The position numbers were made by a program, and so were the translations under genes. A stretch of 40,290 bases of DNA from Rubripirellula obstinata (GTDB taxonomy: Bacteria > Planctomycetota > Planctomycetia > Pirellulales > Pirellulaceae), in assembly GCF_001642955.1 (NCBI RefSeq), contig NZ_LWSK01000053.1, forward strand, positions 1 to 40,290, given 5' to 3'. Positions 1 through 40,290 of the stretch are shown here, piece after piece. Numbering within the stretch: position 1 is the stretch's first letter; every line of letters begins with the position of its first letter. The notes under the pieces were generated by a model, which was given only the letters and a program-made list of their open reading frames with translations, was not told the DNA's origin and searched no databases.

Positions 1-6
1 CGTCAT

Positions 7-61
7 CAACCCAGGGTTGCGGTTTGCTTCGCTACGCTCGCAAAACCTTAACCCTGGGCTA
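7..61. repeat. imperfect inverted repeat (planctomycete-style spacer hairpin)
   Basis: Arms near 7-28 and 40-61 pair imperfectly: an ACCCAGGGTT-type arm is mirrored by AACCCTGGG-type sequence, with a TTCGCTACGCTC-like loop. It is followed by CAACGCCGTTGG, which resembles the ends of the palindromic elements found elsewhere in this window. No T-tract follows, so it does not read as an intrinsic terminator. Most likely an interspersed repeat. Confidence 0.5.
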
Positions 62-141
62 TGGTGTTCAACGCCGTTGGCGTACTTCAGTAGGGACGGA
101 ACAAAACTTGGACCTCCAATGTCCGCGTCAATACCAAAGAT

Positions 142-342
142 TTAGCGGCCCACCCCGAGCCCCGCGCTCAAGAAATAACTCAATGGATTGGTGTTGTCAT
201 CAGCGATCCCCGCCCGAGCAAAGTAACCCCATCCGCGACTTGGATCGCTTCGGTCAACACTTAGGTATTGGTCAGTGTTCCAGTACAGTGACCACGAGTC
301 TGACGAGCGGGCGATCGGCGTGAACGATTGTGTGGATGTTTT
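142..342 (-). pseudogene. remnant of an OprB-type carbohydrate porin
   Basis: Reading the minus strand from 342 to the TAA at 142-144 gives 66 codons with no usable start; two in-frame TAA codons (343-348) lie immediately upstream. The peptide contains SWSLYWNTDQYL, then RGWGYFARAGIADDNTNP and SYFLSAGLG. This is the pattern of the late beta-strands of OprB-family carbohydrate-selective porins (tyrosine/aromatic strand, then GWG-F-R-G-DxNPNP). Both ends of the family are missing: no signal peptide or N-terminal strands, and the family's final strands do not continue after the stop. I read it as a decayed gene fragment beside the regulator at 378-1076. Family assignment is by motif memory only. 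Confidence 0.6.
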
Positions 343-377
343 TTATTATCCGAGGCCGTTTCTTGCGTATTGGCAAA

Positions 378-1076
378 TCAGCTTGGGGGCAATCGCTTTA
401 GCTTTGCGTCGTCAAGCTCGAGTCCCATCTCGGTGATGATTGCCACCAATTCGGCTTGACCATGAACGTCCAGTTTTTTGCTGATTGAATCTTTGTGTCG
501 CTGGATCGTTTTCGGGCTGCGATGCAAGAGTGTCGCGACTCTCGGCACGCTCATTCCGTGGCCAAGCAATACCGCCACCTCAACTTCTCGTCGGGTCAAA
601 GCGTTAAGCGGCCCAAGGTCGATGAACTCTGTGTCAATCAACTCGGCCGTTTCGGGAACTCCACCGTGATCATGGCCCGATTCACCGCGGCTGATGACAA
701 CCACTCGGCTAAACGGAGGTTTGGCGTCGCGAATGGGCCAAACGGTCGAATGGATTTTCTTGCCGCGGTAGATGTGGCGCATCGCAAGCGGTCTTTCTTC
801 CGCCAAGACGCGAGCGATCATTGCAAGACGTTCAGTCACGTATTCTGCAGAATGAAAATCACGGATGAATTTCCCCTGGTAATCGACGTCCACGCTCTCG
901 GAAAAGAGAACCTTGGCCGTATCGTTGACAAACAGCAGTCGGCCTTCCGAGTCGGTGATGCTAACGCCGACACCTTTGGTCTGTGACAGGGCCGCCCAAA
1001 GAGACGCCGGGTCAATCTGAGGCGGGTCAACGCGATTTTTTTGAGCGCCGGACGACACACGTGTTGGTGGTGACAA
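378..1076 (-). CDS. PAS domain LuxR-family transcriptional regulator
   Basis: A 232-residue protein with a PAS-like sensor domain at about residues 28-128 (VSITDSEGRLLFVNDTAK is the typical opening) and a LuxR-type helix-turn-helix at about 156-216 (LTRREVEVAVLLGHGMS, then SPKTIQRHKDSISKKL). It has no receiver domain or signal peptide, so it should be a cytosolic DNA-binding regulator responding to a ligand or partner through PAS; the signal is unknown. The start is a TTG at 1076 and no upstream ATG is available in frame, so the exact N-terminus is uncertain. It stands alone next to a porin remnant, which may have been a former target (inference). Confidence 0.85.
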   Translation of the reverse strand: MSPPTRVSSGAQKNRVDPPQIDPASLWAALSQTKGVGVSITDSEGRLLFVNDTAKVLFSESVDVDYQGKFIRDFHSAEYVTERLAMIARVLAEERPLAMRHIYRGKKIHSTVWPIRDAKPPFSRVVVISRGESGHDHGGVPETAELIDTEFIDLGPLNALTRREVEVAVLLGHGMSVPRVATLLHRSPKTIQRHKDSISKKLDVHGQAELVAIITEMGLELDDAKLKRLPPS

Positions 1077-1316
1077 AGGTTCAGTCCTTTGAATAGCTGA
1101 TTTGCAGATGAACTGATCTGTAGACGAATGGGGCGATCCGCCTATAGGTTAGCCGAGTTGATGTTCCGATACTACTTCTGCGGGAGAGCCTTCCGCTTTA
1201 ACGGATTTTGTTCTTACCACGGACGGTTCCAATTCACTGTAGCAAATCGAACCTGTACCTCGGCTGGTGACTTGGTTCGGGGCAATCTTGGTTGCATCCC
1301 CCGCAACCTAGCTGAT

Positions 1317-1379
1317 GCATTCGGATGGGGCATGAGGAAAGTCAAAGGGGCAGGCTTTCCTCAATCCTCATTCCGATGC
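1317..1379. repeat. imperfect hairpin in gene-free spacer
   Basis: Arms at about 1317-1341 and 1355-1379 (GCATTCGGATG... against ...CATTCCGATGC, both with a GAGGAAAG/CTTTCCTC inner part) form an imperfect stem. The spacer 1077-1388 otherwise holds only weak open frames with no recognisable protein. Confidence 0.4.
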
Positions 1380-1388
1380 CCAGGGCCA

Positions 1389-1656
1389 AGGAACGGCCCC
1401 AAAACAACTTCCGTGTTTGGCGATTTCTATCGTAGCTGGGCCCGCCAGGGTTCAGTTGGGTACAGCTCAAAGCCCAAATCGTTTAACCGCGTGGGCATCG
1501 CCCCGCGCGTCGTGCGCCCCGGCAGCGCGCGGGGCGATGCCCACGCGGTTAAACGATTTGTAAACCCTTCACGGTGTTGGTTGCAGCTCCTGATGGACTG
1601 AACCCTGGCGGGCCCAGCTACGGGAAAACCCCGAAGTTGTTTCGGGACAGCTCCCT
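1389..1656. repeat. nested palindromic element, copy 1 (outer arms around a MITE-like hairpin)
   Basis: The outer inverted repeat has its most conserved part at 1432-1455 and 1598-1621 (a perfect 24-bp match ending CAGGGTTCAG / beginning CTGAACCCTG). Looser homology extends outward: AACAACTTCCG on the left, GAAGTTGTTTCGGGACAG on the right. The same outer element recurs at 8076-8345. The sequence between the arms differs completely: here it is a copy of the GTTTAACCGCGTGGGC hairpin, there an unrelated palindrome. This suggests the outer palindrome is a preferred landing site or a composite mobile unit. Confidence 0.65.
1475..1579. mobile_element. MITE-like palindromic element, copy A (left end lost)
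   Basis: A perfect 35-bp inverted repeat, 1475-1509 and 1526-1560, core GTTTAACCGCGTGGGC, with a 16-nt loop. To the right the element continues to the family end (CCCTTCACGGTGTTG, ending at 1579). The matching left terminus CAACxCCGTGAAGGG is absent, so this copy is truncated or rearranged on that side. CAGCTC occurs just outside both ends (near 1463 and 1584), perhaps a degraded target duplication. It carries no gene. Confidence 0.65.
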
Positions 1657-1731
1657 TGCAAGACTGGTTCGCTGTTGATCAGTCGCATATAAATTGCGTC
1701 GGATAGCTCTGCAGACCCATCAAAACTATAT

Positions 1732-1977
1732 TTGAAAGCGATAGGCATTCTGCGGACTACCGACACCGGACGCGAAGGGGCAAGAGCACCGCTGGTGATC
1801 AACTTGCGAGCCGACCCGTTCGAGGCCGCTCCCAAAGATTCTTCATACGACGACGATTGGTTGTTGCGACACATGGACGTGATGGTACCGGTCAAAAAGT
1901 TGGTCGCCGACTTCATGGCAACGTTCGAAGAATTTCCCGTTCGCCAAGAACCGCAAGGCATCACGCCGAAGCAGTAG
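1732..1977 (+). pseudogene. C-terminal remnant of an arylsulfatase (sulfatase family)
   Basis: An 81-codon frame starting at a TTG and ending in TAG. The part from about 1783 reads APLVINLRADPFEAA, then YDDDWLLRHMDVMVPV, then FMATFEEFPVRQEP. This matches the C-terminal region of type I sulfatases: the NLRxDPFE turn, a Y-W-H segment, a 'VPxxxxVxxFxxTFxEFPPRQxPxSF' tail. The catalytic N-terminal CxPSR domain (about 400 residues) is missing; upstream is the nested palindrome ending at 1656. Probably a decayed gene whose 5' part was lost. Sulfatase genes are abundant in Rhodopirellula-type genomes, which fits the host. Confidence 0.6.
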
Positions 1978-2111
1978 TCAATTTTCGATTCTGTTGTTAG
2001 CTGAATCGAACATGCGTTCCTTCGATAAGAGCAAGCGGATGCTGCCCGAGTATCCTGTGTTTTGTTATCATCGCCTCCGAGACTTTTTCCTGAAAACCAA
2101 AGTTTAACTGC

Positions 2112-3305
2112 ATGATTCTCGAAGACATTTTGATACCTCGGTGGAACACTCGTTTGCTGATGGTGGGTTGCTGCATGGTATCGGGGCTTGGCTGGTTGGG
2201 CTGCGAAAAAGCCAAACCGTCTTCGGATCAAGCTGCCAGCAAACCGGCACAGCGAGTGACGGTTGCCGCTGCGATCCAGGGCGAGATCACTGACTCGGTT
2301 GAACTGGTTGGGCGAACCGAAGCCGATGAAAGAGTCAGCATTCAATCTCGGGTCTCAGGCTTCCTGCTGAAGAAGCATTTCGTCGATGGACAATTGGTCA
2401 AAGAAGGTGATCTGCTGTTCACGATTGAACCGGATGAATACCAGGCGATTCTGAACCAATCACTCGCGCAGGTTGATGTTGCCAACACGCGTCTGGACAT
2501 GGCGGAAAAAACGTTTGCGAGATCAAAGAAACTCATTAAGTCTAAAGCGATTTCGCGGGAAGAGTTTGATCAGAACCAAGCCGCCGTCGCCGAAGCGCGT
2601 GCAACGGTGGCCGCTGCTCAAGCCAACGCAGCACGCGTTAAGCTAGACGTTGACTACACCAAGATCACCTCCCCAATCTCGGGACGCGTCGATCGTGCGT
2701 TGCTAGATGAAGGGAACTTTGTGACGGGCGGGCTTGCTGGCGGGACGACTCTGACGACTGTCGTGAGTGATCGGCCCATCAAAGCGATTGCAAACGTGGA
2801 TGAAAATGTTCGGCTGAAATTTATGCGTCGCCAACGTGAGGTTGCCGGCAAGGATTTTGCCGAGGCTGATAAAGTTGATGATCTAAAAATCCCCTGCGAT
2901 TTGCAATTGCCTGACGAGAAAGGTTTTCCGCACGCGGGAATGCTGGACTACGCCGAAAATCAAATCAACCAACAGACAGGAACGTCGCAAATCCGAGGCA
3001 TTTTCCCGAACGAAAACGGGCTGCTGAAAGCCGGCATGTTTGTTCGTTTAAGAGTTCCAATGTCCGATCCTTACCTGGCGGTGCTGGTGCCTGATAAGGC
3101 CATTGGAACCGACCAAGCAACCAAGTTCGTTTTCGTTGTCAATGGCGAAAATAGAATTGAACAGCGAACCGTCGAAGTTGGTGATCGGCAGGGAAACCTG
3201 CGAGTGATCAAGTCGGGCGTGCTAATTGATGACTCCGTCGTCGTAGCGGGTTTGCAATTAGTCCAGCCAGGCATGATGGTGGATCCAGTCATGGCAAAAG
3301 AATGA
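2112..3305 (+). CDS. RND efflux periplasmic adaptor (membrane fusion lipoprotein)
   Basis: A 397-residue HlyD/AcrA-type membrane-fusion protein. A lipobox-like LGWLGC places the lipidated Cys at residue 31, so the mature protein should sit on a membrane facing the periplasm. A first biotinyl-lipoyl half motif (SVELVGRTEADERVSIQSRV, about residues 63-82) is followed by a helical hairpin (about 105-180), then the second half (YTKITSPISGRVDRALLDEG) and beta-barrel/membrane-proximal sequence. It is 67 nt upstream of the pump gene on the same strand, so the two should form one efflux system. No outer-membrane TolC-like gene follows, so that partner must be encoded elsewhere. Confidence 0.92.
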   Translation: MILEDILIPRWNTRLLMVGCCMVSGLGWLGCEKAKPSSDQAASKPAQRVTVAAAIQGEITDSVELVGRTEADERVSIQSRVSGFLLKKHFVDGQLVKEGDLLFTIEPDEYQAILNQSLAQVDVANTRLDMAEKTFARSKKLIKSKAISREEFDQNQAAVAEARATVAAAQANAARVKLDVDYTKITSPISGRVDRALLDEGNFVTGGLAGGTTLTTVVSDRPIKAIANVDENVRLKFMRRQREVAGKDFAEADKVDDLKIPCDLQLPDEKGFPHAGMLDYAENQINQQTGTSQIRGIFPNENGLLKAGMFVRLRVPMSDPYLAVLVPDKAIGTDQATKFVFVVNGENRIEQRTVEVGDRQGNLRVIKSGVLIDDSVVVAGLQLVQPGMMVDPVMAKE

Positions 3306-3372
3306 TGACCTTCGCTTATGCAAGTGAACTTCTGGAAAACCAAACTCTCGACCAAATCTGCTGACTGTCATC

Positions 3373-6300
3373 ATGTCTCAATTCTTTATTCACCGTCCGA
3401 TCTTTGCCTGCGTCATTTCGGTATTGATCGTTTTGGCGGGCAGCATTTTTGTTTGGACGTTGCCGGTCGCACAATACCCCGACATCACGCCGCCGTCGGT
3501 GAAGGTGACGACTAAGTATCCAGGGGCCAGCAGCGAAGTCGTTGCTGAAACGGTCGCTGCGCCGATTGAACAACAAGTGACCGGCGTCGAGAACATGTTG
3601 TACATGTCCAGCCAGTCCACCAACGACGGCGGCTATTCGCTGACCGTCACGTTTGATGTTGGAACGGACCTGGACATGGCCCAAGTAATGGTCCAAAACC
3701 GCGTCAACTTGGCGGCCCCCGTTTTGCCTGCTGAGGTGAAGAGCATCGGTGTTTCGGTGGTCAAAAGTTCGCCCAATTCATTGTTGGCGATCAACCTGTT
3801 TTCGCCTGACCAATCACGAGACCAGCTTTACCTAAGTAACTACGCAACGATTCGAATTAAGGATGAATTGGCACGGATTCAAGGCGTTGGCAGTATCAAC
3901 ATTATCGGCCAACGCGATTACAGCATGCGAGTGTGGTTGGACCCGAATCGTATGGCGGCGTTATCGCTGACTGCATCCGATGCGATTGCTGCATTGCGAG
4001 AACAAAACATCCAGGTCGCTGCGGGAGCAATTGGCCGCCCGCCCGTGCCCAGTGGCCAAGATTTCCAGTACACACTCAAAACGCTTGGTCGGCTGACTTC
4101 GACCGAAGAGTTTTCAGAGATTGTGGTCAAGACAGGTAAAAATGGCCAAGTCGTCAAACTGAAGGACATCGTGACGGAGCAGCGTGTCGCCGACGGTAAA
4201 AAATTTGGCGGTATCGAGTACGGTGCCGGCTTTGCGGACACCAAGTGCATGCTCGATGGTGTGCCCTCATCTGGTCTGATGATCTACCAACTGCCCGGAT
4301 CCAATGCACTCGATACTGCGGATGCTTTGCGAGCCAAAATGGAGGAACTAAAAACCAGCTTCCCACGCGGTGTTGCGTATTCCATCAGCTACGACACGAC
4401 ACCGTTCATCAGTGAATCGATCCACGAAGTTTTCAAATCACTACGCGACGCGATCATCTTGGTGGCCATCGTTGTGTTGGTCTTTTTGCAGTCTTGGCGT
4501 GCTGCCCTGATTCCGTTGATCGCTGTTCCGGTTGCGATCATTGGAACCTTTGCCGTGATGGCTGGCATCGGATTCAGCCTCAATAACTTGTCGCTGTTCG
4601 GACTCGTGTTGGCGATTGGAATTGTGGTCGACGATGCCATCGTGGTTGTCGAAGCGATCGAACACAAACTGGAACATGGCGTTGGCCCCGTCGAGGCGGC
4701 GGAACAGGCGATGCGTGAAGTGACGACGCCGATCATCGCGATTTCGTTGGTGCTGATGTGCGTGTTTATCCCGTGTCTATTTATCTCAGGAATCACTGGT
4801 CAATTCTTCCAGCAATTTGCCGCCACGATCGCGGTTTCGACGTTCTTTAGCGCGGTCAACTCATTGACGCTTAGTCCGGCTCTAAGTGCGTTGCTGCTGC
4901 GTCCAAAATCCGAGCAACGTGACCCGCTGACACGGGTGATCAATTTTCTGTTTGGCTGGTTCTTCAATCTGTTCAATCGATTCTTTGGGGCTGCATCGGA
5001 AGTCTATGCGAAGTCTGCGGGATGGTTGGTTCGACTGTCATTCGTGGTTGTGGTCGTGTACGTCGGATTGTTGTGGGCAACCTACAAGGGCATGACAACG
5101 GTTCCGCAAGGCTTTGTGCCATCGCAGGATAAAGGATACTTGCTGGTCGATATTCAACTGCCCGATTCAGCTTCGCTAGAACGCAGCGAAAACGTCGTCA
5201 AAGAACTCAGCGAGGTCTTGCTGGGGCAGCGCAGTGGTGATAGTCAAAAACTCGCCGCCATCGTTGAGTCTCAAAACAACAGCAGCGAGTCAGTAGCGTC
5301 TGATGAAGACAAAGCAGATGAAACTTCGGTGGATGGATTGGCAGGAGTCGAGCATACGTTGGAAATTGTCGGTCAATCGGTTGTCCAGAGTGCGGTGGGG
5401 TCGAATTTAGCCTCCGTTTTCGTCATTCTGAAACCGTTTCACGAACGTGAAGACGCATCGCTTTACTCAGAGCGAATCGCAACCAAGATCCGCCAATCGA
5501 TCGCAGCAAAGATTCTTGACGCTCGCATTTCGGTTTTCGGCCCGCCGCCAGTAGACGGTCTGGGCAGTGGCGGTGGTTTCAAAATCATGGTGCGCGACGT
5601 CGGTCAATTGGGACTGACCGAATTAGAAAAGACAACCAATGCAGTCGCCAAGGCGGGGACCACTGAACCAAAAATCCTTGGGATGCAAAGTGGGTTTCGT
5701 GCGAACACGCCGCAGATGTTCGTGGACATTGACCGCGAAAAATGCAAAGCCATGAACGTTTCGTTGAACGAAGTTTTCACCACGCTGCAAACCTTTCTCG
5801 GTGGTTACTATGTCAACGACTTCAACGCGTTTGGACGGACATGGCAGGTGAACCTGCAAGCCGACCCGATGTATCGCCTGACGCCTGACCAGGTAACGCA
5901 GTTGTACGTTCGCAGCCAATCGTCAGAAATGGTGCCGTTGGGCACGTTGGCGAAAGTGTCCGATACCACCGGTCCCGCGATGGTGTTGCGCTACAATGGG
6001 TTCTCCGCTGCAGCAATCAACGGGATGGCGATGCCGGGTGTCAGTTCCGGTGACAGCATCAAGACAGTCGAAAACGTGGTGGCAAAAAATCTGCCGTTTG
6101 GTTTTGACACAGAATGGACCGAATTGACGTTTCTGCAAATCCGAGCTGGCAACACAGCGCTGGTGGTGTTTGGGCTAGCCGTGGTGTTGGTGTTCTTGGT
6201 TTTGGCCGCTCAATACGAAAGTTTGAAGCTTCCCTTGGCCGTGATCTTGGTTGTTCCGATGTGCTTGCTATGTGCCGTGATCGGTGTTGCCATCGCAGGG

Positions 6301-6666
6301 ATGGACATCAACATCTTTGTTCAAATTGGGTTCATTGTTCTGGTTGGCTTGGCGAGCAAGAACGCGATCCTGATTGTTGAATTTGCGAAAGAGCAGCAGG
6401 AGGCAGGGCTCAGCAAGTACGACGCAACGATCCAGGCTTGTCGATTACGATTGCGACCCATCATCATGACTTCGCTGGCTTTCATTTTTGGTGTTGTACC
6501 ACTGATGCTCGGGTCGGGTGCAGGATCCGAGATGCGTTCAACGCTTGGCGTCGCGGTTTTCTCGGGAATGTTAGGGGTAACGTTCTTTGGGATTTTTCTG
6601 ACGCCCGTTTTCTATCACTTACTTGCAAGCCCCACGTCACAACCTGACACAACCAAAGAAAACTAA
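3373..6666 (+). CDS. RND (HAE1/AcrB-type) efflux pump permease
   Basis: A 1097-residue inner-membrane proton antiporter of the hydrophobe/amphiphile efflux family. The N-terminus (MSQFFIHRPIFACVISVLIV) is the classic first membrane helix. Asp420-Asp421 in GIVVDDAIVVVEAIEH and Lys996 in GLASKNAILIVE correspond to the proton-relay residues of AcrB. Periplasmic porter loops and a second repeat of membrane helices (from about residue 560) are in place. Family members are usually about 1030-1050 residues. The excess is mostly a hydrophilic, acidic, Ser-rich insert around residues 635-665 (ESQNNSSESVASDEDKADE) in the second periplasmic loop. Substrate cannot be told from sequence. Confidence 0.95.
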   Translation: MSQFFIHRPIFACVISVLIVLAGSIFVWTLPVAQYPDITPPSVKVTTKYPGASSEVVAETVAAPIEQQVTGVENMLYMSSQSTNDGGYSLTVTFDVGTDLDMAQVMVQNRVNLAAPVLPAEVKSIGVSVVKSSPNSLLAINLFSPDQSRDQLYLSNYATIRIKDELARIQGVGSINIIGQRDYSMRVWLDPNRMAALSLTASDAIAALREQNIQVAAGAIGRPPVPSGQDFQYTLKTLGRLTSTEEFSEIVVKTGKNGQVVKLKDIVTEQRVADGKKFGGIEYGAGFADTKCMLDGVPSSGLMIYQLPGSNALDTADALRAKMEELKTSFPRGVAYSISYDTTPFISESIHEVFKSLRDAIILVAIVVLVFLQSWRAALIPLIAVPVAIIGTFAVMAGIGFSLNNLSLFGLVLAIGIVVDDAIVVVEAIEHKLEHGVGPVEAAEQAMREVTTPIIAISLVLMCVFIPCLFISGITGQFFQQFAATIAVSTFFSAVNSLTLSPALSALLLRPKSEQRDPLTRVINFLFGWFFNLFNRFFGAASEVYAKSAGWLVRLSFVVVVVYVGLLWATYKGMTTVPQGFVPSQDKGYLLVDIQLPDSASLERSENVVKELSEVLLGQRSGDSQKLAAIVESQNNSSESVASDEDKADETSVDGLAGVEHTLEIVGQSVVQSAVGSNLASVFVILKPFHEREDASLYSERIATKIRQSIAAKILDARISVFGPPPVDGLGSGGGFKIMVRDVGQLGLTELEKTTNAVAKAGTTEPKILGMQSGFRANTPQMFVDIDREKCKAMNVSLNEVFTTLQTFLGGYYVNDFNAFGRTWQVNLQADPMYRLTPDQVTQLYVRSQSSEMVPLGTLAKVSDTTGPAMVLRYNGFSAAAINGMAMPGVSSGDSIKTVENVVAKNLPFGFDTEWTELTFLQIRAGNTALVVFGLAVVLVFLVLAAQYESLKLPLAVILVVPMCLLCAVIGVAIAGMDINIFVQIGFIVLVGLASKNAILIVEFAKEQQEAGLSKYDATIQACRLRLRPIIMTSLAFIFGVVPLMLGSGAGSEMRSTLGVAVFSGMLGVTFFGIFLTPVFYHLLASPTSQPDTTKEN

Positions 6667-6693
6667 CTGGCCTTGTTAACGATGGACGTAACA

Positions 6694-8034
6694 ATGAGAA
6701 AATTTCATATCGTCTTAGTGATGCTAGCTTGCATTCAAAACGCGTCGGCAAAGAACCCTTTGCCGTCTTGGAATGACGGTCAGGCCAAGCAGTCGATTAT
6801 CACCTTCGTTGATCGTGTGACAGCCGAAGATTCTGAATCGTTCGTGCCAGTGGACGAACGGATCGCGGTGTTTGACAACGATGGAACCTTGTGGTGCGAG
6901 TTTCCGTTGCCGAATCAAGCAGCGTTTGCGCTAGACGAAATTAAGCGAATGCTGCCAGAGAATCCCGAGTGGAAAGATGAACCTGCGGTCGCGGGACTGA
7001 TCAGTGGCGATGTGGCTTCATTGAAGGCAGACCACAACGCTGGGTTGATAAAATTGCTGGCGTTAACCCACGCTGGGATAACCCCTGACACCTTTGATTC
7101 GCGAGTGGAAAACTGGTTGCAGACGGCGAAACACCCGAGGTTCGATTGTTCGTACCGGAAAGTGATCTATCAGCCCATGTTGGAGTTGCTGGAGTATTTG
7201 CGAACCAACCAATTTGAGACCTGGATTGTTTCGGGAGGGGGGCAAGATTTCATGCGAGTGTTTGCTGAAGAAACCTATGGCATCCCGCCTCAGCAAATCA
7301 TCGGGTCGTATGGCAAACTGAAGTATGAGTTGATCGATGGTAAACCGATGCTGACCAAGACGCTCGATTCGCTATTTGTTGACGACAAAGAAGGCAAGCC
7401 CGTTGCGATCGCACAGTTTATTGGTCGTCGCCCGATCGCGTGTTTTGGCAACAGCGATGGTGATCAAGCCATGATGGAATATACGACCATCGACAATCCG
7501 CGACCTAGTTTTGGTTTGATCGTTCATCACACCGACGCAGACCGCGAATATGCCTACGACTCTAACCCATCTAGCAGCGGCAAATTAACGACCGCGTTGG
7601 AAGCTGCACCGCAGCGAGGATGGACCGTCGTGGACATGAAACAAGATTGGAAAACAGTCTTTCCCGATCAAGCCGACGAAGGACTGTCCAGCCTGATCGG
7701 CCAATGGTTGGTCGAAGACATCGCCGTCAGCGATAGCGGAAACCAGGGCGTTGTCGATCGTGCCCAGACGACGGTACAGTTTTCGGCCGACGGTACGGCG
7801 AGCGGTAATACCTGCGTCAATCGCTATTCGGGTAACTTCAATGTCGATGGCAATAAGCTTACTTTCGGGCAATTAGCGACGACACGGATGGCTGGGCCCG
7901 CTGCATTGATGGACCAAGAACAACGATTTTTGAAGGCCATTGAAACGGTCGCGACTTATGAATTCGGCGAGCCCGGGATTGTTCACTTTCTCGACAAAGA
8001 GGCTAATCGAGTAATGAAGCTTTCAAAAAAGTAG
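6694..8034 (+). CDS. secreted HAD-family phosphatase fused to a META/HslJ-like domain
   Basis: From the ATG at 6694 the protein has 446 residues and a clean signal peptide (MRKFHIVLVMLACIQNASA); in-frame starts at 6673 (TTG) and 6682 (ATG) only lengthen it. HAD motif I is VFDNDGTLW with Asp61/Asp63, motif II is IVSGGG at about 179-183, motif IV is FGNSDGDQAMM at about 251-261. This is a phosphoserine-phosphatase-like hydrolase, probably periplasmic. Residues about 334-446 are a META domain (LIGQWLVEDI, then FSADGTASGNTCVNRYSG, ending VMKLSK), the HslJ-type fold. It begins just after the RND pump and may be co-transcribed. Substrate unknown. Confidence 0.85.
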   Translation: MRKFHIVLVMLACIQNASAKNPLPSWNDGQAKQSIITFVDRVTAEDSESFVPVDERIAVFDNDGTLWCEFPLPNQAAFALDEIKRMLPENPEWKDEPAVAGLISGDVASLKADHNAGLIKLLALTHAGITPDTFDSRVENWLQTAKHPRFDCSYRKVIYQPMLELLEYLRTNQFETWIVSGGGQDFMRVFAEETYGIPPQQIIGSYGKLKYELIDGKPMLTKTLDSLFVDDKEGKPVAIAQFIGRRPIACFGNSDGDQAMMEYTTIDNPRPSFGLIVHHTDADREYAYDSNPSSSGKLTTALEAAPQRGWTVVDMKQDWKTVFPDQADEGLSSLIGQWLVEDIAVSDSGNQGVVDRAQTTVQFSADGTASGNTCVNRYSGNFNVDGNKLTFGQLATTRMAGPAALMDQEQRFLKAIETVATYEFGEPGIVHFLDKEANRVMKLSKK

Positions 8035-8075
8035 GATCCTATGCTTCCGACATTGCGAATAAGAATTTCAACTAA

Positions 8076-8345
8076 GGAACTGTTCCAAAATAACTTCCCG
8101 GTTTTCCCGTAGCTGGTCCCGCCAGGGTTCAGTCCACGACTAGTATTCCATGTCACCTCAATTTTCGGGTAGCGGAACTCGCCAAGAGTTTCGGCTACGA
8201 GGGGGACGCCGAAAGTCTACGCGACTTCCGCTACCTCCTAACCGAAAATTGAGCTGACATGGACTACTAGCTGTCCCCGTCTGAACCCTGGCGGGCCCAG
8301 CTACGAAAGATTTCCAAATACGGAACTTGTTTCAAGACAGTTCCT
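8076..8345. repeat. nested palindromic element, copy 2
   Basis: The outer arms 8076-8132 and 8281-8345 match the element at 1389-1656: an AGGAACTGT terminus, an AACTTCC block, then GTAGCTGG...CAGGGTTCAG and its complement. Inside is a different palindrome (8148-8262) whose arms carry CCATGTCA...CTCAATTTTCGG and CCGAAAATTGAG...TGACATGG, and inside that an AACTCGCCAAGAGTTTCGG block. So at least three inverted repeats are nested. No coding sequence is seen in 8035-8408. Confidence 0.65.
8169..8236. repeat. inner repeat sharing a 27-bp block with the element at 16844-16963
   Basis: The 27-nt block at 8169-8195 (contains AACTCGCCAAGAGTTTCGG) matches the plus strand's reverse complement at about 16915-16941 with one difference. 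A complementary arm (GCGACTTCCGCTAC) follows at about 8221-8234. This defines a second interspersed palindrome family with two members in the window. Confidence 0.5.
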
Positions 8346-8408
8346 AAGATGGCTCCACGATCCTTGAACGACGATACGACTTTTTCACCTCTGCAAAGCG
8401 ACGACACC

Positions 8409-9821
8409 ATGTCTTTGAAAATCCGCTCCTTTTTCGCAATTGCGTTGTCACTTGCGATCTCGTTTCCGGCAACTGCTCAAGACGAGAAACTTGAACTGCT
8501 CTTGAACCGTTCGCCATCGCCGCCCAATGCGATGGGGTACGTCAACATTGGTTCATTGAATCAACTGATGGACGATGCGGGGATGTCCCCAAGCGTCTCT
8601 GAGAACGTGGATGACTTTTGGTTTATCTCGGATCTTGATATCAGCAAACTACAGCCAAAGTGGGAAGCCGGTTATGCGACGGTCAAGCAACCCGTCGAAG
8701 CTTCTAAGTTGGCAAAACGACTCGGCGGCTACGTGGATGAAATCGCAAATCAGAAAGTGGTTTGGTCACCCGATCAAACCTACTTTGTCCCGGGCAAAGA
8801 GAATCGGCTTGGGATGCTGCGACCTGCCGACCGATCGCTGCTAACCCAGTGGATCAATGACGATCGCGGCTACAATTTTTCGAGCTATCTGCAATCTCAA
8901 TCCAAGCCACCGGAGGATTACCTTTCGCTGATGCTGGCCATCGACTTGCATGGTGCATTTTCGCCTGTTCCGATGACCAAGAAACTGGAAGGGTTGACGT
9001 CGCTGAAGTCAAAACGGCCCGAAGCGGTCGCGAGTATTTTGGCTTCGATCGACGGGGTTTCCGTTTTGATTGGACGGCGTGGCTTGAACGAGTGCATCGT
9101 GCGGGCGAGTTTTTCAAAGGCCCCCGCAAGCCTTGAACCGATTGCCGCTGAATTGCTTGCTGAGTTAATGGAGCGTGGTGGTAGTGCCGCGCCGGAAGTA
9201 GCGACCTGGAAAGTATCGACGAAGGAAAACGTCTTGTCGTTGCAAGGGCCGATTACAGAATCGACGCTTAGCGGGTTGATGGGGATCTTCAGTTTGCAAG
9301 ATCGAGCTCAACAGGCGAACAACCTTGGCACCGGCGGTTCGGCGAACCCGTCGAAGTCTGAGCAGGCCGCTTATCGATCAAAGAAGTATTTTGATGATGT
9401 CAACAAAATTGTTGAGCAAACACGAAAGCACTCATCGCAAACCACCGGTGCTCTTGCGAAGTGGAATGATGCCCGTGCTAGGAAAATCGATGAACTGGGA
9501 ACGCTCGGTGTCGACGACGCAATGATTCAGTTCGGTACCAACGTGGGTGAACTGCTGCGAGGCAACGCGTTAACGGTCCGCCAAGGCAACATTGATGCTG
9601 GGAAGATCAAAGCCAATCAAGGCCTTTACAATGGTGGCTACTACAACAACAGCGATGGTTACGGCTATGACTTCAATTCAACGGCCGATTACAACCGAGT
9701 GACCGCCGCGAAAACGCGGGGCAACGCGTACGCCGACTACAAAGATGCTCTGTATCAAATCGATCAGTTGACCGCCGCAACACGAAGGACGATGACTGAA
9801 AAGTTTCAGATTCAGTTCTAG
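8409..9821 (+). CDS. unrecognised exported protein
   Basis: From the ATG at 8409, 470 residues with a clear signal peptide (MSLKIRSFFAIALSLAISFP, then ATAQ before DEK). An in-frame start at 8349 adds 20 residues that look uncoded and lie against the repeat. The body has no motif I can name; repeated short helical or beta segments and phrases such as IGRRGLNEC suggest a folded periplasmic protein. The last ~70 residues include a Gly/Tyr/Asn-rich stretch (YNGGYYNNSDGYGYDFN), then a charged helix ending KFQIQF. It is a single gene followed by a MITE-like element. Possibly a planctomycete-specific family. Confidence 0.75.
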   Translation: MSLKIRSFFAIALSLAISFPATAQDEKLELLLNRSPSPPNAMGYVNIGSLNQLMDDAGMSPSVSENVDDFWFISDLDISKLQPKWEAGYATVKQPVEASKLAKRLGGYVDEIANQKVVWSPDQTYFVPGKENRLGMLRPADRSLLTQWINDDRGYNFSSYLQSQSKPPEDYLSLMLAIDLHGAFSPVPMTKKLEGLTSLKSKRPEAVASILASIDGVSVLIGRRGLNECIVRASFSKAPASLEPIAAELLAELMERGGSAAPEVATWKVSTKENVLSLQGPITESTLSGLMGIFSLQDRAQQANNLGTGGSANPSKSEQAAYRSKKYFDDVNKIVEQTRKHSSQTTGALAKWNDARARKIDELGTLGVDDAMIQFGTNVGELLRGNALTVRQGNIDAGKIKANQGLYNGGYYNNSDGYGYDFNSTADYNRVTAAKTRGNAYADYKDALYQIDQLTAATRRTMTEKFQIQF

Positions 9822-9861
9822 CCCGGATTGTTCTCAAGCCGAGCGCGAAAGCGGTGGACTC

Positions 9862-10004
9862 CAACGCCGTGAAGGGTTTCTAAATCGTTTAACCGCGTGG
9901 GCATCGCCCCGCGCGTCCATGCGGGGCGAAACGCGCGGGGCGATGCCCACGCGGCTAAACGAACTAACACGTGTTTTCCGGGACCAAAACTCTTCACGGC
10001 GCTG
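9862..10004. mobile_element. MITE-like palindromic element, copy B, with target duplication GGTGGACTC
   Basis: About 143 bp. The ends are CAACGCCGTGAAG on the left and CTTCACGGCGCTG on the right. The inner stem 9886-9916 / 9931-9961 carries the GTTTAACCGCGTGGGC core with one mismatch. The 9 bp GGTGGACTC flank it directly on both sides (9853-9861 and 10005-10013; a tenth base also matches). No coding capacity. It lies between the end of the gene at 8409-9821 and the BBP7 gene. The rest of 9822-10220 shows no gene. Confidence 0.8.
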
Positions 10005-10220
10005 GGTGGACTCCCCGCAAATCCCTCGCTTACGCGTTCGGGTCGGGATAGTTTGCTTCCGTCGTGAAACTTCTGTCGAGCCCTGAAATTCTGCTCAACC
10101 GGTAAAGCTTGCCAGTTTTTCTCAACCTGCACCATCGGCATTGTCGATACCTTCGCTGGGGGCGGATGCGCACGTTGCTGCATCGCCATATTTGAGAATG
10201 AATGACAGCGAGCGTCTGCG

Positions 10221-11714
10221 ATGGATTGCAATCCACGAGCAACTGATTTTCCAAACAATGCCGTGCCGCACAGGGCGAAGTTGCTTTGTGCTTTTGTACT
10301 GGCAATGGTCTTTGCGGTGATTTCCACAACACCGGCGATCGCTCAGGTCCGCGGCAAACGTCCCGATCGCGGAACCTACCAACCGCCGCAACTTGAATCC
10401 GTGCAATTGGAAACGCTTGATCCGATTCAAAGCAGGATCGAGCCACGGGAAGAAGAAAGTGGAACGCTGCGCAAGGTTACCTACCAAGACGTGGACTTGG
10501 TGGCACCCATAACTCAACAGGAATATGAAGCGGTTCAGTACGAAGAGTACGGCCACGAAGTCTACGACCAAGGCGAATTCATCGTTGATGGAAACAGTTG
10601 CGATAGCTACGGTTGCGATGCAATGGGATGCGACGGCAACGGATGTGGATCGATCTTCAATTCGTCGATCAGTCGTTGCCGCGATCAGTGGTTCGGAAGT
10701 TTGGAACTGCTGATGATGCATCGCAGCGGAGATCGCTTGCCGAGGTTGGTGACGACCGGGCCAAACGAAGCCGGGGCTGATAGCCAAACACTCTTTGGCG
10801 GTGATACGCTTTTGAAAGACGTCACCGCGGGCGGCCGAGTCACCATCGGAACCTGGATCGATCCACAGCATTGCCGCAGCCTAGTGCTGCGTGGTTGGAC
10901 GGCCACCGAAGAGAGCTACGATTTTTCCAGCGATCAAGACAGCAACGCGATTCTAGGACTTCCTTTTCGCAATGTTAGCGACGACGTGACGCCGTTTAAT
11001 GACGTTCGCATCATTTCATCGCCGGGGCGAGCGACCGGCAATGTCCAAGTCAACGGAACCAGCAACGTGTTCGGCGGTGACTTGTCGGTTCGCCAACATG
11101 TGTTTGGTAAGTTGGGCGGGAATGTCGATGTCTTGTATGGCTATCAATACATGCGACTAAACGAAGACATGACGATCGCCAGTTCGTCGGTGTCATTGGA
11201 TGACGACTTCGCGCCGGAAGGAACGATTCTTTCGACCACCGATGCGTTTGATATCGACAATGAATTCCATGGCGGCCAGTTTGGAATCGCCGGTAGCTAT
11301 CGCGAATCATGCTGGTCGTTTAGCGGCTTGGCAAAGGTCGGGTTTGGATCGCTTCGCAGACGTGCTGAATTGTCCGGTCAAACCTTCACCAGCATCGATG
11401 GCAACAATGCGATTGATCCGCAAGGCTTGCTCGTTCGCGATACCAATTCAGGCACATCGAACGACAGCACCTTTGGCTGGATCCCGGAACTGGACTTTTC
11501 GCTCGGGTATCACAAATTCCCAAACTATGAATTGACGATCGGCTATCACATCATCGCGATGACTGACGCATTGCAAGTGTCCGGTGCCCTGGACCCGAAC
11601 TTGGCCTCGAACCTGTCGGATCCAGCACTGGGAATCCAGAGTCCCGCAGCAGACTTCCGATACAACACGTTTTACGTGCAGGGGATTCACTTTGGGATAC
11701 AGTACGTACACTAG
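10221..11714 (+). CDS. BBP7-family outer membrane beta-barrel protein
   Basis: A 497-residue exported protein. A hydrophobic signal segment spans about residues 20-42 (CAFVLAMVFAVISTTPAIAQ), preceded by an unusually long basic leader. After a variable linker comes WFGSLELLMMHRSGDRLP, the characteristic entry of the planctomycete BBP7 barrel family. Alternating aromatic strands follow (GNVDVLYGYQYMRLNED, FHGGQFGIAGSYRESCWSF), ending VQGIHFGIQYVH. Four Cys lie at strict five-residue spacing (127, 132, 137, 142) in a Gly/Asp-rich stretch, with another at 153. Likely an outer-membrane or cell-surface barrel of unknown substrate. Confidence 0.8.
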   Translation: MDCNPRATDFPNNAVPHRAKLLCAFVLAMVFAVISTTPAIAQVRGKRPDRGTYQPPQLESVQLETLDPIQSRIEPREEESGTLRKVTYQDVDLVAPITQQEYEAVQYEEYGHEVYDQGEFIVDGNSCDSYGCDAMGCDGNGCGSIFNSSISRCRDQWFGSLELLMMHRSGDRLPRLVTTGPNEAGADSQTLFGGDTLLKDVTAGGRVTIGTWIDPQHCRSLVLRGWTATEESYDFSSDQDSNAILGLPFRNVSDDVTPFNDVRIISSPGRATGNVQVNGTSNVFGGDLSVRQHVFGKLGGNVDVLYGYQYMRLNEDMTIASSSVSLDDDFAPEGTILSTTDAFDIDNEFHGGQFGIAGSYRESCWSFSGLAKVGFGSLRRRAELSGQTFTSIDGNNAIDPQGLLVRDTNSGTSNDSTFGWIPELDFSLGYHKFPNYELTIGYHIIAMTDALQVSGALDPNLASNLSDPALGIQSPAADFRYNTFYVQGIHFGIQYVH

Positions 11715-11752
11715 AATTCGCGAACCCATTCATCTTTCTGCTGAGCCGACCG

Positions 11753-12157
11753 TTGCCACGACCAACCAAACGATTCTCCGACGCACCCATTTCTCGTTTG
11801 GTCGGATTCGATGTTCTGCCAAGCGATACCGAAGGCGTTGGGGAGGCGACCGTTGAAATTGATTGCGACCGACGTCACCATAATCCGATGCAACGGGTTC
11901 ACGGCGGATTGATCGCGGCGCTGGCTGATGCGGCGATGGGCATCGCGTTTGGGCGAACCTTGATCGATGACCAAGATTTTTCGACCATTGAAATGAAAAT
12001 CAACTTCATTCGCCCGGTCAAAGAAGGTCGCTTGACGGCGATCGCAAGCGTTGTCGAGCGAGGGCTGCGAATCGGATTCGTTGAGTGCGAGATCAAGAAT
12101 GAGCGAGGCAAAAGAGTTGCCACCGCGACATCAACTTGCACCGTCGTCAGCGGTTAA
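11753..12157 (+). CDS. PaaI-family hotdog thioesterase
   Basis: A 134-residue single-domain hotdog protein. The PaaI signature is present around residues 43-62 (HNPMQRVHGGLIAALADAAM), where the His-Gly-Gly and following Ala-Asp helix form the acyl-CoA site. The rest (MKINFIRPVKEGRLTAIASV, then TATSTCTVV) gives the central helix and strands. It should hydrolyse a small acyl-CoA or aryl-CoA in the cytosol; the substrate is not predictable. No ATG exists near the N-terminus; the TTG at 11753 is the first plausible start, 38 nt after the BBP7 gene. Confidence 0.85.
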   Translation: MPRPTKRFSDAPISRLVGFDVLPSDTEGVGEATVEIDCDRRHHNPMQRVHGGLIAALADAAMGIAFGRTLIDDQDFSTIEMKINFIRPVKEGRLTAIASVVERGLRIGFVECEIKNERGKRVATATSTCTVVSG

Positions 12158-12161
12158 CCGA

Positions 12162-12719
12162 TTACGGCAGCGTTAGCGTTGCGACGACCGTGGTTTCGTA
12201 CACACCTGGCAGAGCTTCAAATTGGTCCGAGTCATCGAAGCCAACATTCAGGTTGACCTTTGCAGATCCAACGTTGTCGGACTCGACTCGCACCGAAGCT
12301 GTTTCATCACCGACCGTAACATCGGTTCGATCGGCTGGTTTTGATGCAACCCAGTTGGCTGGCCCGTTGGACGAAGCGACGCCGACTGACAAAATCGCGT
12401 TGCTTTTGGAAGTTGGATCAGTGTTGTGAACGAACCCCGATGCAACCGTAAAATCCACGACCATGCCGGTCATCGAGTTGCTGCCAACCGTCCAAGATTG
12501 AGGCGAGAATTGTTGCTCGCCATCCGTCAGGTCGTGAATGATCGCGACGTCCGGCGGCGGTTGAACGCTTGATTCAACCGGTACCGAAACCGAAAAGCTC
12601 TGTGACGGCTGTTCCGCAGAAAGCGTGGATCCGCACGACATCACGATCCCGCTGATCACCAGCGAGAAGCAATGGAAAAAGCTGCCCCGTCGATTTGTTA
12701 TGCCCATGACATTGATCAT
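12162..12719 (-). CDS. small exported protein, unrecognised
   Basis: About 185 residues from the ATG at 12719 (TTG at 12743 and ATG at 12707 are alternatives). The N-terminus is a signal sequence (FFHCFSLVISGIVMSCGSTL); VMSC could act as a lipobox, so it may be a lipoprotein. The mature part is Ser/Val/Thr-rich beta-type sequence with Gly-Asn spaced strands and ends YETTVVATLTLP, like the last strand of an immunoglobulin- or pilin-like sandwich. It is convergent with the thioesterase gene (gap 4 nt) and lies downstream of mutS on the same strand. No family assigned. Confidence 0.65.
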   Translation of the reverse strand: MINVMGITNRRGSFFHCFSLVISGIVMSCGSTLSAEQPSQSFSVSVPVESSVQPPPDVAIIHDLTDGEQQFSPQSWTVGSNSMTGMVVDFTVASGFVHNTDPTSKSNAILSVGVASSNGPANWVASKPADRTDVTVGDETASVRVESDNVGSAKVNLNVGFDDSDQFEALPGVYETTVVATLTLP

Positions 12720-12761
12720 GGTTCGATTCGGGTCCGCTGGCAAAGAGTTTTGCCCTGCGAT

Positions 12762-12779
12762 TTTTGAGCACGCTCAAAA
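12762..12779. repeat. short perfect palindrome downstream of mutS
   Basis: TTTTGAGC at 12762-12769 and GCTCAAAA at 12772-12779 flank two bases. As a minus-strand transcript it would form a 7-bp stem with a 4-nt loop after mutS, but no U-run follows. Operator or weak terminator; undecided. Confidence 0.25.
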
Positions 12780-12848
12780 TGCAGTCCGTCGAAACGATTG
12801 CTCCGGTCAAGATGGCTGCCGGAATTCCTGTCGTCGGGGCAATAACGA

Positions 12849-15488
12849 TTACACCGATGGTGAGCTCAAACCTTGCTTCGCTTCCTGCAAGAATTGAAGC
12901 GCCTCGATCGGCGTCATCGAATCGAGATCCAGTTGATCGACTTGCCCGATCAATGGATGGTCAGCAAACCCGAACAGAGTCATTTGGTATTGTCCATTCA
13001 CCGAAGCCCCATTCGCGTCTGACCCACCGGGGGACCGAATGGTTGGCCGGTCCAACGCGTCACGATGGTCAGCTTCCAACTGAGCTAAGACATCTTTCGC
13101 CCGCTCGTTGACGGCCTTGGGAATTCCCGCCAGACGTGCGACGTGGATGCCGTAACTCTTGTCGGCACCACCGCGAACGATCCGGTGCAAGAAGATGACT
13201 TCATCGTTCCACTCTTTGACGGCCACGTTCAAATTGGCAACCCGCGGCAACGACTCTTCCAACTGAGTCAGTTCGTGATAGTGAGTCGCAAACAGCGTGC
13301 GGCACCCGATTTGTTCGTGCAGATGTTCGGTGATCGCCCAAGCCAAAGACAATCCATCGTACGTGCTGGTGCCGCGACCAATTTCATCCAGAATGACAAG
13401 CGACCGCGACGTCGCGGTATTCAGAATCCGCGCGGTCTCGACCATTTCCACCATGAACGTACTCTGGCCACGGCTCAATTCATCACTCGCGCCAACGCGA
13501 GCAAAGATCCGATCCGCCAAGCCGATTTCAGCACTGGCAGCCGGAACGAACGATCCAGCCTGAGCCATCAAGGTGATCAACGCGACTTGTCGTATGTAAG
13601 TACTCTTGCCCGCCATGTTAGGCCCGGTGATCAATTGGATCATGCCGGCCTCCGGTGATTGCATACAGTCGTTGGGGACAAACTCACCTTGCGGCATCGT
13701 GACGTCCAGCACGGGGTGACGTCCTGATTCAATTCGCAAAATTGAATCATCGGTCAGCGTCGGACGCGTCCAATTCCGCGTCGACGCAATCTCGGCTTGG
13801 GATGCCAAAACATCCAATTCCGCCATTGCAGCGGCGACTTCTTGAAGCGTGGAAAGGTGGCTGTGGGTTAGGGATCGGATCTCCAAAAACAAATGCTGCT
13901 CGCGAGCAGACGCTTTGTCATCCGCAGCCAGTACTTTTTCTTCGTACTCCTTTAGCTCCGGTGTAATGTATCGTTCGCAGTTTTTGAGTGTTTGTTTGCG
14001 GATGAAGAAATCTGGAACTCGATCTTTTTGACTGTTGGAAACTTCCAGGAAATAGCCAAACACACGGTTATAACCCACCTTGATATTGGTGATGCCAGTT
14101 TCGTCCATCTGACGTTTCTGGTACTCCGCAATCCACTGTTTTCCACCCTTGGCTAATTCTCGCAGCGAATCGAGTTCGGCATCATAGCCGGGGCGAATGA
14201 AGTTTCCTTCGGCGGCAGAAATCGGACAATCGTCGGCGAGTGCGGATTCCAGCTTCGATCGAAGTTCAGGGCACAAGTGCAAATGCGCTTCGATGAACGT
14301 CAATCGTTCGCTATCGCGGTCGGTTAGGCGAGCTTTCAACTTCGGCAGATTCGATAACGTTCCAGCGACTTGCAGCAAATCACGCGGGCCGGTTCGCTGA
14401 GTCGCAATCCTGGCCATCAAACGCGTCAGGTCAAACGTTTGTTTGAGTGTCTCGCGAACATCGGACCGCAATTTGGCATCCGACACAAATTCCGCAACGG
14501 CATCCAATCGAGCTTCGATTGCAGGTCCGTCGATCAGCGGTGCGGCGATCCAGTCGCTTAGCAGTCGCGATCCCATCGACGTGCAGGTGCGATCAATCAC
14601 TCCCAGCAAAGAACCGTCACGAGAACCGCTGCGGATGGTGCGAGTGATTTCTAAACTGCGCCGCGTGGCAGCATCGATTTGCAGGAAGTTGCTTTTGCGA
14701 TGCGAAACGATCCCGCGAAAGTGGGACAGGTCGTTGCGTTGGGTTTCTTGCAGGTAGGTCAGGACTCCACCGGCGGCGCGGATGGCGGCCGAGTCGTTGT
14801 CTTCAAAACCGTAGCCATCCAAACTGGAAACTTCGAACTGTTTGCAGAGCGTTTCGGTGGCGGAATCTTCTGCGAACGACCAAGCTGGTCGCGATGTCCA
14901 GGACCACGGAGCCGTTGTGTCCGGGTGGAAGTGGGCGTCGTCTTCGCGGTAGATCACTTCGGCGGGACCGATCCGGGCCAGTTCATCATCGACCCGCGCT
15001 GCGTCAAACGTGCCTGCTTCGAATCGCCCGCTGGACAATTCCGCCCAAGCGATTCCGGCAACCGTTTTTGGCGAGTTCTTCTTTGCACCTTTGGCGTGCA
15101 TCAAGCAAACGGAGGCGACGTAGTTTGCTTCGCGCGGATCCAACAACCCTTCGTCGGTCAAGGTTCCCGCACTGACGATCCGAGTGACTTCGCGTTTAAC
15201 CAGTCCCTTGGCGGTTTTGGGATCTTCGACCTGTTCACAAACCGCGGCGCGATAGCCGGCCCGAATCAACTTTTGCAGGTAGCCGTCAAGTTGATGGTGA
15301 GGAAAGCCGGCCATTGCGGTCGGGTTGGCACTGTCTTTGTCTCGGCTGGTAAGCGTTAGCCCTAGGATGCCGGCGGCTGTTTTGGCGTCCTCCAAAAACA
15401 GTTCATAGAAATCGCCCATGCGAAAAAACAGCAATGCGTCGCCGCAAGCCGCTTTCGCTTCGTGATATTGTTTCATCATTGGAGTCAT
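12849..15488 (-). CDS. mutS: DNA mismatch repair protein MutS
   Basis: Recognises base mismatches and small loops and, with MutL, starts mismatch repair. From the ATG at 15488 the protein begins MTPMMKQYHEAK, as MutS proteins do, and has 879 residues. The in-frame region up to 15674 runs into a repeat and is unlikely to be translated. The mismatch-reading Phe-X-Glu is in GDFYEL (Phe27, Glu29). Core and clamp domains follow. The ATPase has Walker A GPNMAGKST, the STFMVEM segment, Walker B VILDEIGRGTSTYDG and ATHYHELTQL. The C-terminal helices are present, so it looks fully functional. No obvious Shine-Dalgarno. Confidence 0.97.
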   Translation of the reverse strand: MTPMMKQYHEAKAACGDALLFFRMGDFYELFLEDAKTAAGILGLTLTSRDKDSANPTAMAGFPHHQLDGYLQKLIRAGYRAAVCEQVEDPKTAKGLVKREVTRIVSAGTLTDEGLLDPREANYVASVCLMHAKGAKKNSPKTVAGIAWAELSSGRFEAGTFDAARVDDELARIGPAEVIYREDDAHFHPDTTAPWSWTSRPAWSFAEDSATETLCKQFEVSSLDGYGFEDNDSAAIRAAGGVLTYLQETQRNDLSHFRGIVSHRKSNFLQIDAATRRSLEITRTIRSGSRDGSLLGVIDRTCTSMGSRLLSDWIAAPLIDGPAIEARLDAVAEFVSDAKLRSDVRETLKQTFDLTRLMARIATQRTGPRDLLQVAGTLSNLPKLKARLTDRDSERLTFIEAHLHLCPELRSKLESALADDCPISAAEGNFIRPGYDAELDSLRELAKGGKQWIAEYQKRQMDETGITNIKVGYNRVFGYFLEVSNSQKDRVPDFFIRKQTLKNCERYITPELKEYEEKVLAADDKASAREQHLFLEIRSLTHSHLSTLQEVAAAMAELDVLASQAEIASTRNWTRPTLTDDSILRIESGRHPVLDVTMPQGEFVPNDCMQSPEAGMIQLITGPNMAGKSTYIRQVALITLMAQAGSFVPAASAEIGLADRIFARVGASDELSRGQSTFMVEMVETARILNTATSRSLVILDEIGRGTSTYDGLSLAWAITEHLHEQIGCRTLFATHYHELTQLEESLPRVANLNVAVKEWNDEVIFLHRIVRGGADKSYGIHVARLAGIPKAVNERAKDVLAQLEADHRDALDRPTIRSPGGSDANGASVNGQYQMTLFGFADHPLIGQVDQLDLDSMTPIEALQFLQEAKQGLSSPSV

Positions 15489-15671
15489 GCTGAAATCGTA
15501 CCGGTTGTCCCGGTCCAGAGACAATCGGTCGGCGGTGATTTTGAGCGAGACGGTCTCAGGATGTGTCGCGGTTGTGCCGGTTTGGTCGGGTTTGCGACGG
15601 CCAAAAACCTGGTTCCTAGGCAAAGCCTGAGAGCAAGCATTGCGACCTGGGAGCGAGTGCTGGGTGCTACC

Positions 15672-15793
15672 CAACGCCGTGAAGCGTTTCTGGACTGTTT
15701 AACCGCGTGGGCATCGCCCCGCGCGGCTCGCCCCGCATGGACGCGCGGGGCGATGCCCACGCGGTTAAACAGTTAAAAAACGTCACTGCGTTG
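15672..15793. mobile_element. MITE-like palindromic element, copy C, with target duplication GGTGCTACC
   Basis: About 122 bp. The left end is CAACGCCGTGAAGCG, the right end is CACTGCGTTG. Perfect 31-bp inner arms lie at 15694-15724 and 15743-15773. The 9 bp GGTGCTACC flank both sides (15663-15671, 15794-15802); the exact match extends to 11 bp if the adjoining TG is counted. The right duplication contains the TAG stop codon (CTA at 15798-15800) of the upstream minus-strand gene, so insertion occurred at the gene's last bases without breaking it. Confidence 0.85.
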
Positions 15794-15797
15794 GGTG

Positions 15798-16985
15798 CTA
15801 CCGTTGGCGGGCGTCGATGATCGCTTGTTCCAGTGGATCCGGTGCGAACTCGTCATCCTCGGTTGCCAGAATCGGGGCAATCGAACGTGCATTGCCCTGC
15901 GATTTCGCCGCCGCATAAACGTCGATCGTTCCTGATTGCAATTCGGGGCCGGGCGGCAAATCAAATTGCCCGATGCCGATACCGGTTTGGTTGATGTCCT
16001 CGATTGCGTTGTTTCCGCCGGGCGTGCGATCGATCGCGATCGACTGCAAACGGATTTCGTGAACAAAGATCCTGTACCGGGATTGAGGTGGCAGGTCACT
16101 TTCGATTTCCTCGGTGGCTGAATCGCCCGTGGCTAGCGAATCGACTCGCACTTTTTCAATCCGTGTCGCGCCGGCGTCACGGATCAATCGCAATGTGTCT
16201 GATGCATTGGGTGCCAAACGAATCGATTGAGTGCGTCCTGGTTCGCTGTTGTCAACAATCGTCACCTGCAATTCTCTTGGGCCGCCGTTACGAAGCGTCA
16301 CCATGGCGGGTGGAAGATCAGGCTTTGGAACGACCTTGGATTCCAAGACCACTGATTGCGGTGCGACGCTCGGGAAAACCTGAGTGTTGGGAGCGTAGAT
16401 CATCGGGCCGGGATCGATGCCGTAGCCCGGCAAAATTGGCGGCGGCACGAATACTGGCCCCGGAATTACTGGCGGCAACCAATCGCCGCCTGCCCTCACC
16501 GGTCGCACAATTCGCCGCGTTGTGGTGTAGGCGACAATCGGATCATCCAGGTCGGCGGTTTGCATTCGCCCAGAACCGCTAGCGGGAAAACGAAGGATCC
16601 GCGCCAGCGTTGTGTTGTAGTACCCCAGAAATCGTCGATTGCGGCTGTCGTAACGCGGATCGCGAATGTAGGTGATTCGTTCGCCGTTGCTTTGGTAGAC
16701 CACCAGTTGACCGTGCCGCGCTTCGATGTGGGCCGTGACGAAACCGGATGGTTCAATTAGCTCAAATGACTGAGCATTCGTTACCTCAGCATCGATTGCC
16801 GCGAATCCGATGAAGAAACAAAGCGAGCAAAACAGATGGCTTAGGACCGTCTGAACAATAGGTGGCTGGACAATTGGTAGCGAAAGTCGCCAAGACTTTT
16901 GGTTTGTCGAGTTGCCGAAACTCTTGGCGAGTTTCGCTACGCCACTTATTGTTCCAACTGTCCTTAAAAACGCAGGACGCAACAT
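15798..16985 (-). CDS. unrecognised exported Pro-rich protein
   Basis: 395 residues from the only ATG (16985). Residues about 48-72 are a signal sequence (VLSHLFCSLCFFIGFAAIDA, then NAQSF), so the first ~45 residues form an odd leader translated through the palindromic repeat at 16844-16963. No ATG, GTG or TTG is available between repeat and signal. The mature part has a beta-rich domain, a Pro/Gly linker (LPPVIPGPVFVPPPILPGYG), then a second beta domain (about 240-320) ending in an acidic tail. No family recognised. The gene ends at the MITE-like copy C. The true start needs experimental support. Confidence 0.7.
   Translation of the reverse strand: MLRPAFLRTVGTISGVAKLAKSFGNSTNQKSWRLSLPIVQPPIVQTVLSHLFCSLCFFIGFAAIDAEVTNAQSFELIEPSGFVTAHIEARHGQLVVYQSNGERITYIRDPRYDSRNRRFLGYYNTTLARILRFPASGSGRMQTADLDDPIVAYTTTRRIVRPVRAGGDWLPPVIPGPVFVPPPILPGYGIDPGPMIYAPNTQVFPSVAPQSVVLESKVVPKPDLPPAMVTLRNGGPRELQVTIVDNSEPGRTQSIRLAPNASDTLRLIRDAGATRIEKVRVDSLATGDSATEEIESDLPPQSRYRIFVHEIRLQSIAIDRTPGGNNAIEDINQTGIGIGQFDLPPGPELQSGTIDVYAAAKSQGNARSIAPILATEDDEFAPDPLEQAIIDARQR
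16844..16963. repeat. inverted repeat overlapping the 5' end of a gene
   Basis: Left arm 16844-16904 (GGACCGTCTGAACAATAGG, then GTAGCGAAAGTCGCCAAGA), right arm 16913-16963 (the reverse complement of GGACAGTTGGAACAATAAG... GTAGCGAAACTCGCCAAGA). The left arm carries a 10-bp extra TGGACAATTG. The central block is shared with 8169-8195. It lies inside the apparent N-terminal coding part of the exported protein above. Confidence 0.6.
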
Positions 16986-17132
16986 TTCAAATCCCCCCAG
17001 GTGAATGACAGTGAACGACTGTTAAGGACTTTCCATGACCTGATCATACCCAACGCCCACGGTTCGCGGTTGAACCAAAGATCGTTAAAATCTCGGCGAA
17101 GTAAACCTCCCTAACCAAGCGCCTCTGAATTT

Positions 17133-18452
17133 TTGAGCCTTCCTTTGTCCACAGCAACTACACATTCGATTGGTCCCCGCAGTGCTGCCGCCTTTGAACG
17201 TGCCGTTCAATTAATGCCGGGTGGCGTGAACAGTCCCGCCCGAGCGTTTGGTGCTGTCGGTGGCACGCCTTTGTTTATTGACCGGGCGGAAGGTCCGTAT
17301 TTGCATGACATCGACGGTCGCCGATACATCGATTACATCGGTTCGTGGGGGCCGATGATTCTGGGGCACGCCCATCCCGAAGTCATCGAAGCGATCATCA
17401 AAGCTGCCGAGCGTGGGACCAGCTACGGTGCGCCGACCGAAGCCGAATCGCATTTAGCGGACCAGATCATCGCGGCGGTTCCAAGTATTGAAAAAGTGCG
17501 TTTGGTCAACAGCGGCACCGAGGCGACGATGAGCGCGATCCGGGTCGCTCGCGGTGCAACCGGTCGCGATAAGATCGTCAAGTTTGCTGGGAACTATCAC
17601 GGCCATGTGGACAGTTTGTTGGTGTCGGCCGGCAGCGCCGCAGCAACACTCGGCGCGCCCGATTCGCCCGGCGTCACCGAGGGAGCCAGCAAAGATACGA
17701 TCGTTGCCCGTTATAACGATGCCGACGGGATCGCTGAAATTTTCGCTAACCATCCCGGCGAAATTGCTGCCGTCATTTTGGAACCTGTCGTGGGCAACAT
17801 GGGCTGCGTCGCCGGATCACCTGATTTCTTGCAGACGCTTCGCGAAGAGACAACCAAGGATGGAGCGATCTTGATTTTTGACGAAGTCATGACCGGTTTC
17901 CGATTGGCATTGGGCGGCGCACAGGAACGTTTTGGTGTGACACCCGACATGACCACGCTGGGAAAAATTGTCGGTGGTGGGTTGCCGATGGGAGCGTACG
18001 GCGGCAAAGCCGAGATCATGAATCAGGTGTTGCCGGCGGGCAAAGTTTTTCAGGCGGGAACGCTAAGCGGAAATCCGGTCGCCGTGGCAGCCGGCAGCAA
18101 GACGCTGCAAATCCTTCGTGATGATCCACCCTACGAACAGCTCGATCGGATGGGCATGCGACTGGCCAAAGGAATCGACATGGCGGCAACCGATGCGGGC
18201 ATCGATCACCAAGTCCAAGCTGTCGGCAGCATGATGACGCTGTTCTTTAACCCTGACCCGGTTGATCATTGGGGTGACGCAGATCGTTGTGACCGCGAAG
18301 CGTTTGGACGATATTTCTGGGGCCTGATTGGCGAGGGCGTCTACATGCCGTGCAGCCAATTCGAGGCCCTGTTCTTTAGCCGAACTCACACCGAAGACAT
18401 CATCGACGAAACAATCGAAGCTGCCCGCAAAGTGCTCTCTCAAATGGCGTAA
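17133..18452 (+). CDS. hemL: glutamate-1-semialdehyde 2,1-aminomutase
   Basis: Converts glutamate-1-semialdehyde to 5-aminolevulinate in the C5 route to tetrapyrroles, using pyridoxal phosphate. 439 residues, normal for the family. Diagnostic segments: LMPGGVNSPARAF at the N-terminus, IGSWGPMILGHAHP, VNSGTEATMSAIRVARGATG, NYHGHVD, FDEVMTGFR, and Lys278 in TTLGKIVGGGLPMGAYGG as the cofactor lysine, then GTLSGNPVA. No ATG is usable before the conserved region; the start is a TTG at 17133 (or TTG at 17145). Divergently placed from the exported-protein gene at 15798-16985, and a single gene by spacing. Confidence 0.97.
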   Translation: MSLPLSTATTHSIGPRSAAAFERAVQLMPGGVNSPARAFGAVGGTPLFIDRAEGPYLHDIDGRRYIDYIGSWGPMILGHAHPEVIEAIIKAAERGTSYGAPTEAESHLADQIIAAVPSIEKVRLVNSGTEATMSAIRVARGATGRDKIVKFAGNYHGHVDSLLVSAGSAAATLGAPDSPGVTEGASKDTIVARYNDADGIAEIFANHPGEIAAVILEPVVGNMGCVAGSPDFLQTLREETTKDGAILIFDEVMTGFRLALGGAQERFGVTPDMTTLGKIVGGGLPMGAYGGKAEIMNQVLPAGKVFQAGTLSGNPVAVAAGSKTLQILRDDPPYEQLDRMGMRLAKGIDMAATDAGIDHQVQAVGSMMTLFFNPDPVDHWGDADRCDREAFGRYFWGLIGEGVYMPCSQFEALFFSRTHTEDIIDETIEAARKVLSQMA

Positions 18453-18475
18453 AGACTGCTCCTATTTTGGACTTC

Positions 18476-18571
18476 GTAGGCCGGAACAAGCCGCTTCGGC
18501 GCAGTTCCGGCGATCCAAACAGGTGAGATGCAATTGCCGGAACTGCGCCGAAGCGGCTTGTTCCGGCCTAC
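18476..18571. repeat. perfect 36-bp inverted repeat downstream of hemL
   Basis: Arms 18476-18511 and 18536-18571 are perfectly complementary over 36 bp, bounded by GTAGGCCGG and CCGGCCTAC, with a 24-nt loop. No T-run follows. The same GTAGGCCG/CGGCCTAC borders appear at 36523-36599 and 40071-40146, with different stem interiors, so this is a third hairpin family rather than a dedicated hemL terminator. Such a stem would nevertheless end or protect the transcript's 3' end. Confidence 0.75.
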
Positions 18572-18654
18572 CTCCATTTGAAACGCGTTGATTTGCGACA
18601 CTTCTCAGTGAACGCCGATATTTGGCTCGTTACGGTTTTCACGAGGGTTTTTCG

Positions 18655-18685
18655 CCTATTAAGTTATCGCTTAATTCGTAATAGG
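18655..18685. promoter_or_regulatory. AT-rich inverted repeats upstream of the DUF1559 gene
   Basis: CCTATTA (18655-18661) and TAATAGG (18679-18685) enclose a second pair, ATTAAG (18658-18663) and CTTAAT (18670-18675), 31 to 61 nt before the start codon at 18716. The position and nested symmetry suit an operator or promoter element. No consensus known to me matches. Confidence 0.3.
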
Positions 18686-18715
18686 ACGACGTGAAACGCC
18701 ACTTTTTCCATTAGA

Positions 18716-20053
18716 ATGAAAAGGACGTTGTCCGCGAAGTTATCAATTTGGTTGGAGATAAATCTCTTGAGATTCCGTATTCGTTCACGGCAAGCATTCA
18801 CACTTGTCGAACTGTTGGTGGTCATCGCCATCATTGGTGTTTTGGTCGGCTTGCTGCTGCCCGCTGTTCAGGCCGCTCGCGAAGCAGCGCGACGAATGAG
18901 TTGCAGCAACAACTTCAAGCAGATCGGCTTGTCGATTCACAACTACCATGCGGCGTACAACCAAATGCCGCGTCACGGAACCGGCACAACGGCTGACTTG
19001 ATTGCTGGTTACCTGGGTGATGACGGAGATTCTGGCGGAACCGCAAACAATGCGGGCACCGGTGGTGGCAACAACGGTTGTCGGCTCAGCATGCTGGTTC
19101 CGGTTTTGCCCTTCCTGGAACAACAGGCTTTGTGGGAACAAATCAGTAATCCAAACAACCAAAAGGTCAGTGGCAACTTGGCGGCTGGCGCAACATGGAA
19201 TGCCATGGGGCCGCACCCGCAACAACGCGAATACGTTCCATGGGTCACCAACGTGGTCAGCTTTCGCTGTCCCAGTGATCCAGGTGTTGGCTTGCCAGCG
19301 TTCGGGCGAACCAATTATGCCGCCAGCCTCGGTGATTCTGCTGACTTCCAAAACGATTCAGTCTTTCGTCCGATCGGCAGCACGCAGATTTGGGGAATGG
19401 ACATTGGACAAGCTCCGCGAGATCGCGCGGGCAGTCGCGGTGCCTTCTCCGCTCGGCTGAATACCCGCTTCCGTGATGTGCTTGATGGATTGTCCAACAC
19501 GATCGCAATGGGAGAAATCAGCTCAGATTTGGGCGACCGAGATATCACGACGGAAATGGCCGATGGTGGCGGCAACAATTGGTCCGAACCAAGCTCGGGT
19601 GGTATTTACGAGAACCCAGCCATCGCAACTTCCAGCAACCTGATCGATCCATTGAGGCCAAGGTTTTGGTGTACAGGCCCTCCTTGCACCGTACCATCCT
19701 TGATTCCAGATCCAGATCGCAAACGAGGATTCCGCTGGGCCGACTCAACCGCTCTGTACAGCGGCGTGGCAACCATCTTGCCACCGAACTCGGCACTCGT
19801 CAGCGTCGGCACCGGCGACACAGCGGTGTGTACCGCAACCGTCAGCAGCCGGCACCAAGGCGGTGCTCACATCCTGATGTGCGACGGAGCCGTTAAGTTC
19901 ATTACCGATTCGATCGAAGCGGGAAATTCCAACGCACCCAACGTCCGAAACGGAGCGGTTGGTCTTGCCGCACCCGGCAGCGCAAGCCCCTACGGCCTTT
20001 GGGGTTCACTCGGTACCCGAGCCGCCCGCGAAGTCATCAGTGAAGAGTTTTAA
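18716..20053 (+). CDS. DUF1559 protein with prepilin-type N-terminal methylation signal
   Basis: A 445-residue member of the large planctomycete-expanded DUF1559 family. Residues 20-57 hold the type II pseudopilin signal: basic RIRSRQA, then FTLVELLVVIAIIGVLVGLL, with predicted cleavage just before the Phe and a conserved Glu+5. The following LLPAVQAAREAARRMSCSNN-type segment is the usual family link, and near the C-terminus comes ILMCDGAVKFITDSI (the 'DGxVxFI' box). Processing by a prepilin peptidase and anchoring in the inner membrane by the helix is expected; the role in the cell is unknown. Single gene after a long spacer. Confidence 0.93.
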   Translation: MKRTLSAKLSIWLEINLLRFRIRSRQAFTLVELLVVIAIIGVLVGLLLPAVQAAREAARRMSCSNNFKQIGLSIHNYHAAYNQMPRHGTGTTADLIAGYLGDDGDSGGTANNAGTGGGNNGCRLSMLVPVLPFLEQQALWEQISNPNNQKVSGNLAAGATWNAMGPHPQQREYVPWVTNVVSFRCPSDPGVGLPAFGRTNYAASLGDSADFQNDSVFRPIGSTQIWGMDIGQAPRDRAGSRGAFSARLNTRFRDVLDGLSNTIAMGEISSDLGDRDITTEMADGGGNNWSEPSSGGIYENPAIATSSNLIDPLRPRFWCTGPPCTVPSLIPDPDRKRGFRWADSTALYSGVATILPPNSALVSVGTGDTAVCTATVSSRHQGGAHILMCDGAVKFITDSIEAGNSNAPNVRNGAVGLAAPGSASPYGLWGSLGTRAAREVISEEF

Positions 20054-20159
20054 TCCCAATTCAACACAATCCGTGAACGTCCGGGCTGGATCCTGAGCGT
20101 GCCGCCGTGCAGGCTCTGCTAGTCCTGGAGGGACGAAAGCTCGGTGCCGGGTGCGAAGC

Positions 20160-20302
20160 CCAACGCCGTGAAGAGTTTTGGCCCCTAAAAATACGGGTTA
20201 GTTCGTTTAACCGCGTGGGCATCGCCCCGCGCGTTTCGCCCCGCATGGACGCGCGGGGCGATGCCCACGCGGTTAAACGGTTTAGAAACCCTTTACGGCG
20301 TT
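20160..20302. mobile_element. MITE-like palindromic element, copy D, with target duplication GTGCGAAGC
   Basis: About 143 bp. The left end is CCAACGCCGTGAAGAG, the right end is TTTACGGCGTT. Perfect 31-bp inner arms lie at 20204-20234 and 20249-20279. GTGCGAAGC flanks it exactly (20151-20159, 20303-20311). Removing the element plus one duplication rebuilds CCGGGTGCGAAGCACCCGG, a perfect small hairpin with loop GAA, like the TAC-loop version near 20409. This supports a real insertion into a pre-existing palindrome. Confidence 0.85.
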
Positions 20303-20346
20303 GTGCGAAGCACCCGGAAACAATGCAACAAAAACTACTCTGAGCT

Positions 20347-20381
20347 TCGATCGATCGGCGGCTTTGCCGCCGATCGATCGA
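20347..20381. repeat. 16-bp perfect GC-rich hairpin between convergent genes
   Basis: Arms 20347-20362 and 20366-20381 with a 3-nt loop, extended by GAGC/GCTC pairs with small mismatches. It sits between the ends of the DUF1559 and recG genes. No T-run, so not a classic terminator, but strong enough to stop or stabilise either transcript. Confidence 0.6.
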
Positions 20382-20504
20382 GGCTCAGACAAATAGGGGG
20401 CGCATGATCCGGGTGCTACGCACCCGGCAAAGGGCTGTCACCGCTCCGCGGCTAGATTGTCGGGTTTGCGCTGCATTCAAGGCACCATCTAAGCTGGACA
20501 ATTT

Positions 20505-22652
20505 CTAAGCCACGTCGCCAAGGTCTAAACGCTTTGCATAGCGACGGAAGACTTGGTCGCGGAGTGCGGCCAGGTCACTGGCTGACAATTCAGGATCCTC
20601 TTCGATCATTTCTTGCGCCATCGATCGGGCGAGCGCTAGGATCTCGACATCGCGGACCAGATCAGCGATCCACATGGGCGGCATTCCGCTTTGCCGTCGG
20701 CCCAACAAATCACCTGGACCACGCAAGCGAAAATCGGCTTCGGCCAATTCAAAGCCATCGTGAGTTTCCTCTAAAACCTTCAGCCGTTCATTCTCCTCAG
20801 GCTCGATTTCACCGTCCGTGAAAACGCAAACGTGCCCCGCATGCGATCCCCGCGAAATGCGTCCACGCAATTGATGCAACTGAGCCAATCCGAATCGCTG
20901 TGCCCCCAAAATCGTCATCACGGTCGCGTTGGGAACATTGATTCCTACCTCAATCACGGTCGTACTGACCAACACCTGCAACTGCTCCGTTGCAAACTGC
21001 TGCATCACCGACTGTTTCTCTTCGGCCGGCATCCGACCGTGCAACAGACCGACACGATAATCTTTCAACGGCCCCGTCGATAACTCTTCGAACACCGATT
21101 CCACTGATGCAATGTCTTCGTTGGCGTCGTCATCCTCGGACGCTTCGACCGCCGAAACTCGCGGTGCCACGACAAACGCCTGACGTCCTTCGTCCAGACG
21201 CTCTCGCACAAATGCCCACCACCGTTGTTTCCACTGCCCGCGACCCAAGTACGTGTTCACCTTCCCGCGCCCAGGTGGTTTGTCACGCAGTGTGCTCAAT
21301 TCCACATCACCAAACATGGTCATCGCCACGCTGCGCGGGATTGGCGTCGCTGACATGACCAAATAGTGCGGATCGATGCCGCCCGAACGTAATTTCACTC
21401 GCTGTGCCACGCCGAATTTATGCTGTTCGTCGATCACGCAAACGCCCAACCGTTTGAAATCAATCTCGCCGTATAGCAACGCCTGCGTTCCTACCAACAA
21501 ATCAATTTCTCCGCTGGCAATCTCTTCAATCACGGTCCGTTTTTCACCGGCGGACAACGAACCACATAGCAGACCTATTCGGACCTTTGATCCTTCCAGA
21601 GTCTTGTTCAAAGTTTCAAAGTGTTGTCTCGCCAAGACTTCCGTTGGTGCCATCAAAACAGCTTGATGATCATTCGCGACCGCCAACATCATCGCGTAGA
21701 TGGCAACGATTGTTTTACCGCTTCCCACATCGCCCTGCAGCAATCGATTCATTGGAAATTGACAGGCCATGTCACCGCGAATCTCGTCAATCGTCCGTCG
21801 CTGATCCCCCGTCAATTCAAACGGAAACCGATTCACGATTCGGGCGTCAATCATCGCCGTCGATGTTAGCGGCGGGGCTCTCAATTCGGTCGTCAACCTT
21901 CGACGCTTGATGGCGAGCGCCAGTTGCATCGCAAACAATTCCTGGAAGACCAATCGCGTCCGCGCGGCGACCAAGGCGGCTTCATCAGGTGGCCGATGCA
22001 GATCCGAAAGCGCCGTCCCGATCTCAGGCAGACTCTCGCCAACAATGATTCCAATTTCAGACAGACGAACCGCCGCAGCTTTTCGCAGCGCAGGCGGCAT
22101 GACTTCCGTCAGGGAATCAAACATGCCATGAGCGACGTCCCAAACGAGCCGTCGCATTTCAATCTGCTTGATCCCTTCGGTCAGCGGGTAGACCGGCAGG
22201 ATCCGCGGCTTGGTGATCTCATCTTCATCACCCAGGATCGTGACCTGCGGATGAACGAACTCCATCCGCAAACCACTCAGCTTTGGAGTCCCCGAAATCA
22301 TGACTCGGCGATCAAACTTGATCGATTCGGCGCGAAAAGGTTGGTTGAAAAACAGGATCCTTACCGAACCGGTTTCATTTTCAACGATCGCGCCGAACAC
22401 GGATTTGCCAACTGATCGCGAAACGATCTCTGCATCAGCGATCGTGCCCACCAACGATGCTGGAACACCTTCACGCAAATCCGTCACGGCAGTCGGCGGA
22501 GCGGGGAATTCGTAGTCGCGTGGAAAAAGAAACAACAAGTCGCGGACCGTGCCCAGTCCAATTTTTTGCAACTTGCCAGCGCGCACTTGACCGATCGCCG
22601 GCAGCGATGCCAACGACGTGTTGAGACTCGTGCCCGCGTGATCCGTTGTCAT
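20505..22652 (-). CDS. recG: ATP-dependent DNA helicase RecG
   Basis: Reverses and rescues stalled replication forks and processes branched DNA. 715 residues. The N-terminal wedge/OB domain (GIGLGTVRDLLFLFPRDYE-like, residues ~30-48) is followed by the helicase core: Walker A GDVGSGKT at 307-314, APTEVLARQH, DEQH box at 408-411 (VIDEQHKFGVAQR), SATPIPRS, then LHGRMPAEEK and TTVIEVGINVPNATVM, QLHQLRGRISRG, and the C-terminal FRLRGPGDLLGRRQSGMP motif of RecG. The start overlaps the upstream gene's stop (ATGA at 22649-22652), implying translational coupling. Confidence 0.96.
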   Translation of the reverse strand: MTTDHAGTSLNTSLASLPAIGQVRAGKLQKIGLGTVRDLLFLFPRDYEFPAPPTAVTDLREGVPASLVGTIADAEIVSRSVGKSVFGAIVENETGSVRILFFNQPFRAESIKFDRRVMISGTPKLSGLRMEFVHPQVTILGDEDEITKPRILPVYPLTEGIKQIEMRRLVWDVAHGMFDSLTEVMPPALRKAAAVRLSEIGIIVGESLPEIGTALSDLHRPPDEAALVAARTRLVFQELFAMQLALAIKRRRLTTELRAPPLTSTAMIDARIVNRFPFELTGDQRRTIDEIRGDMACQFPMNRLLQGDVGSGKTIVAIYAMMLAVANDHQAVLMAPTEVLARQHFETLNKTLEGSKVRIGLLCGSLSAGEKRTVIEEIASGEIDLLVGTQALLYGEIDFKRLGVCVIDEQHKFGVAQRVKLRSGGIDPHYLVMSATPIPRSVAMTMFGDVELSTLRDKPPGRGKVNTYLGRGQWKQRWWAFVRERLDEGRQAFVVAPRVSAVEASEDDDANEDIASVESVFEELSTGPLKDYRVGLLHGRMPAEEKQSVMQQFATEQLQVLVSTTVIEVGINVPNATVMTILGAQRFGLAQLHQLRGRISRGSHAGHVCVFTDGEIEPEENERLKVLEETHDGFELAEADFRLRGPGDLLGRRQSGMPPMWIADLVRDVEILALARSMAQEMIEEDPELSASDLAALRDQVFRRYAKRLDLGDVA

Positions 22653-22996
22653 GAAGCGTCTTCGTTTGCTGTGTCTTCGCTAACAGACTCTTTTGCTTCC
22701 GCTGCCTTCGCCGCCTTCTTCGCCTCTCGCTTCGCCATGTGCTGGGCGGCCATTTCTTCAATCGTCATGACTTTTTCAGGACCGGACCGATTGAACTGTT
22801 TTTCGTAGAGCGTTTCGATGAACTCTTTCAGCGGCAATTTCCACGGCTCTTCTTTGCGATTGGCGTACTTGCCGAACCGTTTTGGGCTTAGCCCCAATTC
22901 CCGAGCCATTTGAATATGTGCATCCGACAGCTTGAAATTTTTTCTGGCGTCGATCCAAGGTTGGAATTTATGAGGAATACGTTTTTTCTTCGCCAC
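22649..22996 (-). CDS. small conserved basic protein coupled to recG
   Basis: 115 residues. The first ~75 form a compact conserved block (WIDARKNFKLSDAHIQMARE, then SPKRFGKYANRKEEPWKLPL, then FIETLYEKQF) that I recognise as a widespread uncharacterised family. The remainder is a Lys/Ala/Glu-rich charged helix (AKREAKKAAKAAEAKESVSE). No signal peptide or membrane helix; predicted cytosolic, helical, possibly nucleic-acid associated. It is first in a two-gene unit with recG, overlapping by 4 nt. Function unknown. Confidence 0.8.
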   Translation of the reverse strand: MAKKKRIPHKFQPWIDARKNFKLSDAHIQMARELGLSPKRFGKYANRKEEPWKLPLKEFIETLYEKQFNRSGPEKVMTIEEMAAQHMAKREAKKAAKAAEAKESVSEDTANEDAS

Positions 22997-23063
22997 GATG
23001 GGCTCCGGTGATGCATTGCTTGTTGGGGTTTCGTCGCGATCCGGTCGGACATCGCCGCCGGTT

Positions 23064-23097
23064 ATCTTGATCAGTTAGATCATCTTGATCAGCTAGA
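23064..23097. promoter_or_regulatory. tandem 16-bp repeat with TTGATCA cores upstream of the recG unit
   Basis: ATCTTGATCAGTTAGA (23064-23079) and ATCTTGATCAGCTAGA (23082-23097) are direct repeats at an 18-bp period, each with a palindromic TTGATCA-type core. They lie 68-101 nt upstream of the start at 22996 and beside the end of the M20 gene. Two evenly spaced similar sites suggest an operator for a dimeric regulator of the small protein/recG unit. Confidence 0.4.
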
Positions 23098-23116
23098 CAA
23101 CATAGTTTGGACAAGT

Positions 23117-24325
23117 TCAACACCCCAGCCGTCGCTCGATGTATTGCTCGCAGATTTTAAAATAAGTCAGCATCGAATCAATGTCGATCCATTCATCAAT
23201 CGCGTGCAGATTGCCAACCCAAGGCCGAGACAAATTGACCGGGATCGCATGATCGCAAAAAAATCGACTGTCACTGCCACCCGATGCACGAACTTTTCGG
23301 ATTGTTTGACCGGTAATCGCCTCGGTGATGTCGCAGAACAACGAATCAGGATTCAAATCGGTTGGTTCCGCGGTCATCAACGGATCCAAGACGCCCGTGG
23401 ATCCCATAACTGGATCGCCTGAATCCAAGACGCCGATAATTTCCGCCAACATTGATGCCACGGTATGCGGCGGCGGGAAGCGAACATCAATCATCGCGGA
23501 TGCCTGCGACGGAATTCGGTTCGCCGTCGTGTTCTCTGTCTCGAAAATGGTGATGCTGCACGTCGGGAACCAATGATTGGCTTGTTCTTCGATTGGCTCG
23601 TCAGGCCAATAGCCTTCGAAGTGCTGGTTCAAACGCGATAACTGATGGATCAATTTCTGCACCGCGTTTTCACCCAACCAAGGCCTAGCACCATGAGCGG
23701 CGCGTCCAAGTTGAGTGACCCGAGCGTGAATGACACCTTTTTCGGCCACCGTAATATCCGTCAGTGACCCACCATCAGGAATAATGACTTGACCACAACG
23801 AAGTCCAATTTCGTTGACCAGAAACTCAACACCATCCGCTCCGCCAATCTCTTCGTCCGAAGTAATGGCAAGTCCAAGGCCAATTCCCGGATGCCGTTTG
23901 TGAAGCGTTCGCATCAGTTCGACCATGATCGCAATCTGACCCTTCATGTCTCCGCTGCCCGGTCCGTAGATCCGCCCCGATTCGACACGTGAGTGATAAC
24001 AATCCGGTTCGGAGTGCTCGATCACATCAATGTGCCCGCACAGCAAAATCTCGGGCGAAGGTTGATCGTAAGGTCGAACGACCAAGGATTGGTGACCGCC
24101 CTGGTAATAAGAGTCCAACTGAACGCCCTCGGTTGCATCAAGATGGTGTTCTAAAAACTCGAAACAGCGTTTACGTTCGGCTGGACGACTCTCGGTACTT
24201 GGGATCAAAACAAGATCACGTGTCAGTGACGTTAAACGTGATCGTAGGTTTTCGTCGTTGTCAGTCACGGCTTGCCTAATTTCAAATTGCGGATCTTGGG
24301 ACACTTCTTGGCCAACGCCACCCAT
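23117..24325 (-). CDS. M20-family zinc amidohydrolase (ArgE/DapE/ACY1 type)
   Basis: Two-metal peptidase/deacylase fold. From the ATG at 24325 it has 402 residues; the frame is open to 24403 (TTG), and a GTG at 24268 is also possible. Metal ligands by family pattern: His98 and Asp100 in [11 protein letters not shown], Asp126 in [10 protein letters not shown], the general-base pair Glu158-Glu159 in SDEEIGG, and a late His in [11 protein letters not shown]. The dimerisation-domain [12 protein letters not shown] and GGSDSRFF are also present. It hydrolyses an amide bond, with N-acyl amino acid or peptide as the typical substrate. It follows the ATP-grasp gene on the same strand, suggesting linked function. 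Confidence 0.9.
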
Positions 24326-24528
24326 CAGGTTGCACCCGAGTTTTACGAAGCACACATTTGCTGCGGAATTCACCTCTACCGCTTGCGGGAAAGGTCCAGC
24401 CAAAGCGTGGGAGAGGGTTTGCGATTGATTGCGCAGCCCCAGCCCGGCCGCCCGAACGTCCGACCTCCCACGGTGCGCGTTGGAAGACGATGGTGGTGTT
24501 CACCAAGGAGTACAGATTTTGGCACCAT

Positions 24529-25971
24529 TCAATCGCGATCAGCATTCCAACTCCCAGGTAAATCTTGCTGGGCCAAATGCAGAAGATGATGACATTGTTC
24601 AGTGCTGTCGCCAATGCAAATGAATTGTCCTTTGTGAACCAAACCATCAGGGCCAAAGTTAAAGTTCAACGGCAAAATCCCTGAATGACTATCGGCATGA
24701 AACAAATGCCCGGCACTCTCAAAGATCTGTAACAAAGCAGCCGACGTTTCGGGAACACCCAATCGTAAATTCCTTAACAACCATGCACCGGACGGATGAA
24801 AATGCTTTGCCAAAATCGATGGATAGGTCGCGCCGGTGACCCGTGCGTTGATTTCGCAAACAAAGACTTCCATCTTTGCGACATCACCCTTCACGCTGCT
24901 TCTTTCAACCACCAACCAATCGATACTGGCCGGTCCACGATACCCCGTTCGATGCAACCAACGGCCAACAATCTCGGCCTGGGCAATGGTTTCGGACCGC
25001 AGATCGGGAAGTTGATCAAGGTAAGCAGGCGGCGACTCGTTTCCTTCATGGACGCTATCATCGCTAAGGATTTGCTCGGTCATGTCAAACGCATACACAG
25101 TCGTCTCGTCAAGAAACAACTGGGTGCTTGGACTCCGCAGACTCTGGATTCCTTGTTCGCCCGCAGCCAACCAACCTTGCACCAAGCACGGGCCCTCGTA
25201 GAAAAAGTAATCCGGAACCTGCGGCAGACATTCAGTTTCGCCAAGCCCGGAAAGCTTCACCATTCCGATCCCCGACGCACCAATCTGTGACCGAACAATG
25301 GCCGACGAATACCCTCGCTGCGACAACTGATCGGCACAGCCGGATATGTCGTCTGCCGATTCAGCGATCACAGTGTCCAGTGTCGGCAATCCCTGGTCCG
25401 CAAGAAACCGATGCAACAACAGTTTATTGTTTCCATCATGGCTTCCCGACATTGTCGAAACTGTCGTGCATCCAATTTTGGACGCTAGCGCCGTTAGTGT
25501 TTCGTCCGTAACATAGCCATCCAGACAAAGGCTTTTGCTTGAATCAATTTCTTCACCAAAAATCCGGCTAAGATCCGCGGCCGATTCCTGACGCAACCGT
25601 TGGCCCCATTGCAAGTATTTGTTGTGATCAAGCACCACCAATTCTGGCAACGAAAGACCGAGATCGTTTTCCAAGTATTTGCACAACGCGGGATCAGGCG
25701 GACGCTCGACCACCAAGTGATTGTTCCGCCCACCGCTGCAACCGCGAAACAGAAGATTGACCAGTGGAATCAACCGAGCACTGTAGGAATCCAATTCGCC
25801 GACTTGGTCGCTCAGTACTTTGGTCTGTTCTTTGTTTTCAAAAAAGATTGACAACAGATTGGCAAAAAATATCACACGCCGATCCCACATCGGCGGCAAT
25901 CGACCAGCAGTGTCGATAAACGAAGGCGCTGCTGTCTCGTTTGATTGGCGAACCATCACACATCCAAGCAT
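24529..25971 (-). CDS. ATP-grasp ligase-like protein with pre-ATP-grasp domain
   Basis: 480 residues (an internal ATG at 25956 is an alternative start). The first part (RRVIFFANLLSIFFENKEQ...) looks like the pre-ATP-grasp domain. The ATP-grasp core carries RSQIGASGIGMVKL (about 227-240, nucleotide-loop region), YEGPCLVQGW, GPASIDWLVVE, and Glu373/Asn375 in VCEINARVTGATYPS, the metal-binding pair. The C-terminal ~60 residues resemble the extra domain of PGM1-type peptide ligases. Such enzymes join a carboxylate to an amine through an acyl phosphate; the substrates here are unknown. It starts 21 nt after the PfkB gene. Confidence 0.8.
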   Translation of the reverse strand: MLGCVMVRQSNETAAPSFIDTAGRLPPMWDRRVIFFANLLSIFFENKEQTKVLSDQVGELDSYSARLIPLVNLLFRGCSGGRNNHLVVERPPDPALCKYLENDLGLSLPELVVLDHNKYLQWGQRLRQESAADLSRIFGEEIDSSKSLCLDGYVTDETLTALASKIGCTTVSTMSGSHDGNNKLLLHRFLADQGLPTLDTVIAESADDISGCADQLSQRGYSSAIVRSQIGASGIGMVKLSGLGETECLPQVPDYFFYEGPCLVQGWLAAGEQGIQSLRSPSTQLFLDETTVYAFDMTEQILSDDSVHEGNESPPAYLDQLPDLRSETIAQAEIVGRWLHRTGYRGPASIDWLVVERSSVKGDVAKMEVFVCEINARVTGATYPSILAKHFHPSGAWLLRNLRLGVPETSAALLQIFESAGHLFHADSHSGILPLNFNFGPDGLVHKGQFICIGDSTEQCHHLLHLAQQDLPGSWNADRD

Positions 25972-25992
25972 CAGTCACGAAGTTTCGTCTGA

Positions 25993-26952
25993 TTATACAG
26001 GCAAGATTCCCAGCCCGCTGATCGTTGGCGAAAACGCGCCCAAGTGCTTCGCCTGGTGCGCCGCAACCTTGGCTGCGATCTCCGAACAAGCTCGCAAAGG
26101 TAGACCGCGTACCATTGCTGCCAACATGGCCCCGTGAAAGGTGTCACCACATCCGGTCGTATCCACAACTTGGGCGACCCGATCGGCTGGTTGATGAAAC
26201 GCATCACCACCCGACGTCGCAAACCAACTGCCACGATCACCGCAAGTCACGCCGACCAGTTCAGAGTCAAAATCACGAATCAGAGCTTGGCAAAGCGAGG
26301 CTGGGCTATCCGACACCCCGTTCCGTTTTGACTTCGATTCGCAATGAGTCCGTGCGAAATGTTCCGAGACAATGAAAACGTCTGCTTGTTCGACCAGGGG
26401 AAGAATCTCAGCCCGGTAGCGATAGGCACCACCGTCGTAGGAAACCTTCACGCCCGAATGCTTCGCCACTTCCACGGCCTTCATCGACGCGTCGAAATGG
26501 CGACCATTGAGATGCAAGAACTTTGCTGCAGAAACGATTTCCGCACAACGGTCGGTCCACTGAAAATCAAGCGGTTCAGTTTCCTTGAATTTCCCTGGCG
26601 AGAAGACAATGGTCCTGGAACCGTTGCTCTGCTTGACCCAAACCGTCGCAAGCGATGCGGACACGTTTTCATCGCGATCAATCAATTGAGTATCGACGCC
26701 CGCGTCTGCGAGCTGGCAAACAATGGAATCCGAGACGTTGTCAGTCCCCAGGCAATCCAACATCGCAGTTGAGATTCCCATCGATGCCGCCGTCGCCATC
26801 GCGACCGAAACTCCGCCGCCCAACCCCGAAAACCGATCGATCGCTTCCAGGACTTCTTCTTCCCCCGGCAGGTCATCGACGACCATGACCAAATCCAATA
26901 CCGAAACACCGATTCCAACGATCTCGATTGATTGTTTTTTAGCGAATTTCAT
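25993..26952 (-). CDS. PfkB-family carbohydrate/nucleoside kinase
   Basis: Ribokinase-fold sugar kinase. The ATG at 26952 begins MKFAKKQSIEIVGIGVSVLD, the normal family opening; the frame stays open to 27066 but the extra residues look uncoded. 319 residues. First signature: GGGVSVAMATAASMG at about 45-59. Second signature: DTTGCGDTFHGA at 264-275 with catalytic base Asp270. Cytosolic; phosphorylates a hydroxyl of a sugar, nucleoside or similar small molecule using ATP. It heads the minus-strand unit PfkB > ATP-grasp > M20, divergent from the membrane-protein gene at 27089. Confidence 0.92.
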   Translation of the reverse strand: MKFAKKQSIEIVGIGVSVLDLVMVVDDLPGEEEVLEAIDRFSGLGGGVSVAMATAASMGISTAMLDCLGTDNVSDSIVCQLADAGVDTQLIDRDENVSASLATVWVKQSNGSRTIVFSPGKFKETEPLDFQWTDRCAEIVSAAKFLHLNGRHFDASMKAVEVAKHSGVKVSYDGGAYRYRAEILPLVEQADVFIVSEHFARTHCESKSKRNGVSDSPASLCQALIRDFDSELVGVTCGDRGSWFATSGGDAFHQPADRVAQVVDTTGCGDTFHGAMLAAMVRGLPLRACSEIAAKVAAHQAKHLGAFSPTISGLGILPV

Positions 26953-27088
26953 ACAATCGAATGGGAGCGAGGATCTCAATACGCCAAAGCCGATAGAAGT
27001 GGTAAGATCTGCTTTGCGGATTAAGCAAGCTGGCTGCGTGATATGCAGCATACCCGTCGTTTCCATCTTTCATCAAATCGGCAATCCA

Positions 27089-27829
27089 ATGAGTCAAGCA
27101 AATCCCTATCAGCCAGCCGCAACGACACCCGTTTACGATCCTGAAATTCGCAGGGTGAAAGTTCGACCGTTCGAGTTGTTGCAGCGAGGCTACGATTTCA
27201 TTAGCGGTCAATACTGGTTGTTCTTTGGGCTCAGTTTGGTCGGGATGCTAATCGCTTCGGCGGTTCCCTTCGGAATCATCATGGGGCCCATGCTGGTCGG
27301 CATCTACCTTTGCTTCCTGGCTCGCGAACGGGGCGAAACGGTTGAGTTTGCCAAACTGTTCCAAGGCTTCGACTCGTTCAAAGAATCATTCATCGCAACA
27401 CTGGTGATCATTGCGGCAACATTCGTTGTGATTATACCGCTGATGTTGGTGTTCGTCGTCGCGATGATGTTCCTGATCGATCCACAACAAAACGGCCCCA
27501 ACGACGGGCCTCCGATCGCTCTGTTTGCGTTAATGTTTGCCTTTTACGTCGTCCTGTTGTTGGTCAACATGCTGATCGTCCTACCTTTTATGTTCACGTT
27601 CCAGTTGATCGCGGATCGCAACGTTTCAGGGATCGATGCGGTGAAGCTTAGCCTGAAAGCCGTCCGTGTTAACTTGTTCGGATTACTTGGTTATTTGATT
27701 ATCACGACGGTTGTATCAATCGTATTGATGATCATGTGCTACATCCCGCTGTTCTTCTTTCTTCCAGTATTGTTCGCGTCACTTTTCCTTATCTACCGCG
27801 ACATTTTTCCGCTGGAAGCCCAGCTTTGA
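27089..27829 (+). CDS. polytopic membrane protein
   Basis: 246 residues from the ATG at 27089 (the frame is open far upstream but antisense to the PfkB gene). A short N-terminal Pro/Gln/Tyr segment (MSQANPYQPAATTPVYDP) precedes about five or six hydrophobic helices: YWLFFGLSLVGMLIASAVPF, IIMGPMLVGIYLCFLA, FIATLVIIAATFVVIIPLML, IALFALMFAFYVVLLLVNML, and a C-terminal pair. Similar proteins are common in planctomycetes, resembling small DUF4013/GlpM-like membrane proteins; no activity can be assigned. Confidence 0.75.
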   Translation: MSQANPYQPAATTPVYDPEIRRVKVRPFELLQRGYDFISGQYWLFFGLSLVGMLIASAVPFGIIMGPMLVGIYLCFLARERGETVEFAKLFQGFDSFKESFIATLVIIAATFVVIIPLMLVFVVAMMFLIDPQQNGPNDGPPIALFALMFAFYVVLLLVNMLIVLPFMFTFQLIADRNVSGIDAVKLSLKAVRVNLFGLLGYLIITTVVSIVLMIMCYIPLFFFLPVLFASLFLIYRDIFPLEAQL

Positions 27830-28069
27830 CCTTCTTTCTAACCCGACGATCAGAATCAAACAATTTGATCTGAATCTTTGCGAATTCAGCTTGTAGGGCT
27901 CTTTCACATTTTAGGACGTGGAGTGGTTTGAATCGACAAGACGGCAATGGGTGTCGAAGTGAGGATGTAGGACGCTGGTGTCTAAACACTGAGCGATCTT
28001 GCGAAAACCAAAGGTTGCGAGACCTTGGTCGGCGGCTTACGTCGGTCGTCCATGTCATCATGATTTTCA
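27830..28069. other. 240-bp spacer, no gene seen
   Basis: No open frame looks coding. A near-palindrome, CAGAATCAAA then TTTGATCTG (27851-27872), lies 198 nt before the Wzz-like start. A regulatory role is possible but unsupported. Confidence 0.3.
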
Positions 28070-30466
28070 ATGCCATCTACCGCCACACACGATCGTCAAC
28101 GGCTTTTGGCCCGCAAACGCGGGCTTCCAGAGTTGAACGATCTATTTGTCGCATGTAGTAGACATTTGTTGCTGACCACTGTCTTTAGCGTAACCGCTGC
28201 AACGGCGTTCGCGATGGTTGCCTGGGTGTTGATCCCACCGGTGTATCAAGCCGATGGATTGGTCCGAGTGCGAGAAAAGCAATCGGTGATCTTTGCACCG
28301 CAAACGTCACGGTCCGAGGACACAGCATTCTTTCGTACACAAACCAAGCTGGTACAGTCGCCGCAAGTTTTGCGAGCAGCAATTCAGGACGCTGAAGCCG
28401 CTGCGTATCTCGAGCTGATTCCAGAAGCTGAGCGCGTGAAGTGGTTGAGCGGGCAATTGAGTGCGGTCACTCAGCCGGGTTCCGAGGTGATGAGCATCAC
28501 CGTCAAGCATGGAGTCCCCGAAGTCGCTCAGGCGCTGTGCAATGCGACCACTCGTTCCTACCTAGCGGAAATCACAAAGCGCTTAGCACACGATCGCCAA
28601 GTTCGAGAGCAGCAATTGCGGATTGCGGCGGAACAAGCCGACCGAGAACTGGATTTGGCTTGGAACAAGCTTCGGAAAGTTGCGATTGACGTTGGGTCCG
28701 ACAGCGCAGCAACCATGACGCTTCGCGATGAAATGCAATTCCAAGCCTTCCGCGAACATTCTCGTCGGTTGCACGCTGCGGAACTCAAAGGCAATCAATT
28801 GCGAGCACGGCTCACCGAAATGCATTTGCATCAGGATGCCGAGGCCGACAATGAAACCTCGTTGGATTTTCGACTGCAACAAGAACCGCAGGTCGCTTTG
28901 GCTCGCAAACGAGTCGCTGAAATCGAACTACAGATTCAGCAAATGGATCAAATCGCCGCGAACCCAAGTTCGCCTCAGCTATCCCGATTGATCCGACAAC
29001 GCGACTACTACGTGGCTGAACTGGAAGCGTTGGTCGATCTTCGCCGAACAGAACTGACTCGAAAACTTCGCCAAGAGAATCATTCTGAGAAAAAGTCTTC
29101 GATCGCAAGTTTGAAGCAAGAAGTTGAGCTCAATCGAATTGAAATCGAATTTTTGCGAAAGCAATTAGCCGAATATGATCCTGGAACGACCGAGGTTGCC
29201 GCTAGAACTGCCGTTCCACTGGACATGTCCCGTCACGAAATCCGTCGGCTTAGCGGATTGGCCGACAGTTTGTGGAAGGCTCTGCAAGAGCACCGGATCG
29301 AAGTGAACTCGCAGCCTCGCGTGACTCTGATCTCGCTGGCCTCGCTGCCTGGGAAAGCGAATCGGGCGACCCAGTTTCGTGGTGTCGCAATCGCCGGGCT
29401 GGGTGGTTGGTTGTTGGTGATCCTGTGTGTCGGCCATTTGGAATGGCGCGACTGCCGCGTTCGATGCCCGGAAGACATTCAAACGGTATCCGCCTATCCC
29501 CTTTTTGGTGCAGCCACTTCGCCATCAAGCCAAACTCATCGAGAAAGCGGCTGGAAACAAAAAGCCGGTCGCATCTTTGGCTTTAAGGATCGCCAACCAA
29601 GCAGCGGAGTCCGTGAGGCGGCAACGCGACTAATTTTACGCGACCTGCATTCATCCCAAACCAAGTCCTTAATGGTGACAAGCTGCATCACGGCGGAGCC
29701 AAGGCATTTGGTGTCCCAAGAAATGGCGGTGCTGCTCGCAGGATTCCAACGAACTGTTTTGCTGATCGATTGTGACACCGATCGTGGACTTTTAAGCCAG
29801 ACCCTCGGCGCTGATCAATCAATCGGAATTCGGCAGATGCCCCGAATCGATGAGACACCAGCCTACGAAGCCGTTTCCCAAATCCTGATTTCAACGGACA
29901 ATCCCGACATCGATTTTCTGCCGATTGGCCCTTCGGATAATCAACAGTGGTGGATTGACCCGCGATCGCTGCGTGGTGTCTTAGATGTGATGCGTGATCG
30001 GTATGACGTCATTGTGATCAATGGCCCATCATTGATGAGATCTGCCGAAAGCGTGCTGCTGGCCGCCGAAGCCGATCACAGTGTGTTTGCATCTTTCGTC
30101 AACAAGAGCCGATGGGACCAACTACTTCGATGCGAAGAAACAGCTCAAAGCATCGGAGTCCCGCTAAGCGGTTGCATCTATCACAGCGGAAAACGATTAG
30201 CTCGCCTGAAAATCTCCGATAAACCTACCGCCACCCGAAAACCAAAACCGGCTCGTCGAGCAGACGCAACAGCACCGGCAACAACGGCCTCCACGAAGCA
30301 AATTGGCGAAGTTCAGCCTTCAGATAGTTTCGAAGAGCATGAACTTAGGCGTCAGATTAGTGATTTGCAAGATGAAATTAGAAGAGTCCAATCGGACCAC
30401 AAGAATCGCAACTTAGTTGAATCGTCTAGCAACTCGAACTCGCAACCGGACTCTGCGGAAACATGA
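28070..30466 (+). CDS. Wzz-type polysaccharide co-polymerase with degenerate tyrosine-kinase (BY-kinase) domain
   Basis: 798 residues. An inner-membrane helix at about 32-55 and a second at about 437-458 flank a long coiled-coil periplasmic region: the Wzz/GumC layout controlling exopolysaccharide chain length. A cytoplasmic BY-kinase-like domain follows. Walker A, normally GxGKS/T, reads TSCITAEPRHLVSQEM (about 537-552) and lacks the Lys. Walker A' (LLIDCDTDRG, about 564-573) is roughly kept, and Walker B reads VIVINGPSL (about 647) with Asn in place of Asp. No Tyr-rich tail is seen: residues beyond ~720 are Lys/Arg/Ala-rich, ending in a coiled coil. A regulatory pseudokinase is likely. Confidence 0.85.
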   Translation: MPSTATHDRQRLLARKRGLPELNDLFVACSRHLLLTTVFSVTAATAFAMVAWVLIPPVYQADGLVRVREKQSVIFAPQTSRSEDTAFFRTQTKLVQSPQVLRAAIQDAEAAAYLELIPEAERVKWLSGQLSAVTQPGSEVMSITVKHGVPEVAQALCNATTRSYLAEITKRLAHDRQVREQQLRIAAEQADRELDLAWNKLRKVAIDVGSDSAATMTLRDEMQFQAFREHSRRLHAAELKGNQLRARLTEMHLHQDAEADNETSLDFRLQQEPQVALARKRVAEIELQIQQMDQIAANPSSPQLSRLIRQRDYYVAELEALVDLRRTELTRKLRQENHSEKKSSIASLKQEVELNRIEIEFLRKQLAEYDPGTTEVAARTAVPLDMSRHEIRRLSGLADSLWKALQEHRIEVNSQPRVTLISLASLPGKANRATQFRGVAIAGLGGWLLVILCVGHLEWRDCRVRCPEDIQTVSAYPLFGAATSPSSQTHRESGWKQKAGRIFGFKDRQPSSGVREAATRLILRDLHSSQTKSLMVTSCITAEPRHLVSQEMAVLLAGFQRTVLLIDCDTDRGLLSQTLGADQSIGIRQMPRIDETPAYEAVSQILISTDNPDIDFLPIGPSDNQQWWIDPRSLRGVLDVMRDRYDVIVINGPSLMRSAESVLLAAEADHSVFASFVNKSRWDQLLRCEETAQSIGVPLSGCIYHSGKRLARLKISDKPTATRKPKPARRADATAPATTASTKQIGEVQPSDSFEEHELRRQISDLQDEIRRVQSDHKNRNLVESSSNSNSQPDSAET

Positions 30467-31455
30467 TGCCATCCCCACTAGCGAATTCTGGCTCGGTCTC
30501 GACTTCAGTTGTTTCCGCCTCTCAGTTTTACGTACATCCCGCAGCAGAAGAACTGCCGCCGGGGGCAGCGTCGTTGACTCGCGACAACCTGCCGGAAGCA
30601 TGCGAAAACCCGATTCCATCTATCTTGGGAAGCTCAAAAAACAGTTCCAAGACTTACTCAAGCGAACATTCTTTTCATCTGGAAAATGCGGAGCCCGCGA
30701 GTTACTTTCGCGTCAAAACATGGGTCGACCGATTAATCACCGCGGGATTGTTACTGGTGGCAACTCCATTGATGATCATCGTCGCGATCGCTGTCTTGGT
30801 TTTGGACGGTCGTCCGATCTTCTTTCGCCAAGTTCGTGTCGGTAAAGGCGGCGACCTATTCCAGATCTGGAAATTCCGTACGATGCAACGCGATGCGGAA
30901 GCCAGCACGGGTGCTGTGTGGAGCAGTGCGGGTGACACGCGAGTGACCGCCCTAGGACATTGGCTTCGACAAACGCACCTGGATGAACTGCCGCAGTTCC
31001 TAAATGTGTTGACGGGCGACATGAATCTGATTGGACCACGTCCCGAAAGACCCGAGTTCGTCAAGCGGCTGTCGGCAGAGATCCCCAGCTACGATCTTCG
31101 CAGCCAGGTCCGTCCAGGCATCACTGGTTTGGCACAATTGCGATTGGGTTACGACGAATCGATTGCGGGCGTGCCCAAAAAAGTCCAATGCGATCTGGAA
31201 TACATTAGCGGCACCAGTTTCGTTCGCGATTTTGGATTGCTTGCCAAAACGGTTCCGCACATCACGCTGCAGTTGGTCAAGTCCAGACTAGCCAAAATTC
31301 AAAAGACGATTCATCCCGTCAAGAAAAGTTTATGGGATGATCATTCCACCGAAACGATTTCTGATAGTCGTCTGTACATTCACCCGGCTCAGGCTTTGAA
31401 GAAAGAACGAATGTCAGCTTCGCCAAGTACGAAGGCTGATAGCGAGGTCGCCTGA
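30463..31455 (+). CDS. sugar-phosphate transferase for exopolysaccharide initiation (WbaP/PglC-type core)
   Basis: Monotopic phosphoglycosyl transferase family that moves a sugar phosphate from a UDP-sugar to undecaprenyl phosphate. 330 residues, overlapping the preceding stop by 4 nt (ATGA). The N-terminal ~75 residues are Ser-rich and not conserved. Then comes the re-entrant hydrophobic helix (RLITAGLLLVATPLMIIVAI, near 89-108), FRQVRVGKGGDLFQIWKFRT, and the catalytic Asp-Glu pair in THLDELPQFLNVLTGDMNLI (D173-E174 approx.), GPRPERPEF, PGITGLAQL. It lacks the extra WbaP transmembrane bundle, so it is the small PGT type. It works with the Wzz-like protein; other polymer genes are not in this window. 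Confidence 0.92.
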   Translation: MMPSPLANSGSVSTSVVSASQFYVHPAAEELPPGAASLTRDNLPEACENPIPSILGSSKNSSKTYSSEHSFHLENAEPASYFRVKTWVDRLITAGLLLVATPLMIIVAIAVLVLDGRPIFFRQVRVGKGGDLFQIWKFRTMQRDAEASTGAVWSSAGDTRVTALGHWLRQTHLDELPQFLNVLTGDMNLIGPRPERPEFVKRLSAEIPSYDLRSQVRPGITGLAQLRLGYDESIAGVPKKVQCDLEYISGTSFVRDFGLLAKTVPHITLQLVKSRLAKIQKTIHPVKKSLWDDHSTETISDSRLYIHPAQALKKERMSASPSTKADSEVA

Positions 31456-31458
31456 TCA

Positions 31459-33069
31459 TCACCGACGACTGCTAGGATTCCGACTCACTCGCAGCGATCG
31501 ATCGGCTCTGGATCGATCGACCCAGGCACCACCATCCCATGTGCTTCGTCCAGGAATGCGCCAATCCGATTCATCAACCTTGATAGAAGTCGCGTCAAGT
31601 TGCTTCAAGATTCGCTTAGCGCTTTGGTGGGGCAACTGCATCGTTACCAATTGTGACCAAGGTTCTTTTCGGACAATCGCGACGTGTTTGCCGACGCGTG
31701 TTACCTTCGCAGCCGCAAGGTCGTATTTCCAGATTGGAAGCCCGCGAAACTGGCTTGCCAGAATTCCGTTGCTGCTAAGCAGCATGTCATGATCGATCCA
31801 CGTTGGGGCACCTTGACCAAAGCTTTCGCGACTAGAAATGTCGGCATCCAACGCCGCGTCTACCAAATTCCAGATTCGCAAACGACGTGAAGTCACGATC
31901 GCCAACGCATTCCCGTAGGGGGAAAACGAAACGCCCGGCATTTGTGGTTCCACCTTGATCCGCCCAAGCGGCTTTCCAGTTTCAACCGCATACAAATCAA
32001 CGGCTCCGCTGGCAGGGACCGCCAGATAGCGTCCGCCTTCTGAAAGTGCTGGTTCGGATCGTGGGTCCACATGATCGATGCGAAAAACGGTCTCGCCAGA
32101 AACCAAGTTCCAAAGCACGATGCTGGACTTTAGTTGGGCGATCACATGCTGCGAATCGACAAGGTTTGCCCACAACAATTTCGGTGGCGACTGGCCCACC
32201 GAGGAATCAGCACCTGGCAATAGCTGTTGGGAAATCTGACGAACGTTGTCTTCGTTCCAGCCTTCGGCCAACGCGATCGAACCGCCTTCGCCCATGGTTC
32301 CATGCCCGGTCAACAACAACGATCGGCCACTGCCAATGTGATGATCCAGTAATCGCACGCGGCCTTTGCTTTGCATCGCGACGATCGACGATTGATCGCC
32401 GAAATCGAAACGGAGCAATTGACGGCGGGTGGCCTGGCCAGGAATCAGCGTATGCTCGCTAAGCGACACGGCGACCGACGTTTTACGTGTTTGCCAATCA
32501 TCCGTAACAACGATCGGAATCGGTGCAGAAACTTCATCGGCAAAATCAATTTCATCAATTGAAATCACAGCGTCGGTGCATCCGATTGACCATGGCGAAC
32601 AATCAGCTTCGGCTTCCTCGGGCAACTGGCGTCGCGGTCGAACAACGTTGTTTGATTCAAGGTTCAGTTGACCACCAAGACTTGGCGAAACGCGATCCTG
32701 ATCGACGGTCGTGCTTAGTGCCAGAACTGGCAAAGGGTCATGCTCGGGCGCTTCGGGTGGTCGTTGCCTTAGCCGATTGCCTTCGATGTCGCGTCGAAGG
32801 TGATCATCAATGAATTCGCGATCTTCTAAACTCAACTGATCAATCATCAGCGTCACGGTTCCGCCGTCCGATCGTCTTAGGATCACGAACTGTTGATCCT
32901 CGGTCACTCGCACCAGCGACGCATCAACCGAATGCAAACCGGATGAATCCACCCAGACGCGGTTGACTTGTTGAGCGGTCGCGGTGGTCGGTATCGCGAT
33001 CAGAAAGAATGCGCCGACCGCGAATGCTGAAGTAGCAAATCGGGAAACGCTAGTTGGTTTGAAAATCAT
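31459..33069 (-). CDS. exported SHD1-domain protein with WD40/PQQ-like propeller
   Basis: The ATG at 33069 gives 536 residues and a signal peptide (FATSAFAVGAFFLIAIPTTA, cleaved near TAQ). Residues about 37-90 form an SHD1 domain (RVWVDSSGLHSVDASLVRVT...), widespread in planctomycete exported proteins. The C-terminal half has WD/propeller-type repeats: HVIAQLKSSIVLWNLVSG, then DLYAVETGKPLGRIKVEP, then RLRIWNLVDAAL. A secreted binding or scaffold protein is likely; the ligand is unknown. It follows the HEAT lipoprotein by 19 nt, so one operon. The upstream frame to 33210 lies inside that gene. Confidence 0.8.
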   Translation of the reverse strand: MIFKPTSVSRFATSAFAVGAFFLIAIPTTATAQQVNRVWVDSSGLHSVDASLVRVTEDQQFVILRRSDGGTVTLMIDQLSLEDREFIDDHLRRDIEGNRLRQRPPEAPEHDPLPVLALSTTVDQDRVSPSLGGQLNLESNNVVRPRRQLPEEAEADCSPWSIGCTDAVISIDEIDFADEVSAPIPIVVTDDWQTRKTSVAVSLSEHTLIPGQATRRQLLRFDFGDQSSIVAMQSKGRVRLLDHHIGSGRSLLLTGHGTMGEGGSIALAEGWNEDNVRQISQQLLPGADSSVGQSPPKLLWANLVDSQHVIAQLKSSIVLWNLVSGETVFRIDHVDPRSEPALSEGGRYLAVPASGAVDLYAVETGKPLGRIKVEPQMPGVSFSPYGNALAIVTSRRLRIWNLVDAALDADISSRESFGQGAPTWIDHDMLLSSNGILASQFRGLPIWKYDLAAAKVTRVGKHVAIVRKEPWSQLVTMQLPHQSAKRILKQLDATSIKVDESDWRIPGRSTWDGGAWVDRSRADRSLRVSRNPSSRR

Positions 33070-33088
33070 CAGCGAATTTATTTTGAGA

Positions 33089-33871
33089 TTAGCGAAACAG
33101 ATCGTTGGCTCGATCAGCGATTTTCGTCGTTGCTTCACCGATAGGATTTGCCGGGTTCGCCGGTCCAGTGGGCTTGATGTCCAGGGCAGCGATCCACGTT
33201 TGCGGGTCATCGCCGTGATTTTCGCCGGTGACCCCGCGAAGCGAATCGATCACCAACGTTTGAGTCGCGGGATTGCGATCACGAAGCGCCGTTTTCAGCG
33301 AATCAATCGCGATGGGACTTTTGTGATTCGCCAGTGCCGAAATGGCAGCACGGCGAACGTCATCATTGGTTTCCGTTCCGACCGTCGCAGCCAACATACG
33401 AGCCGCCTCGGTGGCTTCATTTGATGCCAAAGTTGCATCGGACGCCAACGCTCGACAGGCTTCCATGCGTACTTTAAAGCTGTCGTCGTCGAGCCCTTTT
33501 TCGATCAAAGCAATCGAGGGTACGGCGTTCATGTTGCCAGCGGTCTGAATTGCTAAACGACGCATTTCCGGATTCTGATCGTTCTCCAGCATCGCGGTCA
33601 GGTGTTCGGTCCAGGTCTGTTGCCGCTCGGCGGGCATTGTCCCAATGGTTTCGGCGAGTGTCATCAGTTCTTCTCGCCGCTGATAATCAGTGACGCCCCG
33701 CTCTTTGTCTCGTTTCCAATCGCCCATCGCGTAGTACGGATTCGCGGCCTTCAAGGCATACATCGGCCCATCATGACAACCCGAAAGCGGGCCGATGATC
33801 GCGGCAACGCCAAGCAGGACGGCAAGTTGATAAATGGCAGAATTGTGAGCAGTCAAAGTAGGCACCAACAT
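33089..33871 (-). CDS. HEAT-repeat lipoprotein
   Basis: From the ATG at 33871, 260 residues. TTG 33937 and ATG 33934 are possible but the signal peptide is then too long. Signal: AIYQLAVLLGVAAIIGP, then lipobox LSGC with Cys32. The mature part (YYAMGDWKRDKERGVTDYQR, then repeats such as EMRRLAIQTAGNMNAVPSIA and VRRAAISALANHKSPIAIDS) is alpha-solenoid HEAT repeats, giving a protein-binding surface on the membrane. It precedes the SHD1-propeller gene; the two may act together at the cell envelope. Confidence 0.8.
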   Translation of the reverse strand: MLVPTLTAHNSAIYQLAVLLGVAAIIGPLSGCHDGPMYALKAANPYYAMGDWKRDKERGVTDYQRREELMTLAETIGTMPAERQQTWTEHLTAMLENDQNPEMRRLAIQTAGNMNAVPSIALIEKGLDDDSFKVRMEACRALASDATLASNEATEAARMLAATVGTETNDDVRRAAISALANHKSPIAIDSLKTALRDRNPATQTLVIDSLRGVTGENHGDDPQTWIAALDIKPTGPANPANPIGEATTKIADRANDLFR

Positions 33872-34054
33872 GAATGGGAAACTCGTTCGTGATGACGAGT
33901 GGCCACGCTGTACCTGCGCAGCGCCGATTCGCATCAATGCGGGTGTAACAAACCAAGAAACCTCAAACCAAGATCAATACAGAAACCATTTCTCTAAACT
34001 CTTTTCGTGTCCAGCAGGCTGATCGAGCCCTCGTTCTTGTGTCCAAGGAGTTTT

Positions 34055-34151
34055 TGGGCAAAACGATGGAGGGGCAGAACGATACAAGTGCAGAATTGTT
34101 GGACAGAAATTCGACCAAGTGCATCGTTTTGCCCCTCCATCGTTTTGCCCA
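34055..34151. repeat. 29-bp imperfect inverted repeat in the spacer 33874-34390
   Basis: Arms 34055-34083 and 34123-34151 (CGATGGAGGGGCAAAAC-type and complement) with a single mismatch and a 39-nt loop. No T-run. It is followed by a protein remnant at 34212-34349. Apart from these two features the spacer shows nothing. Confidence 0.6.
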
Positions 34152-34211
34152 ATTTCTCAGTCTCCTTTTCACCGACGATTCACAGAGGCTGTGAAACAGT
34201 CACATCGCGGG

Positions 34212-34349
34212 ATGTTGGACGCTACAGTCTTAATTCTGGTCGTGTTTGAATTGGGCATGTTGCTGACGGTTCGCGACAGTCTGTCGCTGAACATCATCAT
34301 GCTGGTCTACCCAATCGATGCGATAAAGCAGTGGCAGATGCCGAACTGA
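34212..34349 (+). pseudogene. C-terminal remnant of a DUF2585-type membrane protein
   Basis: A 45-residue frame from the ATG at 34212 to TGA at 34347-34349. It has one hydrophobic stretch ([19 protein letters not shown]), then [20 protein letters not shown]. This resembles the C-terminal pattern of DUF2585 proteins, 'E...(L)(T/V)IRDNLTLNIIMLxxPxxAIxxWQ'. The family is about 180-200 residues long; nothing upstream matches, so the rest has been lost. The final motif is well kept, so the loss looks recent. Confidence 0.5.
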
Positions 34350-34390
34350 ATGAGTAGCACTCGTAGTTTAGAACCGAGTCAGATTCAGTC

Positions 34391-34858
34391 TTACAAATCT
34401 TTGGGCCTGGGCTTTAACTGGCAGAAGAGAGCTTTTTTTTGGTTGGGCAGCGAGAAATCAAAGCCGCAGGTCTTCAAGAAATCTTCGGACGAACTGATCG
34501 CCATCACTTCCATGATCCCTAGTTCACGAGCCCGATCAACGCAGGCGGTCACCAACGCTTTGCCGACACCGGTGCCCTGGTGTTGGTGATGAACCGCCAA
34601 GCATTGCAATTCAGAAATTTTGGGACTGTAAATCTCTACCGCAGAAAAACCAATGATCTGTTGCTTGTCATTCGCAGCGGGAATCTCGGCGACGAAACCA
34701 TGGCGAGTCAATTCAATGATCTCGGCTTCGGTTCTTGCCAGCAGCAAACTTTGCATCACATAGGGACGTAGCAAAGCGTGGATCACGCCGGCATCGGCCG
34801 CGACAGCCTGACGAATTTCCAGACCCGCAGGTGGCAATTTCGGTAACGTCTTGGACAA
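34391..34858 (-). CDS. GNAT acetyltransferase, ArgA/NAGS-like
   Basis: 155 residues. Acetyl-CoA site: CLAVHHQHQGTGVGKALV (about 86-103, with the Q/R-x-x-G-x-G/A pattern). The opening IRQAVAADAGVIHALLRPYV and tail GFDFSLPNQKKALFCQLKP are typical of small N-acetylglutamate-synthase-like acetyltransferases. The start is TTG 34858, supported by a clear AGGTGA six bases upstream that overlaps the aroDE stop (TAGGTGA). Thus it is translationally linked to aroDE. Possible roles: N-acetylation of glutamate for arginine synthesis or another amine; unproven. Confidence 0.8.
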   Translation of the reverse strand: MSKTLPKLPPAGLEIRQAVAADAGVIHALLRPYVMQSLLLARTEAEIIELTRHGFVAEIPAANDKQQIIGFSAVEIYSPKISELQCLAVHHQHQGTGVGKALVTACVDRARELGIMEVMAISSSEDFLKTCGFDFSLPNQKKALFCQLKPRPKDL

Positions 34859-34873
34859 GTCGAATCACCTAAT
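34852..34873 (-). promoter_or_regulatory. Shine-Dalgarno overlapping the aroDE stop, sets the GNAT start
   Basis: On the minus strand TAGGTGATTCGAC precedes TTG: the TAG ends aroDE and the AGGTGA lies six bases before the GNAT TTG start. It is one of few convincing ribosome-binding sites here and decides the non-ATG start. Confidence 0.6.
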
Positions 34874-36359
34874 TCAATTGAACGGGGTTGGTCGCTTCCT
34901 TGATGGTTTTACGCATCAGATCGCTGGGGCCATCTTTGCCAGTAAACAATTTGTACTGATAAGCAGCTTGGCGAACGAACATGTCGATCCCAGTAATAAT
35001 TCGGCACTCTGCTTTCTTCGCGTACTTAATTAGAAGCGTATTCTCTGGATTGTAAACGGTGTCAAACACGGCAACGAATTGGTTCAACGCGTCCGCGTCA
35101 AACGGGCTGCGATCCACATCGGGATGCATGCCCACCGGTGTTCCGTTAACCAACAAGTTGATCCGCTGGTCGTGCCGCTGGTCCCACTCGATCGCACGGC
35201 AACCGATTTCTGCGGCCAGGATTTGAGACCGTTCCAATGTTCGCGACGCAATCAGAACTTCGCATTGACGTTGTTTCAGCCCCCAAGCGATGGCTCGGGA
35301 AACGCCACCGGCCCCCATCACCAACGCCGTCATTCCTTGCATCGGCCGCTCGGTACCTTTTTTGATCTTGAACAGTTCTTCAATGCAGTCCATCGCCGCG
35401 CGATAGTCGGTGTTGTACCCGTACACATCTTTATCCTGAAACACCATCGTGTTGACGGCACCGATCCCGGTCGCACTCGATTCAGCTCGATTGCAATGCT
35501 GCAACGCGCCCTCTTTATGCGGAATCGTAACGCTTAAGCCTTCAATCCCCAGCTCCTTGCAGTGAATCAGAAAAGTTCGCAAGTCGCTCTTGGGAATCCG
35601 AAACGGCAAGTACCGTGCATTGATGCCCTGATCCTGGAAAGCTCGATTGTGAATCATCGGACTGTAACTATGCGCGACCGGGTCAGCGACGACTCCGAAC
35701 AAGGCAGTTTCGTCATTGATTTCGTTGTAACGATACAACGATTTCATTTCCTTCCATTCCAATAATCCCGGCGCGATTTTTTTGTCTTTACTGAACGTCG
35801 CGTAGGTGAAGGGCGAACCTAGTTTGGCGGAAAGGATGCGCGTGATCATCCCCATTTCGCCCATGCAAATTCCAATGGTTGGAATCTTCGCATTTTTGAC
35901 CAAGTCCATCATTCGCAGATTGTCATCGAAGGCGTTTGCCATGGTCGCGATTTTGATGATGTCAGCATCTTCTTCGGCCATCGCCGCATGCAGCTCTTCA
36001 AGATTCTCGGGCGTTTCCTCGAAGTTGTGATAGCTGATGATTCGCTTGGTGGTTCCATAACGAGGAATCTGGGCGGCCACGTCGGCTTCGATGTCAACGT
36101 ATTCGACACCGGCCGCGATCGCACTGCGCAGCAGCGTCATGCGTTCGACCTCCGTTTTTAGCCAACGGCCGCCATCTTCGCGGCGGCGAGCGGTCACCAC
36201 GACGGGCGTTGGTCGATTGTCCAATAATCGTTTCAGGCTGACCGCACGGCCGATGTAATCAGTCCTCAACTCCACAAGCTCGGCCCCCTGGTCGGCCAAC
36301 TCCTTGTGCTCGTTGATCATTTTGGTGTGGCGGGCGCGGCCCAGAGTAACGCAAATCAT
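34869..36359 (-). CDS. aroDE: bifunctional 3-dehydroquinate dehydratase / shikimate dehydrogenase
   Basis: Carries out two consecutive shikimate-pathway steps. The ATG at 36359 begins MICVTLGRARHTKM; 496 residues. The type I dehydratase occupies about 1-215: His111 in RIISYHNFEETP (general base) and Schiff-base Lys136 in DIIKIATMAN. Shikimate dehydrogenase occupies about 220-485: FGVVADPVAHSYSPMIHN, Lys282 in SVTIPHKEGAL, Asn316/Asp318 in GYNTDYRAAMD, NADP loop GAGGVSRAIA (349-358), LLVNGTPVGMHP. The order aroD-aroE matches fusions known from planctomycetes, chlamydiae and plants. All catalytic residues are present. Confidence 0.95.
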   Translation of the reverse strand: MICVTLGRARHTKMINEHKELADQGAELVELRTDYIGRAVSLKRLLDNRPTPVVVTARRREDGGRWLKTEVERMTLLRSAIAAGVEYVDIEADVAAQIPRYGTTKRIISYHNFEETPENLEELHAAMAEEDADIIKIATMANAFDDNLRMMDLVKNAKIPTIGICMGEMGMITRILSAKLGSPFTYATFSKDKKIAPGLLEWKEMKSLYRYNEINDETALFGVVADPVAHSYSPMIHNRAFQDQGINARYLPFRIPKSDLRTFLIHCKELGIEGLSVTIPHKEGALQHCNRAESSATGIGAVNTMVFQDKDVYGYNTDYRAAMDCIEELFKIKKGTERPMQGMTALVMGAGGVSRAIAWGLKQRQCEVLIASRTLERSQILAAEIGCRAIEWDQRHDQRINLLVNGTPVGMHPDVDRSPFDADALNQFVAVFDTVYNPENTLLIKYAKKAECRIITGIDMFVRQAAYQYKLFTGKDGPSDLMRKTIKEATNPVQLN

Positions 36360-36522
36360 GTAAGGCAGATCACGGATGGCGATGAATAAGGAAATGGTGA
36401 ACAAACAAACAATGTCACAGCTTAATAATTCACCATGTTAGACACCAAGCACCCAAGGTGGAGGGGGGTTTTAGGTCGATCTCGAATGAGGGGTGGCAGG
36501 CATGTTGTTCAGCAAACGTTTT

Positions 36523-36599
36523 GTAGGCCGTAGCGAGCGAAACGAGTTACGGCATTTTTTGCAGTCCTGCCGTAACTCGCTCCACTCGCTACGGCCTAC
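36523..36599. repeat. GTAGGCC-bounded hairpin, spacer 36360-36776
   Basis: Arms 36523-36554 and 36568-36599 (GTAGGCCGTAGCGAG start, CGCTACGGCCTAC end) with a few mismatches, loop TTTTTGCAGTCC. Same family as 18476 and 40071. The divergent promoter region of aroDE and the PQQ-propeller gene holds this and no gene. Confidence 0.65.
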
Positions 36600-36776
36600 T
36601 TCAGGGATTCCGGCAGATCAGAGCGTGCCTGCACACCCTCGGGCTGCGAAATACGACCTACAAAGCCAAAGCGATCAGTTTTCGCTGCCAATGAGAGTAG
36701 AATTGGGCAACCCGACCTGTGCTCGGCCGATCGACTTCTCAACAATCAATCACCCGGATACCCGAATCCAGCTCGA

Positions 36777-37904
36777 ATGATGCCTTCAAAATCACTTTGG
36801 ATTCAGCTTCGACCAACGATCGTGATCGCAAGTTTCCTGGCTTTAATGCTCACTTGGTCAACCGATCACTGCACCGCTGACGCCTTGCCACAGCAGGTTT
36901 TGCCCGATCAACTTGCCGTGCTTTGGGAATACGATTCAGGCGAAGCGATCGAAGCAGCACCGGCGGTTTCAAGCGGTCGCGTCTTTGTTGCCGACGTGAT
37001 GGGGAAAGTCACTGCAATCGATCAGCAGAGCGGTGCAAAGATCTGGAGCAAAGATTTTGGAACGGGATTCATCGCTTCCCCAGCAGTCCAAGGGGAAGTC
37101 CTGGTCATCGGTGACTTCGACGGCAATGTCTACGCGATGAGCACCGACGACGGGACTTTGAAATGGCAAACAAAAACCGATGGCGAAATCAATGGCTCGG
37201 TGACCTTCTACAAAGACACCGTCTTAGCGGCCAGCCAGGATGGCAACTTGTACTGTTACAAGTTGAATGATGGCGCGCTGAAATGGACTTACGAAACCGG
37301 CGACCAGATTCGTTGCAGTCCGACCGTCGCTGGCAATCGAACCTTCCTGGGCGGTTGCGATGCAAAGCTGCATATTGTCGATTTGGACACCGGCAAAGCC
37401 GCGTCCGAACCCTTGCCGCTTGGTGGTCCGACCGGCAGCACGCCGGCTGTACAAGGCGATCAAGTTTTTGTTCCGATCATGGACGGTGCCGTGTACGCGT
37501 TTGATTGGAAAACACAGAAGCAAACCTGGATGCACGAAGACGAAGAAACCCAACAAGAGTACCGCAACAGTCCCGCAGTGACCGATCAAGTCGTTATCCT
37601 AAGCAGTGCAAGAAAACAGGTAGACGCGTTATCAATCAAAACAGGAAAGCCATTGTGGCGTTACACACTGAGACGTCGCGCCGATGCGTCACCCGTCATC
37701 GCCGGTCAAGATGTTTTCATCGCGGGAACTGATGGCCGATTGGTTCGATTGAAAACCAAAGATGGATCGATCGCAAAATGGAGCTTCGAGATTCGCGGTT
37801 CCTTTGTTGCCGGTCCAACGATCGCGAACCAACACTTGTTCATCGCCGATGATAAAGGAGTGGTTCGTTGCTTTGGATCAAAAGATGTCTCAGCTAAACA
37901 GTGA
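36777..37904 (+). CDS. exported PQQ-like beta-propeller protein (BamB-type fold)
   Basis: 375 residues with signal peptide (TIVIASFLALMLTWSTDHCT). The mature part is a run of propeller blades: VSSGRVFVADVMGKVTAID, QSGAKIWSKDFGTGFIASP, DGNVYAMSTDDGTLKWQTK, DGNLYCYKLNDGALKWTYE, GAVYAFDWKTQKQTWMHE, and so on. The repeated 'GxLYAlDxxTGxxxW' shape gives about seven blades. PQQ-binding residues are not evident, so a scaffold or sorting role, as for BamB, is as likely as a dehydrogenase. Two adjoining ATGs (36777, 36780) start it. The gene ends 52 nt before the radical SAM gene and may be co-transcribed with it. Confidence 0.85.
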   Translation: MMPSKSLWIQLRPTIVIASFLALMLTWSTDHCTADALPQQVLPDQLAVLWEYDSGEAIEAAPAVSSGRVFVADVMGKVTAIDQQSGAKIWSKDFGTGFIASPAVQGEVLVIGDFDGNVYAMSTDDGTLKWQTKTDGEINGSVTFYKDTVLAASQDGNLYCYKLNDGALKWTYETGDQIRCSPTVAGNRTFLGGCDAKLHIVDLDTGKAASEPLPLGGPTGSTPAVQGDQVFVPIMDGAVYAFDWKTQKQTWMHEDEETQQEYRNSPAVTDQVVILSSARKQVDALSIKTGKPLWRYTLRRRADASPVIAGQDVFIAGTDGRLVRLKTKDGSIAKWSFEIRGSFVAGPTIANQHLFIADDKGVVRCFGSKDVSAKQ

Positions 37905-37956
37905 CTTGTGAACAACAACGCCATTCCCACCAAAACACTCCCACCCAATTCAGAAC

Positions 37957-39282
37957 ATGTCCTCTTCAACGCCACCCAGCAGTACCGAAAAAACAGAAGT
38001 CGGCAGCTATTTCATTTCCAACTATCCGCCTTACAGTCAGTGGAACAAGGACCAATTGCCAGCGGTGGAAACGGCGTTGCATTCGCCCGCGATCGAAAAG
38101 ACGCCGCTTGGCCTTTATCTGCATATTCCGTTTTGCCGCAAACGTTGCAAGTTCTGTTACTTCAAAGTCTTCACCGATGTGAATGCGGCTGAAGTCACTC
38201 GGTACGTCGATGCATTGTGCAACGAAATTTCGATGGTCAGCGAATTGGAAATCATGAGCGACCGTCCGTTTCGATTCGTCTACTTTGGTGGCGGAACCCC
38301 CAGTTTTCTTTCTCCCAAACAACTGACAAAGTTGGCTGACCGACTGCGTCAGCACATCACATGGGATGGTGCCGAAGAGGTCACCTTTGAATGTGAGCCC
38401 GGAACGCTTAGCGAAACGAAAGTCAAAACGCTTCGCGACGTCTTAGGAGTCACGCGAGTCAGCTTGGGCATCGAAAATTTCTCCGACAAAATTCTCGAAG
38501 ACAACGGACGCGCCCACCTTTCCAAGCAAGTCTTCAATGCTTGGGACTGGATCACGGATGCCGATTTCCCCAACGTCAACATCGACTTGATTTCAGGAAT
38601 GGTGGGCGAGACCTGGGAAAACTGGAAAATCAATGTTGAAAAAACCATTGAGTTGTCGCCCGAAAGCGTGACGATCTACCAGATGGAACTACCGTTCAAT
38701 ACGGTTTACAGCAAAGACATCCTTGGCAACAAAACCGAGAGCCCGGTTGCGGATTGGCGAACCAAACGTGATTGGGTCGAGTACGCGTTCGACGAGTTCC
38801 AGAAGGTTGGATACAGCGTCAGCAGTGCTTACACCGTCGTCAAAGATCCAGCCAAGGTGAATTTCAGCTATCGCGATAACCTTTGGCAAGGCGCTGATTT
38901 GTTGGCCACCGGCATCGCCAGTTTTGGACACGCCAGCGGCGTGCATTATCAAAACGTTGCTGACTTGGAAAAGTATCTTTCCACTGTTGAATCAGGCGTC
39001 TTGCCACTCGGCCGCGGATTCCGTCCAACCGATCACCAGAAACTCGTTCGTGAAATGATTCTGTTGCTCAAACGCGGTTACTTGGACACCGCGTATTTCA
39101 AAAACAAATTTGATGTCGATGTTTTGCAGCATTGGAAATCGGTTTGGGACGACTACGCCGAGCAGGATCTCGCCAACGTTAATGGCGATCGAATCGAATT
39201 GACCACCGAAGGATTGTTGCGGGTCGATTCACTGTTGCCAGCGTTCTTTGAACCCGAGCATCAAGGAGTTCGCTACACGTGA
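37957..39282 (+). CDS. HemN/HemW-like radical SAM protein
   Basis: 441 residues. Radical SAM iron-sulfur motif Cys60-x3-Cys64-x2-Cys67 in LYLHIPFCRKRCKFCYFKV, then FVYFGGGTPSFLSPKQL and FECEPGTL, VTRVSLGIENFSDKIL, NIDLISGMVGETWENW: the order of the coproporphyrinogen-oxidase-like family (HemN/HemW). The C-terminal part (LLKRGYLDTAYFKNKFDVDV) also fits the family's winged end. Canonical HemW has CxF plus Asp after the cluster; here Tyr (CYFKVF) follows, marking a distinct subgroup. It could be a haem chaperone, oxidase or another SAM enzyme. The stop overlaps the next start by 4 nt (GTGA). Confidence 0.85.
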   Translation: MSSSTPPSSTEKTEVGSYFISNYPPYSQWNKDQLPAVETALHSPAIEKTPLGLYLHIPFCRKRCKFCYFKVFTDVNAAEVTRYVDALCNEISMVSELEIMSDRPFRFVYFGGGTPSFLSPKQLTKLADRLRQHITWDGAEEVTFECEPGTLSETKVKTLRDVLGVTRVSLGIENFSDKILEDNGRAHLSKQVFNAWDWITDADFPNVNIDLISGMVGETWENWKINVEKTIELSPESVTIYQMELPFNTVYSKDILGNKTESPVADWRTKRDWVEYAFDEFQKVGYSVSSAYTVVKDPAKVNFSYRDNLWQGADLLATGIASFGHASGVHYQNVADLEKYLSTVESGVLPLGRGFRPTDHQKLVREMILLLKRGYLDTAYFKNKFDVDVLQHWKSVWDDYAEQDLANVNGDRIELTTEGLLRVDSLLPAFFEPEHQGVRYT

Positions 39283-39773
39283 GCGGCAATGCAAACGGCG
39301 CAAACAACGACCAAGCGTTTGAATTCGCAATGGGCGAACACAACGCCAAGTTTCCTGGCGACCGCGTTTATGTGACCAATCACATGTGGGCAATGAATAC
39401 TGGCGGCGAAAGCTATCGGTTTGGATTGACGGCTTACGCGGTAAGGTTGCTGCAGGATGTCTATTTTTTGGACTGGCTTGTTGAACCTGGAACCCACGTC
39501 AAATCACGCGGACACATCGGTTCAATCGAAAGCAAGAAAGCTGAAAGCGATCTCTACGCCCCCATCGCAGGCGTTATGAGTGCGATCAATGAAGTGGCAC
39601 TCGACGATCCCTCGATCATCAATGCAGACACCTATGACGACGGCTGGTTGATCGAAATCCAAGCGGACCAAGGACAGGCTGATTCGCTTTTGTCACCTGA
39701 CCAGTATGCTGAACATCTTGTCGCCGCATGGGATGTCGCCCAGAAAACGATTAAGGGACAAGCGAACGTTTAA
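39279..39773 (+). CDS. divergent GcvH-like lipoyl-domain protein
   Basis: 164 residues from a GTG (39279), coupled to the SAM gene by GTGA overlap. The lipoyl attachment segment IGSIESKKAESDLYAPIAG (Lys87 the expected lipoyl-lysine, cf. 'AESVKAASDIYAP' in GcvH) is kept, and the surrounding fold (GLTAYAVRLLQDVYFLDWLV, then NADTYDDGWLIEIQADQ) fits glycine-cleavage H protein. However, the N-terminus (YVTNHMWAMNTGGESYRFG) departs from the normal 'EHEWI' signature. No other glycine-cleavage gene (T, P, L) is adjacent, so a specialised lipoate carrier, partner of the SAM enzyme, is suggested. Confidence 0.82.
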   Translation: MSGNANGANNDQAFEFAMGEHNAKFPGDRVYVTNHMWAMNTGGESYRFGLTAYAVRLLQDVYFLDWLVEPGTHVKSRGHIGSIESKKAESDLYAPIAGVMSAINEVALDDPSIINADTYDDGWLIEIQADQGQADSLLSPDQYAEHLVAAWDVAQKTIKGQANV

Positions 39774-39782
39774 GACGCAGTT

Positions 39783-39950
39783 TAGTCCTGGAGGGACGGA
39801 AGCTCTCTGCCGGGGATGTAAATCCCCGGATGGCAGCGTTCTATCTCACCAATTCTCTGTCTCGGTTTCGCGGCGTAGCCGCGAAACCGAGACAGAGAAT
39901 TGATGTGGGGCAGCCATCCGGGTGCTCGCGTACCCGGCAGGGAGCTGCCG
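39783..39950. repeat. composite spacer element, AGTCCTGGAGGGACG type, copy 2
   Basis: Begins AGTCCTGGAGGGACGGAAGC at 39784-39803, followed by the small palindrome CCGGGGAT-gta-AATCCCCGG (about 39810-39829), a perfect 24-bp stem at 39851-39874 / 39878-39901 (loop GTA), then CCGGGTGCTCGCGTACCCGG and GGGAGCTG. Outer parts match 20120-20450; the inner stem differs. No gene. Confidence 0.6.
39851..39901. repeat. 24-bp perfect hairpin
   Basis: Arms 39851-39874 (AATTCTCTGTCTCGG...) and 39878-39901, loop GTA. It is AT-flanked and lies 78 bp after the GcvH-like gene. It may serve as its 3' end structure. No U-run. Confidence 0.6.
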
Positions 39951-39953
39951 ATT

Positions 39954-40073
39954 GGCCTGATGAAAATCATTGCAACGCAGCAAACTGTGCAAGCTGCACC
40001 ATGGCAGACAACACAAACTGCTGCGCTGTGAAGCATTGTGGCAACGGCACATTTCCCTGACCGCCAGCATGTA
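39954..40073. repeat. 217-bp direct repeat, unit 1 variable part
   Basis: The 120 bp starting GGCCTGATGAAAATCATTGC recur from 40170 to the window end with few changes and one inserted base. They flank the hairpin at 40071-40146. A 19-codon frame from ATG 40001 (MADNTN...) to TGA 40058-40060 exists in this copy and, with replacements at Cys positions, in the second. Confidence 0.7.
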
Positions 40074-40146
40074 GGCCGTAGCGAGCCATAGCGATTTACG
40101 GCAATGTGCGCAACGCCGTAACTCGCTATGGCTCGCTACGGCCTAC
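40071..40146. repeat. GTAGGCC-bounded hairpin between direct repeats
   Basis: Arms 40071-40102 (GTAGGCCGTAGCGAGCC...) and 40115-40146 (...CGCTACGGCCTAC), loop about 12 nt, few mismatches. The second direct repeat ends with GTA at 40288-40290, where the next hairpin would begin, so the array probably continues past the window. Confidence 0.7.
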
Positions 40147-40169
40147 TTTCTGGTTCCCAGACGTAGCCT

Positions 40170-40290
40170 GGCCTGATGAAAAACATTGCAACGCAGCAAA
40201 ATTGGGCAAGCTGCACCATGGCAGACAACACAAACTGCAGCGCTGGGAAGCATAGTGGCAACGGCACATTTCCCTGATCGCCAGCATGTA
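40170..40290. repeat. 217-bp direct repeat, unit 2 (cut by the window edge)
   Basis: Matches 39954-40073 closely (GGCCTGATGAAAAACATTGC...), ending ...CGCCAGCATGTA, the same boundary that precedes the hairpin in unit 1. The period is 216-217 bp. It shows a tandem array, at least two units, running out of the window. Confidence 0.7.

Follow-up and report, generated by a model that had tools for sequence, protein, structure and literature searches.

A GcvH-like lipoyl-domain protein and a HemN-family radical SAM protein as candidate members of one planctomycete cyclised-terpenoid pathway

The two genes at the center of this report overlap near the end of a 40,290-nucleotide stretch of DNA (the window), which is contig C257 of a planctomycete genome of 6.58 Mb in 307 contigs. 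One encodes a radical SAM protein of the HemN family (here, the enzyme) and the other a GcvH-like protein with a lipoyl domain (here, H-like). Our leading reading, to which we give about even weight, is that H-like serves as a dedicated lipoyl carrier, that the enzyme is a two-SAM protein of the HemN type, and that both belong to a single planctomycete pathway to a cyclised terpenoid. The steadier gene neighbor of H-like across families is a ferredoxin-like protein, and the enzyme also occurs in genomes that lack H-like.

Gene run in the window

Three genes on the same strand follow one another in the order beta-propeller, enzyme, H-like, and are succeeded by inverted and direct repeats. The features are as follows.

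36777..37904, + strand: BamB/PQQ-type beta-propeller protein (PF13570/PF13360), first gene of the conserved three-gene run; the N-terminus is signal-like as judged by eye only
37957..39282, + strand: HemN-family radical SAM protein (the enzyme), 441 aa, ATG start, class C-like by sequence, unnamed family (PF04055, 70.5 bits)
38134..38157, + strand: CxxxCxxC [4Fe-4S]/SAM motif, C60-x3-C64-x2-C67 followed by Tyr68, invariant in 11 aligned orthologs
38869..38886, + strand: YRDNLW at the position of the HNxxYW of HemW, from a motif scan and alignment with the genome's own HemW (HNRAYW)
39279..39282, + strand: GTGA overlap of the enzyme stop and the H-like start, from the ORF coordinates
39279..39773, + strand: GcvH-like lipoyl-domain protein (H-like), 164 aa, GTG start (PF01597, 85.9 bits)
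39378..39389, + strand: NHMW (residues 34-37) where THEW/EHEW is usual, from an alignment of 93 H-like rows
39537..39539, + strand: Lys87, predicted lipoyl attachment site, present in 93/93 H-like and 23/23 canonical rows
39696..39764, + strand: C-terminal extension with W151 and QRTIKGQ, near-invariant in 93 H-like rows; residues 140-162 form a helix in the AlphaFold model
39847..39905, no strand assigned: inverted repeat of 28 nt with 96% complementarity, lying beyond the three-gene run; candidate terminator or repeat element (repeat scan)

The sequence-only reading of this DNA had picked out the GTGA overlap, the tyrosine after the cluster, the retained lipoyl lysine, and the altered EHEW region, and all four stand: the reading frames overlap as given, Tyr68 is found in every ortholog aligned, Lys87 aligns with the lipoyl lysine in all 93 distinct H-like sequences, and NHMW replaces the canonical planctomycete THEW. 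The beta-propeller gene is the third member of the same conserved run, lying directly upstream of the enzyme gene in 57 of 76 testable named loci (among the best 80 of at least 587).

Beyond the run, a 92-nt direct repeat, 93% identical, occupies positions 39982-40073 and 40199-40290, with a 39-nt inverted repeat between its two copies; the second copy ends on the last base of the window, and these repeats are perhaps the reason that the contig stops there. On the opposite strand, at 34869-36404, lies a gene for a fused type I dehydroquinase-shikimate dehydrogenase that is syntenic in the window's closest relatives. We considered and dropped a functional tie between shikimate genes and the pair: among the matches listed, 8 loci show this neighbor, all from the window and its genus, as do the named loci most closely related to it, a restriction that points to plain synteny. 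Farther away, a 583-aa protein (31459-33210) has a match above the cut-off to SLA1 homology domain 1 (SHD1).

The radical SAM protein

Radical_SAM (PF04055) is the only Pfam family matched by the enzyme. Its NCBIfam scores (HutW, 190 bits; HemN, 185; STM4012, 176; HemW, 154) all lie below the respective cut-offs, and so the earlier description of the protein as HemN/HemW-like holds for the HemN family but not for HemW in particular, which scores no better than the other three. The HemW model TIGR00539 has a cut-off of 205.4 bits; the enzyme reaches 154.1 and a second protein of the same genome, encoded on contig C300, reaches 274.9. The C300 protein is HemW proper, has HNRAYW at the motif position, and is 27% identical to the enzyme. 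Since an HNxxYW-bearing protein above the cut-off is encoded there, the enzyme, which has no HNxxYW, is not an ordinary HemW. According to the excerpts of PMC10320005 on which we draw, HNxxYW is the heme-binding motif of HemW, and GPRYTSYPTA, RNFQGYTT, and CX3CX2CXC are motifs of HemN. A motif scan found neither of the HemN substrate motifs GPRYTSYPTA and RNFQGYTT in the enzyme, and its cluster reads CxxxCxxCYF, so that the fourth Cys of the HemN motif is absent.

Among proteins of solved structure, sequence comparison identified two relatives, HemN (1olt) and NocN (9p2u), the latter a class C methylase. In NocN, residues Y34, Y96, R153, R171, D196, and S225 contact SAM-I/SAM-II (PMC12871812, in part); mapped by hand through a sequence alignment, they correspond in the enzyme to Y54, Y109, R167, R185, D210, and T239, which vary little or not at all across 15 aligned rows. 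The enzyme thus has the CxxxCxxC motif and the two-SAM contact residues expected of class C methylases, but most of these contacts are also present in HemW and are not specific, and we take them as support for a two-SAM HemN architecture rather than as proof of methylase activity. The six signature motifs of the menaquinone methylases MenK/MqnK (Wilkens 2021, as quoted in excerpts of PMC10320005) are matched exactly in only one case, so that the enzyme does not bear the signature of that group. The Gln of RxSxGxQxF is a Glu in the enzyme family (GxENF), invariant in 11 orthologs, and other family marks are an N-terminal TEVGxYFISNYPPFSxW, CYF after the cluster, and a C-terminal PEHQxxRYT. On these residues we describe the enzyme as class C-like, a putative two-SAM enzyme that may transfer a SAM-derived carbon. 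Paralogues with 37-42% identity (L111-L114) occur in some members of the phylum (G095, G103, G197, and G227), and these have different neighbors.

The GcvH-like protein

H-like has the GCV_H fold by prediction (PF01597) together with the lipoyl lysine. Its AlphaFold model has a pLDDT of 91.3, and the best Foldseek match is the H-protein 1onl, with a TM score of 0.71 by query length and 0.91 by target length. The scores against the curated GcvH models are below the cut-offs, at 93.3 versus 115.85 for TIGR00527 and 101.5 versus 117 for PRK01202, and the GcvH encoded on contig C91 of the same genome passes both (134.3 and 146.6).

For a comparison of the two kinds of protein, identical rows were removed, leaving 93 of 116 H-like rows (defined as matches of >110 bits, with the divergent copies of family f63 excluded) and 23 of 24 canonical rows. 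Asn34 is found in 92/93 H-like rows and Met36 in 87/93 (one row being gapped); the canonical proteins have Thr in 20/23 and Glu in 22/23 at these positions. In GcvH, this Glu has a role in holding the aminomethyl arm. Both ends of H-like appear to be its own: MG near the N-terminus and, at the C-terminus, W151 and QRTIKGQ are almost invariant across the 93 sequences, and columns 155-161 of the tail are gapped in 22 of the 23 canonical copies. A tree of every third H-like row, the window protein, and the phylum-sample rows also sets H-like apart, with a support of 92/34 for the split from all 26 canonical rows and 99/94 for the split from 25 of them, the remaining row (L209) being on a very long branch.

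No gcv genes were seen beside the enzyme/H-like pair, as had been stated earlier, and the search for a separate glycine-cleavage (GCV) system that the sequence-only reading had proposed found gcvT-gcvH on C91, both products above the cut-offs, and gcvP on C188. H-like is thus not the sole GcvH of the cell and is not needed to complete the GCV set. The genome has two LplA/LipB-type genes, one beside gcvH on C91 and the second on C221. In the C91 locus (L217, 2517-4704), the genes for GcvT, GcvH, and the LplA/LipB-type protein adjoin, i.e., the canonical GCV locus has a lipoate ligase-like gene of its own.

Conservation and co-occurrence of the pair

H-like lies just 3' of the enzyme in 64 of the 80 named loci that match best among at least 587, nearly all of them from the window's order, and starts in these 64 between 25 bases inside and 296 bases after the enzyme match. 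In one of the 16 loci of this set without H-like (L135), the available sequence runs out after a further 196 bases; the genomes of 10 of the 16 were searched, and 3 have H-like elsewhere and 7 have GcvH-type matches only at the canonical level. In the window genome and 39 relatives, an H-like match with E ≤ 1e-35 is present in 32/40 and some GcvH-type match in 40/40, and the enzyme is directly upstream in all 29 H-like loci fetched from the relatives, L026 showing only the end of the enzyme. CA13 (L122) has an enzyme of 82% identity, yet neither H-like nor the ferredoxin-like protein was found there. The sequence-only reading had named two outcomes that would speak against it, namely, a pair that is not conserved, or a sole GcvH beside an ordinary HemW; the pair is conserved in the window's order and GcvH, GcvT, GcvP, and HemW have genes elsewhere, so that neither was found.

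Across 294 genomes of the phylum, the enzyme (E ≤ 1e-60) is present in 60, one of which (G314, 33% identity) is doubtful, and H-like is present in 27 by the criterion that the alignment reaches its tail. Of 41 matches, 14 were classed as canonical GcvH because their alignments do not extend past query residue 159 and so miss the tail; one of these (G064, ending at residue 136) could be a divergent H-like. The enzyme is present in 26 of the 27 H-like genomes; the exception, G316, is an 86% complete assembly in 1010 contigs. The Fisher value of 1.4e-19 ignores relatedness and is not a probability. The 27 genomes come from only four families (4 from f1, 15 from f18, 6 from f63, and 2 from f66), and the co-occurrence therefore amounts to few independent events. 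In the other direction, H-like is absent by the tail criterion from 34 of the 60 enzyme-bearing genomes. The two genes are adjacent in 5 of the 26 genomes with both (four of the window's family, the window genome included, plus G100 of f66) and not adjacent in 21. The enzyme surroundings alone had suggested that H-like is limited to the window's order plus one genome, a notion overturned by the finds in f18, f63, and f66.

Neighbors of the GcvH-like gene

Three neighbors stay beside H-like more steadily than the enzyme does: a ferredoxin-like protein, a class II terpene cyclase with the DxDD motif, and a DUF116-polyprenyl synthase fusion. Two 4Fe-4S motifs mark the ferredoxin-like protein, whose long N-terminal region is unassigned. 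In the phylum sample, with the window genome left out, its gene lies no more than 1.5 kb from H-like in 20 of 26 loci (22 including two cut at the locus edge) and directly after H-like in 32 of 55 testable named loci (among the best 80 of at least 587). Strong matches to it were found in 13/13 genomes with H-like versus 0/14 without, the latter including weak matches in 3/14.

The run of H-like, ferredoxin-like, cyclase, and DUF116/polyprenyl synthase genes is present in 9 of 13 H-like regions fetched, sometimes with inserted genes, and occurs in Pirellulales and in families f18, f63, and f66. DxDD is kept in 10/10 cyclase copies, and both CxxCGxC and DDxxD are kept in 10/10 DUF116 fusions. 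In some loci, the module contains or adjoins genes for a CobW-type GTPase, for a radical SAM protein other than the enzyme, and for a second alpha-alpha toroid protein. The additional radical SAM protein, seen in or near the module of two other families (L278, 11544-12881; L281, 5277-6734), has a motif context unrelated to that in the window. The fusion of DUF116 (CxxCGxC) with polyprenyl synthase is found in several planctomycete families, e.g., L077 (4725-6572) and relatives; our literature search on DUF116 function found nothing useful.

In Pirellulales, the cyclase/DUF116 run can join the enzyme's own cluster of genes for an AMP-ligase-like protein, an aldehyde dehydrogenase, an iron alcohol dehydrogenase, and the beta-propeller protein. 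The AMP-ligase-like assignment comes from a sub-threshold PF00501 match, and one ferredoxin-like representative is likewise below Pfam cut-offs. Among the best 80 of at least 587 named loci, the ligase and both dehydrogenases are present together in 29 of 60 testable loci, and the terpene cyclase (SHC) with the DUF116 fusion in only 4 of 50. Neighbors of about 390 and 480 aa had been read from their length as heme genes; they are actually the iron alcohol dehydrogenase and the aldehyde dehydrogenase.

Other families have several loci in which genes for a chorismate-lyase-like protein and a flavin halogenase/geranylgeranyl-reductase-like protein come after the enzyme, with thioesterase, glycosyltransferase, and ABC genes behind them. 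A chorismate-lyase-like gene also comes after the H-like module in several loci. The AlphaFold model of the chorismate-lyase-like protein (pLDDT 93, from a six-row alignment) matches the DUF98 protein 2nwi at TM 0.71 and chorismate lyase 1g81 less well, at TM 0.57, and 2 of 10 members give sub-threshold Pfam matches. GntR effector domains have the same fold, and so we treat chorismate lyase activity as a lead from modeling and not as a result. The search of the window genome for pathway parts covered the following, all of which it has on scattered contigs: the ligase and aldehyde dehydrogenase on C258, the ferredoxin-like protein on C266, the cyclase, DUF116, and chorismate-lyase-like genes on C295, and an FAD enzyme encoded next to HemW on C300.

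Proposed function and alternatives

We propose that H-like would be a carrier recruited from the H-protein family that has left glycine cleavage and serves a cyclised-terpenoid pathway together with its own ferredoxin-like protein. Lys87 would be lipoylated, and the lipoyl arm would carry substrate or electrons. The enzyme would bind two SAM molecules and modify an intermediate of that pathway by one-carbon or radical chemistry like that of class C methylases. The pathway would yield a cyclised terpenoid that probably includes an aromatic part of the 4-hydroxybenzoate type. Several observations favor this reading: the tree split and conserved ends of H-like, its co-occurrence with the enzyme, its ferredoxin-like partner, the module run, the chorismate-lyase-like gene behind it in several loci, the parts located in the window genome, the mapped NocN SAM contacts, and the two LplA/LipB-type genes. 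They must be set against the 34 enzyme-bearing genomes without H-like, CA13, the 21 genomes in which the pair is not adjacent, the restriction to four families, the scarcity of the cyclase and DUF116 genes in the named loci, the SAM contacts common to HemW, and the sub-threshold Pfam scores of the ligase and of one ferredoxin-like representative.

The sequence-only reading had suggested that the enzyme could act directly on, or draw sulfur or electrons from, a lipoyl-bound intermediate on H-like. The gene overlap in the window, the close adjacency in those 64 of the best 80 named loci (of at least 587), and the 26 of 27 co-occurrence all fit such a reaction, the conserved extra ends of H-like could dock a partner, and the structure of human LIAS with H-protein (PDB 8ugo, in part) indicates that a radical SAM enzyme can dock an H-protein. 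As stated, however, the claim is not supported: more than half of the enzyme-bearing genomes lack H-like by the tail criterion, and in other families it lies apart from the enzyme, next to ferredoxin-like and terpenoid genes, which makes a direct reaction of the enzyme with the lipoyl group only one option. In f18 and f63, where the H-like gene lies elsewhere than the enzyme, the tail is much the same and thus does not depend on linkage between the two. We consider direct action possible but unlikely. Less likely still is an assembly line for a cyclised terpenoid or meroterpenoid whose intermediates would be held on the lipoyl arm of H-like as a dedicated carrier, where the two-SAM enzyme, fed by a private ferredoxin, would modify them. 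In a comparably doubtful alternative, dihydrolipoyl-H-like and the ferredoxin-like protein would form an electron relay for a terpenoid or radical step, with no covalent cargo; their co-occurrence and the short distance between the two genes agree with this, but lipoamide is too weak a reductant to cleave SAM.

H-like might pass sulfur on its lipoyl arm toward a sulfur-containing product, in the manner of LbpA of the sHdr pathway, which is likewise a GcvH paralogue apart from GCV (PMC6067878, in excerpt); no hdr-like gene was recognized among the annotated neighbors, the ferredoxin part gives only sub-threshold HdrA matches, and a dedicated lipoate ligase was not seen beside H-like, one of the two LplA-type genes lying beside gcvH. 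We find this explanation very improbable. The pair might, finally, be a spare GcvH beside a HemW-like heme chaperone, given the retained GCV_H fold and lysine and the HemN superfamily membership. The replacement of Glu by Met in (T/E)HEW in 87/93 rows, the canonical GcvH, GcvT, and GcvP elsewhere in the genome, the absence of HNxxYW, and the HemW above the cut-off on C300 leave this strongly disfavored and the least credible of the explanations.

If the shared pathway is real, several unnamed gene families of a large phylum gain a common role that can be tested by knockouts and lipid analysis. Gene order connects H-like with a ferredoxin-like protein, a class II terpene cyclase, a DUF116-prenyl synthase fusion, and a class C-like enzyme, and this would be a new use of the cofactor if H-like is lipoylated. 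A 2018 count lists five characterized lipoate-dependent complexes plus the LbpA proteins of sulfur oxidation (excerpts of PMC6067878); the assembly line, if true, would make lipoic acid a substrate carrier in secondary or lipid metabolism.

Comparison with known systems

Among GcvH-derived carriers, H-like shares with GcvH itself the predicted fold and the lipoyl lysine and differs in the Glu-to-Met change, the conserved N- and C-terminal extensions, the lack of gcv neighbors, and the sub-cut-off TIGR00527 and PRK01202 scores. It resembles LbpA of sHdr sulfur oxidation as a GcvH paralogue dedicated to another pathway (PMC6067878, in part), but its gene neighbors encode a ferredoxin-like protein, a terpene cyclase, and a prenyl synthase, and no hdr-like gene was recognized beside it.

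The enzyme is in the same superfamily as HemW and HemN but has neither the HemW motif nor the substrate motifs and fourth Cys of HemN. With the class C radical SAM methylases (NosN/NocN, MenK/MqnK, C10P, and HutW/ChuW), it shares the CxxxCxxC motif, a HemN-family sequence, and the NocN SAM-contact residues; it differs in scoring below every matched NCBIfam cut-off, in having Glu for the Gln of RxSxGxQxF, in matching one of six menaquinone-methylase motifs, and in its gene context.

The sequence-only reading knew of no characterized example of such a couple. This stands for the pair and its cluster, of which no description was found in the literature searched by title and abstract start, but not for radical SAM enzymes and H-proteins at large. 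Lipoyl synthase, itself of the radical SAM class, acts on H-protein, as in human LIAS with H-protein (PDB 8ugo), and aminomethyl-lipoyl-H-protein takes part with HydE/HydG in [FeFe]-hydrogenase maturation (PMC11736057 and PMC12752695), as far as the excerpted sources go. Both LIAS/LipA and HydE/HydG are thus radical SAM enzymes that work with H-protein; the H-protein used there, according to the same excerpts, is that of glycine cleavage, whereas the protein described here is a separate paralogue without the conserved Glu.
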